Shown here one piece after another: positions 1 to 64,000 of a DNA stretch of 64,000 nucleotides (positions are counted from its first letter, which is position 1; every line of letters starts with the position of its first letter). The translations under genes were made by a program, and so were the position numbers. Below the pieces are notes generated by a model. It was not told the DNA's origin, ran no database searches, and saw only the letters and a program-made list of their open reading frames with translations. Origin of the DNA: Siccirubricoccus phaeus (GTDB lineage: Bacteria; Pseudomonadota; Alphaproteobacteria; Acetobacterales; Acetobacteraceae); the NCBI RefSeq assembly GCF_008360935.1, contig NZ_SRXO01000003.1, positions 62,001 to 126,000 on the forward strand, read 5' to 3'.

Positions 1-349
1 TGACCCGGTAATAGGGCCGCCCCCAGGGCTCGCCATACCAGCCCTCCACGATCTGCGGCCCGGACACGCCAAGCCCCGCGATGAACCGCCCGCCGCCCGC
101 CAGCGCATCCACCGTGCCGGCGCACATCGCCGCATTGGCGGGCGAGCGCGCGGCGAGCTGCATCACCGCGGTGCCCAGCTTGATGCGCTTCGTGACGGCC
201 GCGAGATAGGCCAGCGGCGTGACGGCATCCGTGCCATAGGCCTCGGCCGTCCACACCGTGTCGTAGCCCAGCTCCTCCGCCCGCTGCACCAGCTTCACCG
301 GCAAATCGAGCTGCGCCTTCGAATAGCCGATCGACAGGCCGAGCTTCAT
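1..349 (-). CDS. LLM-class flavin-dependent oxidoreductase, N-terminal part (runs off the window edge)
   Basis: The first 116 codons are visible; the 3' end lies beyond base 1. The protein starts MKLGLSIGYSKAQLDLPVKL and continues with AEELGYDTVWTAEAYGTD, an (LA)xxAExxGYDxxWxxE pattern typical of the first strand-helix units of the luciferase-like monooxygenase TIM barrel. It is followed by IKLGTAVMQLAARSPANAAM, the usual segment naming a mass-balance range of conditions, and GGRFIAGLGVSGPQIVEGW. Enzymes of this family use reduced FMN or F420; many actinobacterial and alphaproteobacterial members of this subtype are annotated F420-dependent, but the cofactor cannot be decided from this fragment. 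It is a single gene reading away from the helicase gene's 3' end, 66 bases apart, same strand. Confidence 0.85.
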   Translation of the reverse strand, partial: MKLGLSIGYSKAQLDLPVKLVQRAEELGYDTVWTAEAYGTDAVTPLAYLAAVTKRIKLGTAVMQLAARSPANAAMCAGTVDALAGGGRFIAGLGVSGPQIVEGWYGEPWGRPYYRV

Positions 350-415
350 CGGCGTCCCCTCCCATATCCGGGCGCAGCCTGCCGCAAGCGCCGGGGGATG
401 TCACGCCGGCCAATG

Positions 416-3400
416 TCAGGCTGGGGTGAAGAGCGCCTCGATATCCGCCTCGGTCAGCGCCAGGGCGCCGCCCGCCTCCGCCGCCAGCACCGCATCCACC
501 AAGGCGCGCTTGCGCTCCTTCAGCACCGCCATCTTCTCCTCGACGGTGCCGAGGGCGACCAGGCGATGCACGAACACCGCCTTGTCCTGGCCGATGCGGT
601 GCGCCCGGTCCGTCGCCTGCTCCTCCACCGCCGGGTTCCACCAGGGATCGTAATGGATGACGGTGTCCGCCGCCGTCAGCGTCAGCCCCACCCCGCCGGC
701 CTTCAGGCTGATAAGGAAGACCGGCACCTCTCCGGCCTGGAAGCGGCGCACCGGCGTGGCGCGGTCCTGCGTCTCGCCGGTCAGCAGCAGGTGGTGGATG
801 CCGCCCTCGCGCAGCCGCGCCTCGATCAGCGCCAGCATGGAGGTGAATTGCGAGAAGACCAGCACCCGCCGGCCCTCGGCCAGCAGCACCGGCAGCAGCT
901 CCATCAGCCGGTCCAGCTTGGCGGAGCCGGTGCGGCCGGCCCTGGCGGAGGCCATCGGCAGCAGGCGCGGATCGCAGCAGGCCTGGCGCAGCTTCAGCAG
1001 CGCATCCAGGATGACGATGCCGGAGCGCGCCAGGCCGCGCTCGGCGATCGCCGCCTGCACCTTGGCATGCATGGAAAGGCGGATGCCCTCATAGATCGCG
1101 CGCTGCGCCTCGCCCAGCTCCACCGGCTCGGTGATCTCGGTCTTGGGCGGCAGCTCGGCCGCCACCTCCTCCTTGGTCCGGCGCAGCAGGAAAGGGCGCA
1201 CCCGGCGGTGCAGCACCGCCTGGCGCCCGGCATCGCCATGCTTCTCGATCGGCGTGCGGTAGCGGCTGCGGAAGGCGCGCGCATCGCCGAGGAAGCCAGG
1301 GGCGAGGAAATTGAACAGCGACCACAATTCGCCCAGATGGTTCTGCAAGGGCGTGCCGGACAGGCCGATGCGCTGCCGCGCCCGCAGCGCCCGCGCCCGG
1401 CGCGTCGTCTCCGCCTCCGGGTTGCGAATGGCCTGCGCCTCGTCCAGCACCACCACATGCCATTCCTGCGCCGTCAGCACCGCGTGGTCGCGGGCCAGCA
1501 GCGGGTAGGTGGTCAGCACCAGGTCATGCGCGCCGATCTCGGCGAAGCGCGCCTTGCGCCCGGCGCCGTGCAGCGGCAGCACGCGCAGCATCGGCGCGAA
1601 GCGCGCTGCCTCCATCAGCCAATTGGGGATCAGGCTGGTGGGGCAGACGATCAGCGCCGGCCGGTCCAGCCGCCCCGCCGCCTGCTCCACGGCCAGATGC
1701 GCCAGGGTCTGCACCGTCTTGCCCAGGCCCATATCGTCGGCCAGCACGCCGCCGAAGCCGGCCTCCCGCAGGAATTGCAGCCAGGCGACGCCCTGCGCCT
1801 GGTAGGGCCGCAGCGCCCCGGCGAAGCCCGGCGGCAGCGCCACCGGCGGGATGGCGCCGCCCGCCACCCGCAACTGCCGGCCGAGGGCGCGGAGCTGCTC
1901 CCCGCCCTGCCAGGCAAGGCCGGAGCCCTCCTCCAGCGCCGCCAGCGCCGCGGCATCCTGCCTGCCGAAGCGGAAGCGCCCATCCTCCGCCGCCCCGCCG
2001 GCGGCGAAGACCTCCTCCAGCGCCAGGACCAGGGGGCGGAGCTGGCGGAGCGGCAGGGGCAGATAGCGGCCATCCGGCAGGGGCAGGCACAGCCGTCGGT
2101 CCGGCCCCTCCGGCCCGTCCGGTTCGGTCGCCGCCGCCTCCCGCAGCGCGGCGCCGCCGCCGCCGGCGATCAGCGCCACCAGCAGCGGCACGAGGTCGAG
2201 CCGCTCGCCCGCCACCGTCACGCCGAGATGCAGGTCGAACCAGTCGATGCCGCTGCCTTGCTCCGGGCGCAGCTCGGCCGCCAGCTCCCCCTCCGGCTCG
2301 GCGAGGCGGATGGGGAAATCCTCCGCCACCTCCACCTCCCAGCCTGCCTCCCGCAGCGCCGGCACCCCATTCAGCAGGATATCCAGCCAAGCCTCGAGCC
2401 CGCCCTCCCCGGACAGGACGAAATCCGGTTGGGATGCGGGAAGGTAGGGCCGCAGGCGGGCAAGGCTGGCGAACCCATGGGTGCCGAGGCGCCGCTCCGC
2501 CGCCAACTCCGCCCCGCGGTCCCGCCTGACGCGGTAGAGCCGCCCGGCATGGCCCTGGATCTCGGGCACCGTCTCGCCCCGGAGGATGCGGAACGGGCCG
2601 TAGCCGAAGCCCAGCCGGGCGACGGGCAGGACAGGCCGCGCTGGGCCGAAGCCGCCGCCGAAATGGTAGGGCGGCGCGATGCCGGTCAGGCGCAGCACCG
2701 GCCGAGGCGGGCCGCAGACCAGTTCCGGCTCCGGCAGGGTGGCGGGCAGCGGCAGGGGGCGGTCGGGCAGCAGGCGCTGGCCCAGCTCCTCCCGCACCCT
2801 GGCCGCCCAGTTCGGCGGGATGGGCGGCGCCGCCAGGAGCTGGCGGGCCAGCTCCGGCGGCTCGGCCAATTCCACCGGACCCAGCACGCCGGTCTCCGGC
2901 GCCGCATACCAGGGCGCGGGCAGCCTCAGCCCAAGCAGGCCGGGCTCCAGCACCAGCTCCGGCTGCTGGTGGCCGTCCGGCCGCAGCGCCCAGCCCAGCC
3001 GGCCGCGGCGGGGCGGGCCTTCCGTCACCGCCGGGCCGTCCACGCTGCCCCAGCGGGCGCGGCCGGTGGCGATCGCCCGGCGCAGCAGCGCCTCCGGCGC
3101 CTCGTCCGCCGCGATGTCGCCCAGGCGATGCGCCAGCCGGGCAAGGCGCGGCATCAGCCAGCGGTCGGAGGGACGGAAATGCCGCGGCGGCGTCGCCGGG
3201 TTGAAGCTGCCCAGCCGGCGGGGCTCGCCCAGGCTGTCATCCTTGCGGAGGGTGGCGCTCCAGGCCTCGATCCGCAGGCGGGACGGGGCCTCGGGTGGGG
3301 CGTGCAGCACGTAGAACAGCCGGTTGCGGAGGTTGGGCGGGTAGTCCTCGCCCTCCACCGCCTGGCTCAGCGCCTGCAGCCAGAGGGCGATGTCCCCGGG

Positions 3401-3787
3401 CAGCACCGGCGCCGGCGGGGGCGCGGCGGGCTGGGGGGCGCGGGACGGCGGCGGCCGGAGGCCGACGAGCTGCTGCCGCGCTGCCAGCAGGGCGGCCGCC
3501 ACATGCTTGCAATTATGGCCAACGGGGCAGGTGCAATCGCCGATGATGCGCAAGCTGCCGCCGGGCGGCCGGCTGACAGCGATCTCCTGCCGGTAGGGCA
3601 CCTGCGCCGAGCCCCTGGTCGTGGCATGGATCGTCTCGCCATCCTCGGCGAATTCCAGGCCGAGGACCCGGCCTTGCCGCAGATAGGCCTGGCCCGCGGC
3701 CATGGCGTTGCGGCCGAGCAGCCGCTCCATGGCGTTGGGGTTGAGCCGGGCAAGGCAGGCGGGTGGAGTCGCGGCGGTGGGACGCAT
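416..3787 (-). CDS. SWIM zinc-finger SNF2-family DNA helicase/translocase
   Basis: Protein of 1123 residues. A SWIM zinc finger lies at residues 85-95 (C85-x-C87-x5-C93-x-H95), which in this family binds DNA or protein. A long central region of about 500 residues has no motif I recognise. The SNF2 ATPase follows: motif I DDMGLGKT near residue 684, motif II DEAQ (DEAH-type) near 782, SGTPLQN after it, and a C-terminal helicase lobe with VFSQFTSML, GGVGLTLTAADTVIHYDPWWNP and DRAHRIGQ. This is the bacterial SNF2 class (HepA/RapA-like architecture) that remodels protein-DNA or polymerase-DNA complexes using ATP. It stands alone with no nuclease or methyltransferase partner. The first ATG of the frame is used. 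A very long open frame on the opposite strand is only its GC-rich shadow. Confidence 0.93.
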   Translation of the reverse strand: MRPTAATPPACLARLNPNAMERLLGRNAMAAGQAYLRQGRVLGLEFAEDGETIHATTRGSAQVPYRQEIAVSRPPGGSLRIIGDCTCPVGHNCKHVAAALLAARQQLVGLRPPPSRAPQPAAPPPAPVLPGDIALWLQALSQAVEGEDYPPNLRNRLFYVLHAPPEAPSRLRIEAWSATLRKDDSLGEPRRLGSFNPATPPRHFRPSDRWLMPRLARLAHRLGDIAADEAPEALLRRAIATGRARWGSVDGPAVTEGPPRRGRLGWALRPDGHQQPELVLEPGLLGLRLPAPWYAAPETGVLGPVELAEPPELARQLLAAPPIPPNWAARVREELGQRLLPDRPLPLPATLPEPELVCGPPRPVLRLTGIAPPYHFGGGFGPARPVLPVARLGFGYGPFRILRGETVPEIQGHAGRLYRVRRDRGAELAAERRLGTHGFASLARLRPYLPASQPDFVLSGEGGLEAWLDILLNGVPALREAGWEVEVAEDFPIRLAEPEGELAAELRPEQGSGIDWFDLHLGVTVAGERLDLVPLLVALIAGGGGAALREAAATEPDGPEGPDRRLCLPLPDGRYLPLPLRQLRPLVLALEEVFAAGGAAEDGRFRFGRQDAAALAALEEGSGLAWQGGEQLRALGRQLRVAGGAIPPVALPPGFAGALRPYQAQGVAWLQFLREAGFGGVLADDMGLGKTVQTLAHLAVEQAAGRLDRPALIVCPTSLIPNWLMEAARFAPMLRVLPLHGAGRKARFAEIGAHDLVLTTYPLLARDHAVLTAQEWHVVVLDEAQAIRNPEAETTRRARALRARQRIGLSGTPLQNHLGELWSLFNFLAPGFLGDARAFRSRYRTPIEKHGDAGRQAVLHRRVRPFLLRRTKEEVAAELPPKTEITEPVELGEAQRAIYEGIRLSMHAKVQAAIAERGLARSGIVILDALLKLRQACCDPRLLPMASARAGRTGSAKLDRLMELLPVLLAEGRRVLVFSQFTSMLALIEARLREGGIHHLLLTGETQDRATPVRRFQAGEVPVFLISLKAGGVGLTLTAADTVIHYDPWWNPAVEEQATDRAHRIGQDKAVFVHRLVALGTVEEKMAVLKERKRALVDAVLAAEAGGALALTEADIEALFTPA

Positions 3788-3955
3788 GCCGCATCCTGCC
3801 GCAGGGGTCCTGCCGGTGTCAGCGGGGCGCTGCTCTCCCGCCCGGTCCGCTCGCGGCCGGCGGCGGACGGCGCGGACAGGCAGGGCACTGGAAGCGAAGG
3901 CGGGTGGCCCGGTTCGAAGGGCGCCGCGCCGGCGGCGAACTCCGGCCCCGGGACG

Positions 3956-4111
3956 CTACAGCCGCCCGGTCAGCGCCATGATCAGCAGCACGATGACAAT
4001 CACGCCGAGGATGCCGCTCGGGTAATAACCCCAGCCGGCGCTGTAGGGCCAGGTGGGCAGCACCCCCAGCAGCACGATGATGAGGATGATCAGCAGGATG
4101 GTCGAACTCAT
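3956..4111 (-). CDS. DUF3309 small membrane protein
   Basis: Short protein of 51 residues beginning MSSTILLIILIIVLLGVLPT, then the family hallmark PTWPYSAGWGYYPSGILG and a second hydrophobic stretch ending ALTGRL. Two membrane segments separated by the WPYS-GWGYYPSG loop match DUF3309, a widespread alphaproteobacterial inner-membrane protein of unknown function. The start at 4111 is chosen over an upstream in-frame ATG (4156) because the family begins with MS(S)TILL. It is a lone gene between the helicase and the TRAP operon. Confidence 0.85.
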   Translation of the reverse strand: MSSTILLIILIIVLLGVLPTWPYSAGWGYYPSGILGVIVIVLLIMALTGRL

Positions 4112-4180
4112 CGGCGCTCCTCCGGTTGCGGGGCGGCAACGTCCCGCGGCCGGCACCGTTCGCGACGCCGGCCTTCACGC

Positions 4181-5500
4181 TTACCGGAGGAATTCCGGGG
4201 AGATCAGCCCGGGCAGGAACAGCACGACCTGCGGAAAGAGAATGATCGCCGCCAGCACCGCCAGCATGGGCAGCAGCATGATGCAGGTATCCTTCAGCGC
4301 ATCGGCGATGCGCATGCCGGCGACCGAGCAGGCGATCATCAGGCAGAGCCCGTAGGGTGGCGTCACCAGGCCGAAGGCCAGGGAGACGATGCCGATCATG
4401 GCGAAATGCACCGGGTCCATCCCCACCCCCTGGGCCAAAGGCTGCAGGATGGCGCCGACGATGATGATGGCCGGGATGGCATCCAGGAAGCAGCCCACCA
4501 GCAGGAACACCGCCGAGATGAAGAAGCCGGTGCCGATCGGCCCCATCCCCCAGGCCTGGACATTGGCCAGCAGCGCCTGCGGGATCTGGTAGAAGGCGAG
4601 CAGCCAGCCGAAGGCGCTGGCCGTGCCGACGCAGAACAGCGCGACGCCGGCCAGCCGCCCGGTATCCGCCAGCGCCGCGACCAGCCCCTTGAAGTTCATC
4701 TCCCGATAGACCGCGAGGGAGAGGAAGCCGGCATAGAGCACGGCGATGCAGGCGGATTCCGTCGCGGTGAACCAGCCGAAGATCTTGCCGCCGATGATGA
4801 TGAGCGGCGTGGTCAGCGCCGGGATGGAGACGAAGAAGCTGTGGAACACCTGCCCGAGCGTGGCGCGCGGATAGGTGGGATAGCCCCGCGCCTTGGCATA
4901 GGCATGGACGGTCGCCATCTGCACCAGCCCGATCAGCAGCCCGGGCACGATGCCCGCCAGGAACAGCGCCCCGATCGAGACCGTCAGCACCCCGCCCCAG
5001 ACGATCATCAGGATCGAGGGCGGGATGATGACGGCGAGCACCGCGGAGACGGCGGTGATGGCGACGGAGAAGCTGTCGTCATAGCCCTCCTTCCGCTGCG
5101 CCTCGATGAAGATCTTTGATTGGCTCGCGGCATCCGCCGTCGAACTTCCGGAGATCCCCGCGAAGAAGATCGACAGCACCACGTTGATCTGCGCCAGCCC
5201 GCCGGGGAAATGCCCGACCAGCGCACGGGAGAAGCTCATCAGCCTGTCGGTGATGCCGCCGATATTCATCAGATTGGCGGTCAGCAGGAAGAAGGGCACC
5301 GCCAGCAGGATGAAGGAGTTGTAGGCGTTGAAGGTCTCCTGGGCGAGCATCATGGGGGAGAGGTGCGGCTCGATCAGCAGGATCGGCAGGCAGGCGAGGC
5401 CGAGCGAGACCGCGACGGGCACCCGCAGCACCAGCAGCAGGAAGAAGATGCCGAAGAGGATGCTCGCGGCTTCCCCGGCCGAGAGGATGTTGCCGCCCAT
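4181..5500 (-). CDS. dctM: TRAP transporter large permease DctM
   Basis: Protein of 439 residues, the usual DctM length, with about a dozen hydrophobic segments. Recognisable family stretches include FNAYNSFILLAVPFFLLTAN, then GGLAQINVVLSIFFAGISGS, AVIIPPSILMIVWG and PIGTGFFISAVFLLVGCFLD. DctM is the sodium-coupled transport subunit of tripartite ATP-independent periplasmic carriers for carboxylates and related acids. The open frame extends far upstream; the start MGGNILSAGEAASILFG at 5500 is chosen because its ATG overlaps the dctQ stop codon by one base (TGATG), showing translational coupling. It is the last gene of dctP-dctQ-dctM. Confidence 0.94.
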   Translation of the reverse strand: MGGNILSAGEAASILFGIFFLLLVLRVPVAVSLGLACLPILLIEPHLSPMMLAQETFNAYNSFILLAVPFFLLTANLMNIGGITDRLMSFSRALVGHFPGGLAQINVVLSIFFAGISGSSTADAASQSKIFIEAQRKEGYDDSFSVAITAVSAVLAVIIPPSILMIVWGGVLTVSIGALFLAGIVPGLLIGLVQMATVHAYAKARGYPTYPRATLGQVFHSFFVSIPALTTPLIIIGGKIFGWFTATESACIAVLYAGFLSLAVYREMNFKGLVAALADTGRLAGVALFCVGTASAFGWLLAFYQIPQALLANVQAWGMGPIGTGFFISAVFLLVGCFLDAIPAIIIVGAILQPLAQGVGMDPVHFAMIGIVSLAFGLVTPPYGLCLMIACSVAGMRIADALKDTCIMLLPMLAVLAAIILFPQVVLFLPGLISPEFLR

Positions 5501-6021
5501 CACATCCGGTCTCCCATGGGATTCCGCAGCACGGCGGCCGCATCCAGCATCCGTTCCGCCTGGAAGAGCAGCCAGACCAGGCCGGCGATCGGCCAGGCCA
5601 TGTGGATCAGCCAGAGCGGCAGCTCCGCCAGCTCGCTGATGCGATAGATGGCGAATTCGGTGAACTCCCAGCCCCACCAGAGGAAGACGAGGGCGAAGAG
5701 CAGGATGAAGACGCCGGAGAGCAGCTCCAGCCTGGCCTCGCCCCGCGTGGTCAGCCTGGGGAAGACATCGACGGTGAAATGCGTGCCCTCCCGCACCGCC
5801 AGCATGGCGCCGAGCATGACGGCATAGACCAGGCAGAAGCGCGCCAGCTCCTCCGTCCAGATGTAGTTGGGGATGAGGGTGGTGTAGCGGGAGAAGATCT
5901 GCAGGCTGACCGGGATGACGAGGATGCCGACGGCGATGATCAGCAGCAGCAGGATCACGCCGGAAAGCGCACGGTTGAGATGGCGGAGCGCCGCCGGCGC
6001 GCCGGGCGAGGGGAGGAGCAT
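5500..6021 (-). CDS. dctQ: TRAP transporter small permease DctQ
   Basis: Protein of 173 residues with four predicted membrane helices. It carries family features: the segment FSRYTTLIPNYIWTEELARF (xRY...WTEELAR) and LGAMLAVREGTHFTVDVF (the REG-H-xVD signature of DctQ). It forms the membrane unit together with DctM, and the periplasmic protein encoded just upstream delivers the ligand. The gene follows dctP after 124 bases that fold into hairpins and shares one base with dctM. Confidence 0.93.
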   Translation of the reverse strand: MLLPSPGAPAALRHLNRALSGVILLLLIIAVGILVIPVSLQIFSRYTTLIPNYIWTEELARFCLVYAVMLGAMLAVREGTHFTVDVFPRLTTRGEARLELLSGVFILLFALVFLWWGWEFTEFAIYRISELAELPLWLIHMAWPIAGLVWLLFQAERMLDAAAVLRNPMGDRM

Positions 6022-6051
6022 GCAGGGGTCCTGAGGAGAGGGCGGGGAATG

Positions 6052-6126
6052 CCCCCACCCCGGCCCTCCCGCGCGTCGCGGCGGGAGGGAGGGGCCCGCG
6101 GCGCGCAGCGCCGTGGAGGGTGGGGG
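6052..6126. repeat. Nested inverted repeat between dctP and dctQ
   Basis: Two nested stems can be read. The inner stem is CCCTCCCGC (6064-6072) with GCGGGAGGG (6081-6089) and an 8-base loop. The outer stem is CCCCCACCC (6052-6060) with GGGTGGGGG (6118-6126). It sits just after the stop of dctP and before dctQ. Intercistronic hairpins at this place commonly act as a 3' barrier that leaves more binding-protein mRNA than permease mRNA; that role is inferred here. There is no T-run, so it is not a classical terminator. Confidence 0.5.
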
Positions 6127-6145
6127 TGCTGCTGGATGCTCGGCC

Positions 6146-7138
6146 CTAGGCCGTCAGCGCGTTGATGCGGTTCAGGATGTTCTCCGCATCGATCTCCCGC
6201 GCATAGGCAGCCATCACCGGGTCCACCAGCCGCTTCATCTCGGCGCGGTCGGTGAACTCCACCCGGTGCAGCTTGCCGGCCTTTTCCAGCGTCTCCAGGA
6301 TCTGGCTGTCGGCGCCGGATTCCGCCTGGCGGTGGAAGGCGCTCGCCTCCCGCCCTGCCCGGCGGATGGCGGCCTGCAGATCCGTCGGCAGCCGGTTCAG
6401 CACCTGCACGGAAAAGCAGAGCGGGCGGATGGTGATGGCGTGCTGCGTCATCGCGAGCTGCGGCGCCACCTCGTAGAAGCGCATCTGCTCCACGCCCGCC
6501 GCCTCGTTCTCGCCACCGTCGATGACGTTGTTCTGGATGGCGTTGTAGATCTCGTTATAGGCGATGACGGTCGGCGACATGCCCACGGCGGTGAAGCTGC
6601 GGGACCAGATGGGCGCGCCCTGCACCCGCACCTTCAGCCCGCGCAGCTCGCCCAGATTCCGTACCGGCCTGGCGAAGAAGATGTTCCGTACCCCGCCGCC
6701 GCCATAGCCGATCATCGCGACGCGGGCGCGCTTCTCCACCTCATCCGCCACCGGCTTGAACAGATCCTGCTCCAGCACCTGGTTCCAATGCGCCAGGTCG
6801 CGGAAGATGAAGGGCGCATCGACGAAAGGCGCGGCGCGGGAGAAGGTGGACATATGCGCCGGCGAGACCACGGCGTAGTCCACCGCCCGGCCCTGCGCCA
6901 TGTATTCGAAGTACTGCTTCTCCAGCCCCAGGCTGCTGTTCTTGTGCAGCACGAAATTGATCGGCTTGCCCCAGTACTGCTTCACCAGCTCCTCGAACCG
7001 CACCAGGGCCCTGGTATAGGGATGATCGTCGCCGAATTGGCTGGCCCCGTTCAAGGTGACGGGCGCCTGGGCGTGCACGGGGAAGCTCAGAAGGGCGGGC
7101 GCGGCCAGCGCACTGCCCAGCAGGGCCCTGCGGTGCAT
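6146..7138 (-). CDS. dctP: TRAP transporter periplasmic solute-binding protein DctP
   Basis: Protein of 330 residues with an N-terminal signal peptide (MHRRALLGSALAAPALLSFP, cleavage expected after VHAQA). The mature part carries DctP features: GDDHPYTRALVRFEELVKQY, SSLGLEKQYFEYMAQGRAVD, then LRGLKVRVQGAPIWSRSFTA with the ligand-binding Arg (KVRVQ), and the helix containing EIYNAIQNNVIDGGENE. It binds the substrate, probably an organic acid, in the periplasm and hands it to DctQM. It is first in the operon, with a 148-base divergent promoter region towards the DUF4169 gene. The ligand cannot be told from sequence. Confidence 0.92.
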   Translation of the reverse strand: MHRRALLGSALAAPALLSFPVHAQAPVTLNGASQFGDDHPYTRALVRFEELVKQYWGKPINFVLHKNSSLGLEKQYFEYMAQGRAVDYAVVSPAHMSTFSRAAPFVDAPFIFRDLAHWNQVLEQDLFKPVADEVEKRARVAMIGYGGGGVRNIFFARPVRNLGELRGLKVRVQGAPIWSRSFTAVGMSPTVIAYNEIYNAIQNNVIDGGENEAAGVEQMRFYEVAPQLAMTQHAITIRPLCFSVQVLNRLPTDLQAAIRRAGREASAFHRQAESGADSQILETLEKAGKLHRVEFTDRAEMKRLVDPVMAAYAREIDAENILNRINALTA

Positions 7139-7286
7139 GGTGTTCTCCTTGGACGGTCCGGCCCCTTCTTGCGGGCTCGGTTGCCGGGAGATTACCTGGG
7201 CGGCACGGCTTTGGGAACGGCTCGGTTACTTTGGGTAGCGCAAGCGGCAATTCCCCTGCGGCGGCAATGGCGATATCGTCCTGGGC

Positions 7287-7490
7287 ATGGGCGAGGTCAT
7301 CAACCTGAACCAGGTGCGCAAGGCCAAGGCGCGCGAGGCAGCAGCAGCGGAGGCCGCGGCGAACCGCGCCAGGCACGGCCGCACCGGCCCGGAGAAGGAA
7401 AATGACCGGCGGGCGGAGGCGCGCCGCCAGGCGCTGCTGGACGGTGCCCGCAAGGAAGAGGCCTCGCCCGGAGACCCTCCGGAGAGCTGA
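7287..7490 (+). CDS. DUF4169 family protein
   Basis: Protein of 67 residues: MGEVINLNQVRKAKAREAAA followed by AEAAANRARHGRTGPEKEND and a charged C terminus. The opening MGEVxNLxxxRKxKAR and the NRxxxGRT motif are the signature of DUF4169, a small basic helical protein common in Alphaproteobacteria with no known function. It is followed 9 bases later by the lipoprotein-like gene and then a RidA gene, all on the plus strand and probably one transcript. Confidence 0.8.
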   Translation: MGEVINLNQVRKAKAREAAAAEAAANRARHGRTGPEKENDRRAEARRQALLDGARKEEASPGDPPES

Positions 7491-7499
7491 CATCCCGCC

Positions 7500-7928
7500 A
7501 TGCGTGCCGCCCTGCCGTTCCTCGCGCTCGCCCTCGCCGCCTGCGCCAATGAGACCTCGATCCCGGAAGCCAGTAGCCTCGGCAGCCAGGGCGCGGCCCG
7601 GGCAGCCACGCCCGTCGCCGGCCCCGTCACCCGCTATGACGGGCAATATGTCGGGGAGGTGACGCTGACCATCGACCGCACCCGCACCTGTCCCCAGGGC
7701 ATGGCCGGGCCGCGCGAGATCCAGGTGCAGCAGGGCCGCGCCTCCCTCGTCATCAACCCGCAGACCGGCATGACGCTGATCGGCACGGTGGGGGCGGATG
7801 GTTCGGTGCGCATGGCGGAGACGCTGGACCGCACCATCGCCACCAGCGGCGCCTTCAACCCGGAAGGCTTCATCGGCGAATACCGCTACGGGCTCTGCAA
7901 CTATTCCGTGCAGATGAAGAAGGTGTAG
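7500..7928 (+). CDS. Putative secreted or lipoprotein of unknown function
   Basis: Protein of 142 residues with a hydrophobic N terminus MRAALPFLALALAACANETS. The segment LALAAC at residues 10-15 resembles a lipobox ([LVI][ASTVI][GAS]C), so attachment to the membrane by a lipidated Cys15 is plausible. The rest contains YDGQYVGEVTLTIDRTRTCP and ends ANTI-like in beta-rich character (TMTLIGTVGADGSVRMAETL). I do not recognise the family. It lies between the DUF4169 and RidA genes on the same strand with short gaps. Confidence 0.7.
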   Translation: MRAALPFLALALAACANETSIPEASSLGSQGAARAATPVAGPVTRYDGQYVGEVTLTIDRTRTCPQGMAGPREIQVQQGRASLVINPQTGMTLIGTVGADGSVRMAETLDRTIATSGAFNPEGFIGEYRYGLCNYSVQMKKV

Positions 7929-7933
7929 CGGGG

Positions 7934-8329
7934 GTGGCACTGCCCACCCGCCACATCCTGCCCGGCTTCCCGCCCACTGTCTCGCCCGCCAGCCATGCGG
8001 TGGAGGTGGATGGGTGGGTGCATTTCACCGGCCAGCTCGGGCGGGACCTGGCGGCGCCGGAGGCGCCGCTGCCGCCGGATATCGGCGCCCAGACCAGGCG
8101 GGCCCTGGCCAATCTGACGGCCAGCCTCGGCGCGCTGGGGCTGGGGCTGGAACATGTCGTCTCCTGCCGGGTCTACCTGACGTGCTTCGAGCGCGACTAC
8201 GCGGCAATGAACGCCGCCTATGCGGAGGCCTTCCCGGAAGGCGCGCGGCCCAGCCGGGTGTGCATCGGCGTCACCGCCCTGGCGCTGGGCGCGCTGGTGG
8301 AGGTGGAGGCGGTGGCGAAGCGGCCCTGA
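7934..8329 (+). CDS. RidA/YjgF-family protein
   Basis: Protein of 131 residues read from a GTG start six bases after the previous stop codon. It shows the RidA pattern: VEVDGWVHFTGQLGRDL near the N terminus, LEHVVSCRVYLTCFERDYAA in the middle and PSRVCIGVTALALGALVEVE at the end. The Arg in PSRVCIGV corresponds to the conserved substrate-binding Arg of RidA enamine/imine deaminases. Canonical RidA hydrolyses 2-aminoacrylate and related imines; this one is divergent in its N terminus, so the exact substrate is open. A second RidA gene lies at 37470-37862. Confidence 0.88.
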   Translation: MALPTRHILPGFPPTVSPASHAVEVDGWVHFTGQLGRDLAAPEAPLPPDIGAQTRRALANLTASLGALGLGLEHVVSCRVYLTCFERDYAAMNAAYAEAFPEGARPSRVCIGVTALALGALVEVEAVAKRP

Positions 8330-8535
8330 CGGCGGGGCGAATCACGCGGCTGTGACGCCGTCCCCCGGCCGCGCCGGCTGAATGTCATCCCGGTGCCGGC
8401 CTTCGGCCCCGCATCATCCCGGCTGCCGACCATTCTGGCGGGGGAGATGCTGCGATGGACCGTTCGAAAGCCCGTCTCTCCGGGCAAGGGATGTGCCCGG
8501 CGGCCGGCCGGGCCGGGGCGGCCGCGCCGTCCGCC

Positions 8536-9519
8536 ATGCCGCGGCGGGTTCTCGGTCGGCTGCTGCGTCGCCTCCTGCTGGCTGCGCCCCTCGCTGCGCC
8601 CCTCGCCACGCCGGCCGCCGCCGCCTGGCCGGAACGGCCGGTGACGCTGATCCTGCCCTTCGCGGCGGGCGCTTCCCCGGACATCACTGGCCGGCTGGTC
8701 GCGGAGCGCCTCTCCGCCGCCTGGGGCCAGCCCGTGGTGGTGCAGAACGTCCCGGGCGCTTCCGCCACCATCGGCGTCGATCGCGTGGCGAAGGCGGCGC
8801 CGGATGGCTATACCATCGGTTATACCGGGGATGGGGCCATGGTGGTGCGGGTCAGCATGGACCCGCCCATTCCCTATGACCCGGTGCGGGATCTGGCGCC
8901 CATCTCCCTGCTGTTCCGTACCCGCAACTTGCTGGTGGTGCACCCTGCCGTGCCGGCCCGCAGCCTCGCGGAGTTCATCGCCCATGCGAAGGCGCAGCCC
9001 GGCGCGATGAGCTACGGCCATAGCGGCATCGGCTTTTCCACCCATCTCGGCATGGAGATGCTGAAGCAGGCGGCGGGCATCGAGCTGGTGACGACGCCCT
9101 ATACCAATGAAGGACAGATGGTGGCGGACCTGATCTCCGGCCGCCTCCAGGCCTCGCTCGGCAGCATCGTCCTGCTGCGCCGGGTACAGGCCGGCGAGCT
9201 ACGGCCACTCGCCGTCAGCTCCCGGGACCGGCTGCCGGCGCTGCCGGAGGTGCCGACTATCGCCGAGAGTGGCTTTCCGGGCTTCGAGGCAGTGGCCTGG
9301 TTCGGGCTGGTTGCGCCGGCCCGCACACCGCCCGAGATCCTGGCCCGCATCCAGCGCGATACCGCGGCGGCGCTGGCGGAACCGGCGCTGCGGCAGCGGG
9401 TGGAGGAGCTGGGGCTGGTGGTGGTGGCGAATACCCCGGACGAGTTCCGCGCGATGGTGCCGCAGGAGATCGCGCGGATGCAGGCGGTGCTGCAGCCGCT
9501 GGGGCTGCGGGCCAGGTAG
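8536..9519 (+). CDS. Bug/TctC-family periplasmic solute-binding protein
   Basis: From the ATG at 8536 the protein has 327 residues and a signal peptide (MPRRVLGRLLRRLLLAAPLA, cleavage near AAAA-W). The mature protein begins WPERPVTLILPFAAGASPDI, a typical Bug start (P-xGG/A-xxD). It continues with LSAAWGQPVVVQNVPGASAT, MSYGHSGIGFSTHLGMEMLK, then LRPLAVSSRDRLPALPEVPT and SGFPGFEAVAWFGLVAPART, all standard Bug segments. Such proteins bind carboxylates or related metabolites in the periplasm. No tctAB membrane genes are adjacent, so it is an orphan, as most members of this expanded family are. An upstream in-frame ATG at 8455 would add a non-signal extension and is less likely. Confidence 0.93.
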   Translation: MPRRVLGRLLRRLLLAAPLAAPLATPAAAAWPERPVTLILPFAAGASPDITGRLVAERLSAAWGQPVVVQNVPGASATIGVDRVAKAAPDGYTIGYTGDGAMVVRVSMDPPIPYDPVRDLAPISLLFRTRNLLVVHPAVPARSLAEFIAHAKAQPGAMSYGHSGIGFSTHLGMEMLKQAAGIELVTTPYTNEGQMVADLISGRLQASLGSIVLLRRVQAGELRPLAVSSRDRLPALPEVPTIAESGFPGFEAVAWFGLVAPARTPPEILARIQRDTAAALAEPALRQRVEELGLVVVANTPDEFRAMVPQEIARMQAVLQPLGLRAR

Positions 9520-9598
9520 CCGGCAGGGAAGGCTCCGCCCCGCGCTTGCGCCGCAGGCCGGGTCCCTGGGGCCGCGCCGCGGGTCGGGGGACGGGTCC

Positions 9599-10276
9599 TT
9601 ATCCCTGCAGCGCCTTCCGGACCTCGGACCGGAATTCCCTGCGGTACAGCTCCCACACCACCAGCAGGCAGGCCATGATCAAGGCCAGCGGGTGAAGGAT
9701 CCAGGCCAGCGCCGCCAGCCCGAAGTAATAGGCGCGCAGCCCCGTGTTGAAGTGCCGCGCCGCCCGGTTCGCCACCTCCGCCGCCATGTTCGCCTGGAAT
9801 TCCGCCGCCGCATCCGGCGGCCCGTGCGGCACCCCGCCCATGACGATGGAGCAGTAATTGAATTGCCGCAGCGCCCAGGTCAGCTCGAAGAAGGCGCGGA
9901 CGAAGATGAAGAGCAGCAGCGAGATCTTCAGCTCCCAGGCCGCCGGGTCGGGCACGGTGGCGAAGGGCAGCATGGCGAAGACCCGCGCCCCCAGCTCCGG
10001 CGCCGCCATCATCGCCACCAGCCCGCCCAGGATGAAGATGGCGGTATTGGCGAGGAAGGAGGTGCTGTTCATCAGATTGCCGATGATCTGGGTGTCCATG
10101 ATGCGGTTCTCCCGCCGCATCATGGTGCGCATCCAGCGGTGGCGGTGCTCGTTCATCGCCGCGATCACGCTGCGCCGCCGCAGCACCGGCACCTTGTCCA
10201 CCGCCCAGGCATAGCCCAGCCAGGAGAGGGCGAAGAGTCCGAGCGCCAGCCAGTCCAACGCGCCGAGCGAACGCAT
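9599..10276 (-). CDS. DUF599 family membrane protein
   Basis: From the ATG at 10276 the protein has 225 residues and about four or five membrane helices. Family segments: MNEHRHRWMRTMMRRENRIM, QIIGNLMNSTSFLANTAIFI, then FELTWALRQFNYCSIVMGGV and ANRAARHFNTGLRAYYFGLA. These (R-W-M ... N...R-D/N-Q ... F-FL-ST ... QFNY ... N-A..FN.G.R.YYF) match DUF599, an inner-membrane protein of unknown function. The upstream ATG at 10342 would add a low-complexity basic leader and is rejected as start. Confidence 0.85.
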   Translation of the reverse strand: MRSLGALDWLALGLFALSWLGYAWAVDKVPVLRRRSVIAAMNEHRHRWMRTMMRRENRIMDTQIIGNLMNSTSFLANTAIFILGGLVAMMAAPELGARVFAMLPFATVPDPAAWELKISLLLFIFVRAFFELTWALRQFNYCSIVMGGVPHGPPDAAAEFQANMAAEVANRAARHFNTGLRAYYFGLAALAWILHPLALIMACLLVVWELYRREFRSEVRKALQG

Positions 10277-10529
10277 GCCGCCTTCCTTCCCTCCGCGGGT
10301 CCGGGATGCCGCGCATCCTCCGCGGCGCGCGGCGGAAGGCAAGCCCGGCCGCCCATCCGAAGGGGCCGCTTCCCAAGCTGGCCGGCCGGGGCGCCTGCCC
10401 CCTGGCCTCCCTCCCCGGTGCAGGGTGCCTCCGTCCTGGCGCGGGACGAACGCCCTCGGCCCCGTCTTCGTCCGCGTGCTGCACGCCTTCCGGCGAACCC
10501 GCCTCAGCCCATCGCGCCCCCGCCGCCCC

Positions 10530-11495
10530 TCAGGGCAGGGGCAGGCCCTCCCGCATCAGCCCGCGCAGCCGTTCGAGCTGCGCCTCCGCCACGCCGAGGG
10601 CGGCGGCGCTGAAGATCCGGGCATCGGGGGTGAAGAGGAGATAGGCCATGGCCTCATTGGCCATCAGCTCGGCATTGCCGGTGTCGTAGCCCTCGCGGCC
10701 GAGGAAGCTGGTCAGCGCCTGGCGGTCCGCCTCGGTGAAGCGGTCCCGCCACACCATGTGGACATGCTCGGCGAAGCCCGGCCAGGTGAAGTAATGGCCA
10801 TGCGACAATTCATGCTTCAGGATGGCGGCGCGCATGGCCGCGTCCATCCGCGGCCCGGCATTGGCGGCGGAGACCAGCGCCAGGCTCTCGCCCGGCGCCA
10901 CCTGGGCCACGGCCTCCCGCAGCCGGTCGCGGACCCATAGCTCGGCCTCGTTCAGCGCCACCCGGTCGCGCTCCGCCAGGGCGAAGAAGCGGGTGAGGTC
11001 GGCGAGGCGGTAGTCATGGCCGTAGAACCAGGTGGCCGGGGTGTCGCCGCTGGCGGCGATGGCGGCGGCCAGCTCAGCCTCGTTCAGCAGCCGGTCGCGC
11101 GGCAGGCCGCGCTTTTCCACCAGCGCGGCGATGCGGTTCAGCGCCGCCCCCTGCTGCTCCAGCCCGGTGAACAGCAGGACGAAGACACGAGGATTGGATT
11201 TCACCCGCACCATGCGCGGCTGCTCCGCCTGCAGCAGCAGGATGGCCGCTTCCTCCAGCAGCGGGGAGGCCGGCGGGACGGGGCGGGGTGGGGCGGTGGC
11301 GATCTCCGGCGCCGGCCCGGGCGGCGCCCCCGGGAGCAGGACCCAGAGCAGGCCGCCGAGCAGCGCGGCGACCGCCAGCCCACCGCCGATCAGCAGCCCG
11401 GCAGGGCGGCGCGTGGCGGCGGGCGGGACTTCGGGCGCCGGCTCCGGCAGGCTGCCCGGCGCCAGGCGCACCGTCGGGTCCAGCTCATTGGCCAC
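10530..11495 (-). CDS. Membrane-anchored protein with an HExxH motif, possible metallopeptidase
   Basis: Protein of 321 residues with one membrane helix at about residues 30-57 (RPAGLLIGGGLAVAALLGGL region) followed by a Pro/Ala-rich linker, so most of the chain should lie in the periplasm. Near the C terminus is KHELSHG: H228-E229-L-S-H232. Downstream, NEAMAYLLF offers E281 as a possible third zinc ligand, the spacing and helix style of gluzincin peptidases. I do not recognise the family, and substrate-binding Asn, Ala or Met-turn features are not evident. It ends 24 bases before the first OmpA gene's stop... that is, it lies immediately downstream of two OmpA genes on the same strand, suggesting an envelope role. 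Zinc dependence and peptidase activity are inferences. Confidence 0.7.
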   Translation of the reverse strand: MANELDPTVRLAPGSLPEPAPEVPPAATRRPAGLLIGGGLAVAALLGGLLWVLLPGAPPGPAPEIATAPPRPVPPASPLLEEAAILLLQAEQPRMVRVKSNPRVFVLLFTGLEQQGAALNRIAALVEKRGLPRDRLLNEAELAAAIAASGDTPATWFYGHDYRLADLTRFFALAERDRVALNEAELWVRDRLREAVAQVAPGESLALVSAANAGPRMDAAMRAAILKHELSHGHYFTWPGFAEHVHMVWRDRFTEADRQALTSFLGREGYDTGNAELMANEAMAYLLFTPDARIFSAAALGVAEAQLERLRGLMREGLPLP

Positions 11496-11519
11496 GGGCC
11501 GGGCCTCTCGGCAAGGACG

Positions 11520-12164
11520 TCAGTTGCCGAGATTCACCACCTGGACGCGGCGATTGCGCGGGTCCGGCACCTGCGGCCCGGTCTGCACCAGAAGCTGGGT
11601 GGAGCCGAAGCCGACCGCGACCAGCCGGTTGGGGTCCACGTGATAGACGCGGGAGAGATATTCCCGCACCGCGGCGGCGCGGCGCTCGGAGAGGGCCTGG
11701 TTCACCGCGGCATCGCCGACCGTGTCGGTATGGCCCTCGATGCGGAAGCGGTAGGGCGCCAGCTCCGGCGAGGCCAGGGCGCGGCCGAGCGGGGCCAGGG
11801 CGCGCTCCGCTTCCGGCGTCAGCGCGGCGGAGCCGCTGGCGAAGGTGACGGTGATGGAGACGGAGGGGGCGTCCGCCGTGGTCTCCCGCACCGGGGCGGG
11901 TCGGGCGGCCACCTGCGGCGCCGGCGCCGCATGCGGCACGGCAGCGGAAGGGGCCGGGCGCCATACCGGGGCCGGGGCGGTCGGCGCGGCGGCGGCCGGC
12001 TGGTCCGTCGGCACGCGGATGCCGCGGCTGCCGGAGCCGGTGCTCGGCCGCAGCCGGTCGATCAGCGATTGGGCGGCGGAGTCGCTCTGGGCCGCGGCCG
12101 GGCCCGGCAGGGCCAGCGCCAAAGCCAGGGCGCTCGCGCCGAGGAACAGGGACAGGCGCACCAT
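11520..12164 (-). CDS. OmpA-family outer-membrane/peptidoglycan-associated protein (copy A)
   Basis: Protein of 214 residues. A signal peptide (MVRLSLFLGASALALALALP, cleavage after AAAQ) is followed by a short segment, a Pro/Ala-rich linker of about 50 residues and a C-terminal OmpA domain from about residue 95. The OmpA domain shows ITVTFASGSAALTPEAERAL, YRFRIEGHTDTVGDAAVNQA, LSERRAAAVREYLSRVYHVD and PRNRRVQVVNLG. The GHTD and NxxLSxxRA motifs contact the diaminopimelate of peptidoglycan. There is no beta-barrel, so it is a periplasmic peptidoglycan-binding protein rather than a porin. It lies 65 bases downstream of its paralogue (copy B), which shares the IDxLRPxTG-RGIRVP segment: a tandem duplication. 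Confidence 0.9.
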   Translation of the reverse strand: MVRLSLFLGASALALALALPGPAAAQSDSAAQSLIDRLRPSTGSGSRGIRVPTDQPAAAAPTAPAPVWRPAPSAAVPHAAPAPQVAARPAPVRETTADAPSVSITVTFASGSAALTPEAERALAPLGRALASPELAPYRFRIEGHTDTVGDAAVNQALSERRAAAVREYLSRVYHVDPNRLVAVGFGSTQLLVQTGPQVPDPRNRRVQVVNLGN

Positions 12165-12229
12165 CTGGACGAACTCCTGAAGGTCTGAATCAACCTAGCA
12201 TTGCGAAACCGGACACGGAACGGGTTCGT

Positions 12230-12826
12230 TCAGCCGCCGAGATTGACGATCTGGACCCGCCGGTTGCGGGCGTCCGGCGTTTCGTCGGCGGTCGGCACCG
12301 CCGGCTGGCTCTCGCCCAGGCCCACGGAATCCAGCCGGCCGGGGCCGACGCCGAAGCGCTGCATCAGATAATCCCGCACCGCGGCGGCGCGGCGCTCGGA
12401 CAGCGCCTGGTTGCTCTCGGCGCTGCCCACCGTATCGGTATGGCCCTCGATGCGGAAGCGGTAGCCCCCCAGATCGGAGGAGGTGAGGGCGCGGCCGAGC
12501 GTGTCCAGCGTCCGCTCCGCCGCCGGGGTCAGGCTGGCGGAGCCGGTGGCGAATTGCACCTGCAGGGAGGCGGTGCCGGCGGGCGGCGTCGGCGCCGCCG
12601 GGCGCGGCGCGGCGGCCGGGGTGGCGGCGGGGGCGGGTGCAGCGGGCGCCGGCTCGCTGGGTACCCGGATGCCGCGGGTGCCGGTGCCCGGGCGAAGCTG
12701 GTCGATGAGCTGGTTGACCGTGGGCTCGCTGCCGCGCTGCGCTGCGGCCGGCATGGCGGCCAGCAGCGGCGCGGCGGCCATGGCGACCGCGCAGAGGCGC
12801 AGCAGGGTAGGGGTCGGGGAAGACAT
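12230..12826 (-). CDS. OmpA-family outer-membrane/peptidoglycan-associated protein (copy B)
   Basis: Protein of 198 residues with the same plan as the neighbouring copy: signal peptide ending PAAAQ, a short conserved segment LIDQLRPGTGTRGIRVPSEP, a Pro/Ala linker and a C-terminal OmpA domain (LQVQFATGSASLTPAAERTL, GYRFRIEGHTDTVGSAESNQ, LSERRAAAVRDYLMQRFGVG, DARNRRVQIVNLGG). The tethering residues for peptidoglycan are intact. It is the first gene of the OmpA-OmpA-HExxH run. The 153 bases upstream are clearly AT-richer than the surroundings and probably carry the promoter of this run. Confidence 0.9.
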   Translation of the reverse strand: MSSPTPTLLRLCAVAMAAAPLLAAMPAAAQRGSEPTVNQLIDQLRPGTGTRGIRVPSEPAPAAPAPAATPAAAPRPAAPTPPAGTASLQVQFATGSASLTPAAERTLDTLGRALTSSDLGGYRFRIEGHTDTVGSAESNQALSERRAAAVRDYLMQRFGVGPGRLDSVGLGESQPAVPTADETPDARNRRVQIVNLGG

Positions 12827-12979
12827 GACGGAACCTCCGAACTCCCGCGCAATCTAGCGAAACTTTCTCATTTCAGCTATGATAGCGCAACGGATTCCAC
12901 TTACGGTTGCAACGACAAGCTGAGGGATTCCGAGGTCTTAGCCCCGGACATTGTAACTTCACAGGGTTTTGAGCCGCTA
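12827..12979. promoter_or_regulatory. AT-enriched spacer upstream of the OmpA gene pair
   Basis: These 153 bases contain runs such as tttctcatttcagctatgat and tgtaacttcacagggtttt that stand out from the roughly 70% GC background. The OmpA copy B gene starts at its low-coordinate edge and the first porin gene ends at its high-coordinate edge. A promoter for the OmpA genes, and termination of the porin transcript, are expected here. No confident -35/-10 pair can be assigned. Confidence 0.4.
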
Positions 12980-14368
12980 TCAGAACGCCGCATGCAGCCG
13001 CAGGCCGATGATCGGCACCGGGCCGCGGTCGCGGTTATAGGCGGGATTGACCACGAGCTGGGCATTCACCGCAAGGTTGATGCCGGCTGCCAGGCGCCAG
13101 TCGTAATAGGTTTCCAGCGTGGTTTCTGGCCCGTAATTCAGCCGCCCGTCGCCGGTGATGAAGCCGATGCCGCCGGCTTCCAGGTAGCGCCGGCGGCCGT
13201 GGCTGATCCAGCCGATGTTGAAGCCGAGCCCCGCCGTGTCTCCCGGCCGGTCCCAGCGCTTGCCGTCGAAGGAGAGACCGCCGGAGACGGCGCGGTCCAT
13301 TTCCGTGAACATCCAGTTCTGGGTGCGGCCGTCATTCCAGGAGAGGCGGGCAAAGAACCCGATGCCCTCGGCCACCTCCTGCTCCAGATTGCCGGCGACC
13401 ATATGCTTCAGGCGGTAGCCCTGCGGGTTGATGGCGAAGGGGGCGGTGCCATCCGGCGGCAGCTCCCCCCAACGGGATTGTCGGGTGCGGGAAAGGCCGT
13501 AGAGGAGGCGTATGGCCCCCGGCCGGCCGCCGATCTCCCAGAACCGGTCCACCTGGCCGATCACCTGCCAGGCGCGGGTAGTGGCGGGGTCGAGGAAAAG
13601 GCCGTTGGCCTGCCGCGCCACCCGGAAGGCGCCGACCCGCACGCCCCAGCGTCCATCCTCCCATTCCACCGCCAGGCCTTCGGTCCAGCCGCGGGCATCG
13701 GCGGCGAAGTCGAAGGCGCCCGCCCCGACCAGCCCCCAGCCGAGGAATTGGGTGCGGGCGTCATGGGCGTAGAGATTGTCGTCGAAGATGTCCCAGACGG
13801 AGAATTTGCCGAGGGTGATCGTCACCCTCTCCCGCGGCCGTGTCTCGCCGAAGCGCAAGGGGTCGGCATCCGCGACGCTGTCGGCGGAAAGCCCGATGGT
13901 CTGGCGGAAGAAGGCGCGGGGAACGAAGAAGGTCGGCTCCGTGCTGCCCAGGCGGAAGGCCTCATTGTTCGGGAAGCTGGCGACGCCGACCGAGTTGGAG
14001 AGGCCGAAGCCGCGGGTGACCGAGGCATCCAGGATGAATTCCGCGCCGTGCCAGAGCCGGCGGCCGAGGATCAGGTCGGTGGAGAGGGTGTTGCGGGCAT
14101 TGGCCACCGCCTTCAGGCTGCCCTCGTCGCTATAGGGGGAGCGGAAGCGGCCGTTGCCCTGCCAGATGAAGGTGGCCTGGCCGCGCAGCATCCAGCCCTG
14201 CTCCTCCAGCCGGTCCTGCAGGGCGGCGAGGTCGGGGAACAGCGCATCCTCGGGCGGGCCGACATTGGCGACGGCGGCGCTGCCATAGCCCTGGGCGGCC
14301 GCCGGCGCCGCGGCGAGGACCGGGGCCAGCGCCACCCATCCCAGCAGCAGCCAGTGCCCTGCCCGCAT
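12980..14368 (-). CDS. OprB-like carbohydrate-selective porin (copy 1)
   Basis: From the ATG at 14368 the protein has 462 residues. It begins MRAGHWLLLGWVALAPVLAA (signal peptide) and has beta-strand-rich sequence ending in a C-terminal Phe (LRLHAAF), as outer-membrane barrels do. OprB-type features: RNTLSTDLILGRRLWHGAEF, FFVPRAFFRQTIGLSADSVA, then ITLGKFSVWDIFDDNLYAHD with the tGKf...D.FD.N.ya.D.r.qFl pattern, and LEAGGIGFITGDGRLNYGPE near the end. OprB proteins let sugars and other small solutes cross the outer membrane. The open frame runs to 14755, but the added 129 codons read through the 54-bp repeat and are not protein-like. A paralogue lies directly upstream. Confidence 0.87.
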   Translation of the reverse strand: MRAGHWLLLGWVALAPVLAAAPAAAQGYGSAAVANVGPPEDALFPDLAALQDRLEEQGWMLRGQATFIWQGNGRFRSPYSDEGSLKAVANARNTLSTDLILGRRLWHGAEFILDASVTRGFGLSNSVGVASFPNNEAFRLGSTEPTFFVPRAFFRQTIGLSADSVADADPLRFGETRPRERVTITLGKFSVWDIFDDNLYAHDARTQFLGWGLVGAGAFDFAADARGWTEGLAVEWEDGRWGVRVGAFRVARQANGLFLDPATTRAWQVIGQVDRFWEIGGRPGAIRLLYGLSRTRQSRWGELPPDGTAPFAINPQGYRLKHMVAGNLEQEVAEGIGFFARLSWNDGRTQNWMFTEMDRAVSGGLSFDGKRWDRPGDTAGLGFNIGWISHGRRRYLEAGGIGFITGDGRLNYGPETTLETYYDWRLAAGINLAVNAQLVVNPAYNRDRGPVPIIGLRLHAAF

Positions 14369-14512
14369 CCCGATCCCTCTGCACCTGGCCGGTACGGTGT
14401 AGGTGCCGGGCATCGGGGCTGGCAAGGAAGCGGCGGGGGCCGGTAGTGCCGGGTGCACATGAAAGCCGCGCGCGGGCGGCTCCGAGAGGGCGCCGCCCCT
14501 TCTTGGCTCTCC

Positions 14513-14540
14513 CTGCCAAAGGCCCAGAGGCCTTTGGCAG
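14513..14540. repeat. 12-bp perfect hairpin near the repeat-rich spacer
   Basis: CTGCCAAAGGCC (14513-14524), loop CAGA, GGCCTTTGGCAG (14529-14540) is a perfect 12-bp stem with a 4-base loop. Beyond it, GACCCGACGGTC (14553-14564) pairs with GACCGTCGGGTC (14608-14619), forming a second 12-bp inverted repeat. Both belong to the block of palindromic sequence between the two porin genes. Confidence 0.75.
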
Positions 14541-14630
14541 GCATGGGTTCGAGACCCGACGGTCCAACCTCCTCTACCCCGTGCCCCCGCCCTGGGTCTG
14601 CCGCTTCGACCGTCGGGTCCGAGACCCACA

Positions 14631-14684
14631 CCGGGGTCCGGGGACTGGTCCAGTCCCCGGTGGGGGTTCGGGGGCAAAGCCCCC
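14631..14684 (+). repeat. 54-bp structured repeat, copy 1
   Basis: The unit begins CCGGGGTCCGGGGACTGGTC and ends GGGGGCAAAGCCCCC. It contains a 19-base hairpin (GGGGACTGG-T-CCAGTCCCC, 14640-14658) followed by a second small hairpin (GGGGGC-AAA-GCCCCC, near 14669-14684). It matches 27180-27233 at 46 of 54 positions with no gap. Four of the eight differences are paired changes that keep the 19-base stem (AC/GT here, GG/CC there). It lies in the spacer between the porin genes. Confidence 0.85.
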
Positions 14685-14708
14685 GATCCTTCCCTTCGCC
14701 TTATTCCG

Positions 14709-14815
14709 CTAGAGCGTGATCGGTTGAGGTCGAATCGACCGAAACCGTGAATCACGCGGCCGAACTATGAGCTAGAGCGGGGTGGGTGAGCGCAGCTCAA
14801 CCGATCCCGCTCTAG
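14709..14815. repeat. TAGAGC-type intergenic palindrome
   Basis: CTAGAGCGTGATCGGTTGAG (14709-14728) and CTCAACCGATCCCGCTCTAG (14796-14815) form an inverted repeat matching at 19 of 20 positions. Inside are smaller palindromes (GGTCG-AAT-CGACC; CGTG-AAT-CACG) and an extra CTAGAGC at about 14772. The right arm contains the stop codon of porin copy 2. The CTAGAGC ends are shared with the hairpins at 24151-24253, marking a dispersed palindromic family of the kind common between alphaproteobacterial genes. It may also act as a transcription end for the upstream porin gene. Confidence 0.8.
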
Positions 14816-16239
14816 AACGCCGCTCGCAGCCGCAGCGTGCCGACCTGCACCGGGCCGCGCGCCGCATTGTAGCCCGGGTTGAAGATGAGCTGGAGATCGA
14901 CCGCCGCGCTCAGCCCGGGAGCCAGGGCGGCGTCGTAATAGGTTTCCAGGATAACCTCCGGCGCATAGCTCAGCCTGCCATCGCCGAGGATGAAGCCGAT
15001 GCCGCCGGCCTTCAGGAAGCGTCGCTGCGGCGCATGCAGCCCGCCGACGTTCATGGCGATCCCGATGGTGTCGTCGTCGCGCTGCCACCGCCAGCCATTG
15101 ATCGAGGCACCGCCCGCCACCGACCAGTCCATCTCGGTGAACATCATGTTCTGGCTGCGACCGTCATTCCAGCCGAGCCGGCCGAACAGGCCCAGCGTGT
15201 CGCTGACCTGCTGGTCCCAGCTCAACGCCAGCATCGCCTTGGTGCGGTAGGCGCGATAGCGCTCGAGATCCGCCTCGCCGGCCCGGAGGGCACGGGCGAG
15301 GTCGTCATAGCGGGCGGAGCGGGTGCGGGAGGCGCCGAGCAGCACCCTGAGCGCGCCCGGGCGCCGCCCGAGCCACCAGAACCGGTCCACCTGGCCGAGG
15401 ATCTGCCAGGCGCGCGTCACCTTGTCGTCCAGGAAATCGCCGCCCTGGCTGCGGTTGACCTGGAAGGCGCCGAGCCGCGTCGCCCAGCGCCCATTCTCCC
15501 ACTCCACCGCGATGCCATGGGTGTAGCCGGCGGGATCGGTGGCGATGTCGAAGGCGCCGGTGCCGACCAGGGCGTAGTTCAGGAACTGGGTCCGTGGGTC
15601 GTGCGAGTAGCGGTTGTTGTCGAAGATGTCCCAGGTGGCGATCTTGCCGGCGGTGATGGTGATGCGCTCCATCGCCAGCGGTCCGGCGAAGCGCATCGGG
15701 TCGTCATCCTGGCCGAGGGCGTCGTTGGAAAGGTCGATGGTCTGGCGCAGGAAGAGCCGGGTGATGTTGTAGTCCCAATTGCGCGTGCCGCCGTGGAAGC
15801 TCTCGGTATTGGTCGGCCCGCCCAGGCCGTGATTGTCGGCGAAGCCGAAGCCGCGGGTGGGGGAAGGGACGAAGATGATTTCCGCATTGTCCCAGAGCCG
15901 GCGGCCGAGCACGATGTCGATGGTCTGCATCGCCGTGCTGTCATGCTTGCCGGAAAGGCTGTTCTCGCCGCGATAGGGGGCGCGGAAGCCGGGCATGGCC
16001 TGGATGGTGTTGGTCATCTGGCCGCGCACTAGCCAACCGCGCGCTTCCAGCGTCGCCAGCCATTCCTCGGCGCCCTCGATCAGCGCGTCGATGTTCCGGT
16101 CGTAGATCGGGCCGGCGACGCCGCGCTGCGCCCGGGCCGGGGCCGGGAGAAGCAGCAGCAGCCCGGTGAGGATCAGGAGGAGCCGGGCCCAGGCGGCCCG
16201 GCGGCGGCGATGGCGGCGATGGAGGCGATGGGGCGGCAT
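14812..16239 (-). CDS. OprB-like carbohydrate-selective porin (copy 2)
   Basis: Protein of 475 residues, with a basic N terminus, a hydrophobic signal segment (ARLLLILTGLLLLLPAPARA) and a C-terminal Phe (LRLRAAF). It aligns along its length with the gene downstream: IDIVLGRRLWDNAEIIFVPS, FLRQTIDLSNDALGQDDDPM, ITAGKIATWDIFDNNRYSHD, RTQFLNYALVGTGAFDIATD and LKAGGIGFILGDGRLSYAPE. This is the same outer-membrane porin family. The two paralogues are in tandem, separated by about 440 bases of palindromic sequence, so they may be transcribed separately. Substrates may differ; I cannot tell from sequence. The start could also lie a few codons downstream at a residue nearer the signal core. Confidence 0.87.
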   Translation of the reverse strand: MPPHRLHRRHRRRRAAWARLLLILTGLLLLLPAPARAQRGVAGPIYDRNIDALIEGAEEWLATLEARGWLVRGQMTNTIQAMPGFRAPYRGENSLSGKHDSTAMQTIDIVLGRRLWDNAEIIFVPSPTRGFGFADNHGLGGPTNTESFHGGTRNWDYNITRLFLRQTIDLSNDALGQDDDPMRFAGPLAMERITITAGKIATWDIFDNNRYSHDPRTQFLNYALVGTGAFDIATDPAGYTHGIAVEWENGRWATRLGAFQVNRSQGGDFLDDKVTRAWQILGQVDRFWWLGRRPGALRVLLGASRTRSARYDDLARALRAGEADLERYRAYRTKAMLALSWDQQVSDTLGLFGRLGWNDGRSQNMMFTEMDWSVAGGASINGWRWQRDDDTIGIAMNVGGLHAPQRRFLKAGGIGFILGDGRLSYAPEVILETYYDAALAPGLSAAVDLQLIFNPGYNAARGPVQVGTLRLRAAF

Positions 16240-16381
16240 GGGAAAGATGCGCTACCGGACCCGCCCCCGGCGCGTCCATCGCGGCCCCGGGAGTGACACG
16301 AAAGCTTCAAAACACGAAGGGGGTTTGACCGCAGCCGCCGGCTTCGTGATCCTTGGCGTCATAGCCGGAAGGATAAGCACC

Positions 16382-17089
16382 ATGACCGAACGCGGCTTCA
16401 CCCGGGCCGATCTGGACCTGCTGCGGCGCTGGGACACGCCCACCATCTGCAACGCGCTGGAGCTGGTGGCGCCCGCCCGGCGCGGCCGCGGCTTCACCCT
16501 GCAGCCCTTCGTCTGCGCCGACCCCTCCCTGCCGCCGATCTGCGGCCTGGCCCGCACCGGCCAGATCCGCGCCGCCGCCCCTTCCGGCCGGACCAGGGAG
16601 CAGGACCGGGCCGCCCGCATCGGCTGGTACGAATATGTGGCGGATGCCGATCTGCCGACCATCGTCGTCATCGAGGATCTGGACGAGACGCCCGGCTTCG
16701 GCGCCTTCTGGGGCGAGGTGAACAGCAATGTCCATAAGGGCCTCGGCTGCCTCGGCTGCGTCACCTCCGGCTCCTTCCGCGACCTCGACATGCTGGCGCC
16801 GGGCTTCCAGATCATCGGGGCGATGGTGAATCCGAGCCATGCGCATGTGCATATCGTCGATTTCGGCCGGGACGTGATCGTCCATGGCATGCCGGTGATG
16901 CATGACGATGTGGTGCATGCGGACCGCCACGGCGCGGTGGTGATCCCGGCGGAGGTGGTGAAGCAGGTTCCGGCCGCGATCGACCTCCTGACGCGGAAGG
17001 AGGCGGTGATCCTGGAGATGGCGAAGCGCGACGACTTCGACATCCACAAGCTGAAGGACGCGCTGGCGCGGTCCGACGAGATCCACTGA
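16382..17089 (+). CDS. RraA-like protein (4-hydroxy-4-methyl-2-oxoglutarate aldolase/RraA superfamily)
   Basis: From the ATG at 16382 the protein has 235 residues. It starts MTERGFTRADLDLLRRWDTP and continues with TICNALELV, as RraA-type enzymes do (D-TP-xxDAL). The active-site region reads FWGEVNSNVHKGLGCLGCVT then SGSFRDLDML, matching the G-x2-x-x-x-A..LG..G.V..G.vRD pattern, with the Arg-Asp pair that binds substrate and metal. Members are aldolases of pyruvate-derived acids or RNase E inhibitors; the enzyme role is more likely outside Gammaproteobacteria. A thioesterase gene follows 4 bases after the stop codon, so the two are co-transcribed. The upstream extension of the frame is antisense to the porin leader. 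Confidence 0.85.
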   Translation: MTERGFTRADLDLLRRWDTPTICNALELVAPARRGRGFTLQPFVCADPSLPPICGLARTGQIRAAAPSGRTREQDRAARIGWYEYVADADLPTIVVIEDLDETPGFGAFWGEVNSNVHKGLGCLGCVTSGSFRDLDMLAPGFQIIGAMVNPSHAHVHIVDFGRDVIVHGMPVMHDDVVHADRHGAVVIPAEVVKQVPAAIDLLTRKEAVILEMAKRDDFDIHKLKDALARSDEIH

Positions 17090-17093
17090 GGGC

Positions 17094-17564
17094 ATGGAAG
17101 GCAGCAACCTGGCCCCGCTGCCGGACGGGCCGCCGCTCGCGGTGGTCCGCCCGGACTGGGTGGACAACAATGGCCACATGAACATGGCCTTCTACCTGGC
17201 CGTGTTCGACATGGCGACGGACCAGCTCTGGCCGAAGCTCGGCCTGGGCCCTGCCTTCCGGGCCAAGGGGCTCGGCACCTTCGCGGCCGAGACCTGGGTG
17301 AGCTACGTGCGGGAGGTGCATGAGGGCATGCCGCTCGCCTGCACCAATGAGGTGCTGGCCCATGACGGCAAGCGGCTGCTGGCGGTGCACCGGATGTATC
17401 ATGCCACGGAGGGCTGGCTGGCGGCGGAGAATGAGGTGCTCTACCTCTGCGTCGATCTCTCCGTGCGGCGGGTGACGAGCTGGCCGGAGGAGGTGGTGGC
17501 GCGCTTCGCCGCGCTGGCAACGGGACGGCCGGCGCGGCGGCTGGCGCTGAAGCGCAAGGAGTGA
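17094..17564 (+). CDS. Acyl-CoA thioesterase, hotdog fold (4HBT type)
   Basis: Protein of 156 residues with RPDWVDNNGHMNMAFYLAVF near residue 20. This is the D-x-x-GHxNxxxY active-site helix entrance of 4HBT thioesterases; the Asp/Asn at the start of this motif and the helix following it form the catalytic site. ETWVSYVREVHEGMPLACTN and the strand after it continue the hotdog sheet. The related thioesterase domain is often fused to or next to carnitine dehydrogenases. It is the second gene of the RraA-like/thioesterase pair. The acyl-CoA substrate is unknown. Confidence 0.85.
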   Translation: MEGSNLAPLPDGPPLAVVRPDWVDNNGHMNMAFYLAVFDMATDQLWPKLGLGPAFRAKGLGTFAAETWVSYVREVHEGMPLACTNEVLAHDGKRLLAVHRMYHATEGWLAAENEVLYLCVDLSVRRVTSWPEEVVARFAALATGRPARRLALKRKE

Positions 17565-17604
17565 CGGGGAGCTCCGCCCCTTGGCGGCAGGGTCGCCAAC
17601 CCCC

Positions 17605-17628
17605 AGCGGAGGCTCTGCCTCCTCCGCT
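17605..17628. terminator. Hairpin between convergent genes, possible terminator
   Basis: AGCGGAGG (17605-17612) pairs with CCTCCGCT (17621-17628) across an 8-base loop. It lies in the 175-base spacer between the convergent thioesterase (plus) and methyltransferase (minus) genes. There is no T-run, so termination is inferred from position only. The rest of the spacer holds no reading frame of note. Confidence 0.35.
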
Positions 17629-17739
17629 CCCGCCGGGGGAGAAGGCCTTGCCCGGGAAGCGACCAGGCTGACCACAGCTTCCCGGCCAGGGTCCGCCTCG
17701 TCGCCGCCATCATCCACTCACGGCGAACCGCAACAGGGC

Positions 17740-18639
17740 CTAATCGGCTCCAGGCTTCCGCAGGAGCAGGCTCAGAAGCTCTTCCAGGAAAGGGCCCGGG
17801 ACGGCGGGAGCGATCTCCGCCAGAAGCGCCGCGTAGCGCTTGCCCGGCGATGCTTCCCAGGCCTGGCGATAATGCGGATGCCTGGCGCAGAGGAATTCGT
17901 GCTGGCTCTGCCTGACCTCGACAGCGTCGAGCCCGATGGCCAGGTCGATTTCATGGAAGCTCGCGCCGCGGCCCCATCGGGCAAGCGTGACCGGATCGCG
18001 CCCCGCCAAGGCTTCGGCGAAGTCGCTCCGGCTGGACTTCACCGCATAATCCATGGCGAGATCGTCCGGCAGCCAGTGGAAGAAGGGCATCAGCGACGTA
18101 TGATCGTCGCGGTACCAGAGCCGGTTGGGTGTCTCGTAGATGCAGAGATGCCCGCCCGCCGGCAGGTTGTCCCACGCCGCTCGCAGCGTGGCGATTCGCT
18201 CCTGATAGGTCATGTGCTCCAGCGTGGCCGAGAACACGATCAGGTCGTAGGGCTCGGCATACAGATCCTCGAGGTCCAGCGCATTCCGAACCAGGAGGCG
18301 GACATTGTGGAGACCGTGCAGCGCCACCCGGTCCGCTGCGACGCGCAGATGGCTCTCCTCGATGTCGATCCCATCGACCTGACGGCTGACCTCGGCGAGG
18401 GCGACGATGGAGGCCCCGGTCCCGGCGCCGATCTCCAGGACCCGCGCGCCGGAGAGGCTCATATGCTCTGCGAGCCAGGGGATGACGTTGTTCCTGTGCT
18501 CTGTCAGCCGGTGGATCGTGTGGATGAAAAGTTCCCGCTTGAGCGTTTCGGGATCCTGTGCCGCGTAGCCTGGCATGAAGTGCTCCAGCAGCGATCGCTC
18601 GAGCTGCGCCAATTTCTCGCCCGCCAGATCCCCGGCCAT
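17740..18639 (-). CDS. Class I SAM-dependent methyltransferase
   Basis: From the ATG at 18639 the protein has 299 residues. Motif I is VLEIGAGTGASIVALAEVS at about residue 70, followed by acidic motif II (VDGIDIEESHLRVAADR) and a Rossmann continuation YDLIVFSATLEHMTYQERI; CIYETPNRLWYRDDHTS follows the motif IV region. This is the Methyltransf_11/23-type fold; the substrate is not evident. Its codon use is noticeably less G/C-biased than that of the flanking genes, which suggests later acquisition. It is isolated: convergent with the thioesterase gene and 193 bases away from the next gene. Confidence 0.85.
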   Translation of the reverse strand: MAGDLAGEKLAQLERSLLEHFMPGYAAQDPETLKRELFIHTIHRLTEHRNNVIPWLAEHMSLSGARVLEIGAGTGASIVALAEVSRQVDGIDIEESHLRVAADRVALHGLHNVRLLVRNALDLEDLYAEPYDLIVFSATLEHMTYQERIATLRAAWDNLPAGGHLCIYETPNRLWYRDDHTSLMPFFHWLPDDLAMDYAVKSSRSDFAEALAGRDPVTLARWGRGASFHEIDLAIGLDAVEVRQSQHEFLCARHPHYRQAWEASPGKRYAALLAEIAPAVPGPFLEELLSLLLRKPGAD

Positions 18640-18832
18640 GAGAACCCCCTTCTCCGGCCGTGACGGCCGATCGCCCATCTGCGTGCGATTACCGCCTCGG
18701 CGCGTGCGGCAGCAAGGCAGCCCGGGCGCCGCCCCCTGAGGCAATGACTCCGCCGTGCGGATCTGCCGATCCTGACGGAGGCAATTGCCGGACATCCTGC
18801 GGCCAGGTCAGCGGCGTGGCAGGGGCGGCCCT

Positions 18833-20029
18833 TCAGCAATCCCCGGCATCATCCGTCAGCAATTCCAGCTGCCAGGTCATCTCCGATTCCGAAAGCGGCC
18901 ACCCGCCATCCGCCTTGGGCGGCAGCGCGGCGGAGGGGGTGAGCTGCCCCAGCACCGTCTGCGCCAGCGTGGCGGTGCGCGGCGAAAACCCCGCCTTCCA
19001 GCAGAGGCTCACCAGCCCTTTGGCGCTGCGCAGCCGGACCGCGCGCTGCACCGCCCCCTCGCCCAGCCCGGCGCCCCTGGCCAGGGCGGCGCCCATGGCG
19101 AAGCGGTTGCCCTGCATGCCGGCCGTCTCGAAGGCCGCCTCGGGCGATTGCTCCTCCGCCCGCGGCCCGGCCCCTTCCAGCCGGCGTTCCAGCCGCTCGC
19201 GCAGCTCCCGGGTCAGGCCGGCATCCAGGTCCCAGCGCGCTGCCATGGCGTCCAGCAGATGGTCGGCCAGGCAGGCGGCCAGGCGCTGTGCCACGCCGGG
19301 CGGCAGCACCGGCCGCCGCACCAGGCTCTCCTGCCAGGGGATGTGCCGGGCGGCGCCCAGCACCACCCGGTCCAGCGCCGCTTCCCGGATATTGGCGGAG
19401 GGGTTGTCCAGCAGCGCCGCTACCGGCTGCACCGCGTCGGTTTCGATGATGGCGTCGGACAGCGTCTCGCTCAGCGCCGGGCGGCGGGCGATGGCGGTCA
19501 GCGTCCCCGGCGCCGGCGGCGCCTCCACCAGCGCCAGCAGATCCGCGTCGGTGAGCAGGGGGGAGGAGCGGATGACCGGCTCCGCCACCTCCATCGCCAT
19601 GTCCCGCGCCAGGCGCAGGATGATGTCCCGCGGCGCGTCCGGCAGCGCCTTCAGCTCCTCCGCCAGCACCGCGCGGACGGTGACGGCGGCATCCGCCAGC
19701 AGCCCCTGCAGGGTCTGCCAGCTCTGCCGGCCACGCCGGTCCGCGGCGGTGGAGAGGTGTGGCGCCCGCGGCGCCAGCTTGCGCCCCAGCGCTTCCCGCA
19801 CCTCCGGCGCCGCATCCTGGGCCAGCAGCCGGTCCGCCTGCACCGGCGTCGCGCCATTGGCCGCGACGGCGGCGCGCACCGCGACGGCCGCGTCCGCGGC
19901 GAGGAAATAGAGGATCTCCGGCGCCGCGTCGCGCTGCGCCGCCAGCGCCACCCTTTCCGCCTCCTGCCCGGAGGCGGCGATGCGCTTGGCCTGCTCGCTG
20001 ACCGCCGAGGGGGTCTTCACGCCGCTCAT
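18833..20029 (-). CDS. DUF2336 domain protein
   Basis: From the ATG at 20029 the protein has 398 residues, almost wholly alpha-helical with HEAT-like repeat character, for example ASGQEAERVALAAQRDAAPE then ILYFLAADAAVAVRAAVAAN and QDAAPEVREALGRKLAPRAP. A central segment ILRLARDMAMEVAEPVIRSS followed by PLLTDADLLALVE matches the DUF2336 core found in Alphaproteobacteria (for example VAxxLLxxSPLLxDxDLLxLI). Biochemical function is unknown; the repeats suggest protein-protein contacts. The start codon overlaps the stop codon of the upstream GGDEF gene by 4 bases (ATGA), so the two proteins are made together and may act in the same signalling step. Confidence 0.8.
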   Translation of the reverse strand: MSGVKTPSAVSEQAKRIAASGQEAERVALAAQRDAAPEILYFLAADAAVAVRAAVAANGATPVQADRLLAQDAAPEVREALGRKLAPRAPHLSTAADRRGRQSWQTLQGLLADAAVTVRAVLAEELKALPDAPRDIILRLARDMAMEVAEPVIRSSPLLTDADLLALVEAPPAPGTLTAIARRPALSETLSDAIIETDAVQPVAALLDNPSANIREAALDRVVLGAARHIPWQESLVRRPVLPPGVAQRLAACLADHLLDAMAARWDLDAGLTRELRERLERRLEGAGPRAEEQSPEAAFETAGMQGNRFAMGAALARGAGLGEGAVQRAVRLRSAKGLVSLCWKAGFSPRTATLAQTVLGQLTPSAALPPKADGGWPLSESEMTWQLELLTDDAGDC

Positions 20030-21429
20030 CCGGCGGCCTCCGGGGCGGATGGCGGCGCCAGCCGCCAATGCCCGCGCCCGCCGCGCTTCACCGCATACAT
20101 CGCCGCATCGGCGGCGGCGACCAGCGCATCCGGCCGAAGCTGCGCCCCCGGGCCGCGCACCGCGCCACCGATGCTGAAGGTGAGCTTCGGCCCCTGCCGC
20201 CCGGGCGGCCAGGGGGAGAGCCGCAGCGCCGCGGCGCAGAGCGCCGCCGCCCGCCGCCCGGTGGCTGCTGCGTCCGCATCCTCCAGCCACAGGGCGAATT
20301 CATCGCCGCCCAGCCGGGCGGCGAGATCGACCGGCCGTGCCATCTCCCGCAGCACGGCGGCGACGGCGACCAGCGCGGCATCCCCCGCCTCATGCCCCAG
20401 CGTGTCGTTGATCGGCTTGAAATTGTCGAGGTCGATGAAGAGCAGCGCGCCGCGCTCTCCCGGCCGGTCCAGCCGCCGGCGGAGGTCGTCCATGAAGGCG
20501 CGGCGGTTCAGCAGCCCGGTCAGCGCGTCGGTGCGGGCCTGCAGCTCCAGCTCCCGCTGCAGCATGTGGTTGCCGAGGGTGACGAAGAGCAGGTCGGCGA
20601 TCGCGTGCAGCAAATGCCGGTCATCGGCGTCGAAATCCCGCTCCCCCGCCGCGCGCCAGACCAGCAGGGCGTGGAAGGGCGGCACGCGGTGCGGCGTCGG
20701 CAGCAGGACCAGATGCTCCCCGCCCGGGCCGGTGAGGAAGCGCGGCTCCGCCGCCGCCATCAGCGGCGCGACCAGGGGTAGTAACGGGCCGGTCTCCACC
20801 CCGTGCTGCCGGGTGATGGCGGCCGCCCCGCCCGGCGCGAGTTCCAGCAGCGCCGCGCCGCTGCAGCCGATGGCGGGGGGCAGGGATTCCAGCGTGGCGG
20901 CCAGCATGCGCGGCGCCAGCACCTGGCGGCGCACCCGGCGCGCCAGGGTCTCCAGCGCTGCGGCGCGGCGCAGCGCGGCGGCCTGGGCCTCGGCCTCCTG
21001 CACCTCCGCCGTCACGTCCCGGCCGCAGCCGCGCAGGCCCGCATAGCTGCCGCCGGCATCCGCCAGCGGCACCAGCGCCAGGCTGAAGCAGGCGGGCGAG
21101 CCCGAGGCGTGGCGCAGCCAGGTGCGCAGCCCTCGCACCGGGTGCAGCAGGGCGAAGGGGTCCGGTTCCGGGTGCAGCAGCAGGATCTGCGCCGGTTTGC
21201 CCAGCAGCCATTCCGCCGGCCAGCCGCGGAAGGGGTCGGGCGAGAGGAAGGCGAGGCGCCCGGCCGGGTCCGTCTCGAAGGCCAGGTCGATGGCTAGGCT
21301 CGCGATGTCCCGCCAGCGATGCCGCGATTCCAACAGCGCCACCCGGAATCCGGGCTCGGCGTCCGGCGGCGGGACGGCCGGGTCCCGGGGTGCGGCACCC
21401 GGCGCGCCAATCATTTCGGGACTCGGCAT
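20026..21429 (-). CDS. Diguanylate cyclase with PAS and GAF-like sensory regions
   Basis: From the ATG at 21429 the protein has 467 residues. An N-terminal PAS-like region (about 30-150: DLAFETDPAGRLAFLSPDPF, LRGCGRDVTAEVQEAEAQAA at its end), a GAF-like region (about 165-300: HLVLLPTPHRVPPFHALLVW) and a C-terminal GGDEF domain (DALTGLLNRRAFMDDL, FIDLDNFKPINDTLGHEAGD, ARLGGDEFALW). The catalytic GGDEF is intact, so it should make cyclic di-GMP from GTP. An RxxD inhibitory site (RPVD) lies five residues before GGDEF, so product feedback is expected. There is no membrane segment; a cytoplasmic sensor is likely. The downstream DUF2336 gene is translationally coupled. The start is uncertain; ATGs at 21528 and 21414 are alternatives. 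Confidence 0.9.
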   Translation of the reverse strand: MPSPEMIGAPGAAPRDPAVPPPDAEPGFRVALLESRHRWRDIASLAIDLAFETDPAGRLAFLSPDPFRGWPAEWLLGKPAQILLLHPEPDPFALLHPVRGLRTWLRHASGSPACFSLALVPLADAGGSYAGLRGCGRDVTAEVQEAEAQAAALRRAAALETLARRVRRQVLAPRMLAATLESLPPAIGCSGAALLELAPGGAAAITRQHGVETGPLLPLVAPLMAAAEPRFLTGPGGEHLVLLPTPHRVPPFHALLVWRAAGERDFDADDRHLLHAIADLLFVTLGNHMLQRELELQARTDALTGLLNRRAFMDDLRRRLDRPGERGALLFIDLDNFKPINDTLGHEAGDAALVAVAAVLREMARPVDLAARLGGDEFALWLEDADAAATGRRAAALCAAALRLSPWPPGRQGPKLTFSIGGAVRGPGAQLRPDALVAAADAAMYAVKRGGRGHWRLAPPSAPEAAG

Positions 21430-21560
21430 GGCCACAGGGTGCACGGCCGTGGTGAACGTGGCGTTATCGCCGCCGGGCGGGGCGGCGGCCGGCCCGGGCG
21501 GTTGACACCCCTTGCCCCGCCTATGCATGGTCCGCGGCCTTCCGCTCGGGACCTCGCGCC

Positions 21561-22403
21561 ATGGACCTCGCCGCCCTCGCCAGCCGCATCGAAGCCCTCT
21601 GGGCGCGGCGGGACACCGTCACCTCCTCGACCGGCGGGGAGGACCGCGCCGCCGTCGAGACCGCGCTCGAAGCCCTGGATGCCGGTCAGGCGCGGGTGGC
21701 GGAGCCGGATGCGGCGGCGCCGGGCGGCTGGAAGGTGAACCAGTGGCTGAAGCAGGCCGTGCTGCTCTCCTTCCGCCTGACCGATTCCGCGCCGATGGAC
21801 ACGGCGGCGGGCGCCTATGACAAGGTGCCGCTGAAATTCGCCGATTGGGGCGCCAACCGCTTCAAGGATGCCGGCTTCCGCGCCGTACCCGGCGCCGTCG
21901 TCCGCAAATCCGCCTATATCGCCCCGGGCGCGGTGCTGATGCCGAGCTTCGTCAATGTCGGCGCCTGGGTCGGCAGGAACACGATGGTGGATACCTGGGC
22001 CACCGTCGGCTCCTGCGCCCAGATCGGCGCCAATGTCCATCTCTCGGGCGGCGTCGGCATCGGCGGGGTGCTGGAGCCGCTGCAGGCCAACCCGGTCATC
22101 ATCGAGGATGACTGCTTCGTCGGCGCCCGCTCCGAGGTGGCCGAGGGCGTCGTTGTGGAACGCGGCGCCGTGCTCTCCATGGGGGTCTTCCTCGGCGCCT
22201 CGACGAAGATCATCGACCGCGCCACCGGCCAGGTGCATGTCGGCCGCGTGCCGGCCTATTCCGTGGTGGTGCCGGGCACGCTGCCGGGCAGGCCCCTGCC
22301 GGACGGCACGCCGGGCCCCGGCCTCTACTGCGCCGTCATCGTCAAGACGGTGGATGCGCAGACGCGGTCCAAGACCAGCATCAACGAGCTGCTGCGGGAC
22401 TAG
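21561..22403 (+). CDS. dapD: 2,3,4,5-tetrahydropyridine-2,6-dicarboxylate N-succinyltransferase
   Basis: Protein of 280 residues, the standard DapD length. It transfers succinyl from succinyl-CoA to tetrahydrodipicolinate in the succinylase route to meso-diaminopimelate and lysine. An N-terminal helical domain is followed by a left-handed beta-helix of hexapeptide repeats: [60 protein letters not shown], then [20 protein letters not shown] and [20 protein letters not shown]. The C terminus [10 protein letters not shown] is typical. It is directly followed by dapE, so the two consecutive steps are co-expressed. The gene is divergent from the GGDEF gene. Confidence 0.97.
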
Positions 22404-22407
22404 GCAC

Positions 22408-23544
22408 TTGTCCCGCAACGCCCCTGCCGACCCGCTGCCCCTGGCCCAGGCGCTGATCCGCTGCCCGAGCGTCACCCCGGCCGATGCCGGGGCGCTGGCG
22501 GTGCTGGAGGCGGCGCTGCAGCCGCTCGGCTTCACCTGCCACCGGCTGCGCTTCGGCGAGATCGAGAATCTCTACGCCCGCCACGGCACCGGCGGGCCGC
22601 ATTTCTGCTATGCCGGCCACACCGACGTCGTCCCGCCCGGCGAGCAGGGCTGGGCGGAGAGCCCCTTCTCCGGTGCGGTGAAGGATGGCGTGCTCTATGG
22701 GCGCGGCGCCTGCGACATGAAGGGCGGCATCGCCGCCTTCGTCGCCGGCCTTACCGACTACCTGGCGGCAAACGGCGACAGGCCGGGCAGCATCAGCCTG
22801 CTCATCACCGGCGATGAGGAAGGTCCGGCCAAGGACGGCACCATCAAGGTGCTGGAATGGATGGCCGAGCGCGGCGAGATCCCGGACATGGCCCTGGTCG
22901 GCGAGCCGACCTCCAAGGTTGCGCTCGGCGACATCGTCAAGGTCGGCCGCCGCGGCAGCATGACGGCCTACATCACCCTCTACGGCACCCAGGGACACAG
23001 CGCCTATCCGCAGCGCGCCGACAACCCGATCCACCGCCTGGTCCGCGTGCTGCACCGCCTCACCGCCCAGCCGATCGACCAGGGCAGCGAATTCTTCGAG
23101 GCGACCACCCTGCAGGTCACCGGCTTCGACGTCGGCAACACCGCGAACAACGTCATCCCCGCCGAGGCGCGGGCGATGCTGAACATCCGCTTCAACGATT
23201 TGCACAGCAGCGCCAGCCTGACCGAGCACCTGCACGCCGCGCTGCAGGCCGAGGAGGCGCGCTACGACATGCGCGTCGAGGTCTCCGGCGAGAGTTTTCT
23301 CACCTCGCCCGGCCCCTTCGTCGAGGCGCTGAAGCGTGCCGTCGAGCGCAGCGCCGGCCGTACCCCCTCGCTCGATACCGGCGGCGGCACCTCGGATGCC
23401 CGGTTCATCGCCCGCTACTGCCCGGTGGCGGAGCTCGGCGCCGTCGGCGCCACCATGCACAAGGTGAATGAAAGCGTGCCGGTCGCCGAGCTGCGCGACC
23501 TCGCCGCGCTCTACCGGACCGTGCTGGAGGAGGTCTTCGCCTGA
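22408..23544 (+). CDS. dapE: Succinyl-diaminopimelate desuccinylase
   Basis: Protein of 378 residues. It removes succinate from N-succinyl-L,L-diaminopimelate using two zinc ions, the step that follows transaminated DapD product. Metal ligands are visible: H in CYAGHTDVVPPGEQGW, D in GRGACDMKGGI, the E-E pair in ITGDEEGPAKDGT, E in LVGEPTS and H in GAVGATMHKVNE. The dimerisation lid domain contains GTQGHSAYPQRADNPIH. No ATG is available near the right place; the start is a TTG at 22408, 4 bases after the dapD stop codon, giving MSRNAPADPLPLAQALIRCP. The reading frame continuing upstream is inside dapD and is not used. Confidence 0.96.
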   Translation: MSRNAPADPLPLAQALIRCPSVTPADAGALAVLEAALQPLGFTCHRLRFGEIENLYARHGTGGPHFCYAGHTDVVPPGEQGWAESPFSGAVKDGVLYGRGACDMKGGIAAFVAGLTDYLAANGDRPGSISLLITGDEEGPAKDGTIKVLEWMAERGEIPDMALVGEPTSKVALGDIVKVGRRGSMTAYITLYGTQGHSAYPQRADNPIHRLVRVLHRLTAQPIDQGSEFFEATTLQVTGFDVGNTANNVIPAEARAMLNIRFNDLHSSASLTEHLHAALQAEEARYDMRVEVSGESFLTSPGPFVEALKRAVERSAGRTPSLDTGGGTSDARFIARYCPVAELGAVGATMHKVNESVPVAELRDLAALYRTVLEEVFA

Positions 23545-23594
23545 GCGGCGCGGCCCCGCCCCCTCCGCCGCCGCTGGGTCCGCCGCCGCTTCGC

Positions 23595-24149
23595 ATGGTG
23601 ATCGAGGCCGGGCTGCGCGGCGCCTTCCTGCTGGCGCGCGGCCGGCCCGAGGGGCTGATGCTCATCGAGGACACGCCGGAGGGGGCGCTGCGCAGCTTCT
23701 GGGCCGCGGCGGTCTGCCTGCCCGCCTTCCTCGCCCTCCGCCTCTTCGACTGGGGCCAGGGCACCGCGCCCGGCGGCTCGTTCAGCCTGGCGCTGGCGGC
23801 GGAATTCCTCGGCTACGTCGCCTCCTGGGCGGGGTTCGGCCTCGCCTCCCGGCGACTCGCCGCCGTCATGGGGCGGCAGGCGGAATGGCCGCATTTCCTG
23901 GCGGCCTTCAACTGGGCGAATGTGGTCCAGTACCTGGTGCTGATCCTGCTGACCGTGCCCGGCGCGGCGCTGCCAGATACGCTCTCCTCCGGCCTCACCT
24001 TGGCGGCGGCGGGGTACGCGCTGTGGCTGGAATGGTTCATCGCGCGGGTGGCGCTGCTGCTGCCGGGCGGGCAGGCCATCGGCTTCGTCGCGCTGGACCT
24101 GCTGGTGGCGCTGACGGTGCAGCTTGTGGTGAACGGGCTCTCGCCTTAG
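23595..24149 (+). CDS. Integral membrane protein of unknown function
   Basis: Protein of 184 residues with about five hydrophobic segments (ALRSFWAAAVCLPAFLALRL, SLALAAEFLGYVASWAGFGL, WANVVQYLVLILLTVPGAAL, LTLAAAGYALWLEWFIARVA and FVALDLLVALTVQLVVNGLS). I do not recognise the family. It follows dapE after 50 bases on the same strand and could share its transcript. An in-frame non-ATG extension reaches back to the dapE stop codon, giving a Pro-rich start, but the ATG at 23595 is preferred. The gene ends at a strong double hairpin (24151-24253), probably the end of the dap transcript. Confidence 0.75.
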   Translation: MVIEAGLRGAFLLARGRPEGLMLIEDTPEGALRSFWAAAVCLPAFLALRLFDWGQGTAPGGSFSLALAAEFLGYVASWAGFGLASRRLAAVMGRQAEWPHFLAAFNWANVVQYLVLILLTVPGAALPDTLSSGLTLAAAGYALWLEWFIARVALLLPGGQAIGFVALDLLVALTVQLVVNGLSP

Positions 24150-24150
24150 A

Positions 24151-24253
24151 GCAAACTCCGATCAGGTGGGAGCACCTGATCGGAGTAATTTGCCCGCCTG
24201 AACAAAGACCTAGAGCATTCTCCATGCACCAAGGCGCAGGGAGAATGCTCTAG
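24151..24253. repeat. Pair of perfect TAGAGC-type hairpins after the dap operon
   Basis: Hairpin 1: ACTCCGATCAGGTG (24155-24168), loop GGAG, CACCTGATCGGAGT (24173-24186), a perfect 14-bp stem. Hairpin 2: CTAGAGCATTCTCC (24210-24223), 16-base loop, GGAGAATGCTCTAG (24240-24253), again 14 of 14. Hairpin 1 is also preceded by TAGAGC, so both belong to the same family as the palindrome at 14709-14815. They lie between the convergent dap operon and cco operon and could stop transcription from both sides. Confidence 0.85.
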
Positions 24254-24256
24254 CCA

Positions 24257-24280
24257 GGGGCGCTGCCCCGGACCCCGGTG
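24257..24280 (-). repeat. Degenerate fragment of the 54-bp structured repeat
   Basis: Read on the minus strand the sequence is CACCGGGGTCCGGGG joined directly to CAGCGCCCC. That is the first 13 bases and the last hairpin strand of the 54-bp unit with its 19-base hairpin missing. It lies immediately after the TAGAGC hairpins, in the same spacer. Confidence 0.5.
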
Positions 24281-24336
24281 TGAGCTTGCCGCCAGCAGGT
24301 TCGGCCAGCCGACGTCCTGCCCGGAGGCGTGGGAGG

Positions 24337-24549
24337 TCAGCCTTGCCGGGCCAGCTTCTCGCCCTCGTCGAAGCCGCGCTTCAGCAGGAAGAAGCCGAAG
24401 GCCAAGCCGAAGCCCAGCAGGCCCCAGCCGAAGACGCCGATGCCCAGATCCCGCGCCTTCGCCGCGGCCACCAGCCCCAGCAGCGCCAGCAGCCCGGACA
24501 CCACCAGCAGCACCACCCGAAGGACCGGGAATTGCGGTTGGACGGCCAT
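24337..24549 (-). CDS. Small membrane protein at the end of the cco operon
   Basis: Protein of 70 residues: MAVQPQFPVLRVVLLVVSGL then two hydrophobic helices (VVLLVVSGLLALLGLVAAAK; GIGVFGWGLLGFGLAFGFFL) and a charged tail KRGFDEGEKLARQG. I do not recognise the family. It starts 6 bases after the ccoS stop codon, same strand, and so is the last gene of the oxidase operon. A structural or assembly role in the cbb3 oxidase is suggested by position only. Confidence 0.7.
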   Translation of the reverse strand: MAVQPQFPVLRVVLLVVSGLLALLGLVAAAKARDLGIGVFGWGLLGFGLAFGFFLLKRGFDEGEKLARQG

Positions 24550-24555
24550 GAGACC

Positions 24556-24699
24556 TCACTCCTTCTCGTCGAATAGGATGCGTGCGGCCGCCCCGTCCGG
24601 GTCGTCATACTGCCCGGTGCGCAGCGTCCACACGTAGAAGATCAGGGCCAGCAGCCCCAGCAGCAGGGCCAGCGGCACCAGCACGGTCAGCACATTCAT
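24556..24699 (-). CDS. ccoS: cbb3-type cytochrome oxidase assembly protein CcoS
   Basis: Protein of 47 residues: MNVLTVLVPLALLLGLLALI, FYVWTLRTGQYDDPDGAAAR and ILFDEKE. The single membrane helix followed by W-x(2,3)-GQ-YDD-DG-xxRILFD is the exact CcoS signature. CcoS is needed for cofactor insertion into the CcoN subunit. Its ATG overlaps the ccoI stop codon by 4 bases (ATGA), so it is coupled to the copper ATPase. Confidence 0.93.
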   Translation of the reverse strand: MNVLTVLVPLALLLGLLALIFYVWTLRTGQYDDPDGAAARILFDEKE

Positions 24700-27053
24700 C
24701 GCGTGGCCTCCCTCCCCAGCTTCAAGGCGTTCAGGATGACGATCAGCGAGGAGGAGGCCATGACCAGCGCCGCGATCAGCGGCGTCACCAGCCCCAGCAC
24801 CGCCGCCGGTACCGCCACCAGGTTGTAGATCAGGCTGAAGCCGATATTCTGCCGCGCCGCCGCTTGCGCCCGCCGCGCCGTGGCGATGGCGGCCGGCAGC
24901 GCCGCCAGCCCCTCCGCCCGCAGCACCAGGTCGGCGGCGGTCTGCGCCAGATCCGTGGCGCCGGCCGGGCTGGCGGAGGCATGGGCGAGCGCCAGCGCCG
25001 CCGCATCGTTCAGCCCGTCGCCCAGCATCAGCGGCTTGCGGCCCTCGGCCAGCAGCGCGGTCAGCCGCGCCGCCTTGCCCGCCGGCGTCACCCCGGCGCG
25101 CCAGTCCGGGATGCCGAGCAGCGTGGCCGCCTCCGCCACCGCCGGTGCGGCATCGCCGGAGAGCAGCTCCGTGGTCAGGCCGAGCTGGTGCAGCGCGGCG
25201 ACGGCCGCCGCGGCATCCGGCCGCAGCCGTTCGGCGAAGCGGAAGGCGATCGGCGCTGCCGTCTCATCCTTGCGCCAGTAGAGAGTCAGCCCGTCGGCCC
25301 GGCCGGGCAGGCCGCAGAACGCCGCGCTGCCCAGCCTCTCCCGGCCGCGCCGCAGGCCGGCGCCCGGCACTTCCTCCACGCCCATGGCCGGCACCGCCTC
25401 CGGGCAGGCGCGCAGCAGGGCGCGGGCCAGCGGATGGCGGCTGCTGGCCGCCAGCGCGGCCGCCGCCGCCAGCGCCCCGGCCGGCCGCCGTGGATCCGGC
25501 AGCAGGGCAGGGGCGCCCAGGGTGAGGGTGCCGGTCTTGTCCAGCACCGCATGGTCGCATTCTGCCAGCCGCTCCAGCGCTGTGGCGGAGGTGACCAGCA
25601 CCCCGCGCCGGAACAGCGCTCCGACCGCCACCACCTGCACCGCCGGCACGGCGATGGCGAGGCCGCAGGGGCAGGTGACGATCAGCGCGGCGACCGCCGG
25701 CACCAGCGCCGCCTGCCAGGAGACGCCCACCCAGAGCCACCAGCCGAGGAACGTGGCCAGCGCCACCGCATGCACCGCCGGCACGTACCAGGCGGCGGCG
25801 CGGTCGGCGATCGCCACGTAGCGGCCGCGCGCCTGCTCCGCCTGGGAGAGCAGCCGGGCGAGCTGGGCCAGCGAGCCTTCCGAGGCCGCCGCGGTAACAA
25901 GCTGGGTAAAGGCGGCGCCGAGATTGACTGCTCCGGCCGGCAGCGCTTCGCCCGCGGCGAAGCGGCGCGGCAGGCTCTCGCCGGTGGAGGAGGCGGTGTC
26001 CAACAGGGCCTCGCCGGCTTCCAGCACGCCGTCCAGCGCCAGCCTTTCGCCCGGCGCCACCAGCAGGCGGTCGCCGGGCCGTACCGCCTCGGCGCCGAGC
26101 CGCTCGGCGCGGCCATCGGCGGCCAGCCGCGTCACCTCGGCGGATTGCAGGGCCAGCAGCTCCGCCCCGGCCTGGCGGGCCCGCTGCCGCGCCGCCCGGT
26201 CCAGCACCCGGCCGCCCAGCAGCAGGAAGAGCAGGGCGGTGGCGCCGTCGAACCAGGTATAGGGGCCGTTCCGCAGCGCCTCGGACAGCGACATGGCGGT
26301 GGTTGCCAGCACGCCGAGCGAGACGGCGAAATCCATGTTCACCCGGCCGGCGCGCAGCCCGGCCCAGGCGGAGCGGTAGAAGGGCAGCCCGGCCACCAGC
26401 ACCACCGGCAGCGCCACCAGCGCGGCCAGCCAGTGCAGCAGGGCGCGCGTCGCCTCCCCCATGTCGCTGCCGGCCCAGACGGCGACGGAGAGCATCATCA
26501 CATTGGTCGCGCCGAAGGCGGCGATGCCGAGCGCCCGGAGTAGGGCGCGGCCCTCGCCATCCTCCGCCGCCTTCAGGCAGGCGGCCGACCAGGGCGCCAC
26601 CTGGAAGCCGAGCCGCGCGACCAGCAGCGCCAGCGCCTCGGCCCGCGCGGCCGGGCCTTGCCAGGTGATGGAGAGCCGCCGCGCCGTCAGGCTGGCGCGG
26701 GCGCGGGTGACGTCGGGCTCGGCGGCCAGGGCCTGCTCCACCAGCCAGACGCAGGCGCCGCAGGTCAGCCCGTGCAGCATCAGGTCCAGGCTATGGGTCC
26801 CCTCCCGCCCGGGCACGGCGCGCGCCGCCCAGTCCACCGGCGGCAGCTCCGTGGGCTTCTGCGCCCCTGCCGCGGCTTCCCGCCGCCGGTAGAACGCGTC
26901 CAGCCCCAGCCCGGAGATGAGCGCCGCCGCACCCTCGCAGCCGGCGCAGCAGAAGCGGCCCGCACCCGGCGGCACCGGCGCGCCGCAATGGGCGCAGGCG
27001 GCGGCGGAAAGGCCGGGATCGGCCGGGGTGAGGGTAGCGGGCTGCATGGTCAT
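24696..27053 (-). CDS. ccoI: Copper-exporting P1B-type ATPase for cbb3 oxidase assembly
   Basis: Protein of 785 residues. It supplies copper for cbb3 oxidase maturation by ATP-driven transport across the inner membrane. An N-terminal Cys-rich segment (CAHCGAPVPP, then RFCCAGCEGA) precedes a heavy-metal-associated domain with GLTCGACVWLVEQAL near residue 95. Later come the actuator TGE (SSTGESLPRR), the transmembrane metal site TCPCGLAIA (CPC), phosphorylation site DKTGTLT, and the hinge GDGLNDAAAL. The N-terminal Cys cluster before HMA is typical of CcoI/FixI. It is followed by ccoS (overlapping) and lies 205 bases from ccoH; that spacer holds the structured repeat. Confidence 0.95.
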   Translation of the reverse strand: MTMQPATLTPADPGLSAAACAHCGAPVPPGAGRFCCAGCEGAAALISGLGLDAFYRRREAAAGAQKPTELPPVDWAARAVPGREGTHSLDLMLHGLTCGACVWLVEQALAAEPDVTRARASLTARRLSITWQGPAARAEALALLVARLGFQVAPWSAACLKAAEDGEGRALLRALGIAAFGATNVMMLSVAVWAGSDMGEATRALLHWLAALVALPVVLVAGLPFYRSAWAGLRAGRVNMDFAVSLGVLATTAMSLSEALRNGPYTWFDGATALLFLLLGGRVLDRAARQRARQAGAELLALQSAEVTRLAADGRAERLGAEAVRPGDRLLVAPGERLALDGVLEAGEALLDTASSTGESLPRRFAAGEALPAGAVNLGAAFTQLVTAAASEGSLAQLARLLSQAEQARGRYVAIADRAAAWYVPAVHAVALATFLGWWLWVGVSWQAALVPAVAALIVTCPCGLAIAVPAVQVVAVGALFRRGVLVTSATALERLAECDHAVLDKTGTLTLGAPALLPDPRRPAGALAAAAALAASSRHPLARALLRACPEAVPAMGVEEVPGAGLRRGRERLGSAAFCGLPGRADGLTLYWRKDETAAPIAFRFAERLRPDAAAAVAALHQLGLTTELLSGDAAPAVAEAATLLGIPDWRAGVTPAGKAARLTALLAEGRKPLMLGDGLNDAAALALAHASASPAGATDLAQTAADLVLRAEGLAALPAAIATARRAQAAARQNIGFSLIYNLVAVPAAVLGLVTPLIAALVMASSSLIVILNALKLGREATR

Positions 27054-27085
27054 GACGGCCAGCGATCCAGATAAGGAGAAAGATC

Positions 27086-27233
27086 GGGGGCGCTGCCCCC
27101 GAACCCCCGCCGGGGCCAGGACCTGGCCCCGGACCCCGGTCCAAGTTTCAGATCCGACGGTTCAACCTGCCGACTCGGACCGGGGTCCGGGGGGTGGTCC
27201 ACCCCCCGGCGGGGGTATGGGGGCAGAGCCCCC
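27086..27233. repeat. Two copies of the 54-bp structured repeat in inverted orientation
   Basis: The right unit (27180-27233) contains the 19-base hairpin GGGGGGTGG-T-CCACCCCCC (27189-27207). The left unit, read on the minus strand, contains GGGGCCAGG-T-CCTGGCCCC (27112-27130). Both keep the same flanks (CCGGGGTCC before, CGGGGGT then a GGGGGC/GCCCCC hairpin after) as the copy at 14631-14684. The stems differ only by paired changes. A central spacer contains CCGACGGTTCAACCT, which resembles CCGACGGTCCAACCT at 14556-14570. It separates ccoH from ccoI in an otherwise tightly overlapping operon. Confidence 0.85.
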
Positions 27234-27258
27234 ATTCTGCCTGCCCGGGCGGGGCTGC

Positions 27259-27774
27259 TCACGGCAGCACCAGCCGCTGGCGATACTCCCAGCGGTCCGC
27301 GCCGGTGAAGAGGGTCAGGATCGCCTCCCACTGGCCGGGATCGGCGGCGAGCGGCGCGCGCCACAGCCCGGGACCAGCCGGCGCGAAATCCAGTACCAGG
27401 CTCTCCCGCGCCAGCGGCCGCTGCAGCCGCGCCGCCACGGTGACATTGGCCGGGAGAAGCACGCCTGCCCGGTCCCGCGCCCGCAGCAGCAGCGCGCCTT
27501 CTTCCACCGTCAGCCGGGCCTGCCAGCCGAGCGCCTGCTGCCGTGCCGCCTCTTCCAGCACCTGGCTGTAATGCCGGCCGCGGTCATAGGCGCCGCCCGT
27601 GGTGGTGCCGGTGTAGGTGCCGAGCGCGGCCCAGACCAGCGCCAGGTTCACCGCCACCACTACGCCCATGCCACCGACGAAGACCCAGGGAATCCAGCGT
27701 CCCTTCCGCGGGTCGGGAGCTGCGCCGCCGGCTTCGCGCGGCGCCGCGGGCCCGGGCGAGAGGATCGCGCTCAT
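27259..27774 (-). CDS. ccoH: FixH-family cbb3 oxidase assembly protein
   Basis: From the ATG at 27774 the protein has 171 residues. It begins MSAILSPGPAAPREAGGAAP, then has one membrane helix (GRWIPWVFVGGMGVVVAVNL, with WIPW before the helix as in FixH) and the FixH segment YDRGRHYSQVLEEAARQQAL followed by GWQARLTVEEG. The C-terminal periplasmic domain is beta-rich. It acts in maturation of the cbb3 oxidase with CcoI. Its start codon overlaps the ccoG stop codon (ATGA). Confidence 0.9.
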   Translation of the reverse strand: MSAILSPGPAAPREAGGAAPDPRKGRWIPWVFVGGMGVVVAVNLALVWAALGTYTGTTTGGAYDRGRHYSQVLEEAARQQALGWQARLTVEEGALLLRARDRAGVLLPANVTVAARLQRPLARESLVLDFAPAGPGLWRAPLAADPGQWEAILTLFTGADRWEYRQRLVLP

Positions 27775-29354
27775 GGCTTCGGCCGCAGGAAGACGGTGGC
27801 GCGGCTGGCCAGCGCGTTGCCGCCGCCGGGCGGCAGCAGGCGGATGGTCAGCGGGGTGCTTTCCCCCTCCGGCAGGGCGGCGGCGGGGGTGGTGACCAGC
27901 AGCCGCCATTCCGCCACGCCATCCGCCCGGGTAGCCACCAGCGGCCGCCCGGCGGCATCCGTCCCCGGCCCATCCAGCACCTGCCAGGTGGCGCCGCGCG
28001 GCAGGCCTTCCACCTGCACTGCGAGCTGCGTGCTGGCGTGTCGCCGGTCGGAGAGCTTCAGTGCATAGCCGTTGCGGATGCCGCCATCGGAAAGGCGGAC
28101 ATAGACCGGCTGGCGGTCCCGCAGCACGTCCAGCGCCACATCCTGTCGCGTTGCCAGCCCATAGAGCATCAGCGCGCCAACCACCGCCACGACGCCGGCA
28201 TACATCACCGTGCGCGGTCGGATCAGCTTCGGGATGCGCCGCGCCGCCATGCCGGGGCCCAGCCGCGCCTCGCCGGCCGGCAGCGCCCTGGTGGCGGCGG
28301 CGGAGGCGGCGAGGTTGGCATCCGTCTCGAAGGCGATCAGCCCCGGCGCGCGGTGCAGCTTGCGCATGATGTCGTCGCAGGCATCGATGCAGAGGCCGCA
28401 GCCGATGCAGCCCATCTGGTAGCCGTCGCGGATATCGACGCCGGTGGGGCAGGCATGCACGCAGGCGCCGCAATCGACGCAGTCGCCGATGGTCTGCGGC
28501 ATCGCCGCTTCCGCCAGCGCCGCCACCGTGGCGCTGCGGCCGGCCGGCGCGATCTCCGTCAGCGCCTTGCCGCGGTCCCGCGCCTTGCCGCGCTTCTCCC
28601 CGCGCCAGGCGCGGTAGGCGACGACGAAGCTGTCGGCATCCAGCATGGCGGACTGGAAGCGCGGCCAGGGGCACATATAGGTGCAGACCTGCTCCCGCGC
28701 CCAACCGGCCAGCAAATAGGTGGTGAAGGTGAAAAGCAGCATGAAGCCCAGCACGCCCATCGGCACCTGGAAGGTCAGGAACTGCATGAAGAGGGTCGGC
28801 GCGTCGTTGAAGTAATTGACCCAGGCGCCGCCGGTGGCCTGGGCGATGAACAGCCAGGCCGCATGCTTCGCCACCTTCCGCCCGCGATCCTGCCAGCTCC
28901 AGCGCGGCTTGCGGTCGCGCCGCATCCGGGCGTTGCGGTCGCCCTCGATCCAGCGTTCCACCAGCATGAAGAGGTCGGTCCAGACCGTCTGCGGGCAGGC
29001 GAAGCCGCACCAGACGCGCCCTGCCACCGAAGTCGCGGCAAAGATGGCGATGGCGCCCAGCACCAGCAGGCCGGTGAGGTAGTAGACCTCCTGCGGCCAG
29101 ATCTCGAGCCAGAAGAAGAACAGGCGCCCATGCGCCATGTCCACCAGCACCGCCTGGTTCGGCAGGCCCGGGCCGCGGTCCCAGCGCAGCCAGGGCACCA
29201 GGTAGTAGACGCTGAGGCAGAGGATCAGCACCGCCCATTTCACCTGCCGCACCGTCCCGTGCACCGCCTGCGGATAGACCCGCTGGCGCGCCGCATAGAG
29301 CGGAACGTGCTGCTCGTCCGGGGCGAGCTGGTCGGGCGACGGGATGGTGGTCAT
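27771..29354 (-). CDS. ccoG: Polyferredoxin-type cbb3 assembly protein CcoG (copper reductase)
   Basis: From the ATG at 29354 the protein has 527 residues. Membrane helices occur in the N-terminal half (VKWAVLILCLSVYYLVPWLR, YYLTGLLVLGAIAIFAATSV and others) with CGFACPQTVWTDLFMLVERW, a CcoG hallmark. Two 4Fe-4S clusters follow: CVDCGACVHACPTG and CIGCGLCIDACDD. A third membrane helix leads to a C-terminal periplasmic immunoglobulin-like domain. CcoG reduces Cu(II) to Cu(I) for oxidase assembly. The start overlaps the ccoP stop codon by 4 bases; ccoH overlaps its own stop codon. The 147 codons of open frame upstream belong to ccoP in another frame. Confidence 0.95.
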   Translation of the reverse strand: MTTIPSPDQLAPDEQHVPLYAARQRVYPQAVHGTVRQVKWAVLILCLSVYYLVPWLRWDRGPGLPNQAVLVDMAHGRLFFFWLEIWPQEVYYLTGLLVLGAIAIFAATSVAGRVWCGFACPQTVWTDLFMLVERWIEGDRNARMRRDRKPRWSWQDRGRKVAKHAAWLFIAQATGGAWVNYFNDAPTLFMQFLTFQVPMGVLGFMLLFTFTTYLLAGWAREQVCTYMCPWPRFQSAMLDADSFVVAYRAWRGEKRGKARDRGKALTEIAPAGRSATVAALAEAAMPQTIGDCVDCGACVHACPTGVDIRDGYQMGCIGCGLCIDACDDIMRKLHRAPGLIAFETDANLAASAAATRALPAGEARLGPGMAARRIPKLIRPRTVMYAGVVAVVGALMLYGLATRQDVALDVLRDRQPVYVRLSDGGIRNGYALKLSDRRHASTQLAVQVEGLPRGATWQVLDGPGTDAAGRPLVATRADGVAEWRLLVTTPAAALPEGESTPLTIRLLPPGGGNALASRATVFLRPKP

Positions 29355-30223
29355 TGCCCTTCGGTCCCGCCCAGGCTGTGCAGGTAGACGACCAGCATGC
29401 GGATCACCGCCGGGTCCAGCCGCGCGCCCCAGGCCGGCATCACGCCGGCGCGGGCGAAGGAGATGCTGCGCACCACGCTCGCCTTGTCGCCGCCATAGAG
29501 CCAGACGGCGTCGGCGAGGCTCGGTGCGCCGAGCTCGCGGTTGCCCTCGCCGCGCTCGCCATGGCAGGCGACGCAATTCTCGGCGAAGAGGGGTGCGCCG
29601 CGCGCCGCCGCGGTGGCGTCGGTGCCGCGGCCGGAAAGGCCCAGCACGTATTCCGCCACGTCGTTCACCTGCATCGCGGTCAGCATGCCGTCCGCCAGGA
29701 AGCGCGGCATCTGGCTGAGCCGGGTCTCGGCATCGTCCGGGGCGCGGATGCCGTGGCGGATGGTCTGCTCGATCTCCGCCAGATGCCCGCCCCAAAGCCA
29801 GTCGTCATCGGCCAGGCTGGGGAAGCCGCCCGGCGCGCCCTGGCCGCCGGCGCCATGGCAGCCGGCGCAGGTGTTGCCGAAGGCGGTGCGGCCACCCGCG
29901 ATGGCATAGGCGCGCAGCTCGGGATCGGCCAGGATTTCCGGCTGGCTCGCCTGGCGCAGCCGCGCCAGCATTGGTTCAGCGGCCGTGATGCGGGCGGCGT
30001 GGTCGGCATCCGCCTCCTGCCGCGCAATGCTGCCGAGCAGCCCGGTGCCGGTGAAGGGCAGCGCCGGGTAGAGCACCAGCCACACCACCGAGAACAGGAT
30101 GGTGGCGTAGAAGGTCCAGAGCCACCAGGTGGGCAGCGGGGTGTTCAGCTCCTTCAGCCCGTCCCATTCATGGCCCGTGGTGGTGGTGCCGCTATGGGCA
30201 TCGCGTTCGGGTGCATTCGCCAT
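29351..30223 (-). CDS. ccoP: cbb3-type cytochrome c oxidase subunit III (di-heme)
   Basis: Protein of 290 residues. One N-terminal membrane helix with the typical preceding HEWDGLKELNTPLPTWWLWT carries two heme c sites in the periplasm: CAGCHGAGGQGAPGGF and CVACHGERGEGNRELG. Methionine ligand candidates are SQMPRFLADGML and VMPAWG. CcoP passes electrons from cytochrome c to CcoO and CcoN. It starts 13 bases after the ccoQ stop codon and overlaps ccoG. Confidence 0.96.
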   Translation of the reverse strand: MANAPERDAHSGTTTTGHEWDGLKELNTPLPTWWLWTFYATILFSVVWLVLYPALPFTGTGLLGSIARQEADADHAARITAAEPMLARLRQASQPEILADPELRAYAIAGGRTAFGNTCAGCHGAGGQGAPGGFPSLADDDWLWGGHLAEIEQTIRHGIRAPDDAETRLSQMPRFLADGMLTAMQVNDVAEYVLGLSGRGTDATAAARGAPLFAENCVACHGERGEGNRELGAPSLADAVWLYGGDKASVVRSISFARAGVMPAWGARLDPAVIRMLVVYLHSLGGTEGQ

Positions 30224-30235
30224 GGCGGCGATCTC

Positions 30236-30388
30236 CTATTCGGCATCCCGCAGCGGGATCTGCCGCGCGGCATCGAAGGATTGCCGGCGCGCCGGGCGCA
30301 GGGCCCAGACGGCGATGCCGGTGAAGAGCACGAAGAACCAGACGATCCAGAGCGTCGCCAGCGTGCCGTGCAGCTCGATGAGGTCCAT
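30236..30388 (-). CDS. ccoQ: cbb3-type cytochrome oxidase subunit CcoQ
   Basis: Protein of 50 residues: MDLIELHGTLATLWIVWFFV, then LFTGIAVWALRPARRQSFDA and ARQIPLRDAE. The single helix and the tail WALRPxRRxxFDxAxxIPLxD are characteristic of CcoQ, which stabilises the oxidase. It lies between ccoO and ccoP in the usual order with 12-base gaps. Confidence 0.93.
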   Translation of the reverse strand: MDLIELHGTLATLWIVWFFVLFTGIAVWALRPARRQSFDAARQIPLRDAE

Positions 30389-30400
30389 GGTCCGCGCCTC

Positions 30401-31129
30401 CTATTGCTGCCGGAGCTGCTCTGGCGTGACTTCGGAGAAGTCGACCAGGGTGCCGAGCATCTGAAGGTAGGCGACCAGCGCATCCATCTCCGTGATGTGC
30501 GCGGAATCGGCATCGGCATCCATCTGCCGGGCGCGGGCGTAGCGGCCGCCGAAGCCGGTGCCGTCGCTTTCCGGCCGCGCCTGGGCTTCCAGGTCGGCGC
30601 GGGCATTGGCGATCTGCGCCTCGGTATAGGGCACGCCGACGGCGCGCAGCGTCGCCATGCGCTCGCCGATATCGCGGTAGTCCAGCGGCCGGTCGAGGAA
30701 GCCGTAGCCCGGCATGATGGAGGCCGGCACCACGCTGCGCGGGTCGCGCAGATGCAGCACATGCCACTCATCCGAATAGCGGCCGCCGACGCGCGCGAGA
30801 TCCGGCCCGGTGCGCTTGCTGCCCCATTGGAAGGGGTGGTCGTACATGCTCTCGGCAGCCAGCGAGTAATGGCCGTAGCGCTCCCGCTCGTCGCGGAAGG
30901 GGCGGACCATCTGGCTGTGGCAGACATAGCAGCCCTCGCGGACATAGATGTCGCGCCCCGCGAGCTCGAGCGGCGTGTAGGGGCGGATGCCGCCGACGCG
31001 CTCGATGGTCTGCTCGACGGCGAAGAGCGGGATGACCTGCACCAGGCCGCCGATCGAGATGGTGATGAGGGTGAGGATGCCGAGCAGGATCAGGTTCCGC
31101 TCGATCTTCGCCTGGTTGAGGCCGAACAT
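30401..31129 (-). CDS. ccoO: cbb3-type cytochrome c oxidase subunit II (mono-heme)
   Basis: From the ATG at 31129 the protein has 242 residues. An N-terminal anchor ([20 protein letters not shown]) is followed by [20 protein letters not shown], with the CxxCH heme site, and [20 protein letters not shown], then [14 protein letters not shown], whose Met is the likely axial ligand. It is the second subunit of the oxidase, starting 13 bases after the ccoN stop codon. An in-frame ATG 54 bases upstream lies inside ccoN and is less likely. Confidence 0.96.
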
Positions 31130-31142
31130 CGCGGGCTTCTCC

Positions 31143-32627
31143 TTACGCCGCGGCCGGGGCGGCAGCCGCCTGGGCGGCGGCACTCGCCTCCGCCGGGCTG
31201 CTGCTGACCGAGCGCCAGAGGTTGTAGGCCATGAGCAGGGCGCCGCTGAGGTAGAGCAGGCCGCCGAGCGCGCGGATGACGTAGTAGGGATGCATCGCGG
31301 CCACCGTCTCCACGAAGGAGTACTGCAGGAAGCCGAGATGGTCGTAGGCGCGCCACATCAGCCCTTGCATGATGCCGCTGACCCACATCGCGGTGATGTA
31401 GAGCAGGATGCCGAGGCTCGCGACCCAGAAGTGCCAATTGGCGAGCTTCGCCGACCAGAGCTGCTGGCGGCCCCAGAGCCGCGGCACCAGCCAGTAGAGC
31501 ATGCCGAAGAGGATGAAGCCGTTCCAGCCGAGCGCGCCGGAATGCACATGGCCGATGGTCCAGTCGGTGTAGTGGGAGAGCGCATTGACCGCGCGGATGG
31601 ACATCATCGGCCCCTCGAAGGTCGCCATGCCGTAGAAGCCGACGGCGGCGACGGCGAAGCGGAGCGCGGGGTCCGTGCGCAGCTTGTCCCAGGCGCCGGA
31701 AAGAGTCATCAGCCCGTTGATCATGCCGCCCCAGGAGGGCATCCAGAGCATGATGCTGAACACCATGCCGAGGGTCTGCGCCCAGTCCGGCAGCGCAGTG
31801 TAGTGCAGGTGGTGCGGGCCAGCCCAGATGTAGAGGAAGGTCAGCGCCCAGAAATGGATGACCGAGAGCCGGTAGGAATAGACCGGCCGCTCCGCCATTT
31901 TCGGGATGAAGTAGTACATGATGCCGAGGAAGCCGGCGGTGAGGAAGAAGCCCACCGCGTTGTGGCCGTACCACCACTGGATCATCGCATCCTGCACGCC
32001 GGCGGCGGCGACGTAGCTCTTCGTGCCGAACAGGCTGACCGGCAGGGCGGCGTTGTTGCCCAGATGCAGCACGGCGATGGTGATGATGAAGGCGAGGAAG
32101 AACCAGTTCGCCACGTAGATATGGGGCTCTTCCCGCTTCAGGATGGTACCGCCGAACACGACCAGATAGGCCACCCAGACGATGGTCAGCCAGAGATCGG
32201 CGTACCATTCGGGCTCGGCGTATTCCTTGCTCTGGGTGATGCCGAGCAGGTAGCCGGTGCCGGCGATCAGGATGAAGAAATTATAGCCCCAGAAGAGGAA
32301 CCAGGCAGCGTCCTCGCCGCCGAACAGCCGTGCCCGGCAGGTGCGTTGCACGACATAGAGCGAGGCGAGGAACAGCCCGTTGCCCCCGAAGGCGAAGATC
32401 ACCGCCGAGGTGTGCAGCGGCCGCAGCCGCCCGAAGCTGGTGTATTCCAGCCCGAGATTCAGCGCGGGCCAGGCGAGCTGCGCGGCGATGAAGAGGCCGA
32501 CGGCGAAGCCGGCAATGCCCCAGAAGACGGTGGCGATGGCGAAGGCGCGCAAAGGCGCCTCCACATAGTCCGGCTGGCGCCGCGCGACGAGGGGGGGCGA
32601 ATCCGCGACGGCGGAGACATCAGGCAT
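31143..32627 (-). CDS. ccoN: cbb3-type cytochrome c oxidase subunit I (catalytic)
   Basis: Protein of 494 residues with about twelve membrane helices. It is the heme b/heme b3-CuB subunit that reduces oxygen to water and pumps protons. Ligand motifs are visible: [15 protein letters not shown] (low-spin heme His), [20 protein letters not shown] (CuB His with the following Tyr region), [13 protein letters not shown] (the CuB His pair) and [17 protein letters not shown] (heme ligands). It is preceded by AAAGGAGC, a good ribosome site, and by an FNR-like box centred 60 bases upstream of the start codon. It is first in ccoNOQPGHIS. Confidence 0.97.
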
Positions 32628-32680
32628 GGAACATGCTCCTTTCGGCGATGCCGCAATGGCATGCGGCCGCGACGGGGGCC

Positions 32681-32694
32681 TTGACGAAGATCAA
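32681..32694 (-). promoter_or_regulatory. FNR/FixK-type box upstream of ccoN
   Basis: Read in the ccoN direction the sequence is TTGATCTTCGTCAA, matching the TTGAT-N4-ATCAA consensus at 9 of 10 positions. Its centre is 60.5 bases before the ccoN ATG. A class II promoter (box at -41.5) would start the mRNA about 19 bases before the ATG, just ahead of the AAAGGAG ribosome site. The box includes the TGA stop codon of the upstream SafE-type gene, so box and stop codon share bases. Confidence 0.75.
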
Positions 32695-33416
32695 GCGAGC
32701 CTCCGGAAGGCGAGCGCCGCGAGCAGGCCGCCATTCAGCAGCAGCAGCAGCGCGGCAGGAGTGGCGAGGCGGGCGCCGAGGCGGCGGCCGAAGAAGCGGC
32801 CGAGCAGCGCGACGGCAGCGAGGGCGGGCATGGTGCCGAGGGCAAAGCCGGCCATGCCGAGTGCCCCCGCCGCGGCGCTGCCGCTGCCCGCGGCGCCGGC
32901 CAGAGCGGCGTAGAGCAGGCCGCAGGGCAGCAGGGAGAGCATCAGGCCGAGCGTGAAGCCGCGCCCCGGCCCGGGTGGCCCGGCGAGCAGCCGCCCGGCG
33001 GCGCCGAGCGGCAAGGCGGGCAGGGCGAAATGCGGCACCCGCCCGGCCAGCACCGGCAGCCGCGCCGCGCCCTGGGTCAGCATCAGCGCGGCGGCCAGGC
33101 CGAGCGGCAGGGCCAGCAGCCCGCGTGGGGCGATTTCCGCCACCGCCTGGCCCGCCCCGCCAGCCACGGCGCCGAGCGCCATATAGCCGGCCATCCGCCC
33201 GGCCTGGTAGGACAGCAGCAGCACGCCGGACAGCCGCCGCAGCGCCCCGCCTTCCAGCCCGCCACCGGTCGCGACCTGCGCCATGACGAACGGGCCGCAC
33301 ATGCCGGCGCAATGCCCCACCCCCCCGGCAAGCCCGGCCAGCAGCATGGCGGCGAACAGGGAGGGGAAGGCCTCGCCGCCCAGGGCGGTCAGGGCGTGCA
33401 GGCAGTTGGCAAGCAT
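32691..33416 (-). CDS. TauE/SafE-type membrane protein linked to the cbb3 operon
   Basis: From the ATG at 33416 the protein has 241 residues and about six or seven hydrophobic helices. It contains GLAGGVGHCAGMCGPFVMAQ, the GhCxGMCGg signature of the cbb3-associated DsbD/SafE-like group, then LSYQAGRMAGYMALGAVAGG and MLSLLPCGLLYAALAGAAGS, whose Cys in LPCGLLY is also conserved. These proteins sit next to cbb3 oxidase genes and probably handle copper or redox chemistry for assembly; classical sulfite export is less likely. It is transcribed towards ccoN, which starts 64 bases after its stop codon. The 83-base spacer to hemN carries an FNR-like box. Confidence 0.87.
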   Translation of the reverse strand: MLANCLHALTALGGEAFPSLFAAMLLAGLAGGVGHCAGMCGPFVMAQVATGGGLEGGALRRLSGVLLLSYQAGRMAGYMALGAVAGGAGQAVAEIAPRGLLALPLGLAAALMLTQGAARLPVLAGRVPHFALPALPLGAAGRLLAGPPGPGRGFTLGLMLSLLPCGLLYAALAGAAGSGSAAAGALGMAGFALGTMPALAAVALLGRFFGRRLGARLATPAALLLLLNGGLLAALAFRRLA

Positions 33417-33450
33417 GCGGCAGCATGGCGCTGCCTGGCCTCGCCTTTCC

Positions 33451-33464
33451 TTGATCCAGGGCAA
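33451..33464. promoter_or_regulatory. FNR-type box between the SafE-type gene and hemN
   Basis: The plus strand reads TTGATCCAGGGCAA, a perfect left half TTGAT with a weaker right half GGCAA. Its centre is 41.5 bases from both the SafE-type ATG (33416) and the hemN ATG chosen here (33499). Control of both divergent genes is therefore plausible. If either start codon is right, the class II spacing would give a very short or absent leader on that side. Confidence 0.55.
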
Positions 33465-33498
33465 TGACCGCGGCGGCCCGGCGCGGAAGATGCGGCCC

Positions 33499-34896
33499 AT
33501 GATGCAGCACGACGCCCACCTCGCCGCCGACCTGCTCCTCGCTGAGGCGAGGGTCCCGCGCTACACCAGCTATCCCACCGCCGCCGGCTTCGCCCCGCTG
33601 GAGGAGGCGCAATACCGGGACTGGCTGGCCATGGACATCGCGCCGGGCGATGCGCTCTCCCTCTACGTCCATGTGCCCTTCTGCCGGGCGCTCTGCTGGT
33701 ATTGCGGCTGCAACACCCAGGCGACGCGCTCCGAAGCCCGGATCGCGGCTTATGCGGAGGCGCTGCAGGAGGAATTGGCGCTGCTCGCCGCCGCCCTGCC
33801 GGCGCATGGCGGGCTGGGCCATCTGCATCTCGGCGGCGGCACGCCCTCCATGCTCGGCGCCGAGGGCATCGCCCGGCTGGTAGCGGCGCTGCGGTCACGG
33901 CTCGGCCTCCGCCCGGGGGCGGAGCTGGCGATCGAGCTCGACCCCCGGCATGTGGAAACCGAGCTGGCGGAGGGGCTGGCGGCCGCCGGCTTCAACCGCG
34001 TCAGCCTCGGGGTGCAGGACATCGCGCCGGAGGTGCAGGCGCGGATCGGCCGGGTGCAGCCGGAAGCGGTGGTGGAAGCGGCGGTGACGCGGCTGCGCGC
34101 CGCCGGCATCGGGGCGATCAATCTGGACCTGATGTACGGCCTGCCCGGGCAGGAAGCGGCGCAGGCGGCGCGCACGGCGGAATTCGCCGCGGCGCTGCGC
34201 CCTTCCCGGCTGGCGGTGTTCGGCTATGCCCATGTGCCCTGGATGAAGCCGCATCAGCGGGCGATCGATACTGCCGCCCTGCCCGATGCCGCGGCGCGGC
34301 TAGACCAGGCAGAGGCGGCGGAGGCGGTGCTGCTGGCGGCGGGCTATGCGGCGATCGGCCTGGACCACTACGCCCTGCCCTGGGATTCCCTGGCGGTGGC
34401 GGCGCGGCAGGGGCGGCTGCGGCGGAATTTCCAGGGCTACACCACGGATGCCGCGCCCGCTTTGCTCGGCCTTGGCGCTTCCGCCATCGGCCAGCTCCGC
34501 AGCGGCCAGGCGCAGAATGTGGCGGCGGCGCAGGAATGGCAGGCGGCGGTGGCCGCCGGCCGGCTGCCCATCCGCCGTGGCGTGCCGAGCAGCGCCGAGG
34601 ACCGGCTGCGCTGGCGGATGATCGAGCGGGTGATGTGCGATTTCAGCCTCGACCTCCGCCCTGGCACCTGGGGGCAGGGGGCGGCGGCGGTGCTGGCCCA
34701 GGCGGCGCCGCGGCTGGCGGCGCTGGAGGCGGCGGGGATGCTGGTCCTGGACGCGGAGCACCTGTCCCTCACCTGGCGCGGCCGGCGCTATCTGCGGCTG
34801 GCGGCTGCCTGCTTCGACGCCAATCCGCAGCCCTGGGAAGGGCTGCTGCATGGCCCGGCGGCGGCGGGCATGGCGCGGCATTCCGCGGCGGTGTGA
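33499..34896 (+). CDS. hemN: Oxygen-independent coproporphyrinogen III dehydrogenase (HemN)
   Basis: From the ATG at 33499 the protein has 465 residues. It is a radical SAM enzyme that converts coproporphyrinogen III to protoporphyrinogen IX when oxygen is scarce. The start region PRYTSYPTAAGF and the cluster motif HVPFCRALCWYCGC (CxxxCxxC) are diagnostic for true HemN. LHLGGGTPSMLG, NRVSLGVQDI (in place of the usual GVQDF) and INLDLMYGLPGQ follow. RRNFQGYTTDAAPALLGLGA is also HemN-specific. A GGAAG ribosome site lies 9 bases before this ATG. An FNR-like box lies upstream, in line with anaerobic induction of heme synthesis next to the cbb3 genes. Confidence 0.95.
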   Translation: MMQHDAHLAADLLLAEARVPRYTSYPTAAGFAPLEEAQYRDWLAMDIAPGDALSLYVHVPFCRALCWYCGCNTQATRSEARIAAYAEALQEELALLAAALPAHGGLGHLHLGGGTPSMLGAEGIARLVAALRSRLGLRPGAELAIELDPRHVETELAEGLAAAGFNRVSLGVQDIAPEVQARIGRVQPEAVVEAAVTRLRAAGIGAINLDLMYGLPGQEAAQAARTAEFAAALRPSRLAVFGYAHVPWMKPHQRAIDTAALPDAAARLDQAEAAEAVLLAAGYAAIGLDHYALPWDSLAVAARQGRLRRNFQGYTTDAAPALLGLGASAIGQLRSGQAQNVAAAQEWQAAVAAGRLPIRRGVPSSAEDRLRWRMIERVMCDFSLDLRPGTWGQGAAAVLAQAAPRLAALEAAGMLVLDAEHLSLTWRGRRYLRLAAACFDANPQPWEGLLHGPAAAGMARHSAAV

Positions 34897-34986
34897 CCCT
34901 TTGCCCCCGCGACGTCGCCGCGTACCGTCGCGGGGCGCCGGCCTTCAGAGCTTCATCCTGTCCGAGATGGCACCGGCACCTGGCCG

Positions 34987-35466
34987 CTACTCGCCTTCCG
35001 CCCCGCCCACCGGCTTGGCCAGCAGCGTGGCCGCCGGCTTATGGCCGCCCAGCCGCAGCCGGTCCGCCAGCATGGTTGCATCCGGGTAAAGCACGGACCG
35101 CACGCTGCGGCATTGCAGCCGGGCCGCGATCCGCTCCAGCTCCGCCGTCAGCGCGTCGATCACCGGGGCGGCGTCCAGCAGGTCCATGGCGATGATGTGC
35201 TCCGCCGTCAGCACCCGCCCCTCCTCCAGGTCATGGTCCTGCCGCCAGCAGCAAAGGCCGGAGGGGAAGGGTCGGCCGATGTGGCGTACGGTCGTCACCC
35301 CCTCCCGGTTCGCCCGGCCGCGGCCGGCGGCCCGCCGGGCGAAGCGTAGCCAATCGGCCAGCGAGACCCGGGGCGCCACCGCCCGCACCAGCGGATAGGC
35401 GGGGCGGAATTCCGCCGGCTGCAGCGGCGCCACGATCAGGCTCGGCGGTTCGGGCAAAGGGGCCAT
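34987..35466 (-). CDS. Protein of unknown function, probably FNR-controlled
   Basis: From the ATG at 35466 the protein has 159 residues. No signal peptide, membrane segment or known motif is evident. It contains APRVSLADWLRFARRAAGRG, VRHIGRPFPSGLCCWRQDHD and LEEGRVLTAEHIIAMDLLDA, followed by an amphipathic helix. A CC pair in GLCCWRQ could bind a metal, but this is a guess. I do not recognise the family; an acetyltransferase-like fold was considered on the basis of length only. AGAAGGG precedes the ATG. An FNR-like box is centred 41.5 bases upstream. It is convergent with hemN and divergent from fnr. Confidence 0.7.
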   Translation of the reverse strand: MAPLPEPPSLIVAPLQPAEFRPAYPLVRAVAPRVSLADWLRFARRAAGRGRANREGVTTVRHIGRPFPSGLCCWRQDHDLEEGRVLTAEHIIAMDLLDAAPVIDALTAELERIAARLQCRSVRSVLYPDATMLADRLRLGGHKPAATLLAKPVGGAEGE

Positions 35467-35500
35467 GCGCCCTTCTAGGCGTCTGCGGCCCGCTGCGACC

Positions 35501-35514
35501 TTGTTTTGGATCAA
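35501..35514. promoter_or_regulatory. FNR-type box between the unknown gene and fnr
   Basis: The plus strand reads TTGTTTTGGATCAA, which on the minus strand is TTGATCCAAAACAA: a perfect TTGAT half, and a second half matching CAA only. The centre is 41.5 bases upstream of the unknown gene (start 35466) and 144.5 bases upstream of fnr (35652). It could serve the unknown gene, fnr autoregulation, or both. Confidence 0.55.
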
Positions 35515-35651
35515 TCGCTTGGCCGCTTCCCCTTGCCATGGCGGGTCCCGGCCTCTAGCTTGACGACGCCGCAGCCTGTGCCGGGTGCATGACACGCTAG
35601 GCACCCCGGGATCACCGCCGGACGGCCACCACCCGAATCAGGGATGCCGCG

Positions 35652-36425
35652 ATGAGGCCCATCAGCCCCGCCCCGAGGCCGCAGCTCGGCACGCCGGCCA
35701 CCGGCATGGCCGCCCTCGCCGTGCCCGATCCCTGCGCGCATTGCGACGCGCGGCCGGTCTCCGTCTGCTCCGCCCTGGAGGAGAAGGATCTCCACCGCCT
35801 GGCCGCCCTGGCCGAGGTGCTGGAGGTGGCGCCGGGCAAGACCTTCATCGCGGAAGGCGAGAAGCCCGAGCATTTCTTCAACGTCACCGGCGGCACTGCC
35901 AGGCTGTACAAGCTGCTGCCGGATGGCCGCCGGCAGATCACCGGTTTCGCCCGGCAGGGGCATTTCCTCGGCCTGGCGGTGGGAGAGGCGAATGCCTTCT
36001 CCGCCGAGGCGCTGGAGAAGGTGTGGGTCTGCCGCTTCTCCCGCACCCGGCTGCGCCAGGTGCTGGACGACTTCCCCGCCTTCGAGCGCCGCCTGCTGGG
36101 CACCGCGGCGAACGAGCTGGTGGCGGCGCAGGAGCAGATGCTGCTGCTCGGCCGCAAGACGGCGCGGGAGCGCGTGGCCTCCTTCCTACTCGCCCAGGCG
36201 CGGCCGCTGCGCCCCTGCGACGCGCCGCCCGGCCGCTTCCATTTGCCGATGACCCGGACCGATATCGCCGACTACCTCGGCCTGACCATCGAGACGGTGA
36301 GCCGCACCATGACCCGGCTGAAGACCGAGAAGCTGATCGCCCTGCCGAGCCCGGCCGAGGTGGTGCTGCTGGACCGCGCGCGGCTGGAATCGCTCGCCGG
36401 CGGCTTCGAGGAAGAGCGGTTCTGA
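35652..36425 (+). CDS. fnr: Fnr-type oxygen-responsive transcription regulator
   Basis: Protein of 257 residues of the Crp/Fnr family. An N-terminal Cys cluster CAHCDARPVSVC (C-x2-C-x7-C) with a further Cys in KVWVCRFSRTRL gives the four ligands expected for an oxygen-labile 4Fe-4S cluster, as in FnrL/FnrN. The cyclic-nucleotide-type beta-roll (APGKTFIAEGEKPEHFFNVT) is followed by a dimerisation helix (LLGTAANELVAAQEQMLLLG) and a helix-turn-helix MTRTDIADYLGLTIETVSRT. The recognition helix ETVSRT has E-x-x-SR, which reads TTGAT half sites. Three such sites are found near ccoN, hemN and its own divergent region. A likely low-oxygen activator of the neighbouring cco and hemN genes. Confidence 0.93.
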   Translation: MRPISPAPRPQLGTPATGMAALAVPDPCAHCDARPVSVCSALEEKDLHRLAALAEVLEVAPGKTFIAEGEKPEHFFNVTGGTARLYKLLPDGRRQITGFARQGHFLGLAVGEANAFSAEALEKVWVCRFSRTRLRQVLDDFPAFERRLLGTAANELVAAQEQMLLLGRKTARERVASFLLAQARPLRPCDAPPGRFHLPMTRTDIADYLGLTIETVSRTMTRLKTEKLIALPSPAEVVLLDRARLESLAGGFEEERF

Positions 36426-36464
36426 TCCGGCGCCCGATGCCGGCATCCGGCGGCTGAGGGTCGG

Positions 36465-37028
36465 ATGCAGCGTTTCTCGCTGGTCCATTGGGTGGCCGTC
36501 CTGGCCCTCATCGCCTTCTATGCCGTACCGATCGGGCTGGCGATCGCTGGGGCACGGCGGGAGAAGCGGCAGGGCCGCGGCCTCGGCCCGGGCTTCAAGG
36601 GCTGGCTGTTCCTCTTCGTGTGGGGCCTGTGGGTCGGCTTCATCGCCTATGCCTTCTCGATGCTGGGCTATTACTGGGGCCCGGATGTCGGGGTGGCCTT
36701 CGGCGTCATCCCTGGGGTGATGATCGTCGAATCGGCGCAAAACCTCCTGCTTGGGGTGGCGCTGGTCGTGCTGCTCTGGCTGGCGATGGGGAAATCCCGG
36801 CATTTCCGCTGGGGCTGGGTCGCGCTGGTGCTGGTGGCGGTGGTGAATTATCCGCTGAACCTGCTGATGGTGGTCGCCGCGCTGAACCGCCAGGACATCG
36901 CCTTCGACCCCTTCGCCGAGCAGGGGCTGGGCGATCTTGCCCGCTGGCTGGGCACGGTCCTCTTCATGGCGGTCTGGACGGTCTATGTCTTCCGCTCACG
37001 CCGCGTGGCGCTGACCTTCACGCGCTGA
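36465..37028 (+). CDS. DUF2569-like integral membrane protein
   Basis: Protein of 187 residues with four or five membrane helices. GFKGWLFLFVWGLWVGFIAY after the first helix, and a C-terminal helix leading into TVYVFRSRRVALTFTR, resemble DUF2569 (GWL at the N-terminal side and WxxYFxxSxRVxxTF at the end). Function is unknown. It starts 40 bases after the fnr stop codon on the same strand, so read-through from fnr is possible. Confidence 0.65.
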   Translation: MQRFSLVHWVAVLALIAFYAVPIGLAIAGARREKRQGRGLGPGFKGWLFLFVWGLWVGFIAYAFSMLGYYWGPDVGVAFGVIPGVMIVESAQNLLLGVALVVLLWLAMGKSRHFRWGWVALVLVAVVNYPLNLLMVVAALNRQDIAFDPFAEQGLGDLARWLGTVLFMAVWTVYVFRSRRVALTFTR

Positions 37029-37069
37029 GGGGGCACGCGCTGAGCGGGCACGGCGCTGACGCCGCCGGT

Positions 37070-37465
37070 TCAGGAGTAGGTGGAGACTTCGATGAGGTTG
37101 CCCTCCGGGTCGCGACAATAGACCGAGCCCATGGGGCCGAGCGCGCCGGTGCGGGTGACCGGCCCCAACTCGATGGTCAGGCCGCAGCCCTGCAGATGGG
37201 CGAGGATGTCCTCCACCGGCACGGCGGTGACGAAGCAGAGATCCTGGCTGCCCGGCACGCAATGCTCTGCCGCCAGCCAATCGGCCTGGGAGGCCTCGAA
37301 GGGTCGGAGGTTCAGCTTCTGCCCGCCGAATTTCAGGGCGATGCGCGCCGGATGGCCGAAATCCTCCCGCTCCATGCCGAGCACCCGCTGGTACCAGGAG
37401 GCCATGGTCTCGAGGTCACGGCAATTGATGACCAGATGGTCCAGCCGATCGATGGAAAAGCGCAT
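37070..37465 (-). CDS. VOC-family (glyoxalase/extradiol dioxygenase fold) protein
   Basis: Protein of 131 residues. It starts MRFSIDRLDHLVINCRDLET with the first metal ligand His10 in LDHLVI, and ends GSVYCRDPEGNLIEVSTYS with the C-terminal E ligand in LIEV and the RDPEGN turn typical of the fold. The second His position is represented by SQDLCFVTAV rather than a clear His. Substrate is unknown. It lies 4 bases downstream of the RidA gene's stop codon, same strand, so they form a two-gene operon. Confidence 0.87.
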   Translation of the reverse strand: MRFSIDRLDHLVINCRDLETMASWYQRVLGMEREDFGHPARIALKFGGQKLNLRPFEASQADWLAAEHCVPGSQDLCFVTAVPVEDILAHLQGCGLTIELGPVTRTGALGPMGSVYCRDPEGNLIEVSTYS

Positions 37466-37469
37466 GGGG

Positions 37470-37862
37470 TTAGCCCTTCTTCGGCAGGCGGGCGGTGACC
37501 TCGATCTCGATCAGCATCTCCTCGCCCTGCAGCCCGGCGACGATCATGGTGGAGACCGGCCGCGCCTGGCCCAGATAGCGCTTCACCACCGGCCAGCAGG
37601 GCGGCCAGTCTGCCCGGTTGGGCAGGATGTAGAAGGCCCGCACCACGTCATCGAGGCTGGCCCCGGCCTGGGCCAGCGCGCGGGCGATGTTCTCGAAGCA
37701 CTGCTCCGCCTGGGCCACCACGCCCTGGCGCAGCGTCATGGTGCTGTAGTCGAAGCCGGTGGTGCCGGAGACCCAGACGTAATCGCCATCGATGACGGCA
37801 CGGGAATAGCCGATCTGCTCCTCGAAGGCGGAGCCGGAGGAGATGCGTCGGCGGTCAGGCAT
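37470..37862 (-). CDS. RidA-family protein (second copy)
   Basis: Protein of 130 residues: YSRAVIDGDYVWVSGTTGFD, AQAEQCFENIARALAQAGAS, LDDVVRAFYILPNRADWPPC and RPVSTMIVAGLQGEEMLIEI. The STTG-like turn, the DDVV-x-xxxY segment and the Arg in RPVSTMIV are RidA features, pointing to enamine/imine deaminase chemistry. The N terminus differs strongly from the RidA at 7934-8329. It is first in the RidA-VOC pair. Confidence 0.88.
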   Translation of the reverse strand: MPDRRRISSGSAFEEQIGYSRAVIDGDYVWVSGTTGFDYSTMTLRQGVVAQAEQCFENIARALAQAGASLDDVVRAFYILPNRADWPPCWPVVKRYLGQARPVSTMIVAGLQGEEMLIEIEVTARLPKKG

Positions 37863-38250
37863 GCGGAGTCTCCCGGGCGGCGGCGGATTTCCGCATAGGG
37901 GGGCGGCGGGCGGGAGGCAAGCTTTGCCTTGGAAGCGGCCTCTTCCGGCCGGGCGGAGGCGCTTTCAGGCGTCTTCGACGGCCGCCATGGGCACCCTCCG
38001 CCATCGCCATGGGGCGGCTTTCATATCGGGGTCGAAGCGGCGCAGAACGCGGTGCCGCTTCGCGGCGTCGCCATGGCTGAGCCTGAGCTGCGTTCGGCGG
38101 CATCGAGCGTGCGGCTTGCCCGCCCGGCCGCGATGCCGGTCACCGGGAGCGCGGCCCGATCGGGTGCCCGGCCTGTTGCAGCGCGCGCCGGCCGGGCCGG
38201 GCTGTCGCGCCTGTCAGGTCAGCATGCGCTAAGCCCGGCAGGGCGAGGGG
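37863..38250. other. 388-base spacer without a convincing gene
   Basis: This lies between the RidA gene start and the fumarase stop codon. Open frames on both strands are Arg/Pro/Ala-rich and have no ribosome site, family match or sensible protein character. The GC-rich sequence has short palindromes, including CGAGGGGCT-ATTCC-AGCCCCTCG (38244-38266), which overlaps the end of the fumarase gene and could fold in the mRNA. The promoter of the RidA-VOC pair is expected here. Confidence 0.5.
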
Positions 38251-39921
38251 CTATTCCAGCCCCTCGTAGAAATCGTGGCCCTTGTCGTCCACCACGATGA
38301 AGGCGGGGAAATCCACCACCTCGATCCGCCAGACCGCCTCCATGCCGAGCTCCGGATATTCCAGCACCTCGACCTTCCTGATGCAGTCCTGTGCCAGCCG
38401 CGCGGCCGGCCCGCCCACCGAGCCGAGATAGAAGCCGCCATAGGTCTTGCAGGCGTTCAGCACCGCCTTGCTGCGGTTGCCCTTGGCCAGCATCACCAGG
38501 GAGCCGCCGGCCTTCTGGAAGGCCTCCACATAGCTGTCCATCCGGCCGGCCGTGGTCGGGCCGAAGCTGCCGGTGGCGAAGCCCTGCGGCGTCTTCGCCG
38601 GCCCGGCGTAATAGACCGGGTGGTTCTTGATGTAGTCCGGCAGCCCCTCGCCGCGGTCCAGCCTTTCCTGCAGCTTGGCATGGGCGATATCGCGCGCCAC
38701 CACCATGGTGCCGGTGAGGGAGACGCGGGTCTTCACCGGATACTTCGACAGCGTCGCTCGGATCTCGTCCATCGGCTGGTCGAGGTCGATCTTCACCACC
38801 TCCCCGCCGAGGATCGAATCCGTCGCTTCCGGCAGGTAATGCGCCGGGTCGCGCTCCAGCGCCTCCAGGAACACGCCCTCCGGCGTGATCTTCGCCTTCA
38901 CCTGCCGGTCGGCAGAGCAGGAGACGCCGATGCCGATGGGCAGGGAGGCCCCATGCCGCGGCAGCCGCACCACCCGCACGTCATGGCAGAAATACTTGCC
39001 GCCGAATTGCGCACCGATGCCCAGATTCTGCGTCAGCTTGTGCACCTCCGCCTCCAGTGCCGTGTCGCGGAAGGCGTGACCGGATTTGTCGCCGCTGGTC
39101 GGCAGGGCATCGAGCCACTTCGTGCTGGCCAGCTTCACCGTTTTCAGCGTGGTCTCCGCGCTGGTGCCACCGATGACGATGGCCAGGTGGTAGGGCGGGC
39201 AGGCACTGGTCCCCAGCGTCTTGATCTTCTCCTCCAGGAAGGACAGCAGCTTCGGCTTGTTCAACACCGCGCGGGTCTGCTGGAAGAGGAAGGTCTTGTT
39301 GGCGCTGCCGCCGCCCTTCAACACGAACATCAGGTGGAATTCGTCGGCATGATGCTCGCCGGGCGCCGCCATGATGGAGAAATCCACCGGCAGGTTGTTG
39401 CCGGTGTTCACCTCCTCGAACATCGAGAGCGGCGCCATCTGCGAGTAGCGCAGGTTGGTCTCGGTATAGGTGCGGTGGACGCCGTAGGAGAGCGCCTCCT
39501 CCTCGTCACTCTCCACCCAGACGCGCTGGCCCTTCTTGCCGAAGACGATGGCCGTGCCGGTGTCCTGGCACATCGGCAGCACGCCGCCGGCGGCGATATT
39601 GGCGTTCTTCAGCAGGTCGAGCGCGACGAAGCGGTCATTCGCGCTCGCCTCCGGATCCTTCAGGATGTTGGCGAGCTGCTGCAGATGCGCCGGGCGCAGC
39701 AGGTGGGAGACATCCTTGCAGGCGGCGAAGGCCAGCGCCTCGAGCGCTGCGGGCTTCACCTTGAGGATTGTCCGCCCCTCGACCTCGATGGTGCTGACGC
39801 CCGGGATGTCCAGCTTGCGCCAGGCCGTGTCGTCGGCGCCCAGCGGGAACATCGGGCTGTAGCGGAAGTTCTCCGGCCTGGCAGGGGCTGGGTCGGAAGC
39901 AGCGTCGAGGGGAGGGGTCAC
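38251..39921 (-). CDS. fumA: Fumarate hydratase, class I (iron-sulfur)
   Basis: Protein of 556 residues, the one-chain class I form. It interconverts fumarate and malate in the citric acid cycle using a 4Fe-4S cluster. The three cluster Cys are present in [20 protein letters not shown] and [32 protein letters not shown] and [20 protein letters not shown] are further hallmarks; the C-terminal domain has [20 protein letters not shown] and [20 protein letters not shown]. It is a single gene. The cluster is oxygen sensitive, in keeping with the low-oxygen gene set nearby, but no FNR box is seen here. Confidence 0.96.
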
Positions 39922-39991
39922 TTGCGATCTCCGGGCCTGGCCCCGGTTTACCGCCAGGGGCCGGACCAGCCAAGCTTATCGCCGGCAACTT

Positions 39992-40013
39992 CCTCCCCTG
40001 CGCGCAGGGGAGG
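39992..40013. repeat. 22-bp perfect palindrome between fumA and sspB
   Basis: CCTCCCCTGCGCGCAGGGGA followed by GG is a perfect 22-base palindrome. The spacer also contains CCTCCCCTGCAGCGCGGGAAG further along. It lies 71 bases upstream of fumA and 79 bases downstream of sspB, both on the minus strand. It may end the sspB transcript or bind a dimeric protein near the fumA promoter. Confidence 0.5.
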
Positions 40014-40092
40014 GCTGGAGGGGCGGCGCCACTTGGCGAGGCGCCTTGCCCCCCCCCGCCCTGACCTCCCCTGCAGCGCGGGAAGGGGGCGG

Positions 40093-40584
40093 CTAGTCCC
40101 GCTTGCGGCGGAAGGCGTCCAGGCTGACCACCTGCGGCTTGGCCGCGGCCGGGGCGGCCTGGTCCACATCAGCAACGGCCTCTGGCACCGGCGCCTCAGC
40201 CGGTTCCGGCGGCTGGAAGCGCAGGCCGAAGCGCACATGCGGGTCCGCAAAGGCGGTCAGCGCCGCGAAGGGGATGGTCAGCATCGCCGGCACCCCACCG
40301 AAGGACAGCCCGACCGAAAAGCCGGTCCCCGCGCTATCCACACTGAGATCCCAGAATTTGTGTTGCAGCACGATGGTCATCTCTTCCGGGTAGCGGGCCT
40401 TCAGATGCCCGGGCAGGGAGACGCCGGGAGCATCGGTCCGGAAGGTCAGGTAGAAATGGTGCTCGCCGGGCAGGCCATGCTTGGCCGCATGCTGCAGGGC
40501 GGCACGCGGTACGGCCCGCAGCGCTTCCTCCGTCCAGCGGGAATAGGGCAGTTGGCTGTCCGGTGGCGAGGCGGTCTCGGTCAT
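40093..40584 (-). CDS. sspB: SspB, adaptor for ssrA-tagged proteins (alphaproteobacterial type)
   Basis: From the ATG at 40584 the protein has 162 residues. It carries the alphaproteobacterial SspB fold: LPGEHHFYLTFRTDAPGVSL, ARYPEEMTIVLQHKFWDLSV and GFSVGLSFGGVPAMLTIPFA followed by ALTAFADPHVRFGLRFQ. The C terminus ends KPQVVSLDAFRRKRD, the short tail (VVSLDxFRRK) that docks on ClpX. SspB holds the ssrA tag and speeds delivery to ClpXP. Notably the tmRNA gene that writes the tag lies just upstream on the same strand. An in-frame ATG at 40665 is less likely. Confidence 0.92.
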   Translation of the reverse strand: MTETASPPDSQLPYSRWTEEALRAVPRAALQHAAKHGLPGEHHFYLTFRTDAPGVSLPGHLKARYPEEMTIVLQHKFWDLSVDSAGTGFSVGLSFGGVPAMLTIPFAALTAFADPHVRFGLRFQPPEPAEAPVPEAVADVDQAAPAAAKPQVVSLDAFRRKRD

Positions 40585-40703
40585 CAGGCGGGTCCTCTCA
40601 CCCTCTTCTGGGCGCGGGCATGGCAATCCCCATGCCTGGCATAGCGCATGCTGTGCATAGGCCATGCCGTGGAAGCACGGAAGTGTGAGTGGAAAATGAA
40701 GGT

Positions 40704-40731
40704 GGGGGGCTTCTGTTGCCCGGCGCCCCCC
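40704..40731 (-). terminator. Intrinsic-type terminator after ssrA
   Basis: On the minus strand GGGGGGC (40725-40731) pairs with GCCCCCC (40704-40710) across a 14-base loop, followed by ACCTTCATTTTCC. A strong 7-bp GC stem with a moderately T-rich tail directly after the coding piece of tmRNA fits transcription termination before sspB. Confidence 0.6.
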
Positions 40732-40734
40732 GAG

Positions 40735-41010
40735 CCGCGCTTAACGCTGCTGTTTAGGCAGCGACAGCGAGTGCGTCGTTGTCGTTCGCACTTGGATTTG
40801 GCCCGATAACGGCGGAACCATGCCGGGCAAAAACGATCCCTTTACCACGCGCGTCGAGCCTGTTTCGCCCCCATGGCCCCGCTGAGCGGGTGGTGGAGGC
40901 GCCGGGCACTGCCCCCGGGTCCGCAACGCTTATTCCAGACCGCGTTTATCGCCATAGTCACCGAGGTGACGGCAGGCATATAGCGACTCCCAAGGCGGAA
41001 TTCGAGTCCC
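40735..41010 (-). ncRNA. ssrA: tmRNA, circularly permuted two-piece form
   Basis: Read on the minus strand. The acceptor piece (about 41010-40891) ends CGCCTCCACCA and has a T-arm CCGGG-GGCAGTG-CCCGG. An 18-base excised segment with a CCCGC-TCA-GCGGG hairpin (40890-40873) follows. The coding piece starts GGGGGCGAAACAGGCTCGAC at 40872. GGGGGCG pairs with CGCCTCC over 7 bp including G3-U70, the alanine identity pair. The tag frame (40789-40754) encodes ANDNDALAVAA then TAA; the first Ala comes from the tRNA part. This permuted order is known for alphaproteobacterial ssrA. tmRNA rescues stalled ribosomes and tags the products for ClpXP. The 5' end of the acceptor piece is approximate. Confidence 0.93.
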
Positions 41011-41016
41011 CAGGCG

Positions 41017-42180
41017 TTACAAATCGCCTCGCAGCCCCCGCTCGACCACCCGGGCGAAGAGGGCGGCGCCATAGGGAATGGCGGCGTCATTGAACTGGTA
41101 GCGCGGGTTGTGCGGCATGGCGCCATCCCCGTTGCCGAGATGGATATAGGCTCCCGGCACCTTTTCCATCATGAACGAGAAATCTTCGGACCCCATACCC
41201 GGAGGCTTGTCCCGCGCCACCCGCGCCTCCCCCACCAGCTCCGCCGCCGCAGCGGCAATCGCCTCGGTTGCTTCCGCGTCGTTCACCGTCGGCGCGAAGA
41301 TCAGCCGCCAGTCGAGCGTCGCCACCGCCCCGAATCCCGCTGCCACGCCGGCGGCCACGCGCTGCAGCCCCTCCTCGATCTGCTGCGCCACCTCGCGGGA
41401 GAAGAAGCGGGCAGTGCCGGAGATCGTCGCGGTTTCCGGAATGACGTTGTAAGCCTTGCCACCCACCACCTTGGTCACGCTGATCACCGCCGCCTCCCGC
41501 GGGTTGATGTTACGGGAGACGATGGATTGCAGCGCCGCGGTGATGTGGCAGGAGGCGAGGACGGGGTCGATGCTCGCCTCCGGCCGGGCGCCATGGGCGC
41601 CCTTGCCGGCGACATGGATGTCGAAGAAGGCGCCGCCCGCGGCGGTCGGGCCCTGGCGGACGGCATATTCGCCCACCGCCATGCCGGGCCGGTTGTGCAT
41701 GCCGAAGATCTGGTCGCAGGGGAAGCGCTCGAAGAGGCCATCCTCCAGCATCGCCAGGGCGCCGCCGCAGCCCTCCTCGCCGGGCTGGAAGATGAAATGG
41801 ACGATGCCGTCGAAGTTCCGCGTCTCCGCCAGGTAGCGCGCCGCCCCGAGCAGCATGGTGGTATGCCCGTCATGCCCGCAGGCATGCATCTTCCCCGGCA
41901 CGGTGGAGCGGTAGGGGACGTCGTTCAGCTCCTCCAGCGGCAGCGCGTCCATGTCGGCGCGCAAGCCGATGGCGCGGTTGCCACGGCCGTTGCGCAGGAC
42001 GCCGACCACGCCGGTGCCGCCGACGCCGCGATGCACCTCGATGCCCCAGCTCTCCAGCTTCTCCGCTACGATCGCCGCCGTCCGGTGCTCCGCCATGCCG
42101 AGTTCCGGATGGGCGTGCAGGTCCCGGCGGATGGCGGTCAGCTCGGTGTGGTGGCGGCGGATGGCGTCGAGTGCGGACAT
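41017..42180 (-). CDS. M20-family amidohydrolase (hippurate hydrolase-like)
   Basis: Protein of 387 residues. Metal-binding features: IRRDLHAHPELGMAEHRTAA at the N terminus, ADMDALPLEELNDVPYRSTV, MHACGHDGHTTMLLGAARYL, then FIFQPGEEGCGGALAMLEDG, and MGSEDFSFMMEKVPGAYIHL near the end. These Cys, His and Glu positions form the two-metal centre of the M20D group, which cleaves N-acyl amino acids (hippurate, acetylornithine-like or indole-3-acetyl amino acids). The substrate is undecided. The stop codon lies just upstream of the acceptor piece of tmRNA. Confidence 0.92.
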   Translation of the reverse strand: MSALDAIRRHHTELTAIRRDLHAHPELGMAEHRTAAIVAEKLESWGIEVHRGVGGTGVVGVLRNGRGNRAIGLRADMDALPLEELNDVPYRSTVPGKMHACGHDGHTTMLLGAARYLAETRNFDGIVHFIFQPGEEGCGGALAMLEDGLFERFPCDQIFGMHNRPGMAVGEYAVRQGPTAAGGAFFDIHVAGKGAHGARPEASIDPVLASCHITAALQSIVSRNINPREAAVISVTKVVGGKAYNVIPETATISGTARFFSREVAQQIEEGLQRVAAGVAAGFGAVATLDWRLIFAPTVNDAEATEAIAAAAAELVGEARVARDKPPGMGSEDFSFMMEKVPGAYIHLGNGDGAMPHNPRYQFNDAAIPYGAALFARVVERGLRGDL

Positions 42181-42233
42181 GGCAGGGCCCCTGGCGCGAA
42201 GGCGGACATTGTGCCGCAGGCAGCTAGGAGTGG

Positions 42234-42844
42234 CTACGGGGGAGCCGGCGCCTCGACATCCGTCACCCGCCCTTCAGCATCCACCAGGGCGATATCGATT
42301 CCTGCCTTGCGGCAGCGCGGGGCCATCTTCCCGGCTTGCGCCCGCGTCGCCGGCGTATCGGGTACCACAGCCACCTGCCGTGTCCCATCCGGGAGGGGAC
42401 TTCCAAGCAACTGGCCCACAGCTTCGCACAAGCCCTTCCGCAGGGGGGAAAGCTGGCCGGCATGCCTGCTGTTCACCACGCCGCCCTTGGCCTCGGCGAT
42501 GGTCCTGCCTGCACCAATGGCGCAGACGACATCGCCGAGGCCGGATTGTAAGGCGATCTCCACCTCTTCGCCCCTGACATTGCGGTACAGCCCGCCATAG
42601 GTCGTGCTGCCGATGCCGGAGACGAAGACAAAGCCCTGGCGCTCCAGCCACGGCCGGAACTCGAAGCGCTTTCCGTGCTCCCATCCGGGTGGATGTCGAC
42701 GCGCCGTGCCCTCGACGTGCGGAGGAGGTGCAGCGCATAGGCGAGCATCACCGCGGCTTCGATCAGGTGATGCTCAATGTCGTCCGGACAGAAGCCCGTG
42801 CGATTTGGCGGCGCGGGCTTGGTGGTGATGAGGTCGTCGAACAT
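42234..42844 (-). pseudogene. Conserved-looking gene of unknown function broken by a frameshift
   Basis: The gene starts at 42844 ([20 protein letters not shown] then [20 protein letters not shown] and RTSRARRVDIHPDG). Near 42675-42685 the sensible protein continues in another frame as EHGKRFEFRPWLERQGFVFV, SGIGSTTYGGLYRNVRGEEV and EIALQSGLGDVVCAIGAGRT, ending APAPP at 42234. One extra or missing base around the GGATGGGAGC stretch explains it. Joined, the protein would be about 203 residues. I do not recognise the family. It is either a recent pseudogene or a sequencing error. It lies 53 bases upstream of the M20 gene and just downstream of the monooxygenase gene. Confidence 0.7.
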
Positions 42845-42851
42845 TCGCTGC

Positions 42852-44453
42852 TCAGGCCAGGGCTACCTCCCGATACCCCTCCTTCGCAATCCCCTCGCAC
42901 CATTCCCGGTAAGCTGGGGCGCTGCCGGTATAACGGGCGATGACACGCTGCTGCTTACCGGCGACGTTGCGGTTCACGCCCGTCATCCAGCTATCGACTT
43001 CCATGGAGAGCAATCCGACGGCGCAGTCCATCACATGCGCCATCCAGGCGGTGGTGCCCTCCTCCCCGGCTTCCGCTCTCTGCTTCGCCGCGGCCTGCAT
43101 ATGGCCAAGCAGGCGGGAAACCCAGTCCACATTGTACTCGATGCTCCGCGGGATGTTCCCCAGCGCGGTATGCGGCCCGAGCAGCATGAACATGTTCGGG
43201 AAGCCCGGCACCATCATGCCGACAAAGCTCCGCGCCCCGCCCGCCCAGGCTTCCTTCAGCGTGCGGCCTTCGGTGCCCCGGAAGTCGATCCGGTCGAAGG
43301 CCCCGGTCAGCGCATCGAAGCCGGTGGCGTAGATGATGATGTCGAAGGCGAATTCCCGCTCGGTCGTCTTCAGACCGGTCGGCGTCACCTCGGTGATCGG
43401 CGTCGCCCTGGTGTCCACCAGCTCCACATTCGGCTGGTTGTAGACCTCGTAATACCGCGTCTCCAGCGGCACCCGCCTGGTGCCGAAGCCGTGATTCTTG
43501 GGGATCAGCATCTCCGCCACCTTCGGGTCCTTCACCCGCTGGCGGATCTTGTTGGCGACGAAGGCGGACATCTCGGCATTCGCTGCGCGGTCCGTCAGCA
43601 TGTCGCGGAAATTCCCCACCCAGATGCCGAAGCCGGGCGAGTTGTACAACTTCTCCCAGAAGGCCTCGCGCTCCGCCTGGCTCACCTCGAAGGTCGCGCG
43701 TGGATCCGGGGTGTGGAGGAAGCAGGAGAAGGTCTCGTCGCAGCGGCGGAAGATCTCGTCATAGCTGGCCTTGATCTCCGCCTGCTCCTCCGGCGTGATC
43801 TTGCGGTTGTGCAGCGGCGCGCACCAATTCGGCGTGCGCTGGAAGACAGTGAGATGGCCGGCGGTCTTCGCCACCTCCTGAATGGTCTGCACGCCGGTGG
43901 CGCCGGTGCCGATGACGGCGACGCGCTTGCCCTCGAAGCTGATTGGTTCCTTCGGCCAATGCGCGGTGTGGAAGGCACGGCCCTGGAAGCTCTCCATGCC
44001 CGGATAGTTCGGCAGGGTTGGGGCGGAGAGCGCGCCGATGGCGGTAATGAGGAAGCGCGCGCTGTGCTGCGCACCGCCTTCCAGCGTCACGGTCCAGGTG
44101 AGGCTGGCCTCGTCCCACGCGGCGGCGGTGACGCGGCTGTGGAACTGGATGTCGCGGCGCAGGTCGTACTTGTCGGCGACGAAATTCAGGTAGCGCTCGG
44201 TTTCCGGCTGCGGCGCGAAATGTTCCGACCAGCTCCATTCCTGCAGCAGCTCCTTGTCGAAGGAGAAGCCGTAGGAATAGCTCTCGGAATCGAAGCGGGC
44301 GCCAGGGTAGCGGTTCCAGTACCAGGTGCCGCCGACGCCGCTGCCGGTCTCGAACACTCTGGCCTTCAGGCCGAGCTGCCGCAGGCGGATGAGCTGGTAC
44401 AGGCCGGACATGCCGGCGCCGATGATGATGGCGTCGAAATCGGGGGCGGGCAT
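42852..44453 (-). CDS. Flavin-containing Baeyer-Villiger-type monooxygenase
   Basis: Protein of 533 residues. An N-terminal FAD site ([20 protein letters not shown]) is followed by [20 protein letters not shown], the Baeyer-Villiger fingerprint [14 protein letters not shown] (FxGxxxHxxxWP) and an NADPH site [40 protein letters not shown] and [20 protein letters not shown] match cyclohexanone/phenylacetone-type enzymes. It should turn a ketone into an ester or lactone using NADPH and oxygen. A hydrolase to open the product is not adjacent. It starts 327 bases from the divergent aldehyde dehydrogenase gene. Confidence 0.93.
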
Positions 44454-44780
44454 GGCTTGGGTTCCTCCAATTGCTTCAGGCTAGGCCGAGGAGAATGGGG
44501 CGAAAAGGGGGAGGGGGCTTTGCGATGGCGCAAGGATGGCGCGGCTCCGCCCCGCCTCTGGGAAAGGGCTCCGTCCTTCGAGGCAGGATCGGCCGGATCG
44601 GGGCAGGCGCCTTGGCTGCGTTGCCGTTGGCCGCCAGCACCACCCGGTGCCTCCGCCTCGCCTGGGCCTGAGCGCCGCCCGGCCGGATTGCACCTTCCCG
44701 CCCATAGCGGCAGACTGGTCCGGTCGCGGCGACCACCGCGCTATAACCGGCGATTTATATCCGCCCGCGAGGAGAGCCCC
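44454..44780. other. 327-base divergent promoter region
   Basis: This separates the monooxygenase (minus) and aldehyde dehydrogenase (plus) genes. No coding frame has protein-like character. Close to the plus-strand gene, CTATAACCGGCGATTTATATC (44740-44760) is AT-rich against the background and is the best candidate for a promoter -10 area; a GAGGAGAG ribosome site precedes the ATG at 44781. No operator palindrome was recognised. Confidence 0.45.
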
Positions 44781-46217
44781 ATGGCCTATCCCAAGGTCCA
44801 GCTTCATATCGACGGCACCTGGCGTGCCGCCCGTTCGGGCAAGACCATCCCCGTGCTGAACCCGGCGACCGAGGAGGTGATCGGCGAGGTCGCCCATGCC
44901 GGCAAGGACGACCTGGACGAGGCGCTGGAGGCCGCCGAGCGCGGCTTTGCCGCCTGGAAGAAGGTCTCCGCCTTCGAGCGCGCCAAGCTGATGCGCAAGG
45001 CCGCTGACCTGCTCCGCAGCCGCGCCGACGAGATCGCGAAGCTGATGACCATGGAGCAGGGCAAGCCGCTCCCCGAGGCGAAGATGGAGACCCTCGCCGG
45101 CGCTGACATCATCGACTGGTTCGCCGAGGAAGCCCGCCGCGCCTATGGCCGCGTCATCCCGGCCCGGGCCGAGGGCGTCTACCAGCTTGTCGTCAAGGAG
45201 CCGGTCGGGCCTGTGGCCGCCTTCACCCCCTGGAACTTCCCGATCAACCAGGTGGTTCGCAAGCTCTCGGCCGCCGTCGCCACCGGCTGCTCCATCATCG
45301 TCAAGGCGCCGGAGGAGACCCCGGCCTCCCCGGCCGAGCTGGTCCGCTGCTTCATCGATGCCGGCCTGCCGAAGGGCGTCGCCCAGCTCGTCTACGGCAT
45401 CCCGGCCGAGATCAGCGAATACCTCATCCCGCACCCCGTCATCCGCAAGGTGACCTTCACCGGCTCCACCCCCGTGGGCAAGCAGCTTGCCGCGCTGGCC
45501 GGCAAGCACATGAAGCGGGTGACGATGGAGCTCGGCGGCCATGCCCCGGCCATCGTCTTCGACGATGCGGATCTGGATCTGGCGGCAAAGACCCTGGCAG
45601 CGGCGAAATTCCGCAATGCTGGCCAGGTCTGCGTCTCGCCCACGCGCTTCCTGGTGCAAGAGAAGCTGTACGCGCCCTTCGTCGAGAAATTCGTCGCGCA
45701 TGCCAAGGCTGTGAAGGTGGGTGATGGTCTCGAGGCGGGCACGCAGATGGGCCCGCTGGTGCATGACCGCCGCATTCCCTGGGTAGAAGGGCTGATGGCC
45801 GACGCCCGCCAGAAGGGCGCCGAGGTCCACACCGGCGGCGAGCGGCTTGGCAATAAGGGCTATTTCTATGCGCCGACCGTGCTGACCGGCGTCGGCAAGG
45901 AGGCCCGCATGATGAATGAGGAGCCCTTCGCGCCGGTCGCGATGATTGCTCCCTTCAAGGAATTCGACGAGGTGGTGGAGGAGGCGAATCGTCTGCCCTA
46001 CGGCCTCGCCAGCTACGCCTTCACCAGCAGCGCCAAGACGGCGAACGCCATCGCCTCGAAGGTGGAGAGCGGGATGATGACGATCAACCATCTCGGCCTG
46101 GCGCTGCCGGAAGTGCCCTTCGGTGGCATCAAGGACAGCGGCTATGGCTCCGAGGGCGGGTCGGAGGCGATCGAGGCCTACCTGAACACGAAATTCGTGT
46201 CCCAGGCCGGGCTCTGA
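44781..46217 (+). CDS. NAD(P)-dependent aldehyde dehydrogenase (succinate-semialdehyde type)
   Basis: From the ATG at 44781 the protein has 478 residues. Features: [80 protein letters not shown], catalytic Glu in [20 protein letters not shown] and catalytic Cys in [20 protein letters not shown]. It belongs to the GabD/succinate-semialdehyde dehydrogenase group, but related aldehydes are possible. The open frame upstream to 42777 is antisense to the monooxygenase gene and is not coding. GAGGAGAG provides a ribosome site. It is convergent with the peptide ABC operon. Confidence 0.93.
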
Positions 46218-46631
46218 CGCATGCTGGCCGGGGCCATGGCGGGGGGCAGCAAGGCCCCAACCCTGCCAGCGGCTCCGGCCTCCCTGTCTCGCCCTGGCCG
46301 GGAGGCTGGCACGACGCGCAATCGGGTCCGCGCTGGCGGCATTGGCCGACCGGACAGGAAGCGTCGCACGGTGTTCCAGGCGAACCACGCCGCCTGCTCG
46401 AATAGATCCGCGACTTTACCCCTCAGCGACAATGCTTGGTCCGAGCGGATGATCGTCTTGCTGCTCGGCGTCGCGCCGGCAGGGCCGAGTGCCCGAAGGG
46501 AGCCTCAGTCGATCTTCTGCATGTCCATGCGTAAGTGTCAGACAGCGGTAAGCCGCAACAGCACGATGCCTGGGCGGAAAGCGTGCCAAGCCTCTCGCAC
46601 CGTCTGAGCAGTGCAATGTGGAGGTTCCAGT
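46218..46631. other. 414-base spacer between convergent genes
   Basis: It lies between the aldehyde dehydrogenase stop codon and the ABC ATPase stop codon. Two open frames exist (46221-46607 plus, 46178-46432 minus with a TTG start), but both have low-complexity, unfamiliar sequence and no ribosome site. A modest inverted repeat GGGGCC...GGCCCC lies near 46227-46255. Base composition is somewhat less GC-rich at 46380-46620 than elsewhere; it may be an old gene remnant. I see no confident feature. Confidence 0.4.
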
Positions 46632-48293
46632 CTAAACCCCGACGGCCTCCGCCACATCCGGCTCGAAATGCGGGATCGCCTCCAGCAGCTCGCGCGTATA
46701 GGCAGCCTGCGGGGCGGCAAAGATGCGGCCACTCGGCCCTTCCTCCACCACCTGGCCAGTCTGCAGCACGATGGTGCGTTCACACATCATGCGTATCACG
46801 TTCAGGTCGTGGCTGACGAAAAGGAAACTCAGCCCCTCCTCCCGCCGCAGCCGGTCGAGCAGGGCCAGGATCACCGCCTGGACCGAGACGTCGAGCGCCG
46901 CCGTCGGCTCATCCAGCACCAGCAGGCGCGGGCGGCAGGCGATGGCGCGGGCGATGCCGACCCGAGCCTTCTGACCGCCGGAGAGCTGGTGGGGAAAGCG
47001 GTGCAGCAACTCCCGCGGCAGGCCGACGCGATCGGCACATTCCTCCACCCGGGCGCGTAGTGCGGGCGTGCGGCCGAAGCCGGCAAGGCGCTGCAGCGGA
47101 TCGGCGATGGAATCGAAGGCGGAGAAGCGCGGGTTCAGGCTCTCGCCATGGTCCTGGAAGACGAGCTGGATGGCGCGTCGATGCAGGCTTTGGTGGAAAT
47201 TGCGCGCCGGCAGGGCGCCGATCTCAGCGCCATCGAACAGGATGCTGCCGCTGCTCTGGTCGATCAGTCGGCAGATCAGGCGCGAGAGGGTGGATTTGCC
47301 GGAACCGCTCTCACCGACCAAACCAAGGCTCTCCCCGGACTCAAGATGGAAAGAGACGTCGTTCACGGCGGTCGTACCACCGAATCGCTTCACCAGGTTG
47401 CGCACTGCCAACAGCCTTCCGCCGCGGGTGGCGGCAGGGGCAGGCAGCGGCGGGGCAGCCGGGATCTCGGTCTCCGTCTCGCCGACCAGGCTGGCGACAG
47501 TGGAGTCCCGGGTCGGCGAGGCGGCCACGAGGCGCTGCGTATAGGGGTGTTGCGGCGCGCCGAACAGGCGGCGGGGGGCGGCTTCCTCCACCACCTTGCC
47601 GCGCTCCATCACCGCGATCCGGCCGCAATATTGCGCGGCGAGGCCAAGATCATGGGTGATGAGGATCATCGCCATGCCGCGCCGGGCCGTGGTTTCGGCC
47701 AGCAGATCCATCACCGTCTTCTGGGTGGTGACGTCGAGGCCGGTGGTGGGCTCGTCAGCGATGAGCAGGGCAGGTTCGCAGGCGATCGCCATGGCAATCA
47801 TCACCCGCTGGCACATGCCGCCGGAGAGCTCATGCGGATAGGCGTCGAGCCGGGCCCGCGGCTCCCGGATGCGGACTGCCTCCAGCAGGGCCAGGGCCCG
47901 GGCCCGGGCCTCCTGCGCCGAGAGCGGTTCATGCGCCCGCAGCACATCGGCGATCTGCAGCCCGACCGGGCGGATGGGGTTCAGCGCGGCGCGGGGATTC
48001 TGGAAGATCATGGACATCGCTGCGCCACGCAGCGGCTGCAGGATGCGGCGGGAGGCACGGGTGATGTCCTCGCCGCGGAAGGTGATGCGGCCCTTCGTGA
48101 TCCGCCCGGCGCGGTCCAGCAGCCGCATCACGGCCAGCGAGGTCACGGACTTGCCGGAGCCGCTCTCGCCGACGATGCCAAGGGTCTCGCCGGCGGCGAG
48201 GGAGAGGGAGATGCCGCGGATTGCCTCCACCACGCCATGCCGCGTGGCGAAGCTGACATGCAGATCCTCGATGGAGAGCAGCGGCGCGGTCAT
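46632..48293 (-). CDS. Peptide-type ABC transporter, fused double ATPase (DppD-DppF-like)
   Basis: From the ATG at 48293 the protein has 553 residues and two complete ATPase halves. Half 1: Walker A GESGSGKSV, signature HELSGGMCQRVMIAMAIACE and Walker B LLIADEPTTGLD. Half 2: Walker A GESGSGKST, signature HQLSGGQKARVGIARAIACR and Walker B LLVLDEPTAALD. Each half has the oligopeptide-type C-terminal tail (QHPYTQRL; QAAYTREL). It powers import by the two permeases upstream. The start codon overlaps the permease stop codon (ATGA). The peptide or nickel/opine-like substrate is undecided. Confidence 0.93.
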   Translation of the reverse strand: MTAPLLSIEDLHVSFATRHGVVEAIRGISLSLAAGETLGIVGESGSGKSVTSLAVMRLLDRAGRITKGRITFRGEDITRASRRILQPLRGAAMSMIFQNPRAALNPIRPVGLQIADVLRAHEPLSAQEARARALALLEAVRIREPRARLDAYPHELSGGMCQRVMIAMAIACEPALLIADEPTTGLDVTTQKTVMDLLAETTARRGMAMILITHDLGLAAQYCGRIAVMERGKVVEEAAPRRLFGAPQHPYTQRLVAASPTRDSTVASLVGETETEIPAAPPLPAPAATRGGRLLAVRNLVKRFGGTTAVNDVSFHLESGESLGLVGESGSGKSTLSRLICRLIDQSSGSILFDGAEIGALPARNFHQSLHRRAIQLVFQDHGESLNPRFSAFDSIADPLQRLAGFGRTPALRARVEECADRVGLPRELLHRFPHQLSGGQKARVGIARAIACRPRLLVLDEPTAALDVSVQAVILALLDRLRREEGLSFLFVSHDLNVIRMMCERTIVLQTGQVVEEGPSGRIFAAPQAAYTRELLEAIPHFEPDVAEAVGV

Positions 48294-49135
48294 GTGCGCA
48301 TCCGCGGGTCGAGGATGTCCCGCAACCCGTCGCCCAGCAGGTTGAAGCAGAGCACGGCGAGCATCAGTGCAAGGCCGGGGAAGGTGACTAGCCACCATTT
48401 GCCGGTGGTGATGAAGCGCGCACCCTCCGCGACCAGGATGCCCCATTCCGGCGTCGGCGGTCGCACGCCGAGGCCAAGGAAGGACAGGCCGGCGGCATTC
48501 AGGATGGCCCAGCCGAGGTTGAGCGAGATCTGCACCGCCATGGCCGGCAGGATGTTCGGCAGCAGGAAGCGCAGCACCACCTGGGCGTGAGAATTGCCGG
48601 AGGCGCGGGCGGCTTCCACCCAGCCGATATTGCGGCGGACATTCACCTCTGCCCGGGCGAAGCGGATGTAGAAGGGCAAGTTGATCACCGCAGTGGCGAT
48701 GACGATGTTCTCCACCTGGTTGCCGAAGGCGGCGACCATGGCCATGGCGAGCACGAAAAGGGGGAAGGCCATGAGCACATCGACCAGTCGCCCCACCCAG
48801 CGATCGAGCTGCCCGCCGACATAGCCGCAGAAGGCGCCGATGGTGGCGCCGGCGGCGAAGGAGAGGGAGACGGCCGATGCGGCGATCAGCAGGTCCAACC
48901 TCGTCGCGGCGATGACGCGGCTGAACACGTCCCGGCCGAGCTGGTCGGTGCCAAACCAGTACCGCGCGGATGGCGGCAGCAGCGCGTTCGGCACGTTGGA
49001 GGCGACGGGATCATGGGGCACCAGGGAGGGCCCGAAGATGGCGAGTACGATCAGCAGGCTGGCACCGAACCCGGCAACCAGCGTGACGGGATTGCCGCGC
49101 AGCACATAGCCAGCATGACGGAGCGTCGCGCTCAT
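48290..49135 (-). CDS. Peptide-type ABC transporter permease (DppC-like)
   Basis: From the ATG at 49135 the protein has 281 residues. WFGTDQLGRDVFSRVIAATR is the DppC/OppC hallmark that follows the first helix. The coupling region EAARASGNSHAQVVLRFLLP fits the EAA loop (EAAxxxG), and GLSFLGLGVRPPTPEWGILV is typical of the C-terminal part. It forms the channel together with the gene upstream. Start and stop codons overlap the neighbouring genes by 4 bases each. Confidence 0.93.
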   Translation of the reverse strand: MSATLRHAGYVLRGNPVTLVAGFGASLLIVLAIFGPSLVPHDPVASNVPNALLPPSARYWFGTDQLGRDVFSRVIAATRLDLLIAASAVSLSFAAGATIGAFCGYVGGQLDRWVGRLVDVLMAFPLFVLAMAMVAAFGNQVENIVIATAVINLPFYIRFARAEVNVRRNIGWVEAARASGNSHAQVVLRFLLPNILPAMAVQISLNLGWAILNAAGLSFLGLGVRPPTPEWGILVAEGARFITTGKWWLVTFPGLALMLAVLCFNLLGDGLRDILDPRMRT

Positions 49136-50163
49136 CCGACAGTCACCCGTGGATCGGCAAGGCCGTAGAGCACGTCGATGACGAGGTTCACCATGACGAA
49201 GATCATCGCCATCAGCAGCACGAAGCCCTGCACCGGCGCATAGTCCGAGGCGAGCAGAGCATCCAGCGCGTAGGAGGCGACGCCGGGCCAGGAGAAGACC
49301 TTCTCCACCAGCACATTGGCGCCGAGCATGGTGGAGAAGACGATGCCCATGATGGTGATGACCGGCAGCAACGCATTGCGCAGCGCATAGACCAGCACGA
49401 CCCGGCGGCGGGAAAGGCCGAGCGCCTCCCCGGTGCGGATGAAATCGCTGGTCAGCACGGCGAGCATGGAGGCGCGCGTCATCCGCGCCAGCGGCGCCAG
49501 CACGAAGAGGGCCATGGTGGCGGCCGGCAGCCAGAGCTGAGAAGCGGCGGCTATCCAGGCTTCCCAATCGCCGACGAGCGCCGCGTCGACGAGCAGGAAT
49601 CCGGTGACCTCCGGCGGGGTGGAGACAAAGACATCCAGCCGCCCCGTCGGGTCCGGAGCCCAGCCCAGCAGGTAGTAGAAGGCGAAGATCAGCAGCAGGC
49701 CGGAAACGAAGGTCGGCATGCAGACGCCGAGGGTGCAGAGCAGCCGGACGCCATGGTCGATGAGCGAGTTCGGCCGCAGCGCGGCGAGGATGCCGAGCGG
49801 CAGGGCAAGCGACAGCGCCAGGATCAGAGCGCAGAGCGTCAGCTCCAGCGAGGCCGGCAGCCGACGCTCCAGATCCGCTGCGACCGGCTGGCCGGTGGAC
49901 ATGGATCTGCCGAGATTGCCCTGTGCCAGGTCCGCCAGGTAGTTCACGAGCTGCACCGGGATGGGCTTGTCGAGGCCCATCTCCCGCCGGATCTGTTCGA
50001 TCTCCTCCTGCCCGGCATTGGGGCCGGAGGCGAAGAACACCGCCGGGTCGCCCGGCAGCACCCGCATCAGCAGGAAGGTGAAGACAGCGACCCCGAACAG
50101 GGCCGGCAGCGAGGCCAGCAGCCGCTGCCAGAGCCGCCGCCCGATGCTGCGCAGCACTGCCAT
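49132..50163 (-). CDS. Peptide-type ABC transporter permease (DppB-like)
   Basis: Protein of 343 residues. FTFLLMRVLPGDPAVFFA at the N terminus, GLDKPIPVQLVNYLADLAQG followed by NLGRSMSTGQPVAADLERRL (the DppB periplasmic start), and MTRASMLAVLTSDFIRTGEA leading into the EAA loop region GLSRRRVVLVYALRNALLPV identify it. WPGVASYALDALLASDYAPV precedes the last helix. It follows the binding-protein gene after 4 bases. Confidence 0.93.
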   Translation of the reverse strand: MAVLRSIGRRLWQRLLASLPALFGVAVFTFLLMRVLPGDPAVFFASGPNAGQEEIEQIRREMGLDKPIPVQLVNYLADLAQGNLGRSMSTGQPVAADLERRLPASLELTLCALILALSLALPLGILAALRPNSLIDHGVRLLCTLGVCMPTFVSGLLLIFAFYYLLGWAPDPTGRLDVFVSTPPEVTGFLLVDAALVGDWEAWIAAASQLWLPAATMALFVLAPLARMTRASMLAVLTSDFIRTGEALGLSRRRVVLVYALRNALLPVITIMGIVFSTMLGANVLVEKVFSWPGVASYALDALLASDYAPVQGFVLLMAMIFVMVNLVIDVLYGLADPRVTVG

Positions 50164-50167
50164 GCCG

Positions 50168-51778
50168 TCAGCTCCGGTAGAGGTCGCGGAAGTCGATCTG
50201 GCGATAGTACTGGTAGGTGTAGCCTTCGATCTTCGGCGTCATCACCGCCTCGTGATTCGGTTGCCAAAGGAAGATCTCCGGCACCTCGCGGCCGAGAATG
50301 CCAACCATCTTGCGGCACATCTCGGCGTATTTGGCCTGGTCCAGCTCGTACTGCGCCGCCTCGGTCAGCTCATTCACCTCCGTGTTGTTGAAGGCGCTGA
50401 AGTTCCAGCGCTGGTCGCGGGTGAAGTAGAGCTTGAGGTAGTAATCCGTCTCGGGCAGCCAAGCGGTGGCACCGTCGATAAACATCGGCATGCGCTTTTC
50501 GGCCTGGAAGGTGTTGAACTGCGCATCCGGCAGTTTCTGGATCTCGACGGTGATGCCGATCTTCGCCAGCGCTTCCTTCAGCAGCGCACCGACCGGTTCA
50601 TTCGCCGCGGCCTGGCTGGCGGAGAGCGCAAAGGTGGTGTTGAAGCCGTTGGGGAAGCCGGCCTCCGTCAGCAGCTGCTTCGCCTTGGCCAGGTTAGTGT
50701 GCTGCGGCATCGGAATGGGGAAGTCCGCGGTCGGCGGCAGCTCCGTCCAATCGCCGCCATAAAGCCTGGCGCCGCGGCCGAAGATGGAGGCCTGGAACAT
50801 GTCCTCATAGGGCAGGGCAGCGGCGATGGCCTGGCGGACCTTGACGTTGTCGAAGGGCGCCATCCTGGTGTTCATCGCTATGTGGGTGAAGCCGTTGGCG
50901 ATGGGCGTGCCGAAGACCTTCACCCGCCCGCGCTGCTGCAGCGCCGGGATGTCGCTGGCCAGCAGGTCGATGGAGAGGTCGGCATCGCCGCGCTCGATCA
51001 GATTGGCCCGGGTGGCGGCTTCCGGCACGGTCTGGCTGATGATGCGTCGGAAATAGGGCAGCTTGCCATCCACCCCCTGCGTCCAATTGTCGTTCCGACG
51101 TAGCACCACCTGCTCGCCTGGTTTGAAGCTTTCCACCGTATAGGCGCCGCTGCCCGCGGTGTTCTCCTTCATCCAATTCTGAGCCCAAGGGTCGTCCGCC
51201 GTGGCGTGCTTCTTTGCCAGAGTGCTGTTGATGATGATGCAGTAGGGCACGCAAAGATTCATCAGGGCGCGGCGGTCGGGCTTCGGCAGCCGCACCTCGA
51301 TCGTCATCGGGTCCAGCACGGCGAATTGGTCGGGGCTGGTGTAGCTACTGATCTGAAGCTGGCTCTTGGCCAGGGAGTTGGCGGTGACGTGGCGGTCGAG
51401 CGACCACTTCACATCCGCCGCCGTCACCGGGCTGCCATCGTGGAATTTGGCATTCCGGCGCAGCTTGAGGGTGATCTTCAGCCCGTCGGGAGAAACGGTG
51501 AAGCTCTCCGCCAGCTCGCCGCGGATATTGGTGTGATCGAAGACGAAGCCGCCGGGGACGGGCTTGCGGCCGAAAGCCACCAGCCGGTCATAGGTGTGCA
51601 TCGCCAGGCCGAAGGATTCCCGGGTGGATCCCGGCATGGTCAGATCCAGCGTATTGATAGCATTGCCCGTCACCTGACGTAGAGTCTCGGCACGGCTCTG
51701 CGCCAGGGCAGGCGTGCCGGCAGCGGCAAGGGCGGCTCCGGCGGTGGTGGCGAACAGGTCCCGGCGGGTGAGATGCAT
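50168..51778 (-). CDS. Peptide-type ABC transporter substrate-binding protein
   Basis: From the ATG at 51778 the protein has 536 residues. The leader MHLTRRDLFATTAGAALAAA has a twin-Arg-like pattern with cleavage near TPALAQS. The mature chain is a family 5 (SBP_bac_5) binding protein: FDHTNIRGELAESFTVSPDG, LKITLKLRRNAKFHDGSPVT, AADVKWSLDRHV and LIERGDADLSIDLLASDIPA, then FTHIAMNTRMAPFDNVKVRQ. It binds peptide-like ligands in the periplasm. It starts the four-gene transport operon, 186 bases from the SDR gene, same strand. Confidence 0.93.
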   Translation of the reverse strand: MHLTRRDLFATTAGAALAAAGTPALAQSRAETLRQVTGNAINTLDLTMPGSTRESFGLAMHTYDRLVAFGRKPVPGGFVFDHTNIRGELAESFTVSPDGLKITLKLRRNAKFHDGSPVTAADVKWSLDRHVTANSLAKSQLQISSYTSPDQFAVLDPMTIEVRLPKPDRRALMNLCVPYCIIINSTLAKKHATADDPWAQNWMKENTAGSGAYTVESFKPGEQVVLRRNDNWTQGVDGKLPYFRRIISQTVPEAATRANLIERGDADLSIDLLASDIPALQQRGRVKVFGTPIANGFTHIAMNTRMAPFDNVKVRQAIAAALPYEDMFQASIFGRGARLYGGDWTELPPTADFPIPMPQHTNLAKAKQLLTEAGFPNGFNTTFALSASQAAANEPVGALLKEALAKIGITVEIQKLPDAQFNTFQAEKRMPMFIDGATAWLPETDYYLKLYFTRDQRWNFSAFNNTEVNELTEAAQYELDQAKYAEMCRKMVGILGREVPEIFLWQPNHEAVMTPKIEGYTYQYYRQIDFRDLYRS

Positions 51779-51964
51779 GGTCGGCCTCCGTGTTGCGCTG
51801 CACCATGCAAGCTGCATGCCGAGCGCCAGGCGGCGGGCGGCGTGCCGGCCGGGCTGACGGCAAGCAGGATGCCGGTCGCGCAGGCTGCCCGCGGTCCGGA
51901 AGAGCTTCGCCGGTGGCGCCGCCTTGGGCAGGATGCCCAGGCGCTGCGAGCGGAAGCGGCAGGC

Positions 51965-52720
51965 TCAGGCGGCCAGCCAGCCGCCATCCACCACCAGCGT
52001 GGTGCCGGTGGTGAAACCGGCCGTCGCCAGATGCAGCACCGCTTCGGCCACCTCCTCCGCCTGGCCGAAGCGCTTCATGGCGTGGCGGTTTCGGGACGTC
52101 TCCATCGCCGCCGCCGGGTCCGGCCGCCGTTCGAAGCTGCGGCGGAGCAGGGGCGTGTCAATTGCCCCGGGCACCACCGCATTCACCCGGATGCCATCGG
52201 CGGCGAAATCCAGTGCCATGGTCCGCGTCAGGCCGAGAATGGCGCCTTTGGCAGCGATATAGGCGCTGTTGCCGGCGCCGCCGGCGAAGGCGAGCTGGGA
52301 TGAGGTGGTGATGATCGCCCCGCCGCCTTGCCGCTGCATGGCCGGAATCACCGCCCGTGCCCAGAGCCAGGTGCCGCCGACATGCACGCGGAAGACGGCG
52401 TCCCAATCCTCGGGCGCGGTCGTCAGCACCGTGCCCCCGACGGAAAACCCCGCCGCAGCGTAGAGCAGGTCAATCCGCCCGAACCGCGCAAGAATCGCCG
52501 CCGCATCCACCGCCGCTGCGTCGGGCGCGCCGACATCGGAGCAGCGGGTCATCGCTTCGCCGCCCAAGGCGGCGATCTCGGCCGCCACCGCCTCGGCCGC
52601 CGCCGCGTCGCGGTCGACCAGCGCCAGTTTCGCGCCTTCCCGGGCGAAGAGCAGTGCTGTGGCGCGGCCGATGCCCGAGCCGCCGCCGGTGATCACCGCA
52701 ACCTGTTCCTGCAGCTTCAT
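51965..52720 (-). CDS. Short-chain dehydrogenase/reductase
   Basis: Protein of 251 residues. Cofactor site TGGGSGIG at residues 11-18, D in LALVDRDAAAAEAVAAEIAA favouring NAD(H), and catalytic Ser in TTSSQLAFAGGAGNSAYIAA with Tyr and Lys (YIAAK). RVNAVVPGAIDTPLLRRSFE completes the pattern. A complete classical SDR, substrate unknown. It is between the hydrolase/PRTase pair and the peptide ABC operon on the same strand. Confidence 0.93.
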   Translation of the reverse strand: MKLQEQVAVITGGGSGIGRATALLFAREGAKLALVDRDAAAAEAVAAEIAALGGEAMTRCSDVGAPDAAAVDAAAILARFGRIDLLYAAAGFSVGGTVLTTAPEDWDAVFRVHVGGTWLWARAVIPAMQRQGGGAIITTSSQLAFAGGAGNSAYIAAKGAILGLTRTMALDFAADGIRVNAVVPGAIDTPLLRRSFERRPDPAAAMETSRNRHAMKRFGQAEEVAEAVLHLATAGFTTGTTLVVDGGWLAA

Positions 52721-52804
52721 CGCCCTCTCCTCGAGATGAGATCCTGCTCGAGCGATGCAAGAACGGGGCGAGAAAGGGTTGCAGCTTCTTGCGCCGCCTG
52801 GCGC

Positions 52805-53929
52805 CTACGCCCGCAGGAATTCCAGCAGCGCCGAGATGACTGCCGCAGGCTGTTCCTGCTGCACCCAATGCCCGGCGCCGGGGATCAGGGACACGCGCGC
52901 CATCCGCGTGCAGGCCTCACGCTGCATGCGCTCCAGCGCCCCGGGCGTCTGATGGATGCCCCAATCGTTGGCGCCGGCGATGAAGGTGGCGGGGATCTCG
53001 ATCCGGCACCCGGCGAAAAGTTCGGTCTCGGCCTCAAAGAGGCGGCTGGTGCGGCAGCGATACCAGTTCAGCCCGCCCTGAAAGCCGGTGCGGCCATACT
53101 CCGTGGCATAGACCTGCAACTCCGCCTCCGGCAGCCAGGCACAGGCGGCGATCTCGGCCGCCGAGGGCATCTCCGGCGCCACCTGCGCCGCCATGCCGCA
53201 ATCGAGGTCCATGACGTAATAGCGCGGCAGCTTCACCAGCTCCTCCGCGCTCCAGGCGGCGAGGGGGAAGGGCCGGTTTGGCGCCCAATCGGCGCTCTTC
53301 ACATGGTAGTAGGCGCGCAGAAAGGCAGGCAGCCCCTGCGGCGCCTGCCACATCTCGGCATTGGCCGGACGAGTGGAATAGTACCATTGATAGTGCTTGC
53401 GTCCGAGCGCAGCGAGCGCCGCATGAACATCCGTCGCCGGGGGCGGCGGCGCCTCCCCCAGAGGTAAAGGCGGGATGCCGGTGAAGGGCGCGCTCATCAG
53501 CGCCACCCGGTGGAAGATGTCGGGCCGCAGCAGCGCGCACCAGGCCGCGACGGGGGAGCCGAAATCATGCCCGACCACCGCCGCGGCCTTCCGGTGGCCG
53601 AGGGCGGCGACCAGCCCCAACACGTCCCGCACCAGGCTGAAGATACGGAAGGGGGCGAGATCGGTGTCGTAATCGGCGCTCCAGCCCAGGGTGCGGCCAT
53701 AGCCACGTTGGTCCGGCGCCACCACATGGTAGCCGGCCTCGGCCAGGGCCGGCATCACCTTGCGCCAGGAATAGGCCAGTTCCGGAAAGCCGTGCAGCAG
53801 CAGCAGAAGCGGGCGGCCGGGTTGCTCGTGCCCCGCTTCCAGCAGGTGCAGGGTCAGGCCGTTGATGCCGGCAATGTGCCGTGCACGGATGCCGGCCGGC
53901 AGCAATGCTGCTTCGAGCGGTGTGATCAT
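52805..53929 (-). CDS. Alpha/beta hydrolase (epoxide hydrolase-like)
   Basis: Protein of 374 residues. LLLHGFPELAYSWRKVMPAL followed by YHVVAPDQRGYGRTLGW, the nucleophile elbow VGHDFGSPVAAWCALLRPDI with Asp rather than Ser, and the C-terminal GAGHWVQQEQP for the catalytic His, are the epoxide hydrolase/haloalkane dehalogenase pattern. HGFPE (HGxP oxyanion turn) also supports an epoxide hydrolase. Its ATG overlaps the phosphoribosyltransferase stop codon (ATGA), so the two are co-translated. The substrate is unknown. Confidence 0.9.
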   Translation of the reverse strand: MITPLEAALLPAGIRARHIAGINGLTLHLLEAGHEQPGRPLLLLLHGFPELAYSWRKVMPALAEAGYHVVAPDQRGYGRTLGWSADYDTDLAPFRIFSLVRDVLGLVAALGHRKAAAVVGHDFGSPVAAWCALLRPDIFHRVALMSAPFTGIPPLPLGEAPPPPATDVHAALAALGRKHYQWYYSTRPANAEMWQAPQGLPAFLRAYYHVKSADWAPNRPFPLAAWSAEELVKLPRYYVMDLDCGMAAQVAPEMPSAAEIAACAWLPEAELQVYATEYGRTGFQGGLNWYRCRTSRLFEAETELFAGCRIEIPATFIAGANDWGIHQTPGALERMQREACTRMARVSLIPGAGHWVQQEQPAAVISALLEFLRA

Positions 53930-54627
53930 GGCGTCCTCCTGGTCTCACCATGATGCCTGAGCGGGAAAGCGATGTCGCGGGGCGCGGTGGCCTCCAGGGG
54001 CAACCAGCCTTCCGGGCTGCGGCGGAACAGCGGCGTCGCGCAGGCGGCGACGATCGGCATTGCCAGCGGCCAGGTGGCGCGCCAGCGATCCCCCTGCGCC
54101 ATGGCGACGCAGAAGGCCACCGGCATGCAGCCCGCGCGTGCCAATAGGGCCAGGGCGGCGAGGGCGGAGCGGCCGGTGGAGATCACGTCGTCCACCACCA
54201 GCACGCGACGCCCGGCCAATCTCGGCAGAAGGCGCGGGTCGAGCCACATCCGCCGCTCGCCCGGGCTGGTGGAGGAGGCAAGCGGGACGGAGAGCGCCTC
54301 CTCATACCACAGCTTGCGGGAATAGCCGGGGGCGACCCAATTCCGGTGGCCCAGCGTTTCCGCCACCAGCGAGCCGAAGACATGGCCGAGGGTGGGCAGC
54401 CCCACCACCACCTCCGGCGCGAAGGGCACCGTCGCCTCGGCCATCCATCGGGCCAATTGGCGGGCCACCGGGAAGCTCGCCTGGTTGGCGATGAGGCCGC
54501 CGACGGCGATCTCGCCGTAATCCCGCAGTGGCAGGCGCAGCGCGCGGCCGTCCGGCATCCTGGCCAGCATGTCCGCTTGGCGTGGCCCGTCCGGGGCAAG
54601 GGCTTCGAATCCCTGCCAGAATTCCAT
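53926..54627 (-). CDS. Phosphoribosyltransferase-family protein
   Basis: Protein of 233 residues. The PRPP-binding loop RRVLVVDDVISTGRSALAAL is at about residue 140, and VVVGLPTLGHVFGSLVAETL and NWVAPGYSRKLWYEEALSVP precede it. This is the type I PRTase fold, of the orotate/xanthine/adenine kind, but the base-specific hood cannot be assigned. The start gives MEFWQGFEALAPDGPRQADM; no membrane segment is present. It overlaps the downstream hydrolase gene by 4 bases and lies in the ABC/dioxygenase gene run, which suggests salvage or sensing of a heterocyclic base or a transport-linked reaction. Confidence 0.85.
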   Translation of the reverse strand: MEFWQGFEALAPDGPRQADMLARMPDGRALRLPLRDYGEIAVGGLIANQASFPVARQLARWMAEATVPFAPEVVVGLPTLGHVFGSLVAETLGHRNWVAPGYSRKLWYEEALSVPLASSTSPGERRMWLDPRLLPRLAGRRVLVVDDVISTGRSALAALALLARAGCMPVAFCVAMAQGDRWRATWPLAMPIVAACATPLFRRSPEGWLPLEATAPRDIAFPLRHHGETRRTP

Positions 54628-54700
54628 CAGCGGCGGAGGCGGAAGAACGGGGGCGTCGCAGGCATCGGATCGATTCCGTGAAGGCCGAGGCGGCCCGGGG

Positions 54701-55582
54701 TCATGACACTTTCATCACCTCGGCGGGGTTGGCGCGCGGGTCGCGCCGATCCCAGCGCCCGGCTTCGACCGTCGCGATGAACTCGGCGAGGAAGCGGTTG
54801 AAGAGCTCCGGCTCCTCGAGGTTCAAGGTATGGCCGGTTTTCGGGAAGACAGCGAGGCCGGCGCGCGGGACGACCCGCTTCAGATAAAGCGCGGGCTGCA
54901 GGCAGTGGTCATCCTCATCGCCGGTCATCACCAGGGTCGGCAAATCCATGGCCCGGAAGCCGGCTTCGAGGTCGTAGAGCGAGGGGCGGCGGGCCTGCAC
55001 GCCGCGCATGGTGGCGGCTGAGCCGGCGCTGGAATGCTCGCCGAGCTGGGTCGCGAATTCCTGCCAGCCGCGCGGATCCTTGTTCTGGTATTGCACGCGG
55101 GAGGCGCCGATGGCGTAGGTCGGCGCAAAGGCCTCGGCGCCCTGGCTTTCGAAGCCCTCGGCGACGGCGAGCGAGACGCCGCGGAAATACTCTTCGAATT
55201 GCTTCTCCGCGCCGTAACCGGCGCCGGCCGCCACGATGGAAAGGGCGCGGTCCGCATGGGTCAGGCCGAAATGCAAGGCGCAGAAGCCGCCCATGGAGAG
55301 CCCGACGATATGCGCCCTGGCGACGCCGAGCGCGTCCAGCACGGCGAGCGCATCGGCGACGGCGATGGCCTGGCTGTAGCGCTCGATCTCCGCCGGGATA
55401 TCGGATGGCGGGTAGCCGCGCGCGGCATAGGTGATGCAGCGATGGCGGCGGGCGAAGGCGCGGAGCTGCGGCTCCCAGCTTCGATGGTCGCCGCCGAATT
55501 CGTGGATGAAGAGGATCGGAGTGCCGCTGCCGGCTTCCTCGACCCAGAGTTTCACGCCGTCAGGCGCGGTGATGTGGGGCAT
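54701..55582 (-). CDS. Alpha/beta hydrolase (3-oxoadipate enol-lactonase-like)
   Basis: Protein of 293 residues. ILFIHEFGGDHRSWEPQLRA, GLSMGGFCALHFGLTHADRA with the nucleophile Ser (GLSMGG), VMTGDEDDHCLQPALYLKRV with the acidic residue and FPKTGHTLNLEEPELFNRFL with the catalytic His make a full Ser-Asp-His triad. This resembles the PcaD/esterase group that opens lactones and esters. It lies 73 bases upstream of the phosphoribosyltransferase gene, same strand. The substrate is unknown. Confidence 0.92.
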   Translation of the reverse strand: MPHITAPDGVKLWVEEAGSGTPILFIHEFGGDHRSWEPQLRAFARRHRCITYAARGYPPSDIPAEIERYSQAIAVADALAVLDALGVARAHIVGLSMGGFCALHFGLTHADRALSIVAAGAGYGAEKQFEEYFRGVSLAVAEGFESQGAEAFAPTYAIGASRVQYQNKDPRGWQEFATQLGEHSSAGSAATMRGVQARRPSLYDLEAGFRAMDLPTLVMTGDEDDHCLQPALYLKRVVPRAGLAVFPKTGHTLNLEEPELFNRFLAEFIATVEAGRWDRRDPRANPAEVMKVS

Positions 55583-55739
55583 GGTTGACCTTCAATTGGT
55601 GGCCCCGCGAAGGCGAGTGCGGGGTGCCAGGGATATTGCCGTGATGGATAGGATCGCGTCCGGGCGCGCCTAGGAGTGCACGGCAGCCGCCCCTGCACGC
55701 TCGATACGACGTCACATCGAGCCTGGCGCCATCGCGCAT

Positions 55740-56522
55740 CTAGATGATGCTCCCGCGGGAGGCGATGCCGCCATCGATGGTGACGATGGTGCCGGTGATG
55801 TAGCCGGCACGCGGCGAAGCAAGGAAAAGAATGAGGTCCGCCACCTCCTCTGCCGTCGCCGGCCGCTTGCCCGGGTATTTGTCGAACAGCTCCTGCCAAC
55901 GTCCTTCCTCGCCATACCAGTCGAGGGCACGCCGCTTCATCAACTTCACCATGCGATCGGTCGCCACAGGCCCGGGATTAACCCCCACCACCCGGACGCC
56001 ATGGTCCAGTGAGACGGCGCCGAGCGCCTTGGTGAAAGCCATCAGGCTGGCATTACCGGCGGAGCCTGCAATGTAGCGCGCATCGAAATTCTCGCCGGAA
56101 TTGCCGATATCGTTCACGATGACGCCGTGGCCACGTGTCACCATCCGGCCGTAGTAGACCCGGGTCAGGCTGATATAGCCGAACACCTTCAGATCCCAGC
56201 CGCGGCGCCAGGCGGCATCGTCCACCACATCGATAGGGCCGGCCGGGATATCGCCGGCATTGTTCACCAGGATCTCCACCTCGCCAACCGCGGCGGCCAG
56301 GGCCTGCATGGCGGCATCGTTCGAGAGATCCATGGCGTGGCAGGTGACGGCGACATCGTACTTCGCCCGGATCGCGCCGCGGGCCGCCTCCAGCAGCTCG
56401 GCGGAACGGGCGGCGAGGTGAAGGTGGCAGCCCTCGGCGGCAAAGGCCTCGGCGCAGGCAAGGCCGATGCCCTTGGAGGCGCCGGTGATCAGCACCGTGG
56501 CGCCGGCAAGCTTCATGTCCAT
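55740..56522 (-). CDS. Short-chain dehydrogenase/reductase-like protein lacking the catalytic Lys
   Basis: From the ATG at 56522 the protein has 260 residues. The cofactor site VLITGASKGIGLACAEAFAA, NNAGDIP and VIVNDIGNSGENFDARYIAG are present. The usual Tyr-x-x-x-Lys reads YIAGS (Tyr, then Ser in place of Lys), confirmed from the codons TAC-ATT-GCA-GGC-TCC. VNPGPVATDRMVKLMKRRAL and GTIVTIDGGIASRGSII are SDR-like. The missing Lys suggests changed chemistry or a non-catalytic role. It lies 16 bases after the ABC permease gene, same strand. Confidence 0.88.
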   Translation of the reverse strand: MDMKLAGATVLITGASKGIGLACAEAFAAEGCHLHLAARSAELLEAARGAIRAKYDVAVTCHAMDLSNDAAMQALAAAVGEVEILVNNAGDIPAGPIDVVDDAAWRRGWDLKVFGYISLTRVYYGRMVTRGHGVIVNDIGNSGENFDARYIAGSAGNASLMAFTKALGAVSLDHGVRVVGVNPGPVATDRMVKLMKRRALDWYGEEGRWQELFDKYPGKRPATAEEVADLILFLASPRAGYITGTIVTIDGGIASRGSII

Positions 56523-56538
56523 GGTCGCAAGGTCCCGA

Positions 56539-57276
56539 TCATCGCCAGAACACCACCCGTCGCTCCAGCACGCCGACCGCGCCGAAGAAGGCCAGGCTGA
56601 GCAGGGAGGCAAGCAGGATCGCTGCCCAGACGCGGAGGAAATCGATCTGCAACACCGCCTCGTAGATCGTCCAGCCGAGGCCGGACTGGCTGCCGAGCAT
56701 CTCCGTCACGATCGCCACGATCATGCTGCGCACGGTGGAGACGCGGAGCCCGATCGCGATGTCGGGCAGTGCCGCGGGCAGTCGCAGCCGCCGCATCACG
56801 CCGAGCCGGGACGCGCCGAAGCTGCGCAGCAGGGCGATGCCGGCAGGATCCACCCGCAACAGCCCGTCCAGCGTGTTGAGGAAGACGGTGAAGCCGACGA
56901 CGAAGGCGACCATCACGATCTTGGAGAGCGGCCCGGTGCCAAACCAAAGCAAAGCAAGCGGAGCATAGGCGGCGACCGGGACGGCGTTGACCGCGATGAT
57001 CACCGGCAGCAGCAGCCGACGCAGCGGGGCTGCCAGCGCCAGCAGCATGGCGAGCAGGATGCCGAGCACGGCGCCGATGGCGTAGCCAGCCAGCGCCTCC
57101 TGCCCCGTGGCCAGCATGGCGGGCAGCAGGCTGGCGCGTGCCGCCCAGGTGGTGACGAGAATGCCGCTCGGCGGTGGCAGGATCCAGGGCGGCACGCCGA
57201 ACAGCCGCACCACCCCCTCCCACAACAGCAGGAAGAGCGCGGCTCCGAGCAGCCCGTCGCGCAGCGCGCCGCTCAC
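56539..57276 (-). CDS. ABC transporter permease (NMT1/SsuC type), distal copy
   Basis: Protein of 245 residues read from a GTG start whose bases overlap the previous stop codon (GTGA). Six helices are expected. The EAA loop is represented by LLRSFGASRLGVMRRLRLPA followed by ALPDIAIGLRVSTVRSMIVA. This is the SsuC/ThiX/TauC type of inner-membrane subunit. It forms a two-permease transporter with the paralogue directly upstream. The open frame further upstream is inside that gene. Confidence 0.9.
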   Translation of the reverse strand: MSGALRDGLLGAALFLLLWEGVVRLFGVPPWILPPPSGILVTTWAARASLLPAMLATGQEALAGYAIGAVLGILLAMLLALAAPLRRLLLPVIIAVNAVPVAAYAPLALLWFGTGPLSKIVMVAFVVGFTVFLNTLDGLLRVDPAGIALLRSFGASRLGVMRRLRLPAALPDIAIGLRVSTVRSMIVAIVTEMLGSQSGLGWTIYEAVLQIDFLRVWAAILLASLLSLAFFGAVGVLERRVVFWR

Positions 57277-58022
57277 AACTCCTCCCGCCAGAAGACCAAA
57301 GCGCGCTCGGCCAGCGCCACCAAGGCGAAGAGGGCGCTGCCCACCGCCGCGGCGGCGAGGATAGCGGCCCAGATCGCCACCACCTGCTCGTTGAACAGCG
57401 CTGCCAGCAGCATGGCGCCCACCCCCTGGGTCGCGCCGAACCATTCACCGACGATGGCGCCGGCCAGCGCCAGTGGCGCGGACAGGCGGAGCGCGGTGAA
57501 GATGCGCGGCAGCGCAGCGGGCAGGCGGAGCTTCCACAGCAATTCGCGCGAGCCGGCGCCGAAGCTGCGCAGCAGCGCCACCTGGCGAGGATCTACCGCC
57601 TCGATGCCTGCCAGGGTGTTGACCGTGACGGGGAAGAAGGTGAGGTAGAAGGCGATCGCCGCCTTGGCCGCCAGGGTATTGCCGAACCACAGCACCACGA
57701 TGGCGCCGAAGGCGATGACCGGCACGGTTTGTGAGACGACGAAGAGCGGCAGCACCATCCGCCGCAGCCGGGGCAGATGCGCAAAGGCGATGCCGCCGGC
57801 GATACCGACCAGCGCCCCCATGGCGAAGCCCGCGGTCGCCTCCGCCAAGGTCACCAGGAAAGCCGATTGATAGGCCGGCCAGAGCGCGGCGATGGCCCCC
57901 AGCACCTGGCGCAGCGGCGGCAGATAGAATGGGCTGATGCCGAAGCCGAGCACCGCCCCTTCCCAGAGGAGCGCGATCAGCAGCAGCGGCGCGGCCAGTC
58001 GGGGCAGGGTGCGCCAGCTCAT
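57273..58022 (-). CDS. ABC transporter permease (NMT1/SsuC type), proximal copy
   Basis: Protein of 249 residues with six helices and the coupling loop EAVDPRQVALLRSFGAGSRE followed by LLWKLRLPAALPRIFTALRL, then APLALAGAIVGEWFGATQGV. Typical of SsuC/TauC/ThiX-type permeases. It overlaps the ATPase gene (ATGA) and the second permease gene (GTGA). Two different permease genes rather than one suggests a heterodimeric channel. Confidence 0.92.
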   Translation of the reverse strand: MSWRTLPRLAAPLLLIALLWEGAVLGFGISPFYLPPLRQVLGAIAALWPAYQSAFLVTLAEATAGFAMGALVGIAGGIAFAHLPRLRRMVLPLFVVSQTVPVIAFGAIVVLWFGNTLAAKAAIAFYLTFFPVTVNTLAGIEAVDPRQVALLRSFGAGSRELLWKLRLPAALPRIFTALRLSAPLALAGAIVGEWFGATQGVGAMLLAALFNEQVVAIWAAILAAAAVGSALFALVALAERALVFWREEL

Positions 58023-58861
58023 GGGCCGTTCGCCGCAAAGGCCTTCAGGCTTTCCTCCTCCACCGCCTCCAGCAGCTCGCGCTTGAGGGCCATGAACTCC
58101 GGCGCGGTCAGCAGGCTGGGCTGGCGCGGGCGGGGCAGGGGGATAGTGCGGTCGAGCGTGATACGGCCGGGCCGCGCGCTCATCACCGTCACCCGGTCGC
58201 CGAGGAAGATCGCCTCGTCGATGTCATGGGTGATGAAGAGGATGGTGCGGCGGTAGCGCGACCAAAGGTCCAGCAGCCAGCGCTGCATCAGCGCCCTGGT
58301 CAGCGCGTCCAGCGCGCCGAAGGGCTCGTCCAGCAGCATCACCTCGCGGTCGAAGAGGAAGGTTCGCATCAGCGCCACGCGCTGCCGCATACCCCCGGAA
58401 AGCTGCTGCGGATAATGGTTCTCGAAGCCCTTCAGGCCGAATTCGGCGGCCATGCTCCGAGCCAGCTCACGCGCCTCGCGCTTCTTCTGCCCCTGGATCT
58501 CGGCGGCGAGGATGGCGTTGTCCAGCACAGTGCGCCAGGGCAGCAGCAGGTCGCGCTGCGGCATGAAGGCGATGCGGCCGAGCAGTGAGCCAGACGGGGC
58601 AGGCGCGCCGTCCAGCAGCAGGGTGCCACCTGGATCAGGCTCCAGCAGCCCGGCCAGAATGTTGAAGAGCGTGCTCTTGCCGCAGCCGGAGGGGCCGATG
58701 AGGGTAACGAACTCGCCCTCCGCGATGGACAAATCCACCCGGTCCAGCGCCCGCACCGCACCGAAGCTGCGGGCGACGCCATTGAGGCTGAGCTTCACCC
58801 GGCCGACGGGCGGCGCGGCGACTGTCAGTTGTGCGTCGAGCCGCTCCGCCGCCCCCGTCAT
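58019..58861 (-). CDS. ABC transporter ATPase (SsuB/TauB/ThiZ type)
   Basis: Protein of 280 residues. Walker A GPSGCGKST, Q-loop PQRDLLLPWRTVLDN, signature LSGGMRQRVALMRTFLFDRE, Walker B VMLLDEPFGALDALTR and H-loop ILFITHDIDEAIFLGDRVTV are all intact. The sequence PFGALD with WR after the Q-loop is typical of nitrate/sulfonate/pyrimidine-type importers. It drives import through the two permeases that follow. Start and stop codons overlap both neighbours by 4 bases. Confidence 0.94.
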   Translation of the reverse strand: MTGAAERLDAQLTVAAPPVGRVKLSLNGVARSFGAVRALDRVDLSIAEGEFVTLIGPSGCGKSTLFNILAGLLEPDPGGTLLLDGAPAPSGSLLGRIAFMPQRDLLLPWRTVLDNAILAAEIQGQKKREARELARSMAAEFGLKGFENHYPQQLSGGMRQRVALMRTFLFDREVMLLDEPFGALDALTRALMQRWLLDLWSRYRRTILFITHDIDEAIFLGDRVTVMSARPGRITLDRTIPLPRPRQPSLLTAPEFMALKRELLEAVEEESLKAFAANGP

Positions 58862-59880
58862 GCAAGCCGCTCGGGCAGGGGGATGGCATCCAGATATTGC
58901 GGCTGGAAGGCGGCAGCGAGGTCGATCGGGCCGGCCAGCACCCTGTGCTCGACAAAGAAATCATGCGCCTTCTTCACCGCCGCCGGGTCGATGGCGAAGA
59001 GGCCGTGCCGCGCCGCGGCTCCGGCCTGCATAAGTCGCAGCGCTTCCGGCAGCATGGCCTCCTGATGCGCGCGGTCGATCGTCGGCGCGATCTTCATCAC
59101 GGCTGCCACCGCTGCCTCCGGCTCGGCGGCCGAGGCCTTCCAGCCGCGGATGCTGGCGCGCAGGAAGGCTTCGACGGCACGTGGATTCTGCTGCGCGAAG
59201 GCGGTGTTCGCAATGACCGTGTCACGCGGCACGGTGATGCCGTAATCCTCGGCGACGAAGAGCTTCAGCTTCTCCACCCCGCCCAGCCGCGCCTTCAGCA
59301 CGTTCAGCTCGTTGTACCAGGTGGCGGCGACGACATCGACCTCGCCATTGACGAAGGGCGTGACGGAGACCTGCTGCGGGGTGATGCTGAGCGCATCCCG
59401 CGGGATGCCGCGGCTGGCCAGCATGCCGTAGAGCACGAGATGCGCACCGGTGAACCAGGCCGTTGCCTTGCGGCCGCGGAAATCCTCCAACGTCTTCACC
59501 GGCCCATCCGCCTTGGCGACGAAAACGAAGGGCGTCACCTGATGCGCCACGCCGATGCAGAGGATGGGCAGCCCCTTCTCGCGTGCCGAGAAGACGCTGT
59601 CCATGCCGCCGGAGAGGCCGAATTGCTCATTGCCGGAGGCGACGAGATTCTCCGTCAGCAGGTTCGGCCCGCCCGGGTTGATGGTCAGGTCCAGCCCGGC
59701 CTCGCGGTAGTAGCCGCGCTCGGCGGCCAGGTAGAAGCCGGCAAATTGCGTCTGCGGCAGCCATTTCAGCCGCAGCGTCACCTTGGTCAGGCCCTGGGCC
59801 TGGCCGAGGCGAGGCAAAGCCAGGGCGGCGCCGGCGGTGGCGAGGAGGTGGCGGCGGGCAAGACGCATCTTGGTCTCCAT
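58858..59880 (-). CDS. NMT1/THI5-type ABC substrate-binding protein
   Basis: From the ATG at 59880 the protein has 340 residues (METKMRLARRHLLATAGAAL then ALPRLGQAQG as signal region, probably twin-Arg-like RRH). The mature part begins LTKVTLRLKWLPQTQFAGFY followed by LAAERGYYREAGLDLTINPG; NMT1/ThiY-type proteins for pyrimidine-like ligands have this KWxxQxQFAGYYxAxxKGxYxxxGLDVxIxxGG pattern. It contains GRKATAWFTGAHLVLYGMLA and NGEVDVVAATWYNELNVLKA. Ligand may be a small heterocycle rather than a sulfonate. Start is 4 bases after the TauD-like stop codon; an ATG at 59895 overlaps that gene. Confidence 0.9.
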   Translation of the reverse strand: METKMRLARRHLLATAGAALALPRLGQAQGLTKVTLRLKWLPQTQFAGFYLAAERGYYREAGLDLTINPGGPNLLTENLVASGNEQFGLSGGMDSVFSAREKGLPILCIGVAHQVTPFVFVAKADGPVKTLEDFRGRKATAWFTGAHLVLYGMLASRGIPRDALSITPQQVSVTPFVNGEVDVVAATWYNELNVLKARLGGVEKLKLFVAEDYGITVPRDTVIANTAFAQQNPRAVEAFLRASIRGWKASAAEPEAAVAAVMKIAPTIDRAHQEAMLPEALRLMQAGAAARHGLFAIDPAAVKKAHDFFVEHRVLAGPIDLAAAFQPQYLDAIPLPERLA

Positions 59881-59884
59881 CGGC

Positions 59885-60757
59885 TCAGGCCGCATCGGGC
59901 AGCATCACCGCCGGGACAGGCCTCTCTCCGGCCAGCGTCGTGCGGTGCATGATGCGGATGTATTTCGCGTCGTCGTAGGGCGTTGCCTGGTGCATGGTGT
60001 TGCGGTTGTCCCAGGCCACCAGATCGCCTTCCTGCCAGCGGTGCCGGTAGATGAATTCCGGCCGCACGGCGTGGCTGTTCAGCTCCTCCAGCAGCGCGGC
60101 GCTCTCCTCTGGCGGCAGGCCGAGAATCTCCTTCACCACCTCCCGCCCGACATAGAGGGCGCGGCGGCCATTGCCGGGATGCAGGCGGACCAGCGGGTGC
60201 ACCACGTCCGGCGTTGCCGCCTGCTGCTCCGGCGTCAGCTTCGTGCGGTCGGCGAAGGCGCGGCCGTAATAGGTGGCGTAGCTGTGCACGGCATGCAGCG
60301 GCTCGATGCGCGCCTGCATCTCAGGCGAGAGCGCCTCATAGGCCAGGTGCATGCAGGCGAAGAGGGTATCGGCGCCCTCGGGCGGGCAGACGCGGCCATA
60401 GAGCAGGGAGCCGACCGCCGGCTCCGCCCGGTAGGACCAGTCGGAATGCCAGTTCAGCCCCTCCTTGTGGTTGCCGATCGGATGGCCGTCGCGGCTCGCA
60501 TTGGAGAGGACGTAGATCTCGGGAAAGGACGTGGTCAGGAATTGCGTTAGCACATGGATCTGCAGCGGGCCGAAGCGGCGGCTGACAGCGACATGCCCGG
60601 CTTCGTCCAACCTTTGGCCGCGGAGGACGACGACGCCCTTGGTGTGGAAGGCGCGCAGCACCGCTTCCCACTCGGCCTCGCTGACCGGGCCGCTGAGGTC
60701 GAGCCCACGCACTTCCGTGCCGAAGCCCGAATGGAGGGGGTGGAATTCCAGCGCCAT
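59885..60757 (-). CDS. TauD/TfdA-family Fe(II)/2-oxoglutarate dioxygenase
   Basis: Protein of 290 residues. Iron ligands: His and Asp in NWHSDWSYRAEPAVGSLLYG (HxD) and the distal His in DNRNTMHQATPYDDAKYIRI. The Arg in KYIRIMHRTTLAGERPV binds 2-oxoglutarate. It belongs to the taurine/2,4-D dioxygenase family, which hydroxylates carbon next to a heteroatom and releases a fragment. The adjacent transporter is of NMT1 rather than clear TauABC type, so taurine itself is uncertain. It starts the TauD-transporter unit and is almost overlapping with the binding-protein gene. Confidence 0.92.
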   Translation of the reverse strand: MALEFHPLHSGFGTEVRGLDLSGPVSEAEWEAVLRAFHTKGVVVLRGQRLDEAGHVAVSRRFGPLQIHVLTQFLTTSFPEIYVLSNASRDGHPIGNHKEGLNWHSDWSYRAEPAVGSLLYGRVCPPEGADTLFACMHLAYEALSPEMQARIEPLHAVHSYATYYGRAFADRTKLTPEQQAATPDVVHPLVRLHPGNGRRALYVGREVVKEILGLPPEESAALLEELNSHAVRPEFIYRHRWQEGDLVAWDNRNTMHQATPYDDAKYIRIMHRTTLAGERPVPAVMLPDAA

Positions 60758-60882
60758 GGCTCCGCTCCGCGTCGTCCCAGGGGCGGAGCAAATGGCGTGC
60801 CGGGCAGGGGCCGGGCGATAGGCGGGTCAGGGCAGGACGAGCTGCCGCAAGGCGGCGCCATTCCTGCCCAAGCCTTGGGCAA

Positions 60883-61902
60883 TCACCCCCCAATGCATTC
60901 CAGGCCGCGACGGGCAAAGGCCACCGACAATTCGCCCACCTGCGCCGCATCGGCGGCAGCGGCGGTGCCCGCCCGGGCCCGCGCCGCAATGCCTTCGAAG
61001 ATCACCGCGAAGCGGAACATGGCGAAGGCCAGGTGGAAGGGCTGCAGGCGCGGCGCCGGGGTGCGGCGGCTGGCGTAGTAGTGCGCGACATACTCGTCCT
61101 CGGACGGGATGCCGAGGCCGGGCAGGTCCATCCCCCGCATGCCGCCATATTCCTCCGGCGTGCTGCGCCAGGGGATGACGCTGAAGGCAAGGTCAGCCAA
61201 AGGGTGACCGATGGTGGAAAGCTCCCAGTCCAGCACCGCCACCACCTGCGGCCCATCCGGGGCGAACAGCACATTGCCCGGCCGGTAATCGCCATGGACG
61301 ATGGCGGTCTCGCCATCCTCCGGCGGGATATGCCCGCCGACCCATTGCGCCAACCGCGTCAGCTCCGGGATATCGCGGAAGCGCTGCGCCTCCCACTGCT
61401 TCGTCCAGCGTCCGACCTGGCGCTCGAAATAGCTGCCGGGGCGGCCGAAGCCGGTCAGCCCCGCCGCCGCCCAATCGACATCATGCAGCTTCGCCAGGGT
61501 CTCGGCGAAGGAGAGATACATGGCGCGCCGCTCAGCCTGGCTGGCCCCCGGCAGGTCGGCGCTGGCGAAGACGCGGCCTTCCACCCGTTCCATGACGTAG
61601 AAGGGCGTGCCGACCACGTCCGGCTCGGCGTGGAACAGCACCACGGGCGGCACCGGCACGGCGCTCGGCGCCAGGGCCTGCAGCACCCGTGCCTCGCGGT
61701 CCACCGCATGGGCGGAGGGCAGGACCTCGCCCGCCGGCTTCTTGCGCAGAACCAGGCGGCGATTGGCATAGGTCACGAAGAAGGTCGGGTTGGACTGGCC
61801 GCCGGAGATGCGCGCCAGCGTCATCGGACCCTGCAGCCCGGGGATGGCGGCGCGGAGGAAGACGTCCAGACCAGCCGTATCGAATTCCGCTGCTTCGCTC
61901 AC
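60883..61902 (-). CDS. Phosphotransferase-family protein (aminoglycoside phosphotransferase fold)
   Basis: From a GTG start at 61902 the protein has 339 residues. Kinase-like motifs: ISGGQSNPTFFVTYANRRLV, LRKKPAGEVLPSAHAVDREA with the ATP-contacting Lys and REA, catalytic IVHGDYRPGNVLF (HGDxxxxN) and VLDWELSTIGHPLADLAFSV (DxE). Members of this APH/ACAD10-type group are found beside acyl-CoA enzymes and may phosphorylate hydroxy-acyl or other metabolites. A GGAAGGGCGAGG ribosome region precedes the GTG. The longer frame upstream overlaps the next gene and is not used. It lies 125 bases upstream of the TauD-like gene. Confidence 0.88.
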   Translation of the reverse strand: MSEAAEFDTAGLDVFLRAAIPGLQGPMTLARISGGQSNPTFFVTYANRRLVLRKKPAGEVLPSAHAVDREARVLQALAPSAVPVPPVVLFHAEPDVVGTPFYVMERVEGRVFASADLPGASQAERRAMYLSFAETLAKLHDVDWAAAGLTGFGRPGSYFERQVGRWTKQWEAQRFRDIPELTRLAQWVGGHIPPEDGETAIVHGDYRPGNVLFAPDGPQVVAVLDWELSTIGHPLADLAFSVIPWRSTPEEYGGMRGMDLPGLGIPSEDEYVAHYYASRRTPAPRLQPFHLAFAMFRFAVIFEGIAARARAGTAAAADAAQVGELSVAFARRGLECIGG

Positions 61903-62002
61903 CGGCCTCGCCCTTCCTTCCCGACGTCCTGGCGCCAAGATGGCTTCGGCCAGGAGCCACCGCAACAGCGGGGCGGCGAGCGGGCCTCCTCCCGGACAGC
62001 GC

Positions 62003-62863
62003 TCATCCCTCGACGAAGGCGAGAATCTCGGAGAAGAGGCGGTCCGGCGCATCGATCCGCATGGTGTGGCTGCTCTCCTCCAGGATAAGCAGGCGGGAAT
62101 TGGGGATCAGCGCATGGATTTCCTCGGAGAATTCCGGCGGGCAGATCCAGTCATGCCGGCCGGCCAGGATCAGCGTCGGCGCGGCGATGCGGGACAGTTC
62201 CGGCCGCAGGTCGAAGCGGCGGAGGAAGCCATCGGGCCGGAAGGCCCGGTTGAGTGCTTCCGGTGAATGGATGGTGCGCGCGATGCCGGCCTCCGCCGCA
62301 GCCGCGTCAAAGCGCCGGGAATAGAGCGGCCCCACTACCCGATAATAGTGCTTCAGCTCGGCCTCATCGGCGAAGCCGCCCTCCCATACCTTCGCGCACA
62401 GCGCCTGCTGCTCCGGCGTACCGCGTTCCGCCAGGATCTGCTGCGCCCGTGGGATGAAGCCGCCATGCGCGGCGGTGACCACCAGGATCAGACGCGACAG
62501 CGCCTCCGGATAGCGCGCCGCATGCGCCATGGCCACCATGCCGCCATAGGAGGTGCCGATGGAGACTATGCGGCCGCAGCCGAGATGGCGGCGGAGCGCT
62601 TCCATATCCTCGACATTTTCATCGAGCGTCCAACGTGTGGGATCGCTGCGGGCGGAGCGGCCCTGGCCACGATGGTCGAAATAGACCACCTGCATTGCCG
62701 CGGTCAGGGCGGCGTAGCCCGGCTTGAAGCCGCTATGATCGGAGCCCGGCCCACCATGCACGGCGAAGGCGATGGGCCGTTCCCGCATCTGCGGCCCCTC
62801 CGGGATGAGGCCGGCGCCTTCGATGTCGAAATAGATCTCGGTGTGGCGGATCCGGGCATGCAT
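62003..62863 (-). CDS. Alpha/beta hydrolase, S33 (proline iminopeptidase-like)
   Basis: From the ATG at 62863 the protein has 286 residues. HGGPGSDHSGFKPGYAALTA is the HGGPG oxyanion loop of the S33 family; YFDHRGQGRSARSDPTRWTL follows. The nucleophile elbow is GTSYGGMVAMAHAARYPEAL; ILAGRHDWICPPEFSEEIHA carries the acid and LEESSHTMRIDAPDRLFSEI the His. Substrates may be N-terminal Pro peptides, amides or esters. It lies between the ACMSD-like amidohydrolase and the phosphotransferase-family gene on the same strand. Confidence 0.92.
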   Translation of the reverse strand: MHARIRHTEIYFDIEGAGLIPEGPQMRERPIAFAVHGGPGSDHSGFKPGYAALTAAMQVVYFDHRGQGRSARSDPTRWTLDENVEDMEALRRHLGCGRIVSIGTSYGGMVAMAHAARYPEALSRLILVVTAAHGGFIPRAQQILAERGTPEQQALCAKVWEGGFADEAELKHYYRVVGPLYSRRFDAAAAEAGIARTIHSPEALNRAFRPDGFLRRFDLRPELSRIAAPTLILAGRHDWICPPEFSEEIHALIPNSRLLILEESSHTMRIDAPDRLFSEILAFVEG

Positions 62864-62894
62864 GGGTGCGGCGAGTCCCTGGCAGAGAGCGGCC

Positions 62895-63968
62895 CTACAG
62901 GCCGAGCAGCCGCTTCGCATTGCCCCCGGCGAGCGCCGCCCGGGTCTCGGCGTCGAAGCTTTCCACCGAGCAGATATGGCCGATCGGGTCGCTGTCGGCC
63001 ATGTCGAAGGGGAAGTCCGTGCCCATGACGATCTGCTCCACGCCATAGACCTTCACCAGGTATTCGAGCTGGTGCGGGGTGAAGACGATGGTGTCGAAAT
63101 AGATCTTCCGCAGATAATGGCTCGGCGGCTGCGGCAGCTTGCCATGGCTGTCGCTGCGGGCGCCCCAGGCATGGTCGATGCGACCGGAATAGGCGGGCAG
63201 GTAACCGCCGCCATGCACCGCCAGAATCCTGAGGTTGGGGTAACGCTCCAGCACCCCGTCAAAGATCAGGTAATGCAGCGCCACCGTGGTATCCAGCGGA
63301 TTGCCGATGACGTTGTTAAAGTAGTAGCGGGCGAGACGCCGGCCTTCGGTGAAGCCGTTGGGGTGGATCATCACCAGCGCGCCGAGCCGCTCCGCCGCTG
63401 CCCAGAAGGGCTCGAAGGCGGGGTCGGAGATCTCCTGGCCGAGGATGTTCGTCAGGATCTGCACGCCCTTAAAGCCGAGCGGGCCCATGCAGCGCTCCAG
63501 CTCCCGCACCGCCTCCGCGGCATCCTGCATCGGCACCGTGCCCATGCCGAGGAAGCGGTCCGGCTGCGCGGCGCAGAAGGCGGCGATGCCGTTATTCACC
63601 ATGCGGTTGGCCACCACCGCATGCTCCAGGGGCAGGGCGTAATAGCTCTGCGGCGGCGCCGGGGCGCAGAGCTGCAGGTCGATCCCCATCGCATCCAGCT
63701 CCGCCAGGCGCGGGCCGTGCTGGGTGCCGACGATGCGCCGGTCCACCTCCTGCTTGCGGTTGATGGCCTGGGTGGCGGGGGTGGCGAAGAGGTTGAGCGG
63801 GATGGCCTGGGTGTTCAGGTGGGGCGCAGCATAGGCGCCGGCTTCGGGTACGAAGACGTGAGCGTGGATGTCGATGGTGAGGCTCGCCGGCCGGATTTCC
63901 CGGCCCGGCTTGCCCTGCGGCCGCGCTGCGGTTGCACCATAATGGTTCGAGTTCTCGGCCATGCCCAC
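62895..63968 (-). CDS. ACMSD-like amidohydrolase/decarboxylase
   Basis: Protein of 357 residues. LTIDIHAHVFVPEAGAYAAP (HxH zinc site), FKGVQILTNILGQEISDPAF followed by PFWAAAERLGALVMIHPNGF (His ligand), ILAVHGGGYLPAYSGRIDHA (His/Arg) and QIVMGTDFPFDMADSDPIGH (catalytic Asp) mark the aminocarboxymuconate-semialdehyde decarboxylase / 2-amidohydrolase group of Zn enzymes. These enzymes act on metabolites of tryptophan or aromatic-acid breakdown. Start of the minus-strand run; transcription signals beyond base 63968 are at the window edge. A start at the ATG two codons downstream is possible. Confidence 0.92.
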   Translation of the reverse strand: MGMAENSNHYGATAARPQGKPGREIRPASLTIDIHAHVFVPEAGAYAAPHLNTQAIPLNLFATPATQAINRKQEVDRRIVGTQHGPRLAELDAMGIDLQLCAPAPPQSYYALPLEHAVVANRMVNNGIAAFCAAQPDRFLGMGTVPMQDAAEAVRELERCMGPLGFKGVQILTNILGQEISDPAFEPFWAAAERLGALVMIHPNGFTEGRRLARYYFNNVIGNPLDTTVALHYLIFDGVLERYPNLRILAVHGGGYLPAYSGRIDHAWGARSDSHGKLPQPPSHYLRKIYFDTIVFTPHQLEYLVKVYGVEQIVMGTDFPFDMADSDPIGHICSVESFDAETRAALAGGNAKRLLGL

Positions 63969-64000
63969 CCCCTCCTGCGTCGCGGGCAGGCTAACAGGCC

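Follow-up and report, generated by a model that had tools for sequence, protein, structure and literature searches.

What kind of sequence is a 54-bp repeat that keeps its hairpin while the bases on both sides of the stem change, and how do such matched changes come about? The question is raised by a stretch of 64,000 nucleotides from Siccirubricoccus phaeus, referred to here as the window, for which a preliminary description had reported three full units of the repeat and a truncated one. All four are found in the sequence, with their stems at the positions first given (Table 1), and the 54-bp unit is confirmed to be one arm of a dispersed element made of inverted pairs. We consider, with a probability of roughly 0.6, that this is a dispersed non-autonomous element of the REP/REPIN kind, whose spreading unit is most likely an inverted dimer of about 160 bp, with two double-hairpin arms around a 35-40-bp spacer. 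The family is present in high copy number, its dimers keep one orientation, sites are filled in some genomes and empty in others, covariation occurs in both hairpins, and the arms of the intact dimers found have unlike stems.

Table 1. Repeat units of families A and B in the window (positions count from its first base; stem sequences were read directly)
Feature	Position	Strand	Stem 1	Stem 1 sequence	Other parts
Family A arm	27079-27139	-	27112-27130 (CCAGG type)	GGGGCCAGGTCCTGGCCCC	CCGGGGTCC; second hairpin 27084-27102
Spacer of 27-kb dimer	27140-27179				AGTTTCAGATCCGACGGTTCAACCTGCCGACT type, resembles spacers of other copies
Family A arm	27180-27238	+	27189-27207 (GGTGG type)	GGGGGGTGGTCCACCCCCC	CCGGGGTCC; second hairpin 27217-27235
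Family B arm, left half of hybrid dimer	14485-14555	-			hairpin TGCCAAAGGCC/GGCCTTTGGCA at about 14514-14539
Family A arm with partial spacer, right half of hybrid dimer	14591-14688	+	14640-14658 (ACTGG type)	GGGGACTGGTCCAGTCCCC	second hairpin 14668-14686
Truncated family A relic	~24254-24313	-			S. soli has a fuller arm at the matching place

Arms of this family (family A) follow the plan ...ACTC-xx-ACCGGGGTCC, stem 1, GGCGGGGGT, a second hairpin and sometimes a third. Stem 1 is 19 nt long in most intact copies, and the loop of the second hairpin is, for example, AGA, AGC or AAA. Folded as single-stranded DNA, the three window arms gave z-scores of -5.0, -3.0 and -4.6 relative to shuffles, and the computed RNA fold of the 27-kb dimer (-136 kcal/mol, z -9.3) is a single long hairpin, interrupted by small bubbles at the places where unlike stems oppose each other. 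The unit at 14631-14684 had been taken for a full one; its stem stands, but it forms the right-hand part of a hybrid dimer at 14485-14688, and the left-hand part belongs to a sister family, family B.

A strict pattern found 75 copies in the genome of 6,551,407 bases, as against none with the reversed pattern. For 1.24 Mb of the genome, a profile of the arm, built from 31 seeds and with training copies that come from part of the sample itself, gave 119 arms distributed over 84 places; for a 1.95-Mb sample it gave 141 arms over 99 places, and for the reversed sequence none, so that chance GC-rich palindromes are ruled out. By simple proportion from that sample the whole genome would hold about 330 places; the genome-wide search called for at the outset thus yields a family of an estimated few hundred copies (75 by the strict pattern, 141 arms sampled). 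The 99 places comprise 42 inverted pairs and 57 singlets, and the orientation is '-+' in 42 of 42 dimers, inverted doublets with one constant orientation being a feature of REPINs and many short palindromic copies, mostly intergenic, a feature of REPs. Near-identical copies of one dimer lie at the ends of two contigs (G000 C1:1-158 and the end of C22); these repeats may break the assembly, with some copies missing or counted double. No known RNA family accounts for the units: at gathering thresholds, Rfam returned only two tmRNA models in the window, where a tmRNA gene of the alphaproteobacterial (permuted) type lies at 40701-41009 (-).

Family B shares the design, with GGTTCC, a stem CCAAAGGCC or CCAAGGGCC, GGCGGGG and a second hairpin, and its spacer resembles that of family A. 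In the 1.95-Mb sample it numbers 132 arms, with 41 dimers, and the reversed sequence has none; there are two hybrid A/B dimers, one of them at the 14-kb place of the window. Further palindromic modules are concentrated near the units (TTGGCGGCANYGCCGCCAA in 10 of 11 occurrences, TCGAACGCATGCGTTCGA in 4 of 4, GTCGCGGGCANTGCCCGCGAC in 4 of 4 and GGGGGCAGNGCCCCC in 26 of 27, in a vicinity that makes up 2.1% of the sample); for the looser core GGCGGCANNGCCGCC the count is only 12 of 24. Nested modules were located on sample contigs C1, C12, C45, C23, C51 and C52, and by eye they lie inside or between the standard hairpins, as if whole hairpins had been swapped or nested. Another palindromic repeat family, bounded by CTAGAGC...GCTCTAG, is present at 14709-14815 and 24210-24253 of the window; a loose pattern for it gave 53 matches in the 1.95-Mb sample and 8 in the reversed sequence, and it lies within or against some A copies (e.g. 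C1:230757).

Comparison with relatives shows sites that hold the element in one genome and lack it in another. At the junction of Siccirubricoccus soli, the closest named relative, that matches the 27-kb dimer, the alignment runs through without the element, and the next start codon lies at the upstream stop (ATGA). Relative to S. soli, the window is longer by about 210 bases at this point, and the element accounts for about 160 of them; no clean target-site duplication was seen at this aligned empty site, the insert extending about 50 bp beyond the element. The inverted arms that the terminal inverted repeats of a MITE of a DDE transposase would require are present. The protein encoded downstream, which matches Pfam E1-E2_ATPase and HMA, is 91% identical in S. 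soli. The 27-kb pair had been described as inverted around a spacer inside the cco operon, and the relatives' genes indeed abut or overlap where it sits; its neighbours are two genes of what appears to be a single operon. When 80 relative loci were searched with the profile, and 38 of their upstream stretches also inspected, a single unit was found, in locus L120 of S. soli, and this lies further downstream, at the place of the relic at about 24.26 kb of the window, where it forms a fuller arm. Among congeners, the 14-kb copy is absent in G001, as is the dimer at C12:94427 (64 bases between matches versus 187 here); the dimer at C45:89962 is absent in G002 (54 versus 201) and present in G001 (L298 versus L105 9962-10106), where the order of the two stem types is reversed as though by an inversion of the core in situ. 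In all, 4 of 4 sites examined for gain or loss are variable, two of them, outside the window, having been picked as intact dimers, and one relic is shared. A covariance model matched 26 of 80 genomes including the window's own, all within the 48 of its taxonomic family and none among the 32 outside, with per-genome copy counts that are lower bounds, since no more than 64 candidates were scored in any genome, and E-values that are rough; the repeat family thus extends beyond this genome, as the search of related genomes first proposed was meant to establish, and among these 80 genomes it stays within the taxonomic one. Outside the genus, the loci have in common the two-hairpin plan more than the sequence (by eye), and in the best match from another genus (G038, L218) a B-like hairpin appears to lie upstream of an A arm, also by eye.

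The 84 places comprise 32 between tandem genes, 27 between convergent and 6 between divergent genes, 18 inside called ORFs and 1 at an edge, according to gene calls made with a home-made GC3 rule that is rough, over-extends genes and wrongly puts the 14-kb place inside an ORF, where the OprB match in 12980-14446 runs to the profile's end even if the ORF stops short of the repeat. Among all intergenic regions, tandem ones make up 54%, convergent ones 24% and divergent ones 22%. Thus 66 of the 84 places are outside called ORFs; in tandem places the element lies at a median of 36 bp past the stop codon, and the upstream stop is the nearer gene boundary in 23 of 32. Most copies are located past a stop codon or between converging genes, the settings in which they are least harmful, and may affect transcript ends there. 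The same enrichment, together with the very stable RNA fold of the 27-kb dimer, would be expected if the repeat were an RNA element maintained by the host, a two-way terminator or a stabiliser of mRNA 3' ends, with its structure under host selection. A weak excess of T beyond the last hairpin (0.36 at three of the six positions that follow it, versus 0.146 genome-wide, in 36 copies) points in that direction, as does one terminator-like site at the 27-kb arm; that site, however, is the only one between 24 and 28 kb, where shuffles gave a mean of 0.8. Since sites are gained or lost between congeners, the 27-kb copy separates two genes of one apparent operon, and most one-off stems are decaying (see below), we regard a host-maintained element as unlikely.

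The matched base changes that first drew attention to the repeat were assessed in an alignment of 57 arms, in which 96.6% of the cells are paired as against 80.6% in shuffles; these are 57 of 87 filtered arms, themselves 87 of 119 matches, and the alignment leans to intact copies, the omission of 30 arms, mostly weak or with nested hairpins, inflating the percentage paired. Cells changed on both sides number 176 versus 53 in shuffles, and the covariation score is 0.405 versus 0.126; none of 500 shuffles reached the observed value for any of these three measures. The other two of the five measures stay within the shuffle range, namely the pairs with any two-sided change (10 versus 9.2, 184 of 500 shuffles as high) and the further pair types (31 versus 28.9, 68 of 500). 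When the partner was shifted by one base, pairing fell below 60%, and covariation is present in both hairpins of an arm, the second included.

What the changes consist of becomes clearer from the 68 of 141 arms whose 19-nt stem could be read by pattern. Six recurrent stems account for 50 of the 68, and all six are fully paired (8/8), alternative complementary stems inside one family being again a REP feature; several of the same types recur in congener G001. By comparison, 13 of the 18 one-off stems are not fully paired (5 are), and relative to the nearest recurrent stem the changes are confined to one side of the pairs in 10 of the 18 and always affect both sides in 2; another 3 have changes of both kinds, and 3 are changed in the loop only. 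Most one-off stems being imperfect, resident copies mostly decay uncompensated, and the matched changes for the most part reflect long-standing differences among the stem types that succeeded. The claim that the hairpin is preserved by paired changes therefore holds beyond shuffles on most measures, in the refined form that such changes mainly separate six perfect stems. Uncompensated variation of stems elsewhere, which the preliminary description had named as evidence to the contrary, is largely what is seen within lineages, not between them. One stem of G001 (C42:44667-44709), not fully paired, combines a left half of the CCAGG type with a right half of the ACCGG type and is possibly a recombinant.

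Another explanation would place the paired changes in the mutation process itself, with template switching within the hairpin copying one arm of the stem onto the other (quasi-palindrome correction). Two one-off stems, of the CCAAG and ACTGG types, do have one pair changed on both sides, and the recurrent types are only one to four pairs apart (AGGGG and AGGAG by a single pair plus the loop), so that stepwise paired change is possible. An efficient correction should nevertheless have restored the 13 stems that are not fully paired, including the 10 one-sided ones, and we find it quite unlikely that the paired changes arose in this way. The stem pattern fits a copying step that requires the hairpin, as the REP-like reading supposes; it is no demonstration of selection on each resident copy.

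A further regularity concerns the two arms of a dimer, which have different stems in 26 of 26 intact dimers found by pattern in this genome and in 6 of 6 in G001 (G002 has no intact dimers by the same pattern). Stem permutation, with labels assigned by eye and near-variants counted as different, leads one to expect 3.3 identical pairs in this genome and 1.5 in G001 (joint P 0.0014); the dimer C8:129073 was counted as unlike on a difference of a single pair plus the loop, and the dimers C1:33 and C22:83568, at contig ends, may be one copy. When each of the 17 stem combinations is counted once, 1.2 identical pairs are expected (P 0.23), which means that common descent could explain much of the pattern. 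A separate parse of 58 dimers, with both stems readable at 7/8 or better in 26 and C12_125052 misparsed, again gave 0 identical in 26 (P 0.024), and the second hairpins are identical in 0 of 22 dimers over nine bases (P 0.15) and in 1 of 22 over the inner six (P 0.03). In family B, none of the 7 dimers with both stems parsable (of 41) has identical arms. One could go further and propose that two RAYT-free, double-hairpin sister families obey a rule that arms must differ, that the rule is driven by palindrome loss and diversifies stems in matched pairs, and that the paired changes reflect selection for unlike arms combined with hairpin-dependent copying by a further enzyme; we offer this as a doubtful extension.

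Much of the above has parallels in three papers on REP elements. The high-copy short hairpins, inverted dimers, sub-families with alternative complementary stems, hybrid dimers, preference for unlike arms and location after genes all resemble the REPs of Di Nocera et al. (2013; PMC3733652), who describe HH/TT dimers and report that many REP families prefer unlike-arm dimers, a preference that 'has no obvious explanation' and for which SbcCD is suggested. The inverted doublet around a spacer, foldable as one long hairpin, corresponds to the spreading unit of REPINs (Bertels and Rainey 2011; PMC3116915), in which compensatory changes are common, and the modular mosaics with palindromes kept are like BIMEs and RAYT-associated REPs (Nunvar et al. 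2010; PMC2817692), where palindromes persist in modified REPs, 'suggesting selection for complementary mutations'. A REP-like element was among the roles first proposed, and size, dimer arrangement and position after genes agree with it. There are also differences. Each arm here consists of two, sometimes three, successive hairpins, unlike those of REPs (PMC3733652). REPIN doublets are more conserved than singlets (PMC3116915), but no such excess was found here (median 47.9 bits for 84 dimer arms versus 45.5 for 57 singlet arms, P 0.41; the best arm of each dimer has a median of 64.4 bits, a comparison with singlets that is biased). The tag of GTAG/CGTC REPs (PMC3733652) is almost missing beside stem 1: of the 90 arms (of 141) that could be parsed, none has GTAG and one has CGTC within 10 bases of it, the outer edge of the second hairpin being checked by eye, and 12 have GAGG, the complement of CCTC, a reported variant of CGTC. 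CGTC repeats are stated to be missing from Acetobacteraceae (PMC3733652).

REPINs accompany RAYTs (PMC3116915), and a RAYT gene and a GTAG-type motif are central to BIMEs (PMC2817692); neither was found here. The RAYT-type transposase sought as a partner failed to appear: with the Y1_Tnp profile (PF01797, E 0.001), which served for the genome-wide transposase search, no match was obtained in this genome or in the family-carrying congeners G001 and G002, while a control search was positive in 5 of 14 genomes. Y1_Tnp is present in 7 of 48 genomes and in one (G021) of the 29 family genomes searched. Could the repeat nonetheless be a true REP family mobilised by a RAYT that has been lost or falls outside the Y1_Tnp profile? 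Its form and dimer arrangement match REPs (PMC3733652, PMC3116915), and G021 has at least two matches to the element model beside its Y1_Tnp gene; against this stand the enzyme's absence from three congeneric genomes and the near absence of the tags, and we judge the idea improbable. CGTC REPs, too, lack a dedicated transposase (PMC3733652). An autonomous partner between distant arms was also considered and rejected, as ORFs sought in 3 of the 4 listed '-...+' spaced pairs and found in 2 gave, in Pfam searches of 3 ORFs, a P-type ATPase, an amidohydrolase and a TctC receptor, and no transposase.

For the REP-like reading, one may picture a trans-acting activity that would copy the element through single-strand hairpins. 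If copying needs the hairpins, copies with perfect stems would be those that multiply, and the outcome would be a handful of perfect stem types, each amid dead copies decaying base by base. Dimers with identical arms would form long perfect palindromes, presumably deleted or cut by an SbcCD-type activity, and with such palindromes lost, unlike-arm dimers would survive.

Paired changes in REP hairpins are already known in kind, as described in PMC3733652, PMC3116915 and PMC2817692. What looks new by the literature searched is the family, with its double-hairpin arms, without the usual tag or Y1 enzyme, in two sister families and with intact dimers that are all unlike; searches on Siccirubricoccus repeats, on palindromic repeats of Roseomonas and Acetobacteraceae and on double-hairpin elements, which covered few subscription papers, did not return the element. 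The findings carry a caution, in that significant covariation in a DNA repeat need not imply a functional RNA, and with the unlike-arm pattern one can test why heterodimers are favoured. RAYT transposases are the usual explanation for REP-like repeats; with well over 100 copies, insertion differences between congeners and no Y1_Tnp in three congeneric genomes, the family makes other means of spreading hairpin repeats directly testable.
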